A stretch of DNA of 64,000 bases from Apostichopus japonicus (taxonomy: Eukaryota > Echinodermata > Holothuroidea > Aspidochirotida > Stichopodidae), in NCBI RefSeq assembly GCF_037975245.1, contig NC_092576.1, positions 44,023,611-44,087,610 on the forward strand, read 5' to 3'. Of the stretch, positions 1 through 64,000 are shown one piece after another. A program made the translations under genes and the position numbers. Numbering within the stretch: position 1 is the first letter of the stretch; every line of letters starts with the position of its first letter. The notes under the pieces were generated by a model. It saw only the letters and a program-made list of their open reading frames with translations. It was not told where the DNA came from and ran no database searches.

Positions 1-2459
1 CACTGCAAATTAATATTTCTGTGCAATACGAAAATTCAACTTTCACCTCCTAAACCAAAGTAATGACCGACATAAACATGTGACAGAATCATCGATATGG
101 CTGCTGCACCTAAGTTGTCCTAAACAGTTGCAAAGAACATGTATCTGCTAGGACTGATTCCACTGCTACTGTATGGCTGCAAATGTAGTCTGTTTTCTAT
201 AACATTGCTTTAGTATTAGTACAGTACCTAAGTTTGGTCGAGTTACCTCACTGCACAGTATTGCCTACAGTATTTTGTCCAAGAAATCTTTAAAACCTGC
301 CAACTTCACTGCTAAAATAGTGCGCCAAAATCGACTACAGTATTACCCCATAGAGCCAAGCTTAGATAAACGTGATCTCTTGCAAATTGAAAATCCATGG
401 TTGAAAAAACCATATATATACATGGTATGCTCACACCTAACCCCTGTGTCGAGTGAGAATCTAAAAGTTGTTTGCGAAAAATCACTGTACATATTAATTG
501 ACGGCAAACGTGTTTCATAACTCCTCAAATTGTGTGCGGAAATTAACCAAAATCATGTAGAAAAAGACACAATCAATCATTCACCATAATATGAGTGTAA
601 AAGAACTAGACCTTTTTATGTTTTCCCTCCTTCCAATGTGATTTTACCTTCGTGTGGGTAAGCAAACAACATGGTGTTGATCCCATTGATAATTCATTAT
701 ACTGAAAAGCCATAACTACAGTTATGGCTGGATTACAGGCCCACTCTTAATAGAACAGTTACAGTAGACATGTAGTCTTAACAGACTAGGCTAAGGTGAC
801 CAGACATGCCTGATTTCTTGGGATGGAATCTGGATACCATGGACTGTCCCCAGATTGAAGTGTTCCCTAACTGCCCCAGGATTTCATTTAAAGTCCAAGA
901 TCATTTCCAAATGTTGCAAAAAGGCCCAGAAAAATGCAAAATTTGAAGGAAATATGACTGTTTGTATAAATTGCGTAAGTAATTACAGAAATATGGGCAT
1001 TTTACCATTGGTCTTGAAACATAACATTACCAAACAGAGTGAGATCTCAAAATGCCATCCACTCAATTAAAACATTCACAGTACAGCCTAGGCCCCTAAA
1101 TGTAGTGTAGATAGGCCTACTGCACCATCCTCGCACCATTCCTCAGTGGAACGCAATCCCATCTGATCTAAAATCAGCACCAAACACCGCCTCCTTCAAG
1201 TTCATGCTGGGAAGTCAGCAGCACCATTAGCAAACTTGAAGGACTGCACGTCAACAGCCACATCAGGGGCGATGTGTGCAGTATTACACCAAGACCAAGA
1301 CTGCCCCTTTTTATGTCATCATTGGGGTCAACATCAATAGCGTGTACCCAGAATTTCTGTAAACAAAATGTGGTCACTTGGGCCTAAGTTACAGTATTAG
1401 TGTACGATACTAACTTAGACTAGTTGGCCTAACGTTTGAACTAGGATAGCCCTAGCCTGACTGTAGTGTAACTGTAAGTAACAGTGTAACTTTGTGTAAC
1501 TAGTCCTACAAGCTACAGTTACACTGACTTAGGTTGGAACCACATAACCTACGACTATCTCTAAATTGGGCCCTTGTGCATATCATTCACATGTTAAATC
1601 ATCACTAAGCTTGACCACCATGGTGTAATACCTCAATCCGCTCTAGCTATCACGAAGCAGAAACAAGATTCTGCAATACAATTCCAAAGTGAGTAGTCAT
1701 GGTGTCAGCTGATTCCCTAACGTTATACCTTTATGTACATTAAACAAGCCTAGCCTACTGCAAAGGGAAATGTTACAGTAACGTTGCAAAGGGATATTAT
1801 CGTGTTGTTACCGTTCAGTGCATTAATTACTGCCACGACAAGGAGTTAACTACGAAATTTCCGAATAAAGGTGTTCCCTGCTTACATCGTGTAACCCAAA
1901 CTTTTACAAACCTTTAGAAATTCTTGAGTTATGTTCCAAGATCGCTGAAAGTTTATCTATCTTTTTCTGAGAGAAATTTGGGACATTTTACGGAATCAAA
2001 ACAATGCTTTGGGCTGGTCTTCTTATGTGGGATACACGTACTTTCAGTGTACGTAACAGCATACATTGCTGCAGACTGCATTTTCAAGTAACCAAATATC
2101 GCGGAGAGTAATTGCTAGATGGCTATTGCCCATCCTACCCCAAGGGAAGTGGAAAGACGTGGGAAATTTGTAATTGATTTAGTGAGAGTCACCTACATTT
2201 ACAGAGAAATGATGAATGACGAGGGGGGTGGGGAGCAAGGGGTTGGGGGCGTGCCGTTGCAAAAAGTACAGATTCTTCACTACTTTCCTTGATGTGCGTG
2301 GGTTTAGATTGGGAATAGGCATATTGAAGAACGGCAACTATAAGCTCACATTCTAAGTTACAATTCAAAAGCTGGGAAAGCAAATAATATTATTCTTGTT
2401 TTTAATATAAATAGCATCATATCAGAGGCAACCCGCGATGATCTCTCTCTGTGATCTAT
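1..2459. other. Intergenic, no gene seen
   Basis: AT-rich sequence with only short, non-conserved frames. Apart from the LINE scrap near 1150-1330, nothing could be classified. Short runs around GTAACTGTAAGTAACAGTGTAA near 1460 are weakly repetitive. Confidence 0.5.
1150..1330 (+). mobile_element. LINE 3'-end scrap
   Basis: The frame starting near 1142 reads PQWNAIPSDLKSAPNTASFK before a stop. This resembles the C-terminal end of many LINE reverse-transcriptase ORFs (aromatic-Trp-Asn-x-Leu/Ile-Pro ... SFK). No RT catalytic motifs are present. The call rests on this one motif, so it is tentative. Confidence 0.45.
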
Positions 2460-3217
2460 ATCACAGTCAGGGGCGGACTGGGTGTGAAAAGCGGCCCAGG
2501 CATTTTTCACCTAGACAGGACCGGGGCCCATTAATTATTGATATGCTACTTAAGTTACAATAGTGTCTACCATAGCAGGGGCGTATCCAGGATTTTGTAA
2601 CCCGGGGGGCGCGAATTACTATCTAAGCGGAGCGCCACCATCGTTTAGCGCGCAGCGTACAAGAAAAATTCTGGTTTTTATACCCCCTATGATCACCGGA
2701 AATGGCACTTCTCGGGCTTGAAAATGACCAACCAGATGTACACTTTTGCCTGAGAACCAAGTATTTCCCAAAAGTTTTTTTTTTTCCATCCATAAACTTT
2801 TTGAAGATTTTCTTCAGTAACCGTCATGTTCGACCTCATTGCATGTCCTGTGGATCATTGCTTTTGTAGGTGATTCTACGTCGCGGCCCACAATACCCGA
2901 CAGCCCCACCTTTCAAGGTTTTCAGCCCATTATTTGTTCAGAATTTGAAAATTTACTTCAAAACATACCCATAATGTTGCCAAAAATGTCACCTATGGAC
3001 AACCAATATAGAAAAACCTCCTTCAACCCCTAACAGACCGGTCAAAATTACACGAATAGAGGGAAGTATGATGAAGAATGTTGGTAAGGAAATTTTCGAA
3101 AATTCAGACAGTTAATTTATTGGTGTACAAATATTAAACCCCCTTATAACGGCTATATAAAACTTGGCTGAAGGAAATGAAATAATACCAGATATTTCCG
3201 AAACCGAACACTACACA

Positions 3218-3997
3218 CATAGGCGTAGGAGGCGGGGGGGGGGGGTTCCTACTGAAAGAAAATAAATTGCAATAATGTATAGCTAAAGGAAATGAAAACA
3301 TATCTCCTTGAAAATTAAAATAAAGTTCTAAGCTTGGTCGACTAATTCGCCATTACTAATGTAAAAGAGAATTTGACATAATTGGACCTCCATGCTTTTT
3401 CTCCATCTACATAAGACATTTCGTTGTTTACATTAGCATCCCGCTTTATACTGCGCAATTTCCACGGACTGTACGGTACACGATGGTATTAGACTATGGG
3501 GCATGTGGCCAAAACAGCTTTGTAAATTAATTCTTGCAGTCATCTCCTGGGGACTACATGAAATGTGGCTTAAAATGTAGGTATTGTGTGTCCTTTCAAT
3601 ATCCCAACAGTTCCCACTCCCAGAAATGGGGCACTTTTGAGTAAATCCCACCTAAAAACAAAACACTAAAAAACAAGAATTCCTTTAAAAAGGACTGCGT
3701 GTCATGCAAGTGAAATATGGTATTACACTGTTTGTTCAGGGATTTGACATCCTACAATGACCCATATTGTTTTTAATAAGTAATGATATTGGAATTGGCA
3801 TCTAATAAGGACGTGCATTCCATGAAGTGTTGAAACGAAACACCGTATAGTTGATGAAAAATATATGGGATGTAATAACCGATGCTTGGTTATATGATAT
3901 TGACATTAACTTGTTGAACGCGCGTGGAGCGCGCGAAAAATTTAGGTTATATTTATCGAGCAAGTTACAGCCCCCCAAATCAAATTGGGTTCCTATG
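3218..3997. mobile_element. Non-autonomous hAT-like element, CATAGGCGTAGGAG family, copy 1
   Basis: It is flanked by the perfect 8-bp duplication ACTACACA (3210-3217, 3998-4005). The left end reads CATAGGCGTAGGAGG followed by a G run. The right end is degenerate (CCTATG preceded by AAATTGGG), but its neighbouring interior, with palindromic GCGCG blocks near 3920, matches the copy at 60934-61327 in opposite orientation. The sequence just inside the left end also matches that copy. Confidence 0.75.
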
Positions 3998-4097
3998 ACT
4001 ACACACGTGGACAGTTTTGAGGCTGTTCATCCTGGAACCTCCATTTTCATGCTCACTGATATGATGTGATATCTGCTGTTTGCTTCACAAATTCGAA

Positions 4098-4345
4098 CAG
4101 ATGCGTAGCGAATAATTTGCCAAGGGAGAGGCGAAGCCTGTAGGCAGACTCTCTAAGCGTAGCGCCACCATTGGCGCGAAGCGTACAAGAAAATTTTGGC
4201 CGAAAGTGCCTCCCAGATCGCTGGAAATGACACTTCCCATGCCTTGTAAGTTGCATCTTAAGCATTTTCTTTTTTGAAATTACTAGCGATATCATAAAAA
4301 AAAATATGCTCGAGGGGGGGGGGCGGTCGCCCCCTTCCCGAAATG
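4098..4345. mobile_element. Fragment of the GCGTAGCCA-type hAT MITE family
   Basis: It starts with CAGATGCGTAGCG, a worn form of the CAGGCGCGTAGCCA end, then shares the family core (AATTTGCCAAG, AGCGCCACCATTGGCGCGAAGCG, TGCATCTTAAGCATTTTC, ATTACTAGCGATATCAT) with the copies at 5369 and 57490, and runs into a G tract at 4313-4323. No matching right end or target duplication was found. Confidence 0.65.
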
Positions 4346-4621
4346 CGTCATGTTCCCCGACGACTCGGTCTAGTTCGAGACCAGCCACAGTTGGTTTCAT
4401 CGCACAATTGTTTAAGGCGTCCATACACACACACGCGTTATGATAGACCATATATAGTATTTATATAGATACATTATAGTAAGAGAGGAAAAATGGAAAC
4501 GTCAGAAATGGAGTTGTCGGTGTAAGGGGTAGGGTGAGGCGCACGCCCCTTCCGAAGTCCTCGATCCGTCACTGGCTACCCGGCCATGTGTATATAATAG
4601 GGATCAGCGCAGTAATGATGT

Positions 4622-4790
4622 CACTGTTCTTCTTTCTCTTCCCGGTGTCTTGGCAGTTTTCTTTTACTTCCTCCTTTTCTCTGTTTTCTCTCTTTCTTCT
4701 TTTTTCTTTTCCCTTCCTTCCTCTCCTCCTCCTCTTTTCCACCACTTTTTTCCTTTTTTCTTCTCTTTTTTTTCTCTCCTCTTTTTCTTA
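4622..4790 (+). repeat. Pyrimidine-only tract (about 170 bp)
   Basis: Almost unbroken T/C sequence, mostly TTTTCT and CCTT units, lies inside the nested element at 2576-4833. The long open frames on both strands here (Phe/Ser/Leu or Lys/Glu/Arg only) are low-complexity artefacts of this composition. Confidence 0.85.
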
Positions 4791-5120
4791 CCCGGGGGGC
4801 GCGCGCCCCAATGCCCCCCTGGATACGCGCCTGCATAGTGATCGCCGTACTGGGGGAGGGGTCTAGAGATATTTTTGAAGGAATGCCTAGATGCAAAATG
4901 GTGCTGTATTTCTCATATTTGTAGGTTACAATAATCCTTAAAAATTTTCAGAAGCAAAAGTTAAAAAGGTAAACAAAAATATACTATAATATATGTTTTG
5001 AAACTGGATTTTATTAAGTTTTTCAAGCATTTTGTGACAACATGCTTAACACAAATAAAAAAAAAACCTAAATGAAATCCACTAAACATATATGTTCAAT
5101 AACACGAGCACATGTCATGT

Positions 5121-6304
5121 CTATGAGAATAGGAGCCTACGCAGTTCGCTGCTTCTGGCAGCCACACCATCAATGATATTTTTAGTGTCAAGTTTGGCCA
5201 AGATCTTTTTTTTTCCACAGACATCAACATGAACAAGGTGTTCTTGTGTCATCGTACTTCTCAAAAAGTTTTTGAGTCTCTTCAAGGCTGAGAAAGAACG
5301 TTCACATGCCACTTGTGACACAGGTAGTGTTACCAACAGCTTGTGGGCAAGCCCAATGCTCTTGTAAGCAGGCGCGTAGCCAGGAATTTGCCAAGTGGGG
5401 GGCGAAAATGTAGGCAAACTTTCAGAGCCGTAGATACAGCATTGCAAACTATCTAAGCGTAGTGCCACCATGTTGGCGCGAAGCGTATAAGAAAATTTTG
5501 GCTGAAAATGCCTCCCAGATTGCTGGAAATGGCACTTCCCAGGCCTTGTAAGTTGCATCTTAGCATTTTCTCTTTTGAAATTACTAGCGATATCATAAAA
5601 ACATTCAACAAAATTTTAAAAATATGCTCAAGGCTGCCCCCTTCGCCCCCTCCCCCCCCCCCCCTTGGCTACGCGCCTGCTTAAAAGCATCGGTGAAAAG
5701 GTTCAACTTGAGGAGCACCTTGTAGCAGCAGAGAGGACAGTCTTTACATGACTCACTTGATAAGCTCTCTCTGTCCTGTTCAGACTCACCGTCACTGTCA
5801 TCCTGCGATGTATAAGCATCTGCTACTGATTGTTTCAGTGTTGAACACTGGTCTTCAAGGCTTCGCAGTTCTGTTCGTAGTTGTTCCGCAGTGACAGCAT
5901 CATCAAATCTCAGCAAATATCTATGCAGCTCTTCCATAGCTCTGGAACACTTGACCGAAGTGTCTTGGGTGAAGAAGTGTGAGATCAGCATAGAATGTTG
6001 ATGTTGCTGTGGCTGATCTGTCAAATCGTCGCTCAATGCTGCTCACAATAGTGTCTACTATCGGGTTATACACTTCAATGCTATACCTGTTCACTGGGTC
6101 AGAAGTTGATGTAGCCTCATCTGTGGCTCGTGCGCCATCCATGCGTTTCTTCTGCCTTTGCCGTTTTACCGGAAGTGACTCTTCTATAACAAGATCTTCC
6201 ATATCTTCCAGTTGGTCATTAGCCAATTGAACAAACTTTGCATCATGAGTCGATTGGAAGTCATGACGTAGAATCCGCATATTCTTCAGCAATTCGTCCA
6301 CCAT
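5121..6304 (-). pseudogene. hAT transposase remnant (ZMYM1 / TTF-type, C-terminal part), frameshifted and interrupted
   Basis: The readable segments run 6304 to about 5950, then about 5950 to 5690 in another frame, then 5360 to 5121. The first has LLKNMRILRHDFQSTHD and FYADLTLLHPRHF. The second has ELHRYLLRFDDAVTAEQLR. The third has the hAT dimerisation core LPVSQVACERSFSALKRLK and LRSTM. This order matches the ZMYM1-like transposase C-terminal half. The N-terminal zinc finger and much of the catalytic region are absent. One frameshift near 5950 and the insertion 5369-5679 break it, so it is not functional. Deleting the insertion and one target duplication leaves the frame continuous across that site. 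Confidence 0.85.
5369..5679. mobile_element. Complete GCGTAGCCA-type hAT MITE inserted in the transposase remnant
   Basis: 311 bp. The ends CAGGCGCGTAGCCA (5369) and TGGCTACGCGCCTG (5679) are perfectly inverted over 14 bp. Flanks CTTGTAAG (5361-5368) and CTTAAAAG (5680-5687) agree at 6 of 8 positions, as expected for an old 8-bp duplication. The interior shows the family core plus a G run near the left end and a 15-base C run near the right. It interrupts the ZMYM1-like transposase reading frame and is therefore younger than it. Confidence 0.8.
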
Positions 6305-6423
6305 ACACAGCCCGTCTGTATTCTATTAACTACTGTGAAAATGGGCTGTAATTTTTACCAGGCTCCCCAGCCCACCGAGCATTGCTCAACTGCCCGTGTG
6401 GCCAGTCCGCCTCTGATCACAGT

Positions 6424-9400
6424 GCATTAGTCCAGTATGTTTCTACAACACTGCAGTTGCATTCAAATACTGTTTACAACTAGGATCAATACTGAGATGG
6501 AGGCTAAAACCATCATTATCATATCATATCAATCATATCTGAATAAGGATAAAACTACCATTAATTTCCTATGTGTCCACCAGTTCACGTATTTTTTTCT
6601 TATAGTGTTTTTCTTAATGTATTGATGGTAAACGGGAAAAGAAGGAGCTACATAGTTATGTATTATGAACATTAAAAACTAATCCAAGTATGCAGATCGT
6701 TGCAATTGTGTAAAGGGGCGCGTCTTCCAGTATTGCTACAGAAAAGGTGATTGGTTTATTACAGCCTAAACCGTTTATAATCATTATGCCTATAAAATAC
6801 GTTCTTACTTTCTATAGTCATGCTCAGTTTTTCCTGGCCGAATATAGCAGCATAAATATTGCATAAAAATAGCATGAATGTAGCATAAATACAGCATGAA
6901 TGTAAAATAAATGTAGGATTAATATAGAAGATGTCATAGCAGTACATTTTGCTTTCTATTTATAATACTATTACAGTAAAATTATTAATCTGACACCCTC
7001 CCCACCCCCACCCCATTCCCTCCCCAACTTCCCCAACCTCCAAGTGTAAGCTACATCCCCACGCACCCTTTTATTTCCTATGGCTTTTCGGAATGATGGC
7101 GTCGACTCTCGAAATTTATAAATATAAATTAATTTTAGGAGCATGCATCTGTTTTTTTTTCTTTTTTTCTTGTTTGTTTCCATGAATGTGTGATATTTTC
7201 CTTTGGACAAAAATATAGAATGAGATGGTGAAGTCGTTTGTATGATTGTATTGAACAATGACGTCACCAAATATCTGATCCTGCAGGGAAACTTGAAAAG
7301 TTGGCAAAACCATAGTTCTCAAAAAGTGGTTTTCTTCTTGACCTATGACCTATCTCCCAGGATTACATGGCCATGTTATGGACACGTGACAGCTTCACAC
7401 ATCATCTCTTTGTGAACTGAAAGTTTACTAAAGTCGATGACCACACTTTCAATGGTTAACGGTGGCTGAAGTCGGTAACTTAACATTTAACACGCTGCCA
7501 AAAAAATCTGCATATTTCATATACCGGTCAAAATCACATCTTCATAGCATATTGTTATACGAAGATTTAAGAATGTTTTCAAATCTGATGATAGTTTGTG
7601 AATGCATCTGGCAACACCAGTGTGAATGATGTCATCACAGCAATTAGGCTGAAAATATTTTGTTGCTGTTCTTTATACTTTGTGACTTATTTTTTCACAG
7701 AGGAATACAATATTTCTACTAAACAAGTTCCCATTTTTGATGAAATTTTAAATACAGAAAACATAAACAGATCAGCAGTTAATATAGTGGTACGTAGCAC
7801 ATTCTAAGGATAAATCAACACAAGATGATGACAATATGTAAGTAGAGCTTTTATTAGGACATCTTCGATGATGACGTCACAGACCACCGGCTGTGATCAA
7901 CTTCTGGCAATATCAAGCTTTCAACCCGGTCAAAATAGGTTAAATTCATTCAACAATATATGGAGTTTAAAAGGCAAGATATTGAGTTGGGGGGGGGGGG
8001 GTCAACTATTAATGTGGACTATCCTTTTGTTTAATGTAGGTACAACCACCGTTTGCCATCGGAATATCACTTGACAATGCATGTACAGCTGACTATGAAA
8101 TCATGAATGTAATGCACATTGTTACTCATTCGTGGAGATGGAAAGTAACTTTGTTGAAACAGACGCGATGGCTATAGTAATGATCCTAACTCGAATGTTA
8201 ACAAATTGAGGGCGCTCGTCAACTGCTCAATAAGTCACATTCAAATGTCTGACGTAGTCAATTTCGGCTCACCTTGGATGCCGCCAAATGCTCCGATTCA
8301 GATTTCATCTAACGGTTCTAAAAGGGACTTTGTTCAAATTGACTCAATCCTATACCCACTCTTTCTTTATAGAATTTTTACTCTTTCAAATTGGTACTTT
8401 AAAGAGTCCGTACTCCTTAATTCATACACTCCTTCTTCATTTCTAGTCGTGTTTACGCCTAGCGCCCTCATTCCTTTGTATTTCGGGAAATAATGTAAAT
8501 CTTGTACAAATGCGATGGAAGGTTAAACATTCGTACTCAGGCTTTTATGGCACTGAAGTGTTGGATGTTTTTTGTGTGTGCTTATAGGTGCCAACATCTT
8601 GGACAACTCACCGCTCCTCAAACGCTGTAACGAAGCCAAGTGAGATGCAACTGAGAGGTCCATTGTCAATACACGTTTGTTCCTATGTTCTCGAATGTCC
8701 GCGAATTCCCTTATTTCATGTCAGCTAACTCATGCATTTATTGTAAGCAATCTTGCGATCTTAAGAATGTCGGAAAGTAACATTGCCGATGCCTCATGGA
8801 GGGAGCTTATACCATAAACGACGTCCAAGCTTGAAATAAGAAATGTGCTAAAAATTAAATTAAGAAAGAAAGAAAAAGCAAAAATTGCCAGTGTAAATAT
8901 TATAATATACTATTATTAAATATTAATGTCAAAATATGTAGTTGCCGGTTGTGTCCCCGATATGGAGTTGCGGCAGGTTTCACGTTATATGTTAGCAAAG
9001 ATAGTGTGTTTTTATAACTATATGGAGCTCATTACGTGCAAAGAGCTTTCATCACGATGTCAACTCGTAATTGAAAAAAAAATTGCTCAGACAGAAACGG
9101 ACTAAATTTATGCAGTGCGCAATTCATGAGGTTGCTTCACCCCCCCCCCCCCCGCGGCCCAGCCACCCTCCTGACCGAAGTAACAAACACCACATCGACG
9201 AAATAATCCTGCCTTAGGGGTTAAACCCAAATAAAAGAGAGTCAGAAAAAAAAAATAATAATAATAAATTCATTTCTCCGAATGTTTTCTCCACGTTCCT
9301 GTTATAAATCAATTTTACAATACTCAGGATTTTTGTCCAGGACAATTTTTAACACTCTAGCGCCCTCTATTAAAGTGTTGTTCTTTCGTGTATGGATTAT

Positions 9401-12060
9401 TTCATTTTCTTTATTTTTTATCTCGCAGTATATGTTCTTTTTGTTCTCAACATTTCGACTTTTCCTGTAAAAGTTGATTTCTGCTACGAAATTGAGATCA
9501 ATGCATCTTAATTCCCAATATTTCCTTTAATATACTTCGTAATATTATATAAAAAGGTTGAATTTCCGAGGAGAAAGTCAAAATTTCGAAATGCGTGGCC
9601 TCAAGCGGTTTCACTATTTTCTCTAAAAATATCACTATTTTTTTCTCGACTGTGACGTTGTTTCATCTCAAATTTCCATCATATTCTAAAAATTACGGTC
9701 TCTAATTCTACTTCTTGAATATTTTTGTCTTTCATTTTCAAAATTTGGACTATTTCATTCCAATATTTCGTTTAGGAATTCTTGCCCGAAATGTTGACTT
9801 TATTTGTCGAAAATTTTCGACGTTGTATATCGAAATTTCGAGATAATGGACCTGTTTTATATCGATATACCTTTCTATTTAGGCTTGTTATCGAAATTGT
9901 GAGTTATCGTTGCGATATTTTCAAATACATATTCTAAAGTTCGCCGTTTCATTCAAAATATCGAGAGAAAAAAAGGTACAAACTTTGACGACTGACAGGG
10001 CCTGTGTGACACTGAGTCGCTTGTTTTGATTAGTTGAAAGATCCAGCTGAATAATCCAACACTGCTAAGACTTCGATGAGGGCATTCTTATAAAGCGAGC
10101 GAGACAGGGGTGGGGGAAGGGCGTTGTGGCCAAGTGGTTAAGACAGTGAACTTGTATATTTCCCGAGAGACTGAACTTATGTAGAAGGGCTATATAGGCG
10201 AATGAGGAAGTTTATAAAGGAGGGGGCTGTATTGGAGTCATTGAAATCGACCTCTGTGAAGGGGATTTGGGGTTCCTCCCCATAGAAGAAAAAGAAAAAA
10301 ATAGCACTACGGTAGCTCAATACGTCTCTGCCTACACTCTTTCTACGGCCAGATGCCAGACACGGTAGTGTTATAGCGGCAGATAAGACTTAAAACTTAG
10401 CATATCGTATCGTACGGGTTCTGGTCAGGTATGGACATTCGTACCGTTTTCTTCTTAATTTTGAGCCATTCAAGAGCAAAAGTATCTTCTATGTCGGGAG
10501 TGGATAATGTGTCATTGTGCGTCATGGAATTCGCTAAAGATTAAAGATAACGCACTTACATATTCCATATTAATATATTTTTGAACGTCTGTGATACTGT
10601 ATCCTGGGTTTAATATACGAAAGGTAGGTTTGATAAATATTTAGCGTGGATTTTCTATCTGCCCGAGTCAAGAATATTTTGTAAATTGGGAAAGTGCGAT
10701 TTGTTGACACGGTAACGGTAGTACGCTTGTGTATGTCAGACTGTAGCTTTCATACGTGTATTACTAAATATTACTGAGCGTAGGCTTGCTGAGTAGATAG
10801 GCATATGGGCCCTAAGCCTACACTGTACGTAAGCATACGTACTAGACTTTTGTAGGGCATATGTCTACATATTTCGCGCAAAGCCTCAAGTAGGGTGATG
10901 GATTTAGCGAAGCCAACAAAAAGCCATCTAACATGTTACAAGCTTGTCCCATTCCGAAATATTGCTGCTGTTGACCGAAAATATTTTGGGTGTGACAATT
11001 ATGAGGCAAGCCCTAGCCTAATGGCCTAAGTTAGTTTTTGCTCTAGGCCTTGGCCTACTTCACTTTTGTTAAATAATATACTAGCCTCCTTCTTAAGCCA
11101 TGGGAATGAAAGTTTAATGTTAGATTGGCATTTATCCCCCACATGCTCCAATGGCCCCTACCGAAAATGTTCGTTAGGGAGGTCTAGCCTAGAGTAAACA
11201 TTTTTTTTCATTATTAAGGCCACACAAAGTGGTAAAGACAAGCTTTAGTGTAAAGTGGTATTAGGCTAGTGCCGACATGCACTGTTCACCAAACTTGGTG
11301 ATCAGTACATGTAGGTGCCAGCCAAATAAACTTGTTTTAGGAGGATTTATCTTCAACTCCTAATTTTACAGGTCACATATTAGTTACAAATTGTAAGTTA
11401 GAAGGACATTTATATAATTTGTAAGTGATGCTTCATAATATATAGCACTTTTGAAAAAAAAAAAAAAAACACATTTTAGCGTAGTTGAATTGTTTTGATA
11501 TTTATATTTCAGTTTGTTTACACATATATTACCATTCATAATTGTTCAATAAACAACTTTTTGCATGTTATTAGTGAAAGCTGCACCATTGTAAACAGTT
11601 CTAACATACAGTATTTGCATGCAAAGCTAATGACCATTACCAAAACACTGAAAGGTATATCATGGACTTGATCCCACACTGGTCCAGCTATCCGGGGAAT
11701 GGCTGAAATTGGGTCCTTCAAATGACAAAAACAAACAAAACAAAACATGAAAACTAAACAATATTTAACCCCAAATAATAGCCTAGAAGCAAAAGGCAAG
11801 TATCAATAATAACACAGCAAAATGTCACCCATATTGCTTTGTAATTTAAGTAAACAATAAATTAGGAATAAATTACAAAAATTTATAAAATTTAAAACTT
11901 TAACAAATTATTATACACTATGTCAAACATTTTATTTGGTGAAGAAAACGTTAAAACCTACTTTGGAACAAACTGTGGAACTGTAGACATTGCAAGAAGG
12001 TAATAATTTAGTACTGGGAGTTTGTATAGCAGTTTACACTTTACAAAATAAAATTGTTCC
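6424..12060. other. Intergenic, no gene seen
   Basis: AT-rich with many stop codons in all frames. Small features are a G tract at 7990-8000, a C tract near 9140, and a tRNA-box-A-like GGCCAAGTGGTTAAGACAG at 10128 that may be a SINE head without a recognisable box B. A short open block at 8591-8640 follows an AG but lacks other support. Confidence 0.5.
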
Positions 12061-12065
12061 TATGG

Positions 12066-12535
12066 TGTACAAAAACTGATATACTGTGTACATCTTTGTA
12101 TGTATAGCAATTTGCCCATGTTGCATAACATTTGGCAAATGCGATACCTTATTCCCTGGTATAGGGCAGAATAGTGTACATAATCAGACAAGTCTTCTGT
12201 AACTTCCTAAGTTCATATGTACAAAAACTGATATATTGTACATCTTTGTACACAGCATTTTGCCCATTTTGCATAGCAATTTGCAAATTTTGCATAGCAT
12301 TTTGTGATGTGATATCGAATTAGTTATACCCTGGTAAAGAGCAGTACAGTGCATAAATAATACTATGCAAGACTCTTATGTATACTGTAACTTTGTGTGT
12401 ACAAAAACTGCTATATATTTACATCTTTGCATATATATACTGTATGTATCTAGCATGTTGCTTAGTAATTTGCCCATTTTGCATAACATTTTTTGATATG
12501 ATACAAGCTAAATTATTCCCTGTGCAAGAAATAGT
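12066..12535 (+). repeat. Degenerate tandem repeat, about 150-180 bp unit, three copies
   Basis: Each copy starts with TGTACAAAAACTG (12066, 12218, 12398), followed by TACATCTTTG, then CAATTTGCCCAT or a variant, TTGCATA, and a TTATNCCCTG segment. Units differ by small indels. No coding potential is seen. Confidence 0.75.
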
Positions 12536-12539
12536 TGGG

Positions 12540-15500
12540 AAATGTAGATAAGTACATGGATTCATCTGCTTGGAAAGTGTAAGGAGGAAATTTTGCCAAT
12601 TTTAAGGAAAGATCCTCTCTCACCAGGATTGTTTAAGTGAGATGGATTTGTAATATATTCACTCAAAGTTCAAAATTCAAGGATTAGATAAAGTTTCAAA
12701 CATCAAAATTTCTGATTGACCAGAGCTCTTTGAACCTCAGTTGTTGTTGGTTTCTCTTTTGTGAGTAATTTCCTTTCATACTAAGAACCAAAGCTGGCAG
12801 TATACATCGTTTGAAGACGAAATTGTTGCCACCAATGTCACATGCATGTCAAACTCACCAGAGAGTGCAAATGTCTGGGTTCAAAGTATTTATTAACACA
12901 TCCAACAGTGTACAGTAACTACGACGTGTTTCTCTATAGTACAACCTACTATAACACAAAATTACTGTATTCCTACTGATTTCACACGAACGATCTCTTC
13001 GTTTATCGGTGGCCTTTGAAATCAGCCTCAGAACAAACCACTATTGCTTCGACTAAAATAGAATATCTAAAATTAAAAAAGACAAATGTCAGAAGGAACG
13101 ACTGGTAACAGTTTATGCTGTAAATACATCTCTTCGTGTCAAGCTTTGCTCTTTTGACGGAAGTACTATAAGTTTAGCAGGCCGTTGCACAGCCTTTAGT
13201 GTATTGTCAAGTAAGTCTTTAAGCGGCTGCAAGGATTTCTAAAGTGAGGACTTAGCAGTGAAACAAAGATGGTGTCCTTGGTGCCAAGGACATTGTCTGA
13301 GAGAGAATCTTTTTCCTCTCTGGATTCCCTTGTCAATAACACTAGGACTGTATCCCTTGTTTGATCATTCATACATCTTCTTCATCTGTCCCCCCCCCCG
13401 AGCAGGGAAATCCCCACACCCCTTTCTGCCTACAACCCTTTGTAGGGTCCTGCATAATGCCACACGATGATGTACAGTAAGGAAGTAATAAAGTTACAGG
13501 TAGTCTGATTAATTTTCTTAGATTGTGGAAATATGTGGTATCTTACAGTGTTAAATTTGTGAAGTTACAACAGTACCGTGTAACAAGGTTATTGTTTATA
13601 CATGTGCAGTACTGTAGGCCTGTCATATATTAGGTGTAGCTAAAACTGTACTTTAATATGTTAATTTTTTTCGTTTACATATAACAGTAGTTTTGTTGTA
13701 GTGTATACTGTACCATACTGTACTGTATCATTCAAATTCATGCTTTATAAGTTTAAACTGCTTGCTTTTCATCTTAGCAGCTTTGTTTTCCTCTATGTTT
13801 GGTTTTTGTTAAGTTATTTATTACACAGTATCACGTATTATGTACATTGGAATGTATTTGTGACGTGCAAAATTATTTTACTCTGTTATGAATAGTTTTA
13901 AAAATCTGTACCGAGCATTTCTTGCTATTCATGAAAGGACAAGGATTCTGGCTTCTCACAATGAATTCATGCTCTGGCAACTTGCAGTAATTTATGCCCA
14001 AATCTATTGAATTCAGTTGAGTTTTAAGCAAGCCTATTGTACTCATAGTTCAGTGTTCAATAAGACTACTGTACCATAACTATCGGGCATACCATGCAGT
14101 AAGCATGGGTGGAAATCTATTTGCTATACAATTGAAAAGTTGGGGGGGGGGGGCTACTATTTACTTGATTTTGGATTGCTATGTAGAGGACCTAAAGTGT
14201 ATTATATTTCCAGTCCATACCAACTGTTTATCACGTTCAATTTATACATTTTTCTTAGAACAGTTTTAAGAGAGCTGTAAAGGCCCACAGTCTTGGGTTG
14301 AAAATATATTGCATGTGATACAGGTAACTACTGCCAATGAATAGTTTAGTATGAAAAATGTCATCCAGGCTCTCTCATAACTAGTAAAATTGAATAGTAC
14401 CGCAGATGTTGGCAAGATACTTAATGATGAAATATTATCTTGTGTAGTTAACGCTGAATTAAACCTTCGGATGTGATCTGGGTGTGCTTGTACAGTATGG
14501 GTACTGGCCTCAAATATGGACTTTTCACTGGTTAGATAGCCTGTGGATTATCTGCTGTATGCCACTGGTAGCCAAAAGGAAAAATTGCAATCCCGATTTG
14601 TCTGTCAGTAGAAAATTTAGGGACGTAAAGACATTACTGTATATACAGTATGGTACAGTACTAAGTCGACTAGGAATCATCTTAGAAAAGAGGCCAATTT
14701 TCAGGGATTTTCCCGATTTTGAAATTTGGTTTCGGCTCCACAGGATCTTCCGTCCCAGTTGAAACAGGCATGAACTTTTCCACAAATTTCTAATTATTAT
14801 CCTAACACACTGTAGCATACGCAAATTGGAGCCTATACCGAATTTTTTTTCTCTGGATTTTCATAAAGTCTTAACTTTATCTTAGATAGTCTTTGGGACA
14901 TCCAAATCCCTACAACTTTCAGACCTTAGGGGCAAATGCTGCTGGCATCCCTGCGATTTTAATTTACTGCTTCTACTGTACAGTATCAGCAAATATGAGT
15001 AGGCTGCTCTCAAAAGCACACAGTAGTTATTGATGTGCGTCGTAATTCAAAAACATGACAGCAAGTGAGAACTTGATTTTAGCCTGAAGATTTTATAAAC
15101 TCTGGCCCTTATTTTTTTTTTTATAGCTGGCTAAAATAACAAAATTCTAAGCCAGGGGGATGGTCATTTTCTTCTTGCTTAGCATTAGGGATTATATGCC
15201 AGAACAGTTCCTCTTAAAGCCACACGTATGCACATAACTGTCTCTTAGTCTCTAGCAGATTGTGTTGACCAATGTCAAAAACATAGTGAAGCTCTTAGAC
15301 AAAAACAAATATACATATATCTACATCCATCATTAAGGCAAGAAGTAATCATAACATAAAGGAATTAAAAACCTCTGCAAATTGTTTGCAACTGATGTGT
15401 AAGTTTCAAAAAGATTAATAGAAAACATAAATTTTCTTCTTTTTACACTTAGCTAACTACATGTTTGTGATGTGATGATCACAGTGTAGGTTTTCATGCA

Positions 15501-18500
15501 AGATCTATGAATGGCCTCTCTTGCTTCCGTTGTGGTAATTTATTCTGCACGGTTGACTAATTATTTAGATTTCTCTTTCTTTGTAATAACAATTAGACCC
15601 AAACCACTGCCCCACACCCTCTGCAAAGGTACTTTTTAAGAAAAAGTCACCCAGGAAAGAACCTGGGCACGAAAACCAAACTACCAAACGACTGATCCGC
15701 TCTCAGCCCCAGTCCCCTTGCATCGGGACTGTGACTGTGTGATCATCGTCAGGTGTGTATCACCATTCCCTAAGGGAACCCTCTGCAAAGGAGTACAGTA
15801 TGTATGTGTGTCTCAATAGGTTCGTCCAGTTTAAGAGACCAGCTCACTAACAAGGCACTGGGCTTTAGTGTATGACAATAAGGGCTCGTCATGGTCAGCC
15901 AAGTAATACGGTCCTTCTTTTGTTATTCAGACAGTGTCACGCACTACTGGTTTCTCTAAGTGTAGGTTTGGTACACACTGTTACCAACAATGCAAGACCA
16001 TTATGCATGCATCTAGTGCAGTGCAAAAGGCCTCAGGTATGCAGCAGTGAGTGGTACAAAATCGGTCACACTCACACACGTGTGTGTATAAACCACAATT
16101 GTTCAATGGTAAACAGGGTGTGGGCTACTGAATTTGGACTCTGTTGATGACAGTGTAGCCGGGTTAAAGATCTAGGCCAGGGTTGTTCTTGGGGGATCTA
16201 TTTCTTGGATGGAAAGGAGTGCAGTGGTTGGGGGGTGGGGGGGGGGAAGGTGGGGAGAGGGGTGGAGGTATCAGAATTTGTAATGGGGAGGGTGATACTA
16301 TTCAAAACAGTCATCTAGCTATGGCTATTTTGCTTTGGGTGTAAAGTCAAGAATTGTATTATTGCCTTGATAGGTGTTACAGTTGGCATACGTGTACAAT
16401 GGGCACCTGGGTGGGGGGTGGGGGTTGGGGTGGGGGTTGGGGTGGGTGTCGCGACAAAGAGTGCCATTCTACAAAAATGTTGAAAAAATGCAACCAGTTC
16501 AATCAATCCAAAAATTCTTGGAGAAGCATCCAATGATGGTAGCTTCTTCACATAAATTTGTAATACAGTTTACATATAGTTTTAGTTTACATAGTTTAGT
16601 TTTAGTTTGCATCTACAGTATAGTTTAGTTTTATTTTCAGAGACCCAAGGATCAGGAAGCCTCACAGTAGTTCATTCGAGGCCCCTATCCGTGTTAGGTC
16701 TTGTGCAGTACTGTACTTTAAACCTGACCCTGTACATACTGTACAGTATGCTGTCATTACCAATACCTGGCATAGTAGTCCTGCACATCAGAGGCCAGTT
16801 TACTTTCACTATATCCATCTTACAAGTTACTGTACCAATTTGAAAACCTGTACTGTACAAGTTATTACTGTAACAAGTACCTAATGTATATATCTGCTTC
16901 AGTATAGGCCTATATAGTAGTGGCACCATCCACAGTATCAAGTACCCACTTCACTCTGTACAGATACTGTGTAGTAAGTGTTACAGTATTGTTCAACTTC
17001 ACTACCAGGCACTTATAGGACACTCCATACTGTACTAGGTCACTGCTATTGTACCAGGCCCTTCAAACAGTTGCTTAAATACCAGTAGAAACATCCCTCT
17101 CTGCCACTTCTATCTACTTTATTATTTTGTAAATTACTAGTCTCTTGTTTATAAAGTTGAATACTTCTCTCAAGTATTTGTCCTTTTCACTACAGATTGC
17201 ATCAAGTATTGTGTTGTCCGTCCGTGTCAGAAATAACCCAGACCTTGATTTACTTTCACATGCTACCTGTTTTTAATTGTCTGTGTAATTGCTTTATAGT
17301 CATAATGCAAATACTAGGGCATTTAATCCTTTCACTTGAAGGGTTCAAAAAGTAATTTACTCTAGATGCATTCACAGTATTTAAAGGGTGTGAAGACTCA
17401 CGCTAAAAGAAAGGTCTAATGCCGGTAATCTGACCTAGTTTCGAATGAGGTGTAACAGAAGTGTTAAACACCACCATCGATCCCACAAAATACACACACA
17501 GCTTGCTACCGTCGGTAGTTAGACACTAGTGTACTGTACAGTCAGTACATACAGCTGCGGTCAATACCCACAGCACAGTGTATAAATGATACAGCAATGG
17601 ACATCTCAGGTCCAGCTCAAGATAACAAGGTATCACGTTTCATTACTGTCTGCATTTTGTAGCGTCAAGAACAAAACGTCACTTGCAAGCAACAGAAAGT
17701 TAACTTTTTCAGATGGCCGCACGCAGATTGGGGAGAGTCTTCAATGCCTTTAAGCCAGGACTCTTGCATTGTTATAATATGTTTATTAATTAATACTGTA
17801 ATGATTGCTGACTGTTCACAAAAGGAACGAAGGAAGTAAAAGAAGGCTGGTTCCATTTAACTAGCGATGAACATTGTGCAACATAAATTTAATTTCTGGG
17901 GCAGATCTTTGTGATATATTTCGTTTGAGACGTCACATTGTATTTTTCCAATTGCCAAAACAAACGTTGATAAGTTTGAAACTCTAGAGATTAAAACTAT
18001 ATGGCTCCCTAAGTTTACTGTATGTGTACCTGTCTCCCCACAATCTCAGCACTTTTGCTGTACCGTCTCTGGAGTGAACTGGTAACCTTTTCAGGTCGGA
18101 AGAAAAGTAAGAGAAAGTGAGTTATTTATAAGTTCTGTCTTTGCTGCAGAAACCATCAGAAACCATCGGGCCTTCTTCCTTATATTGCAGTACAAGTGTA
18201 CAGCTGTAAGCATCTTTCAATCAAATTAGGAGGAAATATATACAGCCATTAAATACTCTGAAAGGATTGTGATAATAGTTTTAAGCACTTCTTGGATGTT
18301 GGACTGCAGTCATTGCTGTAGGCTACAACTACAGTTCTGCCATGGGTGACTGTTTTGGAGGTTGACGCGACTGAAACACTCGGACACCTTTGCGATACTT
18401 TCTGAACTCATCAGCAAGAGTGATCTAAACTGTTCTGTTAGTTTGCAAAACTTCAGATGTTAACCGCATGAGTTTGTGCTATAAGCTGTCCAGAACCAAC

Positions 18501-20510
18501 CCCCCCCCCTCCTTCCCCCTGTTTTTTACCTAAAATCTATTTTTCTTGGACAACCAGATATATGCTCTTCGGACAAACCAAAATGTAAAGTTCTGTTTGT
18601 CTTCCGATGGGGTCAACAAGAACCCCCTCCCCCACCTCACCCCCCCCCCAAGAAAGGTTAAAATTTTGCCCTGCAATCTATAGTGGCAGGATTGTATTCT
18701 GCCTGTATCATAACTACAGTAGTATAGTGTAGTATAGTATAGTATAGTATGTACACAATACATGTTTATGTACTTCATGAGGCGTGAAGCCTCGGGGATT
18801 TTAAACCCAATGTCCAGTGATAAACTTGTAACTTTCTGTAAATTTCATGAATTTAATGTTTTCCTTGCAGTCCTATCTTAACTAATAAACTACCCAATTA
18901 TTACTGTACCTTGATCTATGATAATTACTCATTAAAAGTGAAATCTAAATTTTCAAACTGAGGATGTATACTATCCCTCTTATTTTCAATTTGTTACTTC
19001 CGTTTGAACTATTCAACCAAATTCATCAACTTTCATTTTAAGTTTTTTTAGTTTACAATTTATGATTTTTTTTCCCTTCCCACATAAGTTCTGAATTTGT
19101 GTTAAAATTCTGATATTGTTGCAAGCCATATATATAAATTGAGTGGATGGTAAATTTTAATGCTACAGATATATTTAATTAATTGCTAAAACAGTCTATA
19201 GATTTAATATATAAGTATCCCACTTCTATTCTAGTCACCAATATTTCTATATGTACAGTACAGGTCTACATTAAATGTGTACAGCTGAGATCTTTAACTG
19301 ATTTGGCAACCAGCAAATAAATGTAATTGATACTGTAAAATACTTCAGTCTTGCATGTAAAGTATAATTAAGTTGCATAATTATGGAATTCAATATTTTC
19401 ATACTGTGTTACACTGGGAGTGTGTCTGTTTATTTTATATATGAGAAATAGGCCTTAAAAGGCCTTTAGAGTGCTCAGCAAATCTCAGTGTACCTTACAG
19501 TACTACTTTATGTAGGGACATTGTTATAAAATAACGGATATGTGAAATTATGGCTGCTATACCATTTGGAAGAGAAAATTCTTGACAAATTCAAAATTGG
19601 CAGGTAGTGTATGTGTGTACACCGAGTTCCCGAGTATCGGCCAGCCTTTTACTGATCACCAACCCAGTTCTGAGTGTACCATCCTGTGTAAACACAGCAT
19701 ACAGTGGGCCTACTAAAGTGAGTATGGTACGGTAGCCCCAGTGGCCATAACACTAGACATCAGTACATACTTTACCATGGTACACTAAAGTACTCTTGCT
19801 GATGTTAGAGCTAAAATGGCAGTCTTTGTAACCAAACCGATTGAAGGTAAACACCGATATAAGGTCAGAATGACGCACCGATCAGCTATAATAGTTACAA
19901 AAAATTTGGCTTGAACAGTCAGAAACAGTCGAAACCTGTCAGAAACAGTTGAAACCTATCTGCATTATTGCATGGTATCTGAGTAATTATTGTCCGCATA
20001 CATATACACAGTCAATACGTAGCCTACCAGGCCTGTTATGTTAGCCCTATTCAAGCATGGTGATCGACTACATATAAACACCATTAATCTTAGTAAATTC
20101 TGTACACTGCATGCTGTTATACCAGTAACCCTACAGAAGGGGTTATTATGGGCATTGGTATGTACCAGGATACATGCACAGTATTATAATATTGTACACT
20201 TTTATGTGCAGTGTCTATACTGGAAACTTTGGACTGGGTGGTGTCACAAACACTGATTTCATTTTATCAAGGTTCGGTCTTGAGGTATTTGTACTAACGT
20301 GTGTACAGGCAGTTTCTGAGAAGGTCTGACTCAAGTGAAACCAAAACTATGTGCATACACATTCTGTAAACTATATAAACATTTCCTGTATCTGTGTTTA
20401 TGTATTCAACAGGGAAGAACAACGCCACAATATTTCCTGTCTTTCATTAAGTCCAATGTGTTGAAAGTCTACTACAGGGTAATGGAAATGAGCATCATTA
20501 AAACTTAATT
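12540..20510. other. Intergenic, no gene seen; palindromic TACTGTAC-type words common
   Basis: No supported gene. TACTGTAC, TACAGTA and related self-complementary words recur (for example 13705-13730, 16730-16750, 17530-17550). A G-rich block lies at 16215-16270 and a quadruplex-like one at 16409-16448. A (GTATA)n run is at 18715-18750. A 150-bp stretch at 19715-19870 is related to 20725-20870. Confidence 0.5.
16409..16448 (+). other. G-quadruplex-prone block
   Basis: Six or more runs of three to six G separated by T or TT in 40 bases. The pattern fits intramolecular G-quadruplex formation. A less regular G-rich block lies 150 bp upstream. No gene is near enough to suggest a role. Confidence 0.7.
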
Positions 20511-20513
20511 TGT

Positions 20514-20700
20514 GCCAGGTATTGTTACGGTTCGATGCCAAAGTAGGCAGCCTCTAGCACGCACACTTTAATTCTGCCAGGTATTGTTACGGTCCGATGC
20601 CAAAGTAGGCAGCCTCTAGCACGCAGATTTAATTCTACCAGGTATTGTTACGGTCCAATACCAAATGAAGGGAGTCTCCTAGAATTTACAGTCTAAAGGC
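20514..20700 (+). repeat. 62-bp tandem repeat, three copies, with a fourth copy at 20880
   Basis: Units begin at 20514, 20576 and 20637 with (G/A)CCAGGTATTGTTACGGT, then CGATGCCAAAGTAGGCAG. The third is diverged in its second half. A separated copy starts at 20880. The first two copies are nearly identical, indicating recent duplication. Confidence 0.85.
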
Positions 20701-21474
20701 ATACTGGCATACTACTGTACATACTGTAAGTATGATAGGCCCCAGTGGCTATAAAACTAGATTCAAGTAGGTCTTTTATTATGGGTACACTAATTTTGCC
20801 AATCTATAGCTAAAACTGCAAGGTTTGGTGAGCAAAACAGTTTTAGCTTTAAGACCAAGAATGTCAAACATTTAATCGTGCCAGGTATTGTTACGGTCCA
20901 ATATAATGCCAATTAGGGAGTCTCTGAATCTTTGGGCCAACGATGCATTGACGTGCTGTGCTTACAATTCAGTAACTATGGTAACAGGTGTTTGTTTGGT
21001 CCAATCAAAAGGTTTCTTTCATGTTATAATCAATTCCTGCAATTTTCATTCATTAATGTCAATTCCAAATATTCATTGATTAGAATGCATTAGTGCACAC
21101 GCTTAATACAGGTTCAGTCGTTCCTTTGTGTGATCATGATGGTGACGTAGGGATGGAGTGACTATTGTTCAAACTTTAATTCATATAGTAACTTGTGTTA
21201 ATGAAGCACTATACAACACATGTTACAAACCTATACTGTACATGGTTATTCTGTATGTGTTTTACAGGGTGTTTTACAGGGTGGTGGAAAATGGTTATAA
21301 ATTATGGTACACTAGCTCGGCTAGCTTTTGAAGTCTTGAAATAAAATTTTAAAAATGTTAACAAATTGCAATTATGTCGTACAGGTTGATTCACATTGTA
21401 GTGAGTAGTAAGTACATACAGTTAGCACGTTGATTCCTACATGACTTCATGTACAGTAATTAAATTGCACTTAC

Positions 21475-21790
21475 CTTGTACTATACAAAATGCCGTTTAG
21501 TGATTGTACTATGTATTTAACCTTGTAGTGTTTTACTATACAATTACCTTACTATACTATACAATAACCCTATTGTACTATACAATTAGTATTGTAGTTA
21601 ACTTATTATAGTGGTATTGTAGTATTATACTGTGCAATAACCTTACTGTACGATTCAATTACGTCATTGTACAGTTCTATACCTTTTAGTGTTGTACTAT
21701 ATACAATTACATTACTATTCTATACAATTACCCAAATTGTACTATGTAGATACAATAACCTTGTAGTGTTTTACTAGATACAATTTCAAT
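21475..21790 (+). repeat. Degenerate TACTATACAATTAC repeat
   Basis: Irregular 25-50 bp units contain TACTATACAATTAC or TAGTGTTGTACTAT variants. It is simple-repeat derived with no coding potential. Confidence 0.7.
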
Positions 21791-24780
21791 GTTCTAACAA
21801 AGTCACACATTATAGGAGCTGCACTATAAGCTGCATTCACAGCTATATGTATTTATATCAAGCCCTTCATTTACATTTCTATTACCATCAACTTTAGAGA
21901 TATTGGTACATGTACAGTATATACATACACTGATAGGGTTATGGCCTTGATAATTATGTGTATCCTGTCTGAGTATCAACAGGTATATGTCTGATCCCAC
22001 ATAATTTAAATAAGTGACTATAAATATCCAGTTAGCTTAACTGATATCCACAATTTTAGCTAGACTGCTGAACTTTTGACCCTTGACCCCTGCATGAATG
22101 ACTTTTTTGATTTATCAGATTGAGATTATGAAGTTGACCTGTTACCCCCAGCTGCTGTGTCTACACATGTACTACATATAGCAGTAATACACTATAAATA
22201 GTGTAGAGAGCTACTGTACACTAAATAAAATGCTCATATTCCAGAGCTGTGCCATTCCTGGAAGAGTTGAATAATCCCCCCCCCCTCCCATCCATTCCTC
22301 CCCCTCTCACCTCCAAAGAGAAGAATCTAGCTAAATTTTCATTTTCATATTTAAGAATGTATGCAAATTTGGCCCTTTAGCTTCAAGTGTTGGCAATAAA
22401 TTTTGGAACAGTGACTTTAATTATGCCTCAAGATACAGTAGATTGATTTAGTTCAGTTATTAATAATGAATCAGGGCAAATACAGCGTCACTGGATGGTT
22501 ATTAAAAAAATAAAAATAAATTATATTTTTACATTTTTATTTTCAACTATATATTCTACCAACCAATGTGTGTCTACAGTGTTGCTTCTTCGAAGATAAT
22601 TTATCCTAAAAACATTTTTTAGCACCGTTCCTCTCCAGAGGATGGGACCATTCCTGTCTACAGGTCTTACACTGCCCTCATGGTACTCTTAACACTGTAT
22701 GCTTCTGAACCACACCCAGAGAATAGATCTACGTAACGAAATTAATATCTAAAAATTCTCCACGGTCATGAAAAATCTCTTTTTACGGACACAGACCATG
22801 CAACAAGTACTGTCCTATTGCTATTCATATCTAATGGTGAGTACTGTACAGTACTTGGTACAATATATTACAGAGCTAAAAGCTATATTAGTTACTGTAC
22901 CGATGTCTATAAGCATACATCTATGGGTTGTTTGACAATGCAAACTGTAGCAAGAAACAGGTTCTGTGGTGTACATAGTGGTACGAAGCATACACCTGGC
23001 AAAGCTATATAACGGCTAATTTATGCACGCTTTAAGATAATTCATGCGAGCTTTTAAAGAGGGCATCCCAGCGATCATGTTTGCTTTGAAGGGAAGTTAA
23101 ATATAACCAAGAGCTAGGTCTTTAATGATGTTGGCAAGTAACGACATTTCCGACTAAATCATGCGTTAATTGGTAGATTTAATTGACTGTATAGAACTAT
23201 GAAATGAGAAGCATGGTGGTTAAGGTTACAAATTTAGCCAGTGAGGTGAAAGACATTGCTTTTACCCACTTTCACCAATGTGATATGCAGCCTGGGGATA
23301 ATCTTTTCGAAAATCGAATTTGAACGCAAGTTGTATAGAGTAGTGGTAGTTGGTATATTAATCTTGTTTAAATCTTAAATAATGAGTATTCATACAGGAA
23401 ATATATGTCTGTAGGATTCAAATAAGGAGAAGCCTATGTCATGGGTAGTCTTTCAAATAATTTCAACTTTTCTGAATTATTAATTCTTATGTTTCATCTT
23501 CGAGAATGTCGTCGCAAAAGAATTTAATCAGTCTTAATGTCTCCTCTACAAATTTAATGATTCATATCTGCCAGAAAAGTAAAAAGAACCAAAAAAAGAA
23601 AAAACAAAGGCTGATTGTATTTTGAATCCACTTTCTCTCACTAGATTTGTAAATTGGATTTGAATAGCTCATCAGCTTTGCTTCTTAGCTTACTTGTCTC
23701 CTCGTAACCGTAGCACTTTCTTCCATGCCCTAGAGTAAACATTTGGGCAGGATTAGAAATTTATTTTCAGTTCACTGTGCGTCCCATTGAGTTTGAGAGT
23801 TCTAGCAAGTGCCATAGACGTACAGCAAAAGCAATCATAAAAGCAGAACAAATTGAGAAGGTTTTTACAGGTTTCTCAGTTGTTTGTTTGTTCCTTCACG
23901 CCCAGATTAAAGTCCAAATTTGACCAGGTATGAAAAGATAAATATCAGTGGAAGGTTTGAGCAAACTAAATATATGAAATAACCCGAGCAGAAGGCCTCA
24001 ATTTTTGTTCTATAGATGATTAATTATTTGCCAGCCTCAAGGGCGCTTGTTTCGTCTACAGGTAGGCCACAAGCTACTGTAACTACAAATGGAAGCACTG
24101 AAGGGGCCATAAGGGAGGTACCCTTGGTATTCTTGGATACTGTGGGACATAGCATTAAGTACTTTATATTGTCATGTATTGTGGAGTGATCGTGATGGTC
24201 TAGATGTTTTCATAAATGAAGTTTCCTGGCTCATTAATTAATTCATTAATTCATTAAAAAAATCAATTTGAATATAGACATTTACATAGTTCTTTATAAG
24301 TGCATTGTTCAATGGATGAAAGATTGACAACTAAATTAAAAAAAAAATAGCACAGATATATATATAGGACACCTCCACACAGATGTTGACCCCCCCCCCA
24401 CCTAGGGCCCCATCCCCACTCATTTTCTTTATTAAGTATAATACTATACAAGTAACCTTTCTAAAGCTTTTGTCATGAGAAGCAGGTAAAGTGATGTATT
24501 TCATTCAGATATTTTCTCATATACATAGTTGTTCAATACTGTATAGGTTGTAAACTTGTACATACAGTACAGTACATATATGTAGTACACCAGCTGTGCG
24601 TACAGACAAGGCCTTTTAAATTAGGTTGTTGTTGAAGTGTGCCTAAGTAGCTCGCTCAAAATGAAATCCGAGGCATGGACCTCACAAGTTTTTGGATCTT
24701 ATTGGGCACTGTGACAGGTACACTGGGACCTATAGTGTATTTAACACTTCTCCAGTACCAATCGCCCTACCCTTTCCTAC
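21791..24780. other. Intergenic, no gene seen
   Basis: AT-rich, no supported open frame. A C tract is at 22278-22287 and another at 24390-24400, and an ATTAATTAATTCATTAATTC run lies near 24235-24255. Confidence 0.5.
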
Positions 24781-24794
24781 CCCACCCATTTTTC

Positions 24795-25360
24795 TCATAG
24801 CATAGTACATAAAGTACATAGTATTTACATAGTAGGTAGTTTATGCATAGTAGTACTGTACATAGTGTCTAGAGTACATGTACTGTACTGTATCTAGTAT
24901 ACATAGTTCATTATCTACATTTTACGTAGTCTCTGCATAGTACATGGTATCTATCCAGTACATAGTACTGTATATACATAGTACAGATCTACATACATAG
25001 TATCCATGTGTATATAGTATCTACATAGTTTCTACATGAACACATAGTAGATCTACATAGTACTGTATCTAGCATTACATAGTACATACTGTATACTATG
25101 TACATAGTATTTACATACTTACGTAGTATCTACATAGTACATGTACTGTATCTAATATCACATAGTACATAGTATCTACATTGTATGTAGTCTCTGCATA
25201 GTACATGGTATCTATACAGTAGATAGTACTGCATCTAGGATTAGATAGTACAGTATCTGTACATAGTATCTACATCATAGATAGTACTGTATCTAGTATC
25301 TACATGTTTAATTTATCTAGATAGTATAGTAAATAGTGCATATTACAGTATATATAGTAC
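24795..25360 (+). repeat. ACATAGTATCTACATAGTAC microsatellite-like array (about 560 bp)
   Basis: Long array of interchanging 10-11 bp words ACATAGTACT, ACATAGTATC and TCTACATAGT with irregular spacing. ATAG and TACATG words dominate and the DNA is nearly free of C outside the TC/AC dinucleotides. It looks like a decayed satellite or minisatellite. Confidence 0.85.
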
Positions 25361-25935
25361 ATAGATACATTGGTGGAACCCTCTACATCTTGTTAGTTTG
25401 CTCTGGCATTAAACTCATTGAACCATTCTCTCTGGCCCTTGTAGAATATAAAATAACTCAAACTACACAACACAGTACTACAGTGTGTAGTACTATTGGA
25501 GTTCACTACAAACTGAAACTGTACCTGATAATATCATTCGTGCTAGCAACAGCTGGACATCCTATCTAGTCGTCATGTGAGCGATCCTGAATTATTATGA
25601 TTCTTGTTTGTCTCATTTTATTTTTTATTACTGAGCCTATTCCGTGGGTGAGTCTGAAATGTAAACACTTGGCAATACGAAAGGACTTATCCGTACCTGA
25701 AGTGTTTTCTGTACGGTCATATAATATGTAAGTATGACAGTTATGTACAAATATGACAGTAAAGATGCCACACTCATACATACAGTATAGTACCAAACTG
25801 TTGTACATATATGGTAGTGTTTGCATGCCGGGTATCCGGGTACCTGGGTATCCACCGACGCGATACTACCCGGTTCCTAATTTATTACCCAATTCCTACG
25901 CAAAGTGTGATTTTTTTTTTCTTCTTGCGAACTGG

Positions 25936-26120
25936 TGGTTAGGCAAGATTTTACCATTAACTTAGTATGGTGTTAGGCTACCATGTGGTGGAAGATAACA
26001 GCAATAACGAAAGTATTCCATGGATATCTTCTAACAATTTCAGCGATTAATTTCAGCCAAAAAATAGATGGTTAGGCCAGATTTCCCCATTGACTTAGTG
26101 TGGTGTTAGGCTACCATGTG
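25936..26120 (+). repeat. Direct repeat of about 55 bp, spacing 134 bp
   Basis: TGGTTAGGCAAGATTTTACC at 25936 and TGGTTAGGCCAGATTTCCCC at 26070 both continue to GGTGTTAGGCTACCATGTGG. It is a local duplication without coding content. Confidence 0.75.
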
Positions 26121-26286
26121 GAAGAAATTGAAAGAATTCTCACAATTCTTATTTTTCCATTTGTTTATTTCATAGAAGGATAGACTGACAATGTTATTAA
26201 TGGATTATAGACGGGATAACTAAACAATAATAATCTCAAGTGGCTTTTACTGAATATTATATTTTGTCTTAAAGATCTGCTTTATT

Positions 26287-26619
26287 GGCTTCTATTATAG
26301 CACGCTATAGCAAGGAAAGTTTTGTGAGTACGCAATCGACCTGCCACGGTCGTAAATCGATCTCAGGCCTTACAATTAGCCTGCATAGCTGCTTAACACT
26401 GTTAGACTCTTTGTGTAAACAATGTGTGGAAATATGTTCATGTCTACAGTGTATCATACACCATAATCATACACCATTCACACAAAGACCCTCATACAAG
26501 AAACAATATGTGGCAGGCGTTGCAGACTAATTGGTAAAAAGAGGTCATTTTACCACCAAGGCAGGTCGATTACGTAATCTCAAGAAACTTTTCCATGATA
26601 GCGTGCTATAGTTGGGGCC
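26287..26619. mobile_element. Foldback MITE, GGCCCC...TATAGCACGCTAT ends, copy 1
   Basis: The left arm (26287-26345) contains TATAGCACGCTAT, AAGTTTTGTGAG and AATCGACCTGCC. The right arm (26558-26619) is its inverted match (GGCAGGTCGATTACG, ATAGCGTGCTATA, TTGGGGCC). The arms are about 55 bp at roughly 80 percent identity. A related end occurs at 38513. Target duplication is not clear. Confidence 0.7.
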
Positions 26620-26885
26620 TATACAGTGCTCAGACCTTTATGTGCTAGTATAGATAGGTGAAGTCTAATAACCCTGCTCACTGTGTACCAAGATGATACA
26701 GTCTGTGTGTACAGTGAGTAGTACCTTGTTTATTCTATGTACAGTGTAAAGTACCCTTATGAGTCATGTCCATACTAGGTATTGTCACCATAGTAAATCA
26801 ATGAAGGACCACCTCGCTGTACTTTGACCGTGCAGGAGGGAATCTCGGAAAGTCGATGTCGTCACACATGAGATACATAGTCTGA

Positions 26886-27051
26886 AAATAGTCTAGATAT
26901 AAAAAGAACGGGCTGGTCGAATAAATAAACCATTCTAAACCTGGGTAGCTCTGAAGAAGATCGTCGTGAAATAGTCTAGATATAAAAAGAACGGGCTGGT
27001 CGGATAAATACACCATTCTTAACCTGGGTAGCTCTGAAGAAGATCATCGTT
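26886..27051 (+). repeat. 83-bp tandem duplication
   Basis: Two adjacent copies start with AAATAGTCTAGATATAAAAA at 26886 and 26969 and differ at only a few positions. The open frame on the opposite strand simply reads through both copies. Confidence 0.9.
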
Positions 27052-27739
27052 AAATATTTATAGTTTTATATATAAGCAATGGCGGGATACAGAACAACGA
27101 TGGAAGAATGTTTGTCGAACTGGACGTCAGTTGTTGCATATTAACTTAACAAGTTCTTAATTAGAACAAAAAAGGCAGTGCTGCAGATTTTTAATTATAA
27201 ATTTCATTTCCGGTAAGTGTTCTTCAATTATATATGCTTTCCAGTCCTGTTCCCATGGAGACCTCTTTCAGTGTTCCCCCGTAAATAATGCTTTTAGTTT
27301 TGTAAATATCTGTAGCTGTAGCCAGATAAGTTTCCTTTTCATATTGGGAGGTTTTTCAGGCAGGGTTTTGTTAAAGGCCTGTATGGAGTATATAGTATTT
27401 AGTCAATGGATGATGTGCCAGTTGATGGCGCTATTAGGTCCTTCCTTCCTCTCTCGGCACCTTCTATAACCCGCCACCCTCACTGTGCCCCACCCAAAAA
27501 AATAGAAATGTATACAAATTCATACTCCTGGAGCCTGACAAGATGGAAAAATTGTTAATTCAAAACAGAAATGTGGAAAAACGAAACCTGCAGCTTGCTG
27601 TATATACATACACACATACATACACCCATACATATAAGATTCAGATGTTCACTTCCTGTTGTCTGATGATCCCCGCACACTGCTGGCATGAAAATCAAGT
27701 AACAACATTCTGTAAGTTACCGTATAGGTATACTATACT

Positions 27740-27885
27740 ATATTATAATTGAAATTGTAGTGAGTTGGAAAATCCAGGAGCGTGAAAAAACTTCCAGCCT
27801 CCACTGGGATTCAATTTTCGAACCTGGGCCTCCCGCTTTATATGCGGACAACCTAACCACTTGGCTATGGACACTGATTGTATGT
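27740..27885 (-). mobile_element. tRNA-derived SINE
   Basis: On the minus strand, TAGCCAAGTGGTTAGG (box A type, near 27860) is followed about 30 bases later by GGTTCGAAAATTG (box B type, near 27820), the internal pol III promoter of a tRNA head. A non-tRNA tail follows, ending in GGATTTTCC. The tail recurs in part at 28105-28140 (AATTGTAGTGAGGAAATCCAG). Confidence 0.6.
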
Positions 27886-28803
27886 CCAGAGGTTTGAAAC
27901 CGGTATTGGCGTTTGTCACCTGTATCGAACAATACTAGTTCTGTTTTTGGTGACATATTTGCCTTACTCTAGAGATCAAACATGATTCTAACCAACTCGA
28001 AATCATTTGTGATTCCTAAAACTGGATCTCAAAACTTGAGTTACTTTGAACATACTCTGTGGAATGAAATGGAGGTAAAAGACAAATGAATATATATATT
28101 ATATATTTGAAATTGTAGTGAGGAAATCCAGAACAGTGAAAAAAATACAGTATATAAAAAAACAATTTTTTTCTATATATGTGTGATGATCGCTCAATAC
28201 GTGAGTAACAACTACAAGTGTTCTACTACTCTCAACTTTTAATTATCATCATCTAGGAATGTCACCTTGAAAGAGTCTTATTTTTAACAACTGTGACAAG
28301 TTTCAGGGATAAAGTATTGTTAATTTGTCCTGAGCTGATTGCTTGTTCTATGGATTGGAGGTCATTAAAATAAATTTCTTACTTCCAGTTACCAAGACAG
28401 AGGAATGTTCTGAAAAATTACTTTAGCCAAATCTTCAACATGTTTCCAATGTAATATGTGAAAGCCTTTTGTGCCTGTGTACATGCATGCACATGTTAGT
28501 TATGGTTTATTATGGCTTATAGCTTATTATTGTGTACTTGCATTAATTGATTTAATTCCATCTGGAAGTGGAGTGTATGCTGAGTCTTTAATCTGTAATA
28601 GAGCCCCCCCCCCCAAAAAAGTATTGTTCATTCATACTTAGTAAAGATTCCTGAAATCCTATTGGTCCATTCAGGTCAGCTGACCGTGGTTAGTGAGTAA
28701 CGCACGGTAAAATTACGGGGCATCACTTTAATAAATCTTTGGTTATATATGTAACCAAAAATGTTTTGTTTTATGATTTTTCCCCCACACAAATGGTAGT
28801 GTA

Positions 28804-28985
28804 TGAATGAACGGGGTAAATCAACGGTCTAGCGTACGTTACTCATATGATTAATGCACTCCGAGTGTTAATGCTATCGCTGGATGCACCCGGGCTCCGC
28901 CCTCGTGCATCGCTTGCATTTTCCCCTGATCGTGTATTAATCCTGTGAGTAACGCACGCTAGACCGTTGATTCACCCCTTATTCA
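28804..28985. mobile_element. Foldback element (imperfect palindrome, about 180 bp)
   Basis: The left arm GGGGTAAATCAACGGTCTAG with GCGTACGTTACTCA (28813-28846) is inverted on the right as TGAGTAACGCACGCTAGACC and GTTGATTCACCCC (28945-28978). The loop is GC-richer than its surroundings. A related half-arm, GTGAGTAACGCACGGTAAAA, is at 28694. It is probably a MITE; no target duplication is evident. Confidence 0.75.
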
Positions 28986-28989
28986 AAAA

Positions 28990-30370
28990 TCTTTCCGCTT
29001 TTAAATTTTGTATTTATTGCCCAGTCAGTATTCTGTTAAGTACAGTATATTGATTTTAATTATATATGTTATACAACTGTACATGGTTTGTATTTAACCT
29101 TAATATGCTTTCCCATTGAGTTTAGTGTTACATCTGAGGAACTAACCTAGTGCCACTGGTGGTCTGTGTAGTTAGACTTTACAGTTCAGTCACTTTCATT
29201 GGTGACACCCCACTCAGCTTTGTAAAGGTTCGTATTAAAAGTATAACAAAATAAATAAAAAGTAAAAATAAATAATAAACAAAATAAAAATATATATAAG
29301 TAAAAATAATCATAAAAATAACAAACAAAGAAACAAAATCAAAGAAATAAAATAAAGTGTGTTTTGGAAATACAACCTTGACTGATACCAGTCTTTGAAT
29401 ATTTAGTCAGAGCATAACAAGAGTAATGTTGGGCTTATAGTAAAACATTTAACATAACATAACATTAACCCAAATAAGGCACTGTACAACTTGTGCAGTT
29501 ACTGTTTTTATTATATATATTTTTTTTTTTTTTTTTATAATAGTCATTCTTTTAATTTTAACCATGAAATATCATGTCTCCCAGCTGAATGACAAGAAGC
29601 AGATTATTTTTTGCTGATTTTAGTCGGCGAGAAATGTCAACTTGTTGATTATTTGTCAGTTGTTTGTACCTTACTGCTTATCATTTAAAATGGTGGCAAG
29701 TAGAACTAGGTGAAACAACTCTGTCTCCCACCCCCCCCCCCCCCTCCACCCTGCCTCTCCATTGTCTGAAATCTGTCATGTAGGACGCTAAGGGCAGCTA
29801 GCATCAACTCTGTGAATGGCAATCCTAGTGTCAGGAGGAGGTGGCATAGTGTTAAAGATAGAGGGTATTGTGTTAGTTGGTCATCAAGGTTTGACTTAGA
29901 AGCTACACAGAAATGTGTGACTGTGTATTCTACTGGAGCTGTTACCTACACACTGTCACTACAAGTACAGTGCTGTATGTAAATAAGATAGTGTATATAT
30001 ATATATACAGTATATCATTCACACTGACTTTCTATATGGCCAAGAAAAAAGAAGAAGATTATTTTTACCAAAAAGAAAGTGAAAAGGAAATGTTTTTGAT
30101 GAAAAGGAAACAAGGTATCAGTTTTAGTGATCAATTTTAATTAATTTTATGGGACGGTTTGTTTTTAACTAAACTCATAAAATAATAGCTAAGATGCAAA
30201 GAGGAAAGAAATATTAAATAGTTTTGAAATTGGTGCAGAAAAAGTGTAGATTGAATACTGTATTGTGACAAAAGAACTGTCATAAAAAAAAAATGGAGCG
30301 CAAGTTGAGAGCAGGTTATTGATATTTGGAATTTGAAAATTAATGTTTTGTAGATTTTCTGACTTTGTGT
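28990..30370. other. Intergenic, AT-rich, no gene seen
   Basis: Includes an A-rich AAATAAAAATA run (29240-29355), a T run at 29518-29537, a C tract near 29730 and a short AT-microsatellite near 29995. The Lys/Glu-rich frame near 30037-30137 has no start context, splice or family support. Confidence 0.5.
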
Positions 30371-30373
30371 CTG

Positions 30374-30553
30374 GATGGCTGTACGTGGGAGAAACAAATG
30401 TGGCTGTGAACTAGTACTGTACAGCATTGCAGAGATACCCTAACCTATTCGCACTAAAAAATATGATGGCTGTATGTGGGAGAAACGAATGGGGCAGTTA
30501 ACTAGTACTGTACAGCATTGCCGAGATACCCTAACCTATTCGCACTAAAAAAT
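30374..30553 (+). repeat. 91-bp tandem duplication upstream of the proline-rich gene
   Basis: Two copies start GATGGCTGTA at 30374 and 30465 and share GAACTAGTACTGTACAGCAT-like cores and CCTAACCTATTCGCAC. They lie 200-400 bp before the splice acceptor, that is, within the presumed 5' UTR intron. Confidence 0.85.
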
Positions 30554-30730
30554 GCTACATCAACGGTGAAAGATAAGTTCGAAAGACCTTAGTTTCCATG
30601 TTTATATGTACAAAATCCAAATTCTGATTGAAACTTCCTTATTTCATTCATTCACTACTCACCAACCACAGGTACTAACAAACACTGCACTGTGTAATAA
30701 CACCGTACTCAATGTTACTTGTACCCACAG

Positions 30731-30828
30731 TTTGATCTTTTTGTTTCTGTTTCGTTTTCCCTACAGAGTCATGTGACCACACCAGAAGCTGCATATTCAT
30801 TAGTCTGAGCGAGTTTCAAAGGTTGACC
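30731..30828 (+). promoter_or_regulatory. Intron 3' end (polypyrimidine tract, acceptor CTACAG) and 5' UTR of the proline-rich gene
   Basis: A T-rich pyrimidine tract at 30731-30760 ends in CTACAG at 30761-30766, a strong splice acceptor. The 62 bases from 30767 to the ATG at 30829 would be the remaining 5' UTR of the coding exon. This implies at least one upstream non-coding exon, and therefore a promoter somewhere further left, which I could not locate. Confidence 0.6.
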
Positions 30829-32934
30829 ATGGGGTGCGCCAATTCCCATTCCGAGGACATCCATAAGACGTCACTTTTGGAATCCGATAAATTTGTGACC
30901 TCCCTTCAGGAGGTTCCGGGTTACTTCAATCGAACCATGCAAACCGCAGACTTCCTCCCGCCCAAGTTCCCTGACGCCCCGCCAAAGAAACCGGAGATGT
31001 CCTACACGGGTCCGCCTTCCCACCTACAAAACTCGGTGGACTTTCACCCATACTGGAACCTGATACAGCAGGAGTACGTCCCGTCCGATCCCATCCGGGA
31101 AGACGACGGCGAGATGCCACAGTCTCTCCAGCCAAGGACAGACACCGCCCAGGAGTTACGGGATATTGAAGTGAGAGAAGCCATCACAGATCTGCGGCAG
31201 AGGGTCAGGGAATCCATATCGGAAAAACTAAGAGAAAATGAAGACGACTTTCTGGCAGCACTCTCTGCCCATGGAGTCGCTGAATCTGGCGATAGCAGGC
31301 GTCCAGATTCTCTCGGTAGCCCTCCCCTCCTGGGGGTGGAAAAGCCTCCCCCACCCCCTCTACCTGCAGAGGACTATATGGATGGGCCTGACAACTCACT
31401 AGCTCAAGAGGAGAAGGACACCATTGACTTTTTGGATTCTGTGATTAACGAGAGTATGGCTTGGGACGAGGAGACAGGAGAGGAGGTGGTTAGAGAGGGC
31501 GGTAATTGGTCCTTTGCTCCTCCTGCCCCTCCTCAAGATGAACCAGAGGTCAATCACAAGGAGTATGATTCCAAGAAACCCCTCCCCGGGTTCAATCTAG
31601 ACATTACAAGCGTCAAATCCACGCCGCCCAACTCACCTACTACGTCGTTCAGCAAGAGCATCTATCTACCAGAGGATAAGAACTCGTTCATCTCTAACAA
31701 CGTCCTGGCTCGTCAGACGTCCTCCTCCAAGCAGATCAGTACTGTCGACAGAAAGAAACCATCCACACTGCCGGACGGAAGCAAACATTCAGATCATAAA
31801 ACCAGCAGGACACTGGAATCGCCCGGGAGGAAACTGTCACAGAAGAGGAACCCTCCTCCACCTCCTCAGCGTGCTACTCCATCTCGAGCTTCAGAGCCGC
31901 CTCCGCGGGAAATCTCCGTGTCGTTAATTAATTCATCAAGGTCATCAGAAGGTGCAAAGACAGTACTGTCAAGGACAGTTTCAAATGATGGCAGTGTACC
32001 CCCACCTCCACTGGCATCACCACCTCCACCACCCCCACCACCTTCCCCTCCACTCGCGGTGAAGACAAATATTTCAGAAAGAACTGAACAGGGTGACGTT
32101 TCGGATTTACCTGGGATTCAGAGGTCAAAGATATCTCATGTGGAAGAGGTACCGCCATCCCCTTCTTCCCCTCCGCCACCTCCCCCACCCACACAACCCC
32201 CTCCCCCTCCTCCTCCAGTGACACAGCCCCCTACTCCCCCAATGACACCAGCAGTAAAAACACTCGATCGGATAAGTCTGGCCGGTCAGGAGGACCTTGG
32301 GCCTGTGCCGAAGTCTCCGCCACCAGTAGTCCAGAGAACCAGAACACTCGAAAAGAAAAATTCTGTTAAAAAGGAAGGTAAATCACTTCCACCACCAGCA
32401 CCAAAGCCTAAGCCAAAGCAACCGCCAGGCGTGAAGCGGAAACCCGTCCGGCATTCGATGGTGGACATATCCGCAGAGAATACCATCCTGGAGGACCTCC
32501 CCAGCGACGACAGTGGGATCAAGGAAGAAGTCACGGAGAAGGGCATACACGACATCATCAGGAATCTGAAGTTGTCGGACCCTACGACCACGACCACCGC
32601 CACTCTGGACAGGAAGCCCAAAGCTAAGGTCCCACCTCCTACTGCTGCAAGGAAAGCCAAGCCAGCTAGACCAATTTCCATGCCCCCACAGGCCTGGTCA
32701 CCACCAGTGGTGAAGCCCAAGCCACAGCGACAGAGCAACGGCACTCTACCTAACGGCCACGGTATGTTAGGTAGGACTACCTCCTTCTCCTCTTCCATCA
32801 GCGGAGGAGGGGGAGGAGTCAGGAGACATCTGTCCGATGACAACTCTTCCGAGGACTCCGGGCTGCACATGAAGGACGACTCAGAGCTACTCAGCCAGAT
32901 AAGGCTGCGGCTCGTAGACGCACAAGTCACATGA
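30829..32934 (+). CDS. Proline-rich, predicted N-myristoylated protein of unknown family (single coding exon, 701 aa)
   Basis: The start is ATG 30829 in a near-perfect Kozak context (ACCATGG). The longer reading from 30823 begins with TTG and is not used. Residues 1-6 are MGCANS: Gly2 and Ser6 fit the N-myristoylation rule and Cys3 is a likely palmitoylation site, so the protein probably sits on the inner membrane face. A predicted charged helix lies at about 108-147, an SLAQEEKDTIDFL motif at about 190-202, proline runs at 172-178, 342-346, 390-410 and 447-470 (possible SH3, WW, EVH1 or profilin ligands), Lys-Pro repeats at 520-545 and 590-635, and two DSG motifs at 561-563 and 676-678. The C-terminus is a short helix. 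The whole coding region lies in one exon behind an intron in the 5' UTR. I do not recognise the family; a distant link to SARG/PROSER2 is only suggested by the middle motif. Confidence 0.9.
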   Translation: MGCANSHSEDIHKTSLLESDKFVTSLQEVPGYFNRTMQTADFLPPKFPDAPPKKPEMSYTGPPSHLQNSVDFHPYWNLIQQEYVPSDPIREDDGEMPQSLQPRTDTAQELRDIEVREAITDLRQRVRESISEKLRENEDDFLAALSAHGVAESGDSRRPDSLGSPPLLGVEKPPPPPLPAEDYMDGPDNSLAQEEKDTIDFLDSVINESMAWDEETGEEVVREGGNWSFAPPAPPQDEPEVNHKEYDSKKPLPGFNLDITSVKSTPPNSPTTSFSKSIYLPEDKNSFISNNVLARQTSSSKQISTVDRKKPSTLPDGSKHSDHKTSRTLESPGRKLSQKRNPPPPPQRATPSRASEPPPREISVSLINSSRSSEGAKTVLSRTVSNDGSVPPPPLASPPPPPPPPSPPLAVKTNISERTEQGDVSDLPGIQRSKISHVEEVPPSPSSPPPPPPPTQPPPPPPPVTQPPTPPMTPAVKTLDRISLAGQEDLGPVPKSPPPVVQRTRTLEKKNSVKKEGKSLPPPAPKPKPKQPPGVKRKPVRHSMVDISAENTILEDLPSDDSGIKEEVTEKGIHDIIRNLKLSDPTTTTTATLDRKPKAKVPPPTAARKAKPARPISMPPQAWSPPVVKPKPQRQSNGTLPNGHGMLGRTTSFSSSISGGGGGVRRHLSDDNSSEDSGLHMKDDSELLSQIRLRLVDAQVT

Positions 32935-35900
32935 TCCAGTCACATGACGAATCACATGATCTTTACGACTGCTGCCCCGAGGAAGGAGAGGGTCTCCCCA
33001 CCTCCGAGGAGAGAAGAGGAGAGCTTCTCAGAGCCACATATGTAGGACAAGTCTGTCGGTAAGAGTAAAGAGGCTAAAAATCTTACCCTCAGGGTTTGTA
33101 ACTTTTAACAAGGCAGCGTTTAATTGTCACCCATATTGTGTAAATATTTTGTAAATATTCAAAAAATTGGAGAGAGGCGGATTTATTTGCAAATAGGGTT
33201 TTTTCAAACTAAAATCACGCACAAAATGAGTAAAAGGGGAAGTGAAGCCTTGCCTCTGACCACTGTCTGTAGTGTTGAATACACTCTGTAAATCTATATC
33301 CTAATTCAGGAAGTATTTTATAATGTGCAGTACTTTTCGGGGGAGAGGAAGGAAAGAGGGTCGAAATGAGCGAATATATGGTGCAGCCAATCGAAACTTG
33401 TTTACGCCGGGGAGCATGCTGTTGCCAAAACATATTATTACACTCTGAAGTCAAAGAGGAAGTAGGCTGACCTATGATTCACTTTCTTATTTTTGTTATG
33501 TGAGCAACTAGGGCGTCTGTTTCAGTTAGTTAACTGGCAAGACATGATACTGCACGCAACCTGGGCTTTACTTTAACGAATTGAAACCTGTGGAACAGGA
33601 AAGGGTATAAACATTGATGATATCACAGGTTTATAAATATAGGTTTGTGCTCCACATGCATCATGGGTAATGGAATTAGTCATACTAGTCTGACATAGGA
33701 CTTAAACTGTATTGTGTACCTGTTTCAAGAGGTCTACCTCTCAAGTTTAGAGTCCTTTGGTTATCTTTCGAGACAGGTCTGTGGGGTGGGGTGGGGGTGG
33801 GAACCAAGTTTAAATTGGTTGAGGAAAGGTTGTTTTTGATTGGTACTTTCAGTGCTTACATGGCATTAGTTGTATTACCAGAACGTTTATTCCATAGTTA
33901 TTATTTAATTTCGATAACCCAACGATTAACTTTGCTATTTGATGGGATAAGTTTATAAAGCCGACGCCTCAAGTTTTGATTGGGGGGGCGGAAGTGAGGG
34001 TTGGGGGCTAGGAGAGGGGTGTTAGCATGGTGTCGACGTTGAATACAGCTGGTGCTCATGGTGGTTGATGTTAGTTCCTAATGGTGATTTCGTTATCTTA
34101 CCCGAACCTTGAAGTACCTATCAGTTTTGGTTGCTTTCACACCATGTGTGTATGTGATGTATGGTGATAGGCCCTCAAGTTTTCCTGTGTCCAGTATGTG
34201 TTACAATCATACAGCCTACCACATTGACCTGTGGCACTGCCAAGCAGTGTGTCTTAAGCCTAGCCTACAGAGGTTCTAGCTAGTTACGTCTACTTGAATA
34301 TGGCCTCCCCTACTGACAATGTCTCTATAAGGTTCGAGTCGCTTCGAGTCAAGACAAATGTTTGCACAACGCCACCCTCTTGGGGATAACTAAGATGTTT
34401 TTGATTTTTTGTTTGTCAAGTGTCCACGGTGTTTGAGTGGAATACAGCAGGGGGTGTAACTTTAAACAGCGGGAAAAAGAAACGAAAAGAAAGAATGTTT
34501 TCTGCCTCGCTGTATTACGAGCCGCTCTCCTCTTTATCTCCTTTGTTAATATTAACAGCTTAAACAAGTTTTCACAAATTCTTCAACGGTTTTGTACGGT
34601 CGACTGGTAAAATTGTTTGTTTTATATCATGGCCTCTGGAAGTTCAAGCTCGGTTCATGTTTCATACCATTGCACTTATGTAAACAGTGACAAACAAACC
34701 CATTATTCTGTGGTCTGGTTTCTCACGGTAGAATTGGTAGAGAAAGAAGGGGGGAGGGTGGGGGGGGGGTTTGGAAGAAGAAAAAAAAATCAAAGAAAGG
34801 AGTGATTCAAATCCAAGAAATATCAGTTTAGCCCATAAAAGGAAAACGAAAAAATATTGGTCCAAACTGCTTTACATAACTAGCATATTGATGTGACCAA
34901 TTTGGCATTTCATTAGTCACCCGGTTCTCGGAATGCATGCGACTAATTGCTGGGTGAAGGCTTCTTCGAACTGGTGGAAAGAAAAGAAAAAATCTTGGCT
35001 GTCGATCAAAGGTTTTCCTCGTAGAAATAGATTTTTCCGTAATTTTCAGTCAACGGTGGTTGAGAAAAAGGTCAAATTTTTGAAGCCGTTGTATAAACCT
35101 TGATTCTCAATGTCTACATTCACCTCTTTGACCTTTCTATGACGTCAACAGAAACGTAAACCAAAGGGCGAAAAAAAAACTTATTGTAACACTGATATGT
35201 GGGTTTGTAGAGATAAGGATACAACAGGATGCAACATTGGTTGAAATAACTGTGGTTTTCTGCTTGGATGGCTCAATTCATTCAAGCATATCTGAAAGTG
35301 TATCCTTTTTGCTGACTGATTATAATAATAATAATTTTATAAATTAAATCTGGCCATAATATGAAGGAAATCTGGTGGGTGACAGCACATCATTTTAAAT
35401 TATTTTTTTCTTCCCGTAATTATTCACCAAATATAATATTTTGTTATGTTTAAGTTTAAACGTTGCTCTTGAAAGTTTTTGTTATGTTTAAGTTTAAACG
35501 TTGCTATTCAAAGCATTTTGAAACGTTGCACCTTTAACTTGGCTAGGTGGTTAACAATGTTTTTTGTTTTATAATTTTTCTTTTTTTTTAATATTCATTT
35601 TGTATATATATTATATTGTATACAAGTTACCTTAAACAGTGCACAACATGCATCACATATCTATATGACTAACCAAATACCTTGACATTACCTTACATGT
35701 ACAGCAATATATATACTAATATAACAAATCGTTGGTTAAGTAATCCAAGAGAAAAGATAATACACCAGAAATGAAGAGAAAAAAAATAAGAAAAAAAAAA
35801 CTAGTTGAAAAAATTCCATTAATATTATTTCTAAAAGAAATATTAAAATGAACTAAATTTTTGGCTTCCTAGTTTGTACCATAAAAGATACCCTATTATT

Positions 35901-38512
35901 CATATTCATATTACTTGGGTTTATTTTGATGTTTAATAATACTTATTCGGTCGTCTCAAGGACGTTGGTGTTAATGTGTCGTGCTAGGCGTTTTTATTTA
36001 TCTTAATAACATATTTTGTTGGTCTCTATGAAACTAGATATTTTCTGCTATGAACTATTTTGTATCCATGTTGATATCATAAGTTAGTTGCGGTGCCTCG
36101 TTAAGCGGAGGGTAAAAACCAGCCGTTACCATGGTTACCCCGGCTACAGAGGCTAATTGGCTGTTGATATGTGGGATTTGATTTAAGAGGGAGGCAGAAA
36201 ACCTATATAAATTTCCTACCGTAGATGCTAATAGGCTTGGTGTTAAGTTCTCCATTCTATTTGAAATATTGGACATTATGGAATATCCTAAAATGCATAA
36301 ATAAATGTTATTGTCATCGTCCTAGGTTTCCGTCGACAAAGAGGTTGTAACCCATTTTTCGTTCTTCGGTATATGAAGAGTCTGAGCTACGTAACGCACA
36401 AATCTCTGTCTTGAAGTATTTGCCTCATTTAACATTATAAACGGGTCATATAACATAGTGCAGCTATTCATCCAATTCTGCTGTTTTTATTTCTACCTGT
36501 TCGTCACTCATAAAGCCATGTTTGAAGGTCTTGTTCTCCGGGTTAAAAGAAAACCCTGTTTTTTTTTTTTTTAAGAAGAATGTTTGACATTTTGTCTTAA
36601 AATGGAATTGAATTTTTCAATCCGCTTTAAGTTCCTGTCTACGTTTCATAATACTTGCTATGTTTTGGCGACAGTTTTGTCTGGTTCGAAACTGCGCTAG
36701 TTACAGAGAATATTTCAGGGGTTATTCGTGAATATTTAAAAATGTTGTAGCCAATGGGCTGGCATGTTCTATGAACTGATATATAAAACAAAAGACAAGG
36801 TTTTCGATAGTGTACAAGCTATTTACTGTATTGTGTTAACAAACAATGTAAGATTTTATTTTTAAGGTTATAACCATACTTCGATATATCTGTTGGTGTT
36901 TAGCAGTTTAAGCTATGTGACTTTTGTTAAACAGTTGTGTAAAGATTTTTCAGATGTCAATATTTGGGTAAAGGCAGAAATCCAGGTTCTGTTCACCTCT
37001 CTGCTTCCCCAACAAAAACCTAAAAGTGAAACGTTTTCAGATAATGGTATCCCCCCTCCCCCATTTCATCTGCTGAATTTCAATTTGTATAACTCGTTTC
37101 AATCCTCTGCCGATATATATATATAGGAACAACCCTAAAGAAAAAATCCAGCAAGGATTGAAATTCCAGGCTCTTTAACTTTTGGATATATTTTACTTTA
37201 TATACACAGGCTTTTTGCATTAGATACACAGTTTGTTTTTTTCTCTCTTTGAAAACTATTTTTGTAGTTTTTTGTGAGTCTCATTTTGCAAGTCAGTCTT
37301 CTGGTTCGAATTTTTTTTAATTTATCCCGACAGTAGTACATGTACTAGTAAAGCAGTTTGATAAGTTGTCCAAAAAACGTTTTGTTTTATCCAAAGTTAA
37401 GATAAAGGAATATATATGGCAAAGAAAATCATGAAAAGAATATACATGGCAAAGAAAATCGCCCCAATATTTACAGAACTAAGAGTTTTTGAAATAGATG
37501 GATACAAAAAGGTGATATTAAAGACATCTTATTCTGTTTGGAAAATGGTTAAAAAATGAGTGACAAATAAGACGAATGTCTTTATTATGAATGGAGTGTT
37601 CAGTGTTTCTTTAACTTGTCACGAGGAAAACATTTGGAAACGAAACTGTCAAAGAGACGTATTCTCGTTAAAATGAAACAAGAGCTCTGAGGAAGTTGTT
37701 TGAAGTAATGGAGTGATTGCTTTATGTGTGTTTATGGGTGTCAAAGTTTAATTTATTTAGTAGTAGTGAGGCTCCTCCCATTTTCTTTCAGAGGTGTAAT
37801 AAACACACCTAGTAACAACATTCCATCTGCGTATCTGTGTTAGTATTTTACAGATTTCAGTCGATGTGATGTCTGTCCAGTGAACCTGTTTATCAGATCT
37901 GCTGGTCAGCTCGCTGTAGACTGGTGGGACCAAAATTGGGTTTCCCGTTTCAAGCAGTTGTCTGTCCCGACAAGTTGGAAATTGTAAACAGCATCGTATC
38001 AACACAACAGGCCTTTTTGAAATGATGGCCAAGTAACAGCTTTATAATCCTCTCTGAAAAACAACTTGGACCTTTTATGGAAGAAGATTAAAATATGTGA
38101 GGTCCGTTAATCTCATTTTGGGATTCATTGTTTCTGTTGATACTTCTACGACCAATAGCTCGACCAAAACTTTAACATTCAAAGTGGGTACGGCATCTCC
38201 GGATCCAAACCAGGAAATATTTCCAGTCTTGCAATGTTATTGTTTAGAAAAGATTTCATGGAAGAAGAAATCCATGCAGGCTTATTTTTAATATGGATTG
38301 TTTGATCCTATTTGGAGCCTGATATTAACATTTCTAGTTAATAAGTTTGTTTGTTATACCAATATTTCTTTTTGAGAAATTTACCCAGTGAAACATATTA
38401 TATATTTTTACTTTATTGATCATTATTATGATTTTTGTTTTTTTCGTTCATATTTGTGCTGGTATTCTAATCCAATGTATTCGCAGGTTGCTACTTAAAG
38501 GTAATCAGTATA

Positions 38513-38723
38513 GGCCCCAAATTATAGCACGCTATAATTGCTAGAAGTTTTCAAAAAGGAATTTTCCTGGAGGTCTTTACTCTCCAATTGTTCTTAGACA
38601 TTTTTAAGAAACACACAAGATGAATGTCCCAGTGAGGAAACTCCCTCAAAGTTTGTAATAAAAACAGTTTTAAGAATTCTGACCAAAGGTGACCATATTT
38701 GAATATCTAGCATATTTGAGGCC
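38513..38723. mobile_element. Foldback MITE, GGCCCC...TATAGCACGCTAT ends, copy 2
   Basis: The left end TAGGCCCCAAATTATAGCAC matches the right end of the element at 26287-26619. The inverted right end is GGCCTCAAATATGCTAGATA (38704-38723). The interior differs from copy 1 in length. Confidence 0.6.
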
Positions 38724-39493
38724 AATACAGCATACCTTTAACATCCTACTTTCTTAGAACCCCAATTGATAAACCGAACAAGCTTCGTAAAAGGTTAAAG
38801 ACAGTAGGGTAGGGAATGGTGGATATACGTGGGTATGAAAATCTAGTCATCGGGACAACATAGCGTTCGCTTAGAAAAATCTGTGCGTGGATCGTCAAAT
38901 GAATTCACCGATCAACGCAGAGATGATGTCATGACAACTACTAAGAATTTCAGTACAGAAATATGCTAGATAGATCAGAATATAGTCACCATTTTTTGGC
39001 CTGCTTAATAGGTACCGTGCACAGCTTGAGACCTTCCCCCCCCCCCCCAGGCACCCAAGACGTGATCGTCCAATACAACCATCCTCAATTGTTTTGGAAA
39101 GATTGGACACCTTCAGGAATAGATACTCTGGGAATTTCTTATTTCTGTCGTATATCTTTGGGTAAAAATGGGTAATTTTATTAATTTATCTAGGCTAAAC
39201 AATTAAATGTTAAGGAAAATGATTAATAGTATGTGGTGTAAATTTACCGTGGTTACTAGTAATCTTGACTGTTAACCGTATGGTACATGCGGTAGCCTTT
39301 AATGTAGCAAGTTTGTGACTGGATCATTGTAACCGGTTAGAACTCCTTACAGACCATTTAACTTGTTTGCGTTAAGCCCATCTGGCTTCTACTTTCCCAT
39401 TATCACGCAGAGACTGTATATTCCACAGCATATGTATGTGAATTTTTCTGTTAATATATCAAATGATATGACATTTATTATAAATACCTTGCC

Positions 39494-39499
39494 AATAAA
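39494..39499 (+). terminator. Candidate poly(A) signal of the plus-strand gene
   Basis: AATAAA is followed 20-45 bases later by a GT/T-rich element (GTTTGTCTTTGTTCTGGG). It lies about 1 kb before the candidate minus-strand signal of PAXIP1, giving a tail-to-tail arrangement. Confidence 0.35.
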
Positions 39500-40475
39500 A
39501 AAGATTTATTGTAACCAAACGTTTGTCTTTGTTCTGGGTTAATATTTTATAGTTTTTTAAGTATTAAATTTTATTTTCGGAATAAGTATGGATTTTTGTA
39601 TTTTTTGGAAAATAACAGGTGGTGTTTGATAGACATTAGAATTATTAGTGTTGAGTTCCCTGATGGTTCGTGCAATTTTTATGGTCTATTCATTACAGCT
39701 CGGCTTCTTGAACACAAAAGCGACAGCTAATTAATTAGATAAGATCAGATCAGTTGAACTAAAGTCTACTTGTTTGAATAACTAGAACCCCACAGATTAC
39801 AATAGTTGTCCTTTGAATTTAGTGGGCCTATACCTCCAGGTATTATGAACAGGTTGAATAAGCATAAGAATGATAGATAAACTATGCAGTTAAATTCCAA
39901 TCGAACTGTAGTTTCTTGAACGTGATCAGCGATCCACAACCACTAGCGACTGCAACAAACCGTACGCTTAAATATCGGCAATGTATGATACACCTTACGC
40001 AATTATTTCCATTCCATGGCTTAGGACTCAGTTCGTCTTGGTACAACACTGGCTTAATAATTTTACCACAGCCTTGCTGTAAACAGGAAGTACAAGTTGG
40101 GATAGGGGGAGAGGAATGGGAGTCAGTTGGGGGGCTGGGGAGTGACCAATCGCTTCTTCGACGATTACACTGGTACCATTGCACTGGACTAGCACCCAAT
40201 CAGATCCCGTTTCTTGTACTCAAACCAACTACTTCACAAATTAATCATTAGAAGCAGTTATGGGGGGGGGGAGGGGGAGGTTACTTTCCCTATGAATAGG
40301 GGACACTCAAGTCTGCTGCACCCAAGCCAATTTGAGTCAAAGAAATGAAATGGGTACTCTGATTTTTCAGTGATACATTAAAACTATGGCCAACTTCAGA
40401 TTTATTTGCAGTAGAAACATCAATTTCAGAAGGAAATTTCAGAAGGAAATAAAAAATGACAAAAACCCAATCTGT

Positions 40476-43400
40476 ATTGAAAACATTTAAATATTTTATT
40501 GGAATTATAAGCAGGCAATTTGCAAACAGTGTACAGTATATAAGTTACCAAAAAATGATATTTATAGAATAAATATCCAGTACATGATTTTCCCACCTGG
40601 CAACCAAGACTATTTCAGGATGGTGACAGTATTTGATTTTATGAAAAAAGTTAGAATTTATAAAAACTAACAAAAACAAATGCAATAAATTTGATGTAAT
40701 TTTTTAGGAAGTTTACGAAGGAACTTTTGACATGAGACTTTATCTACGAGAGAATGCCCATCACACGCCTCGGTCGCTAACTTTTTTGGATAATTTTCAG
40801 AACCTGTTTACAGTACAGTATTAAAAACTTGAAAAGATTTGTTTGTTACGAAAGGTAATTCAATGGAATTAATGTTATCCAGTATATCTCAAAATAAACT
40901 TGAAATTTATCAAGTTAAGTCACAATCTTTTCAATTTTTGGCACCAATTTAAGATGCTATTCCTTTCACCACGCTTCCTCGCCTGAATCACGTTTTGGAA
41001 TAATAAATACATTTTTTACCCAAGTAAGTCATCACAGTTATGAAATGCAAAATGGCAAAGTTTCAGCTTTTAACTTCCATACTTCAAAACTTGACCCGGT
41101 CAAGTTGACCTACTGGAATGTTTCAAGTGATTGGGCTTTGAAAACCATCAGATATTTATCAAAATTAACTCAAAAACTTTTCTATTTTCGCAATATTTGT
41201 ACCTGCGCATATTACAGCTATAAAACGCCTACACATTTTCCCCTTAGCAATCCGCATCCCTTCCAACAGACACCTTTCTCCACGACCGACTTGTTTGAGC
41301 AGTACTGGCTGGTGGAAAATTCATTTTTTTCCACAAACTGATGAAGACTATGTTGTTGAAAGACATACAAAAAATCCCCCCTCCCCCTCCCTCCCGGCCT
41401 AAATTGAGTTTGATATTGATTACGATGTCAATTTGGTCTTGCAATATTCATGAGTAAATTTTGGCCCAAAGAAATTACCACTTTGAATCTTTAGGAGTGG
41501 AAAATTCCCACTTGCTGTAAAATGTTATCAAATCACCGCAAAACAGGTATTTCAAACCTGGCAACCCATTAGTAAAAGATTTGTTTAAATGTTTTTTGTA
41601 GCTGTGGCCATTCTAGCATATCTAGCATTATTATTATTTTTTTTTCTCATATACTTCATCCAACAGATTATCCCCTTTCACTGTTATTTGTGATTTCTGC
41701 AAGATTGCTGGTTTAGTTTCACTGCATAGTTCCTTAAAACATGCTAACCCGTCTTAAATTTGAGCATTTTTTTTTTTCTTCAAAGGGATTTGTGTCAATA
41801 ACCACAGGCCTTGGTATCCTATCCCGATGGCTAAGCAGTTCTTCTCTTTTGGTAGGTGAGACAACACAGGAAATGTTGTAATATTCTTGTCACCAATGAC
41901 ATCACAAAATTAAACAAAAATATGGCATAATGTGGACTCACTTTGCTGAACAAGCACTGGCTTTGCTTCCATGCATAACACTGACATTACTGCCTTGAGG
42001 AGAATGTGGGGTATGGTGGGGGGGGGGGGTGGGAGGGGTTAAAGAATGTACAGTATACCCTCTTAAACTCTACATACTAAACATAGATAACATCAAGATA
42101 TGTACAACATAAAACATTGCCACATATACACACTGTCTCTGGCAGGGACACTTTTAGATTTGAACTAAAACTTCAGGAAACTTCTAACCAGGGGTATAAA
42201 CAACTTTAACTATCCAAAAACAAGTATCAAAAAGATTTGTGTAGTTCTTTAACAGGGCTGGGTTAACCTTAGCCACCCTGCCTTAACTTTACCGTCCTCT
42301 CTGGTTTGCAATGGTCAATGCAACACCTTATGGTATCATCTAGAAGGCCAGTAAGTACAAAACTCTGTCCCCATCATTACCGTCCTTTGAATCTAACAAC
42401 ACACTGTAGTGTTTGGCAAAAGACACAAATTCAGTGTAATGGCCAGTACAGCACAAGGTGGTTGTGTGTGGGCCAGTATGTCTGATCACACTACCATGTC
42501 ATTAGCATCCTGGGGAATTAACTGGCGCTAGTGTGTAGACCAATTCCATATCTTCTGGAGGGCCAGTAAACCATACCACCTTGTCATACCATTACTGTCC
42601 CATTGGCCTTATTTTAGTCAATCTAGGCCACTGCTTTTCTTAAAGGGACGGTATTGCCAGTCTCCTCGTCACCGGCCAAATAAACCTTGCAACAGTCACA
42701 ACACTACAGACTGTCTTTATATAAAGGGCCAGTATGTCCAAGCACACTGTCCTCTCATATTCAACCCACACGCAGAAAATCTGTACATTAAATGGTAGGC
42801 CATTGCGCCCCATCTCACTGTCTCCTAGTGGTCCTGCTTGCCTTTGAATCAGTGAGAATGCCACACTGCCAATCACTGAAGGAACAATACGTCCAAGGAC
42901 ACTGCGGCTTCCTTTAATACTGTCTCACTTGTCCATATACAGTCAGAACGTTACACTGCTATCCTCTGGAAGGCCAATACGTCAGAGGACACTGTAGCTT
43001 CCTTGCCATCACACATGTCCAACTTCCGTCAGTATGGCACACTGTCATTCACTGGAGGGACAATACGTCCAAGGACACTAAATCTCCCTCTACGATGTCA
43101 CATCGTTGCAATGATTCAGGTTATACAGGAATGTACGTATTATTAAGGAAAAAAAGAAAAATGAGGGAAAAAATTATATCAAGAAAAGTTTACAAAAGCT
43201 ATGCCAATTTAGACAGAACATTCTGTAAAGTCAAACTGAAAGCCTATTGGTCATATATTATGATACAGACAACATACAAATAACATATATAAATACAAAA
43301 ATATGAATACAAATGAATAAATTAAAATTAAATTAAATAAAATGAAATGAAAAAAGAATAAATTATAACTAAACAAATATAAAAAATAAATCATCTTCAG

Positions 43401-43778
43401 GTGAAGGATTATCAACACAAAGCTGTTAACAAGATCATTCTCAGTGACCTAATTGCTCTTCAGGAACACTCCCTAGAGATCATAGCAGTTTTGTCAAATT
43501 TTTGTCAGATTTGGCTAAACACATGAAGCCATGTGACAAATAGAAGAACTGCAGAGGTTACCCATCTTGTTTACATGCTAGGGCGTCACACACACACACA
43601 TATACCCACGCACGTCAACTTGACTGCATAGGTTACATGCCTGCCTATGGCAAGTAACCAAAAATTGCCCATGTTGGCTTGCCTCAGGGTAAACTCTGAT
43701 TAGTCCACTTACAATCACATGCATCTATATCTGTTCATTAACACACACGCCTTGTAATTGACCTTTGACCTTCACAAC
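40476..43778 (-). other. PAXIP1: Probable PAXIP1 3' UTR with candidate poly(A) signal
   Basis: After the stop at 43779 no further coding exon is seen on the minus strand. A minus-strand AATAAA (40495-40500 on the plus strand as TTTATT) is the clearest far candidate for the transcript end. The interval holds a degenerate tandem repeat at 42290-43100 and AT-rich filler. The true cleavage site may be nearer the stop, so only the position of the signal is observed. Confidence 0.35.
42290..43100 (-). repeat. Degenerate tandem repeat in the PAXIP1 3' UTR region
   Basis: Plus-strand words GGCCAGTATGTC, GGCCAATACGTC and GGACAATACGTCCAAGGACACT recur with spacing of roughly 60-140 bases (42468, 42728, 42880, 42971, 43058), each preceded by TCTGGA or CACTGGA. 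Divergence is high. It is not coding. Confidence 0.65.
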
Positions 43779-44640
43779 CTATGAACAAACTCTATGGAAA
43801 GGATATGAGTTGAAGTCCAGCTTCTGCCTGAGAACACTGGTCAGGATAAACTCTACGCTGTAAATATCTGTTGAAAGGAAAATAAAAGTAACTAAGTCAA
43901 AACAAAATAAACTGAGGTTGGACACAAGACCTATTTCCAAATATCGGTTTACATCTAGAAGAAGATGGTACCAGAGAGAAATAAATATTTTTCAAATAAT
44001 TACATCTCCAGCCTACTATACTCCTTTACCTCATGCTTACCCTAGTGCTACTTCAATGCTCCATCCTACATCCAAAAACCCAGGCTGTACAAGTACCATA
44101 TCCCACAATGCATTGTTTAAATCCACCGTTACCCCACTGTCTCTCCAACCCAGTATACTGCACCATGTCCATCCACTACCCTCCCCCCTCCCCAACCGCC
44201 ATTATCTCCAAAATCCACTCCTACATCAAGACCGTTACCCGTAAAATTGGGGCACCTTGAAACCACACATTACTTGCTTGACACCACTGAAGAGGGTGGT
44301 AATTAACTGACATGATATCGACAATGATAAAAAATCTAATTAATTAGCGATTGAAGCCACTGATATCAATAATTATTTTAGATTGATCGGAGAAACTGTT
44401 GCAGATGATTGGCTGATTGGATCACATACCGATATTGCTCCTCACAAACTCCCGGCACTGCGGCATGTCCACATCGCAGCTGACCACTATGAAGGAATGT
44501 TTCCCGGCGGCCTTGTGGACCTCCCTGATCTGAGAGAGGGGAGGCCGTCTCTCCAGGAGGGTACCCCCGGCGCATCTCACTATTTCTTTCAGCATCGAGA
44601 ACGGAGGCTGGACATTGGCCGTCATGTACAGCACCATGTT
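43779..44640 (-). CDS. PAXIP1: PAXIP1 coding exons 16-17: sixth BRCT domain and stop
   Basis: Residues 801-899. Exon 16 has VLYMTANVQPPFSMLKEIV, RCAGGTLLERRP, and FIVVSCDVDMPQCREF. As in vertebrates, BRCT6 lacks the usual Trp and has the Cys-Arg-Glu segment instead. Exon 17 supplies DIYSVEFILTSVLRQKLDFNSY, then a short species-specific tail (PFHRVCS) before TAG at 43779-43781. The exon 17 acceptor (CAACAG) follows a pyrimidine-rich stretch. Confidence 0.93.
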
Positions 44641-47600
44641 CTAGAGGAAGAAAGGGTAAAATAGGAACAAATAATCAATGGATCAATGTAGAATTATAGA
44701 CATATCATATATTCATATCTACAGATATATGTCCTAATAAAGATATGCATATACATATATAAATATATACATTTTTATACTTTAATTCTGTGAACTCTAA
44801 TGTTTGCCATTTTTTTGTCTTTTTACCGTTTATCATCTTGTATTTGTCTTATATGTACATATACGAGCTTGTAATTTCCCTTTTGGGATGAAATAAAGTT
44901 TTACTTACTTACTTACATACATATATTATATGGGACACAGATAATAGAACCAACTGGATAGGAAAAGCAGATATCACAAGTTCATACTCTCTCTTTCTGC
45001 AGCTACATAATCAAGAAAGTCATTAAATCATCTCAGAAAACCTTTGACCTTATATTCAGTTGGTGATACTGACAACCTTTGACCTTATATTCAATAATAC
45101 ACTGGTGATACTAACATGAAACAGCTTCTTGCGTCTGGCAAGTTGTAAGGATTCGTCTAACTTGAATGCAAACATGTTCTCTGTTTCTGGGTCCAGAAGC
45201 CTGAAATTAGTTTCATCTAAAGACAGAGAGAGGGAGGGAGAAAAAGAAAAGAGAGTTAATAGCAAACTTTTCCCAAAAAATATTGGAACCAGCGGTCTCA
45301 AAATTAAAACTTGTGGTAACCAGATAGTTACTGCAGCCTTAACTCCTGCTTTACCCGGTTTCTTTTGGAACCGTACTCACCCAAGAACCATCTGCTCTTG
45401 TAGCTCTCCTCAATCCACATCGGGGAGATGATGTGGCGGGAGCAGCAGACCCCGCAGAGGAACTTTACGGTGCGGATAACCTTAGTGGTCACCAGATGGG
45501 TGCACTTCTGTATGTCGTGGACCACTCGCCCTCCCAGCTTCTCTAGTTTCTGGAAGAGATTTAGAAGGAAGGATTTGGTTGGTTTACAATTGGAGAAAGA
45601 ATTTATAGATGGGATTAGGGAGGGGATTAGAGAGCGCAATAGAGAGGGGAGAAATGGGTACAAAGGAGTAGAGATAAAAGAGGCAGGATTAGAGAAAGGA
45701 TTAGAGGAAGGATTAGAGAGAGGATTAGCTGGAGGATTAGAGACGGGAGAAATGGGTGCAAGGAGTAGAGAGAGATAGGATTAGAGACAAGAGAAATTAG
45801 AGAAAGGATAAGAGATAGGATTAGAGAGACTAAAGGAAAAAATAGAGTAGAGTAGGAGTAGAGATAATGGAGGCAGGATTAGAAATAGGATTAGAGATAG
45901 GAATAGAAATAGGATTAGAGACAGGAGAAATTAGAGAAAATATTAGAGAAAATATTAGAGATACTAGAGAAAGGATTAAAGACAGGATTAGAGAGACTTA
46001 AGGAAAAGTTAGAGAAAGAATTAGATAGGATAAGAGAAAGGACCAGAGAAAGAAGAAATTAGAGAAGGGATTAGAGATTGGATAAGAGATTGGATTAGAG
46101 AAAGAAGAAATTAGAGAAAGGGTAGCAGATATCATCCTAGAACACTGGGACAACAACGATCAAGATTTTCAGTCCATTTAAATCATCCAGGAAGCTAGAA
46201 CGCGCTCAATGTAACCTTATAAGTTTTGAGACCCACAGAGCTCTATAATTATAGGAGCAAAGTTTCCAAAAAAAAACATGAAATTGATAATTTGTATCGA
46301 GGGCCTAATTTTGACAGGATATTCCACATCACAACTGAACAACTTCCAGGCAGAAGTTATCATTTGTTTTCTTTTAATTAACCATAGAAGTACAACCTTT
46401 AAGTTTCTTTGACCACCAACAGGGGTACTTTATGAAGCCAGACTCACCTTGGACAGGTCCGGTATAAACTGACCGTCGATACCGGTAAACATGACCTTTG
46501 GTATTTTGTGAGGATCCAGGGCCGGGACCGGTGTGTCCCACAACTCATCCTCAAAAGAATGAGACTTTCTGAAAACCAAACAAATGTAGACAGATATGTT
46601 GCAAATTTCATTTCAACAAAAACATCCGTTGGTTAATAACCACCCTCTGCATTTCAGATTCAGCCCACCTCTCCAACCCTCCTCCCTCCCCAATAGATAT
46701 CTTCAAAATGGTCATGTTAGGCAGACACTTTAAGAATAATAACAAACCAAACAACTTCAGTACAATACCAAAACAGTCACAGAGAGAGAGGGGCAGAAAT
46801 TTTATTATTGTTTTTTAATATTTTCACTCTGTTTATTTCTCCGTCAAGGAGGGCGCAAGTCCACTATTGCTTCTAGTAAAACCTTGTTACCCAAAAATAG
46901 AATATAATTTTGACACATTGTGATTGTTGTTTAATATACTTTCGAATTTGACTTAAATGATTTATATATTTATCTTTGGAGCTTATTGTGGGTCCCTGTT
47001 TCCAAACTTCCTGGCTTTTTTGGGGTTTTTTTTGAACGGACAATTTGGTCTTCCCCGCAGTTGTGACAACCGATCAGGATTTACCTTCCACAACTCCAGA
47101 TTTGGTTGCAGTCATGTGTTAACTGTAACAGATACTCAACCACATCAAACTCTTCGAAAAGGTTTTTTTTTTACACCGTCCCAGCCGACAGATGCCCGAA
47201 AGGAATCCTGTAGGTGTGGCTAACCAGAAGTTCAGCTTACATGAATATCACATTCCAAAGTATCTGTAAAGTATGCTTAACCATTAACGACTCAATTAAA
47301 CCCTAATTTCCAAGACTTACTTTGCTCTTTTGGCTGCTCCGGGGCTCATATTCTCCGCCTTCCTTTTACTGCTTAAGTGGGCCATAAAACTCTAAATGAG
47401 ACAAGCAGAAGGAACTTTAAAAATAACGAAGGGATGTTGCAGGAAAATGTTCATTTTCCAAGAAGCAGGTGCAATCCTGAAGCAAGGCTAACAAAATACC
47501 AAAGCATTAGAGATTATCTCTGCAGATCAGCAGTGCTCATTGTTCAAAACCTGTAGAGCACAACAGAATATTTCCTAAGCAACATTCACCCCTCCCCCTG

Positions 47601-50600
47601 GCCACTCAGCATCCAACTTTTAACAAGCTGTGTAAATACAAGTGTCACATAACCAGATATAACATTGACTTTATGTCAATCCAGTTGCTAGCGTTGGTCA
47701 AGGATTGGTTGAACCCCATAGTAACTGTTGCCAGGCTCTCTCATAATTTGTAACTCTGACTTTCAAACATTTAGTCCAGCTGTAAATTAAACGGCATTGT
47801 TGTTCTCTCACAACATCATTATCACACGGCAACACAGCCTCAGAAATAGACCACACAGATCTGGGATCAGAAGGTACATAGAGGGCGCTAACAAGGTACA
47901 TAGAGGGTGCTAACAAGGTACATAGAGGGCACTAACCACTAACAAGGAAATTGAGGGTGCTAACAAGGTACATAGAGGGCGCTAACATGGTACATAGAAA
48001 GCGCTAACAAGGTACATGGAGGGCGCTAACAAGGTACATAGAGGATGCTGGCAAGGTACATAGAGGGCGCTAACAAGGTACATAGAGGGTGCTAACAAGG
48101 TACATAGAGGGCGTTAACAAGGTAAATAAAGTGCACTAACAAGATACATGGAGGGCGTTAACACATTACATAGAGGGCGCTAACACAGTACATATATAGA
48201 GGGCACTAACACCGTACAGACGTAAACTCAACATTGCATCTGTTGAGTTCAGAGAAATGATTCTGGGGGCAGTAGAACCTAAAAAATGTTGAACCTAGAA
48301 ATGAAACCTAGAACATTGGACTTGGTAGTGTAATTAAAAAAATTAATTAATTAATAAGAGACCACTTACCCTTTTCGTGGCTGAGCTTATTTTAAGGGGA
48401 GAAGTCCAGGGAGCTTTGAAAATAACAAAAACAAAATGAAAATGAGAATAGCAGTTGATACCTTTTGTAAAAATGAGGAATTTATCAGGAACAAAAAAAG
48501 GGAAATAGCATATTGTGTTCTTCCGATTCCTCTGAAAATGAGAGACTTTAAGGGTGCTTTTACACTAGATCTGACTTGAGTCGTACTCTGATCCTCCCGC
48601 GATATTCCCCGGATGTTGCTAAAAGAAATCGAATTGGAAATTTGTCATGTGCAGCCGTGGATCGCGTAGTCCGTATACTCCAAAACATTCGTTGTCATGG
48701 TGTAAAGTCTTAGGCATGTGACAATACTACACTATGTATGGCCCACACTCACTCAGTCTATGCAGGAATTAGCACATGTATGTATGCATGATACAGGACT
48801 GGAATTTCATGCAAGAATACATGTGATGTAATGAGGTCACTGGATATCTTGGGTCACTGTTGATGCCGGAGTGTTTACATTGCAAAATTGATCTTGATGT
48901 CCGGATCAGATCCTGATCTCTGGCAGCAACAAAATAGTAGGATCAGATCCGGATCTGAACTGCATTTACACTACAGATCTATAGTAAAAGCACCCTTATG
49001 TATGCCAACTTAGTGAGATGGTTTATAGGGGAAGTTAAATTGGGTATAGTAGAGGTATGACATGGGTCTCATGAAGGTACAGCAGGGGGTGTTTTACTAA
49101 CCTGTAATCTTAGTGGCATTGGTGCACTATACTCAGTTTCTACTACATGGTTATTCAAATCGCACAGGAGGAGGCAAGGAGGGGGTAGGGTGGGTACAGC
49201 AGAGGTGTTCATTCATCTATGGTCACGGTGTACAGCACCAGTACAGCACCGGTACTTTACAGACTCATCTGTGCCATTGGTCAAAACTTAGATTCCGGCC
49301 TAATACTCCTATCTTATGGTTCTGAACAGGATGCATCCAGGGGTGTTTCATTTACTTATAAGTGGTACCGTTAAATATATATATATATATGTGTAATATA
49401 TTCAATTTTGATAAAGCATTGGCATGACATAATTTATTTTAAGGGTACAGAGGGAGAGGGGGTGGAAGTGGGGGGGGGTACTCACCCATCAGTGGTAGTG
49501 GTATATCATACTCAATCTTAAATGGATCCTCGCCCTCATACAGCTGGTATCGGTCCTCCAATAGATTCTGAAAGGCTCCAAACTTTCCCAGGATTATGTC
49601 ACTCAGCCAACGTACGTTGACCGTGGGCATGCGCCACTCTTGCGCTTTCTCGTACTTGAACCCTTCCGGCCTGCGGCAGATGAGCAAGGTGTTGCCACGG
49701 CTCAGGTAGCCGGTGTACGTGGCGCCGATCATCTCTATCATGGTCTTGACGTCGTTTCTCTCTGTGCCTTCGAAGCCGGTCACCGCGATGACCTGATGAC
49801 AGAGAATAGATGAATAAGCTGAACCACATCATGGAAAAATCCAATTAAAACTCAAATTCAAAATAACTGAACGAGTGCTTTGATGAGCTACCTAGCGCAT
49901 TTGTGTTGTACGAGGATGTACTCATAATCTCTCTTGTACTATGAGGTATTTATGCGACAAGTCGTCTGTCTGCATATATTTAAATTCTCTGATTCAGCCA
50001 CGTTTGGGTGACATGATCGACTGAAGCTGAAACTTACATATTCCTTGCACATCGGTATGTTCAGGGGAAAGCATGGCGGGGGGAAGTGTAGCGCCCTCCA
50101 TGGCGGTTTCATCAATTTGCAGGCCAGGCAGTCATTAAGCCAACTAGCTGTGATGCATCTTTTGCCATCCTTCTTGGCCTGGGAAGGAGAAAAGAAAAAA
50201 AAAACAGACTTAGACTTATCCTGGGACCAAAACTTGTCTCTGGAAAAGTCGATGATGTAAATTTCAATACATTGTTTTACTCAAACATGCTAGGCTACCA
50301 AGTCACTGAATCCAATATAGACTAGCTCTGTTAGTTTGGTAACCTTAGGCTCCAATCTCCTATATTGTGTATGTTAGGCTAGATATGTGGGCAAAAGCAA
50401 AAACTATGCATCAGAAAATCATGCACTGTCACTCTCACAACTACAAAAAATCTCCTTTTAATCCGAAATTTAAGACTTTCAGTTGCTCAAATCAAGAAGA
50501 TAGAAGTTGTTGTAATTGCATGATTTGTTAGCCTTAGGTCTCAAGTTTATATATTGGGCATATGTTAGGCTAGATGTATTTGTTAACCTTAGCTCTCAAT

Positions 50601-53600
50601 TTTACATATTGAGTACATGTTAGGCTAAACATACTTGTTAATCTTAGGGCTGAACATCACACACTTGAGTACATGTTATGCCAGACATGTGAGCAAGATG
50701 CACTGTTACTAACCAACTGAAAGATCTCGGTTCTCTGCGTATCGCAAAGGATGTGCGTGATTCTGTCCGAGTAGCAGTCATCGACCATTCCGCCATGTTG
50801 CTGTATAACCTGCACCATAAACAGATGGACCAGAAGATATATTTCAAAGATGCAGAAATAATTTACCAAAACAGACATAATCTTGTCCTTGTCTTACCAT
50901 GGTCTGACATACCTGCTTGACATATAGTTCACATAAAGGTGTTGATGAAATAAACAAATTAGCTACAACACACTTACAGATATGAATATTATCACATTTC
51001 AAGTTTAACCTAACAACGAAATTATTCAAAGTCGTCCAATACTAATTCAAAATTAAACCGTCTTGACAAACATCTACTGCTTTGACATCACAGACCACCC
51101 ACTGTGTTCTACTTGCCAGAGTATGTAAGGGTCTATATGGTATAAGTTGTTTACATTCAAACAACCATATCTAGAACTAGGGACAAGGTACTGTTATGAA
51201 CTCCAACTATTACACTGTAGAATAATTTTCTCTTCAAATGTAATTGTCACCAGAATATCTCTTAAGGTTAAAGGTCAAGCAAACAAAGAGTGGACATCCT
51301 TGGTTAACACACTGACCTTTGTCCAGATATCAATAAAGTCCCGGTTCACTAAATGTAGATATTCAATGATGAGAAAGATACAACCTAACAGGCACTGGTC
51401 TGGTTTCACTGAAAAGAAATTAAAGGAAAAAATAACATAGAGATTAAAACATGAATAAACAGGTCTGCGGATAACTGGTCTCTAGGCCAAATGTTATTAT
51501 GTTTTGCGATCATACAGTGGAAACATAAATTTCATGTGGTCAGAAATAACGAAGGTAATCGGACAGAGTTGTCAATATCAGCAAGGGTTCCTTCCAGACC
51601 GTGACAGACTTATGCTTACAAGACTTGCAGGTCTGATACAGTCTAACATGACACGGGACGTCATGTTGTCAATAAATTTCCAACAGACCGCGACAGAGTG
51701 GAGCATACACAGAAAAAATAACAGAAAAACTCACAGTTTGTGGACGGGTCGTGACCATAATACTGGATGGTCGGTATGCTAGGGATCACGCCAAAGTGAG
51801 GACCGCTGCTCTTGCCCCTCTGCGGCGTCTTTCCAGCGATGGCGTTCAGCACCTGCGAGATGTGGCGCTTGCCACCTGCCCCCGACAGATTCGGGATGAA
51901 GTCTGAGTTATTGGTGATGTTTCTCAGCATGGACCGAGATGACGAGTTGCTGCCTCCTTTCTCGGACCCTCCTCCCTCGTTGACGCTGCTGATGTCGGAC
52001 CTCGGCGTGGAGTGACCCGAGTCACGACCTCTCTTCTTCTCCTTCCTCTTTTCCTTCTCCTTGTTCTTCTTGTGTTTCTTCTTTTTCTTCTTCTTTTTGT
52101 GCTTCTTGTCCTTCTTCTTGGACGAGGAGTCGCCATCCTTGGGCGTCGTCGACGACGAGGAGTGCGCCCTCGGGGGTGTCGAGACATGCGAGGCTGGGGG
52201 AGTGGCGGCAGGGATGGCGACCTCCTCCGGCAGTGGCAGGTCGGGCATGGGAGTGATATCTTCGGCCCAGGGAACTTTCACTTTGTACTGGACTTTAGGG
52301 GTTTGCTTTTTCACCTAGGGAAACAGCAGACATGAAAAAAAAAAAAAAAAATAAGCCATAATTTTTCAAGCAACATCAACGATAATAATAGCTGACATTA
52401 TTAAAACTTTAATATTAATAATTTGAAAGTTTCGAACCACTATCATGGGTTCAAGCATAACAGTTATTGTGTGGACAGAAGGAGTTGCATTTGGAGCTAT
52501 GAAAACTAGAATCTAGGAGCTCAAGATATGAAACTCGCGCTCACGTAAGAAAGGTTGGTTTTTCATCCGGGAGAGATCCACGGTTTTCTTATATGAAATG
52601 GTCTTTCAAGTGGTTTAAATGAAAAACCAAACCGAGCCAGAGCTGTACAATGGATATATCCATACGTCAGGTGTAAAGTTATAATCCATTCGCACATGCA
52701 TAACTGGCTGCTTGACATCTTCCAGGCTGTTATATAACTTTACCAACTCAGACAGTATTATAAAGTAAACACATGCAACAACTCCCCTCCTTTCCCCCTC
52801 CCTGCCTGAGCCCCTCTTGGCAAGCTATTTACCCTAACCCCTTTAACTATTAAAATATAAAAAAATAAAAAACTACAAAGCTTTTCTGAACAAAGAAAAT
52901 GTTTGAAGAGGTGTATTGAATATTCATAGGCTTCTATTGCAAGCATCTTAGCAATGAATATGCATAAAGGTTGACCTCTGACCTCTTCTATGTCAGCATC
53001 TTTCTCTTCCTCCTTGGCAGCCTGTAGTTCCCTCTGCCTCTCCTGTTCTCTCTCGTCCAGGTCCTCCTGGGTTAAGAGGTACCTGGGGTGGTACCGACCC
53101 TCCTCCAGCCACCGGTTGCTCTGGAAGCAGTCGCGCACCCAGTCGGGGCTTACCACCTTCACCCTGTTCACCTTGTTGTCGTGGTAGAGGGCGCACTTGT
53201 ACTTAGCCTACAGAACCAAAGGGACGTGATTTGAATGACAGGATGAAAAACACACAAAGAATTCACCACAAAGTAGTGACTCTTGTGCCCATTTATAAGG
53301 AAAGTCCCCAAAATGGCAAATTCTAATAAATTAAATCACTTAATTACAATAGCCAATTATATAACAGCTGCACTTTCATATTGCACAACAACAATTTTAA
53401 CCAAACTCTCTGATTATTATCCCTAAGGAAACGGTTGCATTTGATCAAATAAAGACATCCTATTGTCTTTTGAGGGTTGGTTTGCGATTAAAAAACGAAC
53501 AATCTGATTCCCTTCTCAACATTTTATAGGGTGACATACAAAAAAACACAACAAAAAAGAAAACTTTACAATTTTTCTTCATTATTTAAAAAAAAACAAC

Positions 53601-56600
53601 CCCCCCCCAAAAAAAACAAATTAATTGCATCGTTACTGGAGTTGTGTATCGGGTAACGTCAAAAATTTAATCAACATCAACTCTGAAATTAAGACATTGA
53701 CCTTCATCCTTTTTAATCTTACCTAGAGGTAGGTATACCAACGATGAGAGAACAAGGCTTTGTTCTACAAGTTGAGATCTAAGAGTAATTAATGCTGTTT
53801 ACGTGTTCCGTATGACAGCAAATGCCAATTTACACTGTTGTGAATGCTATAAATGGAATGGAGCCAACAGCCATGTGGAACCCAGACATTTCCCCCAAAA
53901 AATTCTTAGGACAAATTTCTTGCACTCCTTCCGTTTCCCTCAGAAAAAAAAAGGTTGCAAAAAATAAGGTTTTTGGAATCAGCCCCACTGTCACTATTTC
54001 AGGGAATGTGAATTCAACTCACTCCATTTGGTCTCCCTGCGACGAGATGAGTGCATTTACTGGTGAAGTGGGAGACGCACCTTCCACCCCTGAAAGTTAT
54101 CATGGCCCACAATGCATTGCGGTCCTTGGCAGATACCTTGAATGAGAAAGAAAAAAAAGACTGTAGTTCATACCTGCTGAGAACCAAAGGACCAGGAATT
54201 TAAAATGGAGCTGAATTCAACTTCTAAAATCTTATACTTTGAAGGACAGATTGGAAGGTAAGTGATGTTCATAACGACGACTTTAAGTGGCATAAGGTTC
54301 TGGTCAGGTCTGTCTCTTTTTCTGAGCATTATTCAAGTTGGTGTCATGCAGATATATTGTTTCCCGTTCACTGAAGAAGACTTGGGTAATGACTTATGGA
54401 CTATTCCGTCGCAGTTTCCTTTGCTGAATGGGTGAATTGATCGGGCAGTGTTTTGTACATGTATTGTAAACCATACTATTTTATAACCTGGGGAAAACAC
54501 CTCAGTGTCTACGAAAACTTACTTAGCCCCTGGACAACTTTGATGAATATTCAAAAGAAGATCACAGTCATGCATGATGCATGCAACTACAGTGATCACA
54601 TTCACATCTGTGTCGGGGTGAATTTTATTAGGTCTTGGTAACATAATATATGGGTAGAAAATGTTTGGAGGTAAATGCATTTTTTTTGTTCTTGAATACT
54701 CAATTTATTTGGAAATAACCTTATAGTTATGAGTTACAACTGTGATAATTAGTGGGACTTACAATGTCTTAAAATGAAAGACGACCATTAACTGCATATT
54801 CATAAGGGGGTGGGGTCACTCACCTGTGTACAACATGCGATGACATTAGTGAAGAGAGCTTCGGTGGGCGTGAATGGCTTGCATGGAAGCAACCTCCCAC
54901 ACTTCAAGGACATTTCGATCCATTTCGGCTTGAGAGGGTGAACATAGACAAATTTTGGATTTATTGAAACAATATGAAAGAAATAATATAGCAAGATTAA
55001 CCTTTTGTTCCTTCAGTCAGATGGGACAATTTGCTTCAGCTAATACCACTATATACTGTCCTCTCATATCATGCTTCAAAGCACTGGTACTCACAGTTCA
55101 AACAGTTCCAAACCTTTCTCTGATTCTCATGCCAAAACCACTCCATACTGTAATTTCATATCATGCTTCAAAGCACTGGTACTCACAGCAGAAACAGTTC
55201 CTAACCTTGATTCGATAGAAACCAAATTCAACACAAGATGGAGAACTGTGCATTTGTCTGTTTGTACCAACTTGAAGATAGTATACAATACAACAATGAA
55301 TTCAACTTGGTCATATGGGAATTTGACACTGTGACAGATATAAATTATAAGTGTGTTTCCCTCTACATAACAGTATATACCAATACCCACTATACATGAC
55401 ACCTTCTGTTGCACACTAAGCTAATAGTGTTCGGTGGAGGTCAGTACATAACATATAAGCATGGAGTAATTCATCCAGAATCGCACCTCAATACTATAGT
55501 GCAAAGACAAGTGTAACGATGTTCAGCAGTTATTCTTCTGACACCGGTACCATGAAATGAATGCTCAGAGCCATCAATGTTGCCATACAAAATTTGAGTA
55601 ATAATATTAGGCATTTAGCTACGCTATTCCTGGTAAAACATATCACAGCGCTTACAAGTTATATTACCCTGGGTCAATGATAACCTGTCCCAGAGACAAT
55701 CCCTCCAGGCGGCAGCAGTTACATACTGTGCCCAATGACAAGTTACCTCACAGATACCCATTTAACCCCTGGGAGGAGAGAGGCAATTGAGATGAAGCAT
55801 CTTGCCCAAGGACACAATGTAATGAACTAGGCAGGAATCGAACCAGCAATCCTTGAGATCATGAGTCCGACGCCTTAGCCAATTGGCCACCACGCCCTCA
55901 AGTAGAGTATATACTAAATTAATTCCCTACATTATGCAACTATAATAGCGTCTTTCTTCTGAAGAATTTTTGGATGCAACTTTCTCTCATGTCGAATGAA
56001 TTAAAGGATGCATTTTTGGCCGAGTGGAGGCGATACACTTTTGAGATACAAACATGTCCGACTCTGACAAAACTTTAAATAAGATATGAAATCCTCGCCA
56101 CATCGATACTGAAGGAAAAAATTGACTCACAGAAACCACTGGTAGTTCAAATATGTCCTGAGCCTCGCTGATCTCTGTGTGGTCCGTCTCCTCCGTGATC
56201 ACGTGGGTCACCTGATCGATGAGATAATTCTCCTCATGGGCTCCGCCTCTCTCCAGCATCTCCACTGCCTGTTGAATGAAGGTAAATCAAAATCAGAATG
56301 CAAAAATGCATTGGGTTCGAGACAGAGACGTGGCCCCTATACTCAAATTCCACATAATCATTGTGCTTTTCAGTATAGTTTCTATCCTAGGACTAGGACT
56401 ATAAAAGCCTGGAATATGTAATCCTTGCGATTTAGAGCAAATACTTAAGCTAAGTTAGACCCCCCTATCCATCCTACTTTTGGCCTAACTGGCCAATTTG
56501 CTTGAGTCCTTTTTGATTGAATGCTTGGAACCTTCACCGACATGAAACTGTTTAATTCACTGCAAGGATAGTCAAATTTGACTGATTCGCTGAGATTTAC

Positions 56601-56943
56601 AGAAAAATGTGATCTATCGTACCCAGGCCACTGTGAAATTGATCCAACTAGGCTAGCCTAGGTCTCTTCTAACTTAAGATTTCTAAATGTAACTTGTAAG
56701 CTAAAACATGTACCGCATACTACTTACTAGTATTATTGTTAAGTTATACTAGGCTAGGCCTAGGTAACATTATGATAAAGATAGTAGTAACTGTATTGTT
56801 AGCAATAGCAGTACCGTGATCATAACCTAACTCTTCAAGTAGCCTACCTCCTCAGAAATTGATCCGATGAGATAGTAATGTACATTCTGGAACATTTTTT
56901 CTGGGGATTTCGTCTCGAGGGTATTCTTTTCTTCTGCCTCCAT
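43779..56943 (-). CDS. PAXIP1: PTIP / PAX-interacting protein 1 orthologue, complete 17-exon coding region
   Basis: Six-BRCT nuclear scaffold. In vertebrates PTIP joins the MLL3/MLL4 H3K4 methyltransferase complexes and binds phosphorylated 53BP1 and gamma-H2AX at DNA breaks. Coding exons in transcript order: 56848-56943, 56131-56268, 54824-54928, 54023-54136, 52983-53207, 51735-52314, 51317-51408, 50714-50809, 50038-50178, 49486-49792, 48370-48413, 47321-47391, 46448-46568, 45381-45549, 45116-45216, 44430-44640, 43779-43867. They total 2700 nt (899 aa plus TAG). Every junction is GT/AG with matching phase, and each exon lines up in order with the known PTIP protein. The start ATG at 56943 has G at -3 and +4. 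Human PTIP is about 1070 aa; the shortfall is mainly the absent polyglutamine region. Orthology is very secure. The least certain junction is the exon 5 donor (GTCAGA). Confidence 0.95.
44820..44925 (+). mobile_element. Retroposon 3' tail in PAXIP1 intron 15
   Basis: TGTAATTTCCCTTTTGGGAT, then GAAATAAAG and a TTAC tandem tail at 44900-44922. This form (hairpin, AATAAAG, short tandem tail) is typical of L2/CR1-type LINE or dependent SINE 3' ends. It is truncated upstream. Confidence 0.55.
45116..46568 (-). CDS. PAXIP1: PAXIP1 coding exons 13-15: fifth BRCT domain
   Basis: Residues 670-800. Exon 13 ends with the first strand (PKVMFTGID). Exon 14 has LGGRVVHDIQKCTHLVTTK and IRTVKFL, then IISPMWIEES (Trp755). 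Exon 15 has DETNFRLLDPETE and the helix leading into BRCT6. The Thr-Gly, KCTH and Lys-Val-x-Arg-Thr-Val-Lys elements correspond to the phosphoserine-binding pocket of the C-terminal tandem BRCT of PTIP and MDC1-like proteins. Intron 13 contains a purine-rich repeat. Confidence 0.93.
45590..46130 (+). repeat. Purine-rich GGATTAGAGA repeat in PAXIP1 intron 13
   Basis: About 540 bp of GGATTAGAGA, GAAATTAGAGAAAGG and related 8-12 bp words. On the transcribed strand of PAXIP1 it is pyrimidine-rich (TCTCTAATCC) and ends close to the exon 14 acceptor. Confidence 0.85.
47321..48413 (-). CDS. PAXIP1: PAXIP1 coding exons 11-12: BRCT4-BRCT5 linker with probable nuclear localisation signal
   Basis: Residues 632-670. 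These two tiny exons (44 and 71 nt) were found from phase and similarity. Exon 11 gives APWTSPLKISSATKR, matching the conserved post-BRCT4 segment. Exon 12 gives SSKRKAENM and then AAKRAK, a probable bipartite nuclear localisation signal at about 655-671. An alternative acceptor two bases away would create an early stop, so the acceptor at 47392-47393 is preferred. Intron 11 carries the 22-bp minisatellite. Confidence 0.85.
47870..48215 (+). repeat. 22-bp minisatellite in PAXIP1 intron 11
   Basis: About 15 units of GGTACATAGAGGGCGCTAAC plus AA, with point variants (GTGCTAAC, GGCACTAAC, GGATGCTGGC). Ordered variant units suggest replication slippage or unequal exchange. Confidence 0.92.
48551..48996. 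mobile_element. MITE with TA target duplication in PAXIP1 intron 10
   Basis: The ends AGGGTGCTTTTAC (48551) and GTAAAAGCACCCT (48996) are perfect inverted repeats, each flanked by TA. The interior has inverted GATCTGA / GGATCAGATCC words. TA duplication points to a Tc1/mariner-like or similar source; no transposase is present. Confidence 0.75.
49486..49792 (-). CDS. PAXIP1: PAXIP1 coding exon 10: fourth BRCT domain
   Basis: Residues 530-631 plus the first base of codon 632. A single exon encodes almost all of BRCT4. It opens with VIAVTGFEGTERNDV, then GATYTGYLSRGNTLLIC, then FKYEKAQEWRMPTVNVRWL with the hallmark Trp at residue 591. This is the best-conserved part of the protein. The donor G/GTGAGT splits the codon (phase 1). 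The intron downstream in transcript direction contains a TA-flanked MITE. Confidence 0.95.
50038..51408 (-). CDS. PAXIP1: PAXIP1 coding exons 7-9: third BRCT domain
   Basis: Residues 420-529. Exon 7 contains PDQCLLGCIFLI, exon 8 QQHGGMVDD and THILCDTQ, and exon 9 KRCITASWL (Trp495), followed by KPPWRALHFP. These match BRCT3 of vertebrate PTIP segment by segment. Introns 7 to 9 are phase 0. Exon 9 has a CAG acceptor at 50179-50181 and a GTAAGT donor. In vertebrates BRCT3-4 form a tandem pair with the following exon. Confidence 0.93.
51735..52314 (-). CDS. PAXIP1: PAXIP1 coding exon 6: central linker, Lys-rich, with conserved LRNITNN motif
   Basis: Residues 227-419 plus the first base of codon 420. 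This large exon holds the inter-BRCT linker. It is Pro/Ser/Thr-rich, then has a lysine-rich run at about residues 292-321 (repeated KKK/HKK), an acidic/Ser patch, and the motif LRNITNN at about 356-362, which is also present in the vertebrate linker. It ends with YYGHDPSTN, the counterpart of the vertebrate sequence just before BRCT3. There is no polyglutamine tract, unlike the vertebrate and insect proteins. The acceptor lies after a 17-T pyrimidine run, and the donor GTGAGT splits codon 420 (phase 1). Confidence 0.92.
52983..54136 (-). CDS. PAXIP1: PAXIP1 coding exons 4-5: second BRCT domain and acidic/basic tail
   Basis: Residues 114-226. BRCT2 spans roughly 104-190. Exon 4 has the conserved alcohol-rich start (VSAKDRNALWAMITFRGG) and the KCTHLVAG strand. 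Exon 5 gives AKYKCAL, then VVSPDWV (Trp174) and YHPRYLL. A highly charged EREQERQRELQAAKEEE segment follows, the counterpart of the Glu-rich stretch after vertebrate BRCT2. The exon 5 donor is GTCAGA, a weak consensus. The reading frame stays open well into intron 5, so a retained-intron form would not stop at once. Confidence 0.9.
54824..56943 (-). CDS. PAXIP1: PAXIP1 coding exons 1-3: first BRCT domain
   Basis: Residues 1-113. A short acidic N-terminus leads into BRCT1 (about residues 17-103). Visible landmarks are MFQNVHYYLIG (first strand), THVITEE (the strand usually ending in the T/S-H-hydrophobic motif), FELPVVS and PKWIEMSLKCGRLLP, whose Trp at residue 81 is the hallmark BRCT tryptophan. 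Introns 1 and 2 are phase 0. Intron 2 (54929-56130) carries a tRNA-derived SINE and a short local duplication. The exon 3 end (ACCTQ) runs directly into the next BRCT, as in the vertebrate tandem BRCT1-2 pair. Confidence 0.93.
55053..55190 (+). repeat. Direct duplication (about 45 bp core, spacing 92 bp) in PAXIP1 intron 2
   Basis: CATATCATGCTTCAAAGCAC followed by TGGTACTCACAG occurs twice, from 55065 and 55157, with similar flanking CAAACAGTTCC words. Confidence 0.85.
55665..55902 (-). mobile_element. tRNA-derived SINE in PAXIP1 intron 2
   Basis: The minus strand starts with a tRNA-like head: GTGGCCAATTGGCTAAGGC (box A), an anticodon-arm-like GGACTCATGATCT, and GGTTCGATTCC (box B). A conserved-looking body follows with CCTTGGGCAAGATGCTTCAT, TTGCCTCTCTCC and GGTTAAATGGGTATCTG. 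Similar bodies are known from invertebrate deuterostome SINEs. It runs in the same direction as the gene. Confidence 0.8.
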
Positions 56944-57300
56944 AGCTAAGGAACTTCGAAAACAAAATACCTATCAGCATTTAACTAGGCTACTAAAATT
57001 CCCGTATAGGCCTGTCCAAAGTTTGCATAGTAAATGCGCGAATTGCATGTACTGTCCGCGAAATATAGCCTTCAATTATCAGTCGTTTCATTACTATGTT
57101 CATGCTGTGCAGACGATACACCAGAGCCGTTTGAAATATACACGGTTCTGGCTTGGAACCCACATTAGCGCTGAACGCTGACCGATATTGAGTCTCGACG
57201 TTCAAGCAGGCGAGCAACCAGTCGTGTCGGCCCGGGTGAGGGTGGAGGGAGGGGGAGGAGGGAACAAAACTAAATTGTACCAACATGATCATCAGTGATT
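56944..57300 (-). promoter_or_regulatory. PAXIP1: Presumed PAXIP1 5' UTR / core promoter region
   Basis: This sequence lies directly upstream of the PTIP ATG, with no further coding exon. It has more CpG (for example near 57050 and 57160-57240) than the neighbouring AT-rich DNA and ends at a purine-rich run near 57250. No TATA box or initiator stands out. The assignment rests on position only; the transcription start is not visible. Confidence 0.35.
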
Positions 57301-57409
57301 TATTGTCCTTTAACTACTTTCCTTGGAGCAGCTACTGTCTTAACTGTTTCTATAATGATTTTTTTTCCAGGGGTTTACCTCGAATTTCATGGACTAGGAG
57401 GGGTGGGGG

Positions 57410-58655
57410 CATGGGCGGCGATCATGGGGGGGACGGGGGGGACATGTCCCCCCAATATTTTTGTTGGGGGAATATAGTATCTAATATCCCCCCCAATATT
57501 TGGTGGCATAGTTTTTTTTTAAGCATATGTTTTGTATTTTTTTATGATATCGCTAGTAATTTCAAAATAGAAAATGCTTAGATGCAACTTAAAAGGCCTG
57601 CGTGGGAAGTGCCATTTCCAGCAATCTGGGAGGCATTTTCGGCCAAAATTTTCTTTTGCGCTTCGCGCCAACTTATGGTGGCGCTAGGCTTAGATAGTCT
57701 GGGTACAAGCTTTGCCCCTCCCGTGGCAAATTCCTCACAAGGCGCCTGTTTAACTGTGTCACAATTTGTTACTATAAATGACCGAAAGTAGTTTTTACTT
57801 TTTTTTCGAAATGAATAGCTAGACGGACCGCATCCGTAATGAAATTTGGTTGGAATCTTGTGTATGAGTGTAAGTACGTACAATCACACATATGATCCAC
57901 ATCGATATGGGTTCACTGGGTTTCCATTTGGCCTGTTTCCTACAAGATTTCTAACCGCAGGTGCTTAGCCAAGGGAGGGGGGGGGGTGAAGGGTGGAGAC
58001 CGCCCTCCCCCTCGAGCATATTTTTTGGGTATTTTCTATGATATCGAAGTTTTATAGTGGCCGTTATAAGAGGTTTCAATATTTTTACACCAATAATTTA
58101 ACTGTGTCTGAATTTTCGAAAATTCTTTGAACAACATTCTTCATCATACTTCCCTCTACTCGTGCAATTTTGACCGGTCTGTTAGGGGTTGAGGGGGATT
58201 TTCTATATTGGTTGTCCATAGATTAAATTTTGTGCAACATTATGGGTATGTTTTGAAGTGAATTTATTATTCAAATTCTGAACAAATAATGGGCTTAAAA
58301 CCATGAAAAGTGGGGCTGACGGGTATTAAGGGGCGTTACGTAGAATTACCTACAAAAGCAATGATCCACAGGGGATGCAATGAGGTCGAACATGATGTGT
58401 GACTGGTGACAATCTTGAAAAAATGTATGATGAATGAATCTATTAGGTAAAACTTGGTTCTCATGCAAAAGTGTACATCTGGTTGGTCATTTTCAAGCCC
58501 GAGAAGTGCCATTTCCAGTGATCTGGGGGGCTATCAAAACCAAAAATTTTCTTGTACGCTGCGCGCCAACCAATGGTGGCGCTCCGCTTTGATAGTAATT
58601 CGCCGGCATCCAAGCAAATGTCCCCCCCAATATTTGAAACAGATCGCCGCCCCTG
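57410..58655. mobile_element. Composite hAT-like unit with GGGCGGCGATC outer ends
   Basis: The outer ends are CATGGGCGGCGATC (57410) and, inverted, CAGGGGCGGCGATC (58655). Both sides carry GGTGGGGG (57402-57409, 58656-58663), an 8-bp duplication, although the sequence is simple. Inside are a GCGTAGCCA-family core on the minus strand ending GGCGCCTG at 57748, a 209-bp spacer, a CAGGTGCTTAGCC start at 57958, and a second core (58045-58595) that is the inverse of 2630-3170. Coding capacity is nil. Confidence 0.6.
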
Positions 58656-58686
58656 GGTGGGGGAGCTTGCATATTCATGGGTATGG

Positions 58687-58921
58687 CATGGGCGGCGATC
58701 ATTGGGGTAACGGGGGGACATGTCCCCCCCAATATTTTAGGTGAGGGATATGGTATCTTATATCCCCCCCCCCAGTATTTGGTGGCATACGTTTTTTTAA
58801 GCATATTTTGTATGATATCGTTAGTGATTTCAAAGTAGAAAATGCTTAGATGCAACTTACAAGGCCTGGGAAGTGCCTTTTCCAGCGATCTGGGAGGCAT
58901 TTTCGGGCAAAATTTTCTTTT
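58687..58921. mobile_element. Truncated copy of the GGGCGGCGATC element
   Basis: Starts CATGGGCGGCGATCATTGGG and repeats the interior of 57410-57650 (ACATGTCCCCCC, CAATATTTTAG, GGTATCTTATATCCC, TGCATCTAAGC core inverted) before losing similarity near 58921. No right end or target duplication is found. Confidence 0.75.
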
Positions 58922-58924
58922 TTT

Positions 58925-60070
58925 GGTAATAAGTACAACGATCCGTTGCATAAAATAAGCTCGTGACAATGGTTTCCACTTTGAAGGAAAAGAACTTTCT
59001 AAATTTGTAGCAAACTATATATCTGCTAAATAGGAGCATAATGCAAGGAGAAGAGGAGATGTTAGGAAAGGAAATGACACCGTTATCCCGCTTATGTTTT
59101 ATATATTTCGCACAAACAGATGGAACAACTGCTCAGAAATATTGCCAATCAAAGCACATTTCTCAAATAGAATCTTAGCTGAGCTTCTGTAGCGTTGCTG
59201 CCGTTGTTGTAGGTATAGTTTTCAACGTTATAAACAACTGAATATGGCTGTGGACGCATAGAGGTGAAACAAAATAGAGGGCGACATATCAAAATTTGAA
59301 CGATTTCGCTATGCAGAAAATTCAGTCTTGATATGTCATGATCCAAGACAACAGACGAACTTCGAATGCTAGTAAAAGTTTACATAATTTGTTCCCCTTT
59401 AGATCTCATGATAAAATATGCTGAATCTCCGGAATGCTCCTTTAATGCTAACTTAGTGATGACGTCAGCTCCTCAGTGCAGCCCTAACTTTTCAATGATA
59501 AAACCGTTGATTTATTCACTCAACCACAACATATTCTTTTAACTTCATCTACACAGAAGATCAACGTTGGATAACATTCAATACCATTTCCCCTCGACAA
59601 AATTTGAAAAGCAAATCATTTGAGGCAATCAAAGTCTTACGGTGAACCCCCTCCCCCACCCCCTACTCTCCACCCTACCCATATAGTTTTGAGGAACTCG
59701 TCTAATGGTGTGTGTTAGACTGAGTTATCCAGCCACTTTTATAGATGAAGCTTGGTTGCTCAAAGGGTCATTTCTCAAAACTTAAAAAAATTGACATGAA
59801 TGGAAATTAATCATTGCACTGTTAACAGTGGTGTGTTAACGGTCGAGAACGTATATCAACATTGATTTGGGGCCTAAGCTCATCCTGTGATAAACTCTAC
59901 AAAATAAGTTCACGCGGTTGCCGTGTAAAGCTTTTATTGTCATTATTAAAATATAATACATTTTCGTTCATGCTACATATGATATACATAGCAACACGTG
60001 CTATTATCACATTTTTAATATTTATTTTGTATCGGTAATTTGCACAGATTTGAGAAATTATTAACAAATT
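58925..60070. other. Intergenic, no gene seen
   Basis: AT-rich with stops in every frame. A CCCTCCCCCACC block near 59650 is the only compositional feature. Confidence 0.5.
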
Positions 60071-60074
60071 TCAA

Positions 60075-60665
60075 CTCAATTTCAATTTCTTTATTCCAGT
60101 ATAAATTACAAAATCTATGTATAGGACACAAAATAATGATACACAAAAGACGTGAAATGTACAATCATGAAAGTATGAACAAATAAGAATTAAGATGGAG
60201 AATTAGAAGATTGAAAGATTAAAAGCATTATAACAGAGATTCTAAGAACCCATTTTGAATATAAATGGCTGCTCTGTAGATAAATGAGTTCTTAGAAAGC
60301 ATAATTCTAAAAGTTCTCAAGATAGTAGGATTTCGTAGATTGTACTTGTTGGTTCTATTGCACAGAGGAGATCAACTCGGAGTGAAGTGGGTGATCTTTA
60401 GAACTATGTAGGCCTATATTCTTAGCCAGTCTTATGAATTCATTTTTAGCAGCAGTGTTTACTTTACCAACCAGGCTTTCATAGTCGAGAATGAAATATA
60501 TTTGAGCAGTATTTCAAGAAACTTCTGATTCTTTTCTTGTTCTTTTCAAGTAGAAGGTGATACCAGACAGGAACTGCAATTACTGCATACACAATGACAG
60601 GCAGAAGTGATGAGTTGAAAACCTTATCTCTTACATAAGGATGAAAATAAGGAGTAATGTTTGCA
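60075..60665 (-). mobile_element. LINE 3' end (L2/CR1-like), decayed
   Basis: In minus-strand orientation the segment ends in GGAATAAAGAAATTGAAATT, a typical LINE tail with short AATTG repeats. Upstream, broken frames read DYESLVGKVNTAAKNEF, KDHPLHSEL and NSFIYRAAIYIQNGF, resembling the region after reverse transcriptase in L2/CR1-type ORF2 (HPL ... and SF-P-AI-LN motifs). Stops and frameshifts make it inactive, and the RT itself is not visible. Confidence 0.6.
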
Positions 60666-60769
60666 GAATATTAAGCATTAACAACTAACAGAGATAACGA
60701 CATGACATTACGAGAGATTTTGTTTCACAATTCATCCGCTCTCAAATGTTACCGATACAGGCATGGGAT

Positions 60770-61863
60770 CAAGGGCGGCGGAACCGGGGGCACAGGGGGC
60801 ACGTGCCCCCCCCCCACTTTTCCTCAGGTTAAAACTGTGCCCTTTTTCTACATAAAAATTTCTAATAAAAAAGAGTTTACAAAGCGAAACCACGTCGAAT
60901 GAGATATTTCGGGAAGTTTTAAATGTTTATTACCATAGGCGTAGGAGCCCAATTTGGATGGGGGGGGGGGGGGGGGCTGTATAACGACTTGCCCGAAAAG
61001 TATTACCAAAATTTTTCGCGCGCTCCGCGCGCGTTCAACATATTAAGGTGCATATCATATAGGCATGCGACGGTTATTACATCGCATGCCAATAACATAC
61101 AATCATTTGCCGTGTTATTACCCTTCCATATTGGTTAGAATTATTGGGAAAGTCGTTACAATAATAATGATCATAATAATATCAGTTTAACCATTGAAAA
61201 ACACATAGCAAATTATTTTTCTTTCAGTAGGTGCCCGAAAAATTATCTGCATATTGCCCGAATTTTCACCCCCAAAAAATTGGTTGGCCCCCACCCCCCC
61301 CCCCCCCCCTCGCCTCCTACGCCTATGTTTACTACCACAAGGCTTCTAACATTCTGGTGAGTGCCATTATGCATATTCAATTCGCCCAAAAAATCCTAAT
61401 GCATTTCCAATAATGCATTGCTATATTACATTGTGACTTTATAATACGCAGAAGCCATTTATAGCCTACTATGAATAATGAGTATAGTTTCAATATCCCA
61501 TAACCCTACCCCATCCTTTCGTATTTTGACATATTTCATTTGCTATCATGCATGCATCGATCTCATACGTATGCAGGGACTTGGACTTTATTATGATTTC
61601 ACCTCATTTTGTCTCGAAAGAAAACTTGTTCCTTGTTTCCCAATTTGCACATTGGATATTGCAGTGCTAGTATGCACTGTTTCCTTGAGGGGGGGGGGGG
61701 GCGTTGATGGAGTGATGTGTACTCGCAAATTAGATAATACAATAAGAGTTATAAAGGGTACTAAATATCAGGCTGCATCAGTCCAATCGAATTTCTGCAA
61801 AGTGCCTTTCGACGTTGGTGCACCCCCCCCCCCCCCAGAATAAAAATGCTTCCGCCGCCCTTG
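60770..61863. mobile_element. Non-autonomous hAT-like element, CAAGGGCGGCGGAA ends
   Basis: Perfect 14-bp inverted ends CAAGGGCGGCGGAA (60770) and TTCCGCCGCCCTTG (61863), flanked by the perfect 8-bp duplication CATGGGAT (60762-60769, 61864-61871). It contains a complete later insertion (60934-61327). Without it the element is about 690 bp, with no transposase. G and C tracts sit just inside the ends. Confidence 0.88.
60934..61327. mobile_element. Non-autonomous hAT-like element, CATAGGCGTAGGAG family, copy 2 (nested)
   Basis: 14-bp inverted ends CATAGGCGTAGGAG and CTCCTACGCCTATG, flanked by TTTATTAC (60926-60933) and TTTACTAC (61328-61335), 7 of 8 identical. Subterminal G17 and C15 tracts lie at opposite ends. 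A palindromic GCGCGCTCCGCGCGCG block is near 61017-61032. It is inserted into the 60770-61863 element. Confidence 0.85.
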
Positions 61864-61871
61864 CATGGGAT

Positions 61872-62627
61872 AACTTCCAGACGGAATTACAGAGTATGTC
61901 ACTAACCCCGTCTAGCTTATATTCAAACTCATTACATGGTTTTCAGTTTACGAGTTAACTTGACAATTAAGTTTACGCTATAACGCATAGAGATGTTACT
62001 GAATTTCGATAGAAACAAAACAGCTTACATACAGTACCGTCACTATACCATCAGAGACAGAGTAATGTGGTAGGATAGGGTACAATGTGCTGCCTAAGTT
62101 TCTCTCTTGCACAATTAAAATATAGTACAAAAGTGAGCTATATATGGCCACCCAATCGTTGTTTCATTTGTTCACTGAGTGGTGTTAAGCACACACAACC
62201 TTCACTGTTGGTCTTTGTGATGTAGGTATACCTGTGATCTTACGCCAGGTCGACGTTACAAAACTGACACACGCACAGGTAAAGTCTATGATATCATCGA
62301 GCCAACTATGATGAAATTATTACTTTTGTTTCATTATAAACTGTTTCCTTTCTGTAGCTATTAAGAATGGCCTAACTTTGGTATTGGTTTAATTGTCAAC
62401 ACTTTGGTTTGCATACAGAGTGGAAAAATAACCCCTCCCCCCAAATAAAAAACAAAACAATTAAAGGGTAAGTAGTGGACAATTAACCCAACAAACTTAC
62501 AAAATGGCGACATGTAGTTTATACTTCATTTTAAACCCTGCAATAACCGGAGTAGAAATCTATCATATTTATAAACAAATTATTAAAATGAGATGCATTA
62601 CTGCTCCTTAAGATATGATACAGGTCA
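61872..62627. other. Spacer between two hAT-like elements, no gene seen
   Basis: AT-rich, many stops, no repeat ends recognised. Confidence 0.5.
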
Positions 62628-62635
62628 AGGGCGTA

Positions 62636-62997
62636 GGAACCGGGTGGCTGGGGGGGGGGGCGCCAGCGGCCCCAGTGAAAAATGTGGAGGGCGGAAGTAT
62701 CATTCCGCCCCCCCCCCCCCCGCCTCGCAAGTCAGAAAACCCCTTTTTCATTTCCAAATGAGATAAAAAATCTCTTTGGAGCACCAAATTGCATCTAAGG
62801 CCTGGTGAAAATACAAAATTAAGTTTACAAAATGGAGTAGGTGTTGAAGTGTGCTATATTGCACCAAATTGCATCTGAGGCTACCTGGAAATGCGAAAAA
62901 TTCCACACCCCTCCCCTTAGACCCCTCCCCCAGGCCGGCCATCAGTCTTCAGCCCCCCCCCCCCCCACACACTCAAAAGTACCTTCCTACGCCACTG
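62636..62997. mobile_element. Non-autonomous hAT-like element, CARKGGCGTAGGAA ends
   Basis: The left end is CAAGGGCGTAGGAA, and the right end inverted is CAGTGGCGTAGGAA. The perfect 8-bp duplication is ATACAGGT (62628-62635, 62998-63005). A G12 tract lies near the left end and C14 and C15 tracts are inside. An internal direct duplication of GCACCAAATTGCATCT is at 62781 and 62862. Confidence 0.88.
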
Positions 62998-63245
62998 ATA
63001 CAGGTTACTCTGTTACACTCATTATACAAAGTAACAACCAAGTTATGACCCGGTCATGCCATTCACTAATCATGCATCTTAAAGGCTATTACCCTGTAAA
63101 TAAATCAAACGCCTAATTTATTTTGTGGTACAGTTCCTGCAATCGATCGATGCCCAGTATTTTGTTAGCGGTATAATGTGTGTTTAATTGGACAATGGGG
63201 CAGAGTATTATGATACAGTATATACATTTTACCCAGTAGACATTT

Positions 63246-63435
63246 TGACGTCGGATCTACGTCAGGTTCAGGTCCAGTTGGTCGGTTAAACGTCGGTGTC
63301 CAACATAAGTAGTAGTTCAGACGTCGGATTGACGTCACCAACTAATCCTTTCACGTTTAGACGTCCTTATACGACGGCGGATGGACGTTGGTTACTGTCG
63401 TAGTTATATTAATTAAGGTAGTCTTTACGACGTCG
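63246..63435 (+). repeat. Degenerate ACGTC-rich repeat
   Basis: GACGTCGGAT, TACGTCAGG, AACGTCGGTG, GACGTCACC, GACGTCC and GACGTTGG recur every 15-35 bases. The word GACGTC is self-complementary and CRE-like. It is probably a decayed minisatellite or repeat-family piece. Confidence 0.55.
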
Positions 63436-63454
63436 AATGACAGCCCTTTAATAA

Positions 63455-63924
63455 GAAGACAGCACTGAGTCTCCAACCAGAGAGAGAAGGGGGAGAAAAT
63501 CCAAGAAAGATGTCAGCTCTTGTCCAAGTAAAACTCCAGAGCGGTCTTCAGAGGGTTCAAAGTCTCCTAAGCGGTCTGAAAGGTCTCCAGCTCGGCCGAC
63601 TGACAGGTCTCATCAGCAGTCTATGAGGTCTCATCAGCAGTCCCAGGAGTCTCGGCATCATTTACCTTCTCCCCCTTCTTCTCGTAACAGACAACCCGAA
63701 TCATCGGATGATGAAGGTAAATATTTATAACTTATTTTTGGTATAGAGAGGTTATTGATTTTGTTATATATTCCCAAACATTGTTGTCCTATATGTACTT
63801 AATTTTTTTTCCATTTGGTATCTTTTCAGATGAATCAGCTTCCCCCGCACTCCCTGCAGATAATTCCAAGTCCAAGCCTCAAGTAGGCAAGGGCATGGGC
63901 GACAAAGGGAAAGGCAAGGCCTAA
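63455..63924 (+). CDS. Two exon-like blocks of a Ser/Arg-rich frame at the window edge (partial gene or retroelement)
   Basis: Block A (63455-63716) is an open frame following an in-frame TAA. It is rich in Ser, Arg, Pro and Gln, with repeats such as RSHQQS, and ends ESSDDE before a donor G/GTAAAT. A 113-bp intron with a T-rich tract ends TTTTCAG at 63829. Block B (63830-63921) continues in the same phase (DESASPALPADNSK ... GKGKGKA) to TAA 63922-63924. Phase agreement and the acidic join SSDDE/DES support real splicing. A second frame is open from 63930 to the window end (begins EPIPDAPYSF), so this could be the ORF1/ORF2 junction of a retroelement. The 5' start is not seen and the family is not recognised. 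Confidence 0.45.
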
Positions 63925-64000
63925 AATGAGAACCCATCCCTGATGCACCATACAGCTTCACAGAGGCGAAGGAGGCAATCGCTCGCCGGGTAGACTTAAA

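Follow-up and report, generated by a model that had tools for sequence, protein, structure and literature searches.

A proline-rich protein of Apostichopus japonicus with a predicted dual-acylation signal at its N-terminus

Reading frame and start codon

We analysed a stretch of 64,000 nucleotides of Apostichopus japonicus DNA, hereafter referred to as the window (assembly GCF_037975245.1, contig NC_092576.1, positions 44,023,611 to 44,087,610 of the forward strand). An intact open reading frame of 701 codons plus stop lies on the plus strand of the window at positions 30829-32934, from an ATG at 30829 to a TGA that ends at 32934, exactly at the coordinates and in the frame given in an earlier sequence-only reading. 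The encoded protein of 701 residues starts with MGCANSHSED and ends with RLRLVDAQVT. The open frame as a whole covers 30736-32934 and comprises 732 codons, whereas the longest forward open frame obtained in 300 mononucleotide shuffles of the same segment had 266 codons. The coding sequence also exhibited a period-3 power of 11.1, whereas 81 other 2,103-base stretches of the window had a median of 0.72 and did not exceed 3.93. By these sequence criteria, the gene is real. The proposal, made in the same earlier reading, that all of the coding sequence would reside in one exon fits the sequence. Downstream of the stop codon, a scan of the window sequence as far as position 35343 found neither AATAAA nor ATTAAA. 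A 13-base unit, AGTCACATGATCC, is repeated in about three copies across the stop codon (32925-32961), and its core, TCACATGA, recurs in reverse complement as TCATGTGA at position 30769 in the leader described below.

The coding exon is preceded by a putative splice acceptor with a pyrimidine-rich tract, CCCTACAG (30738-30766, plus strand). Pyrimidines account for 17 of the 20 bases upstream of the AG that ends at 30766; at least 16 are found at 55 of the 1,939 YAG sites on the plus strand of the window. Between this acceptor and the start codon, the exon would have a 5′ leader of 62 bases (30767-30828, plus strand), in which the sole upstream ATG, at 30771, is directly followed by TGA (ATGTGA). 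The main ATG has an optimal context, GACCATGG, with A at −3 and G at +4. Because the frame is open all the way from the acceptor to the ATG at 30829, it would also suit a coding exon further upstream, which would leave the MGC sequence buried; in that case, MGC would be an internal, chance sequence and the protein, starting in the upstream exon, would be soluble. However, the 20 intervening codons include no in-frame ATG, and their translation is out of character, having two cysteines as against only one, at position 3, in the 701-residue protein, which favours the ATG at 30829 as the start. With the optimal context also speaking against it, an upstream start seems to us very unlikely; the start context and the composition favour the ATG at 30829 as the one used in the cell. 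Shortly before the coding exon, in presumed intron sequence, a 91-base unit occurs in tandem (2.0 copies, 93% match; 30374-30553).

Acylation signal, composition and predicted structure

The protein carries at its predicted start the MGCxxS/T sequence of dually acylated membrane proteins, in the form MGCANS (30829-30846, plus strand), with G2 as the predicted site of N-myristoylation and C3 as that of palmitoylation. The canonical MGCxxS signal noticed in the earlier reading is present, acylation itself being predicted. When 123 ATGs opening at least 60 codons were compared on both strands of the window, with nested ones included, the start of this reading frame was the only one that encoded MGCxx[S/T]. 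The lone cysteine of the protein, C3, coincides with the presumed palmitoylation site. Residues 1-60 carry a net charge of −2; this slight acidity makes a myristate-plus-polybasic switch unlikely, so that palmitate would be needed for anchoring. A profile search of the A. japonicus genome found three exon matches to NMT. The MGCxxS literature included, among the matches listed, plant CBL/CIPK proteins and ARA6.

The composition of the protein is dominated by proline (16.1%) and serine (11.8%), with 0.1% cysteine and 1.0% tyrosine. It contains five polyproline runs of at least five residues, all encoded on the plus strand: residues 173-177 (31345-31359), residues 342-346 (31852-31866), residues 398-405 (32020-32043) and two seven-proline runs, residues 448-454 and 457-463 (together 32170-32217). 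Overlapping PPPPP occurs 12 times, as compared with a mean of 0.07 in shuffled sequences, and none of 1000 shuffles reached 12. Motifs for particular ligands occur at the following frequencies: the four class I and three class II SH3 motifs (shuffle means 2.27 and 2.21) were equalled in 198 and 368 of 1000 shuffles, the single broad EVH1-like motif (mean 0.73) in 521 and the single narrow FPxxP EVH1-like motif (mean 0.09) in 89, and PPxY is absent from the 701 residues. Thus, the description of the proline runs as being of SH3/WW/EVH1 type stands for the polyproline, which is far in excess of composition, but not for the specific motifs, whose counts lie within composition, and the list of ligand classes should be read as ‘polyproline’ only. 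[S/T]P dipeptides were on the low side (13 as against 20.8 expected). A pattern scan of the 701 residues for WH2-like, LKKT, RVxF and K[KR]x[KR] NLS-like sequences found none.

Charge is distributed in blocks along the protein, with successive net values of −28 (residues 1-300), +9 (301-420), −2, +12 (501-545), −7, +10 (591-640), 0 and −2. Two basic blocks, rich in lysine and proline, are encoded at 32329-32463 (residues 501-545) and 32599-32748 (residues 591-640) on the plus strand. Basic Lys-Pro repeats had been noted before; the KP dipeptide itself remains within composition (11 occurrences, shuffle mean 7.60; 119 of 1000 shuffles reach 11).

We modelled the structure with single-sequence AlphaFold2, which gave mostly low confidence. 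In the full-length model, the mean pLDDT was 44.7 and 532 of the 701 residues fell below 50; most of the protein is predicted to be disordered, with four helices (all encoded on the plus strand). The charged helix of the earlier reading was recovered by prediction at residues 105-147 (31141-31269), with block pLDDT values of 53-85, and a separate model of residues 95-239 placed it at residues 105-149, with values of 93-96 over residues 115-144. Both models predicted an acidic helix, DNSLAQEEKDTIDFLDSVINES, at residues 188-209 (31390-31455); it covers the SLAQEEKDTIDFL stretch and had a best block pLDDT of 86 in the model of residues 95-239. A short helix was predicted with low confidence at residues 570-579 (32536-32565), after a DSG at 561, and a C-terminal helix at residues 684-700 (32878-32928), after a DSG at 676. 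The last of these corresponds to the C-terminal helix proposed earlier and is weakly predicted, with block pLDDT values of only 49-53. Two of the predicted helices are mildly amphipathic: the hydrophobic moment of 188-209 (0.47) was reached in 40 of 1000 shuffles, and that of 570-579, tested as residues 568-581, in 32. For 105-147 and 684-700, the moment was reached in 115 and 697 of the 1000 shuffles, respectively, and is thus no higher than chance would give. A coiled coil in 105-147 was unconvincing, the best heptad register having 46% hydrophobic residues at the a and d positions. An internal repeat of DSG plus helix (545-600 against 656-701) scored 29, which 280 of 5000 shuffles reached, and was not significant.

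Relatives and possible function

The earlier reading had been unable to match the protein to any named family, and our profile and fold searches agree: nothing usable came from Pfam, from PDB sequences or, for residues 95-239, from PDB folds. The whole protein matched no Pfam family, with no WH2, EVH1, FH2 or other domain detected; when it was divided into ten pieces, eight had no match and none exceeded the cut-off, the two matches below it, to adenovirus L4-33K (E 7.9) and CsgG (E 0.18), being implausible. The sole match among PDB sequences up to E 1 was compositional, in proline and lysine (E 0.91), and the model of residues 95-239 matched no PDB fold up to E 10. In the A. japonicus genome (671,581,487 bases, 35 contigs), the whole protein gave 11 matches, namely itself and ten weak ones, the best of which had an E value of 0.08 and lay within residues 337-526. 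The N-terminal 169 residues and the C-terminal 165 residues each gave the self match and one weak match (E 1.87 and 0.465, respectively), residues 170-536 being covered in the whole-protein query. At the DNA level, 30767-33060 matched itself and one 56-base segment in a proline-coding stretch (E 9.3e-6, 82% identity). As far as these searches reach, the gene is apparently single-copy, with no paralogue found. A search for literature on Apostichopus that combined proline-rich, palmitoyl and cytoskeleton found nothing.

The layout of the protein, with MGCANS at the start, C3 as its sole cysteine, abundant polyproline and predicted disorder with a few helices, is best read as that of a membrane-tethered adaptor, as had been suggested, although the specific SH3/WW/EVH1 motifs of that suggestion are not supported beyond composition. 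We favour, with moderate confidence, a dually acylated, disordered membrane scaffold that would bring profilin, as well as EVH1 and SH3 proteins, to cortical actin. What the sequence itself displays is the open frame, the MGCxxS motif, a single cysteine, a surplus of polyproline, alternating blocks of charge and helices in the predicted structure; binding and location are inferred. As the motif suggests, the initiator methionine would be removed, NMT would myristoylate G2 and a DHHC enzyme would palmitoylate C3, and the acylated N-terminus would be anchored in a membrane, either that of the cell surface or that of the cilium. Profilin-actin, together with EVH1 or SH3 actin regulators, would then be drawn in by the five long runs of proline. 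The helices 105-147 and 188-209 may serve for docking or self-association, and electrostatic self-contact or contact with lipid could come from the acidic and basic blocks. The net effect would be an actin assembly localised at the membrane. In line with this reading, a profile search of the A. japonicus genome found eight exon matches to WH1 (EVH1), besides those to NMT. WIP, Ena/VASP ligands and formin FH1 regions have polyproline runs to which profilin or EVH1 or SH3 domains can bind; our protein resembles these actin scaffolds in its long polyproline runs but differs from them in that no Pfam domain was detected in it. It can also be argued against a scaffold that polyproline may arise by composition drift in a disordered protein. 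Although unnamed, the protein plausibly belongs to a common kind, and, if our reading is right, echinoderm cells have in it a further lipid-anchored scaffold for actin or signalling.

An acylated scaffold could instead serve in signalling, as an SH3-kinase adaptor or under the control of 14-3-3 or a degron, rather than in actin assembly. The two DSG sequences, each of which precedes a predicted helix, are mildly enriched (shuffle mean 0.26; 28 of 1000 shuffles reach two), but both lack the serine at +4 that the beta-TrCP motif has after its DSG. Likewise, the ten R..[S/T] sites and the one R..S.P site that might be cited for such a role are not enriched over shuffles (163 and 524 of 1000, respectively), and tyrosine is scarce. 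We consider a signalling role unlikely. Another explanation is descent: the protein might be a distant echinoderm orthologue of PCARE/C2orf71 or of SARG/PROSER2 that has diverged beyond profile detection. SARG, whose family includes PROSER2, is not known to have an MGC start; its characteristic segment is EEKxxLxFLExTI, and its composition is rich in proline and serine. The present protein, also rich in proline and serine, has a comparable LxxEEKxxxxFLxxxI segment that is predicted to be helical, LAQEEKDTIDFLDSVINES resembling the SARG motif LSTEEKECLLFLEETIGS. Their alignment score of 35 was reached by 156 and 38 of 2000 shuffles (two kinds of shuffling) of the whole protein and by 46 and 24 of 2000 when residues 183-225 were used, so that the similarity is marginal. 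The start of PCARE has MGC--SHS in common with our N-terminus and aligned with a score of 37. None of 2000 shuffles of either kind reached it with residues 1-34, where MGC and SHS drive the score, but 36 and 45 of 2000 did so with the whole protein, again a marginal outcome. Moreover, since acylation dictates MGC, sharing it says little about descent.

The family models also speak against descent, as hmmscan matched neither PF15449 (PCARE) nor PF15385 (SARG) to the whole protein or its pieces up to E 10. As positive controls, a 33-residue human PCARE N-terminus and a 38-residue human SARG fragment matched these models at 9.7e-18 and 7.1e-21, respectively; the controls indicate that the models recognise members, which does not imply that they recognise far relatives. 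The two models found nothing in the A. japonicus genome or in 14 control genomes, those named being prokaryotic, a result that is uninformative on absence. By its sequence, the protein fits neither model and is placed in neither family.

According to a review (PMC10341768), PCARE is a two-exon gene in which a single exon holds 95% of the coding sequence, and its product of 1289 residues is partly proline-rich, lipid-modified at G2 and C3, and conserved at M1, G2, C3, P5 and S6. It is described there as having an antiparallel helical domain of 218 residues, a WH2-like motif that binds actin and three motifs for EVH1 binding, and as the proposed driver of actin-based membrane expansion via WASF3 (PMC10341768). 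Compared with this description, our protein shares the MGCxxS start, nearly one-exon coding, as predicted here, and a proline-rich part, features that could speak for descent, as well as a helical segment. However, it is 701 residues long rather than 1289; it keeps M, G, C and S but has N5 in place of the conserved P5; its predicted helices, of about 43 and 22 residues, do not amount to the 218-residue domain; and it has a single EVH1-like site, as expected by chance, rather than three, and no WH2-like motif. Taken together, these comparisons lead us to regard descent from the PCARE or SARG line as quite improbable. By analogy, PCARE nevertheless comes closest, among known proteins, to the mode of action that we propose for the membrane scaffold. 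That the protein might be an invertebrate-deuterostome counterpart or independent equivalent of PCARE, driving actin-dependent membrane or ciliary outgrowth in echinoderms, strikes us as a very long shot, but a possible PCARE-like role outside vertebrates is the main interest of the locus. If it were true, the strategy used by PCARE would be older than vertebrate photoreceptors or exist outside them, and a real tie to PCARE would bear on the origin of that photoreceptor disease gene.

Other features of the window and the genome

On the minus strand of the window, a multi-exon BRCT gene extends over 45328-54199. Three of eight exon-like open reading frames tested there matched BRCT families, namely PTCB-BRCT (5.8e-22 and 1.6e-7) and RTT107_BRCT_5 (5e-14), and the gene is probably a PAXIP1/PTIP orthologue. 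A remnant of a hAT transposase dimerisation region lies at 5121-5615 on the minus strand (PF05699, 3.9e-6). At 55823-55896, also on the minus strand, an Rfam tRNA match of 33.2 bits (cut-off 29) received no ARAGORN call and is perhaps a tRNA-derived repeat.

Elsewhere in the assembly, contig C35 carries a full-length COX1, which translates normally under mitochondrial table 9 (AAA as Asn, AGA/AGG as Ser), a code that points to echinoderms. Five further COX1-like pieces are found on contig C29 (14745-31219); these could be from a duplicated or misassembled mitochondrial contig, or from a nuclear copy.
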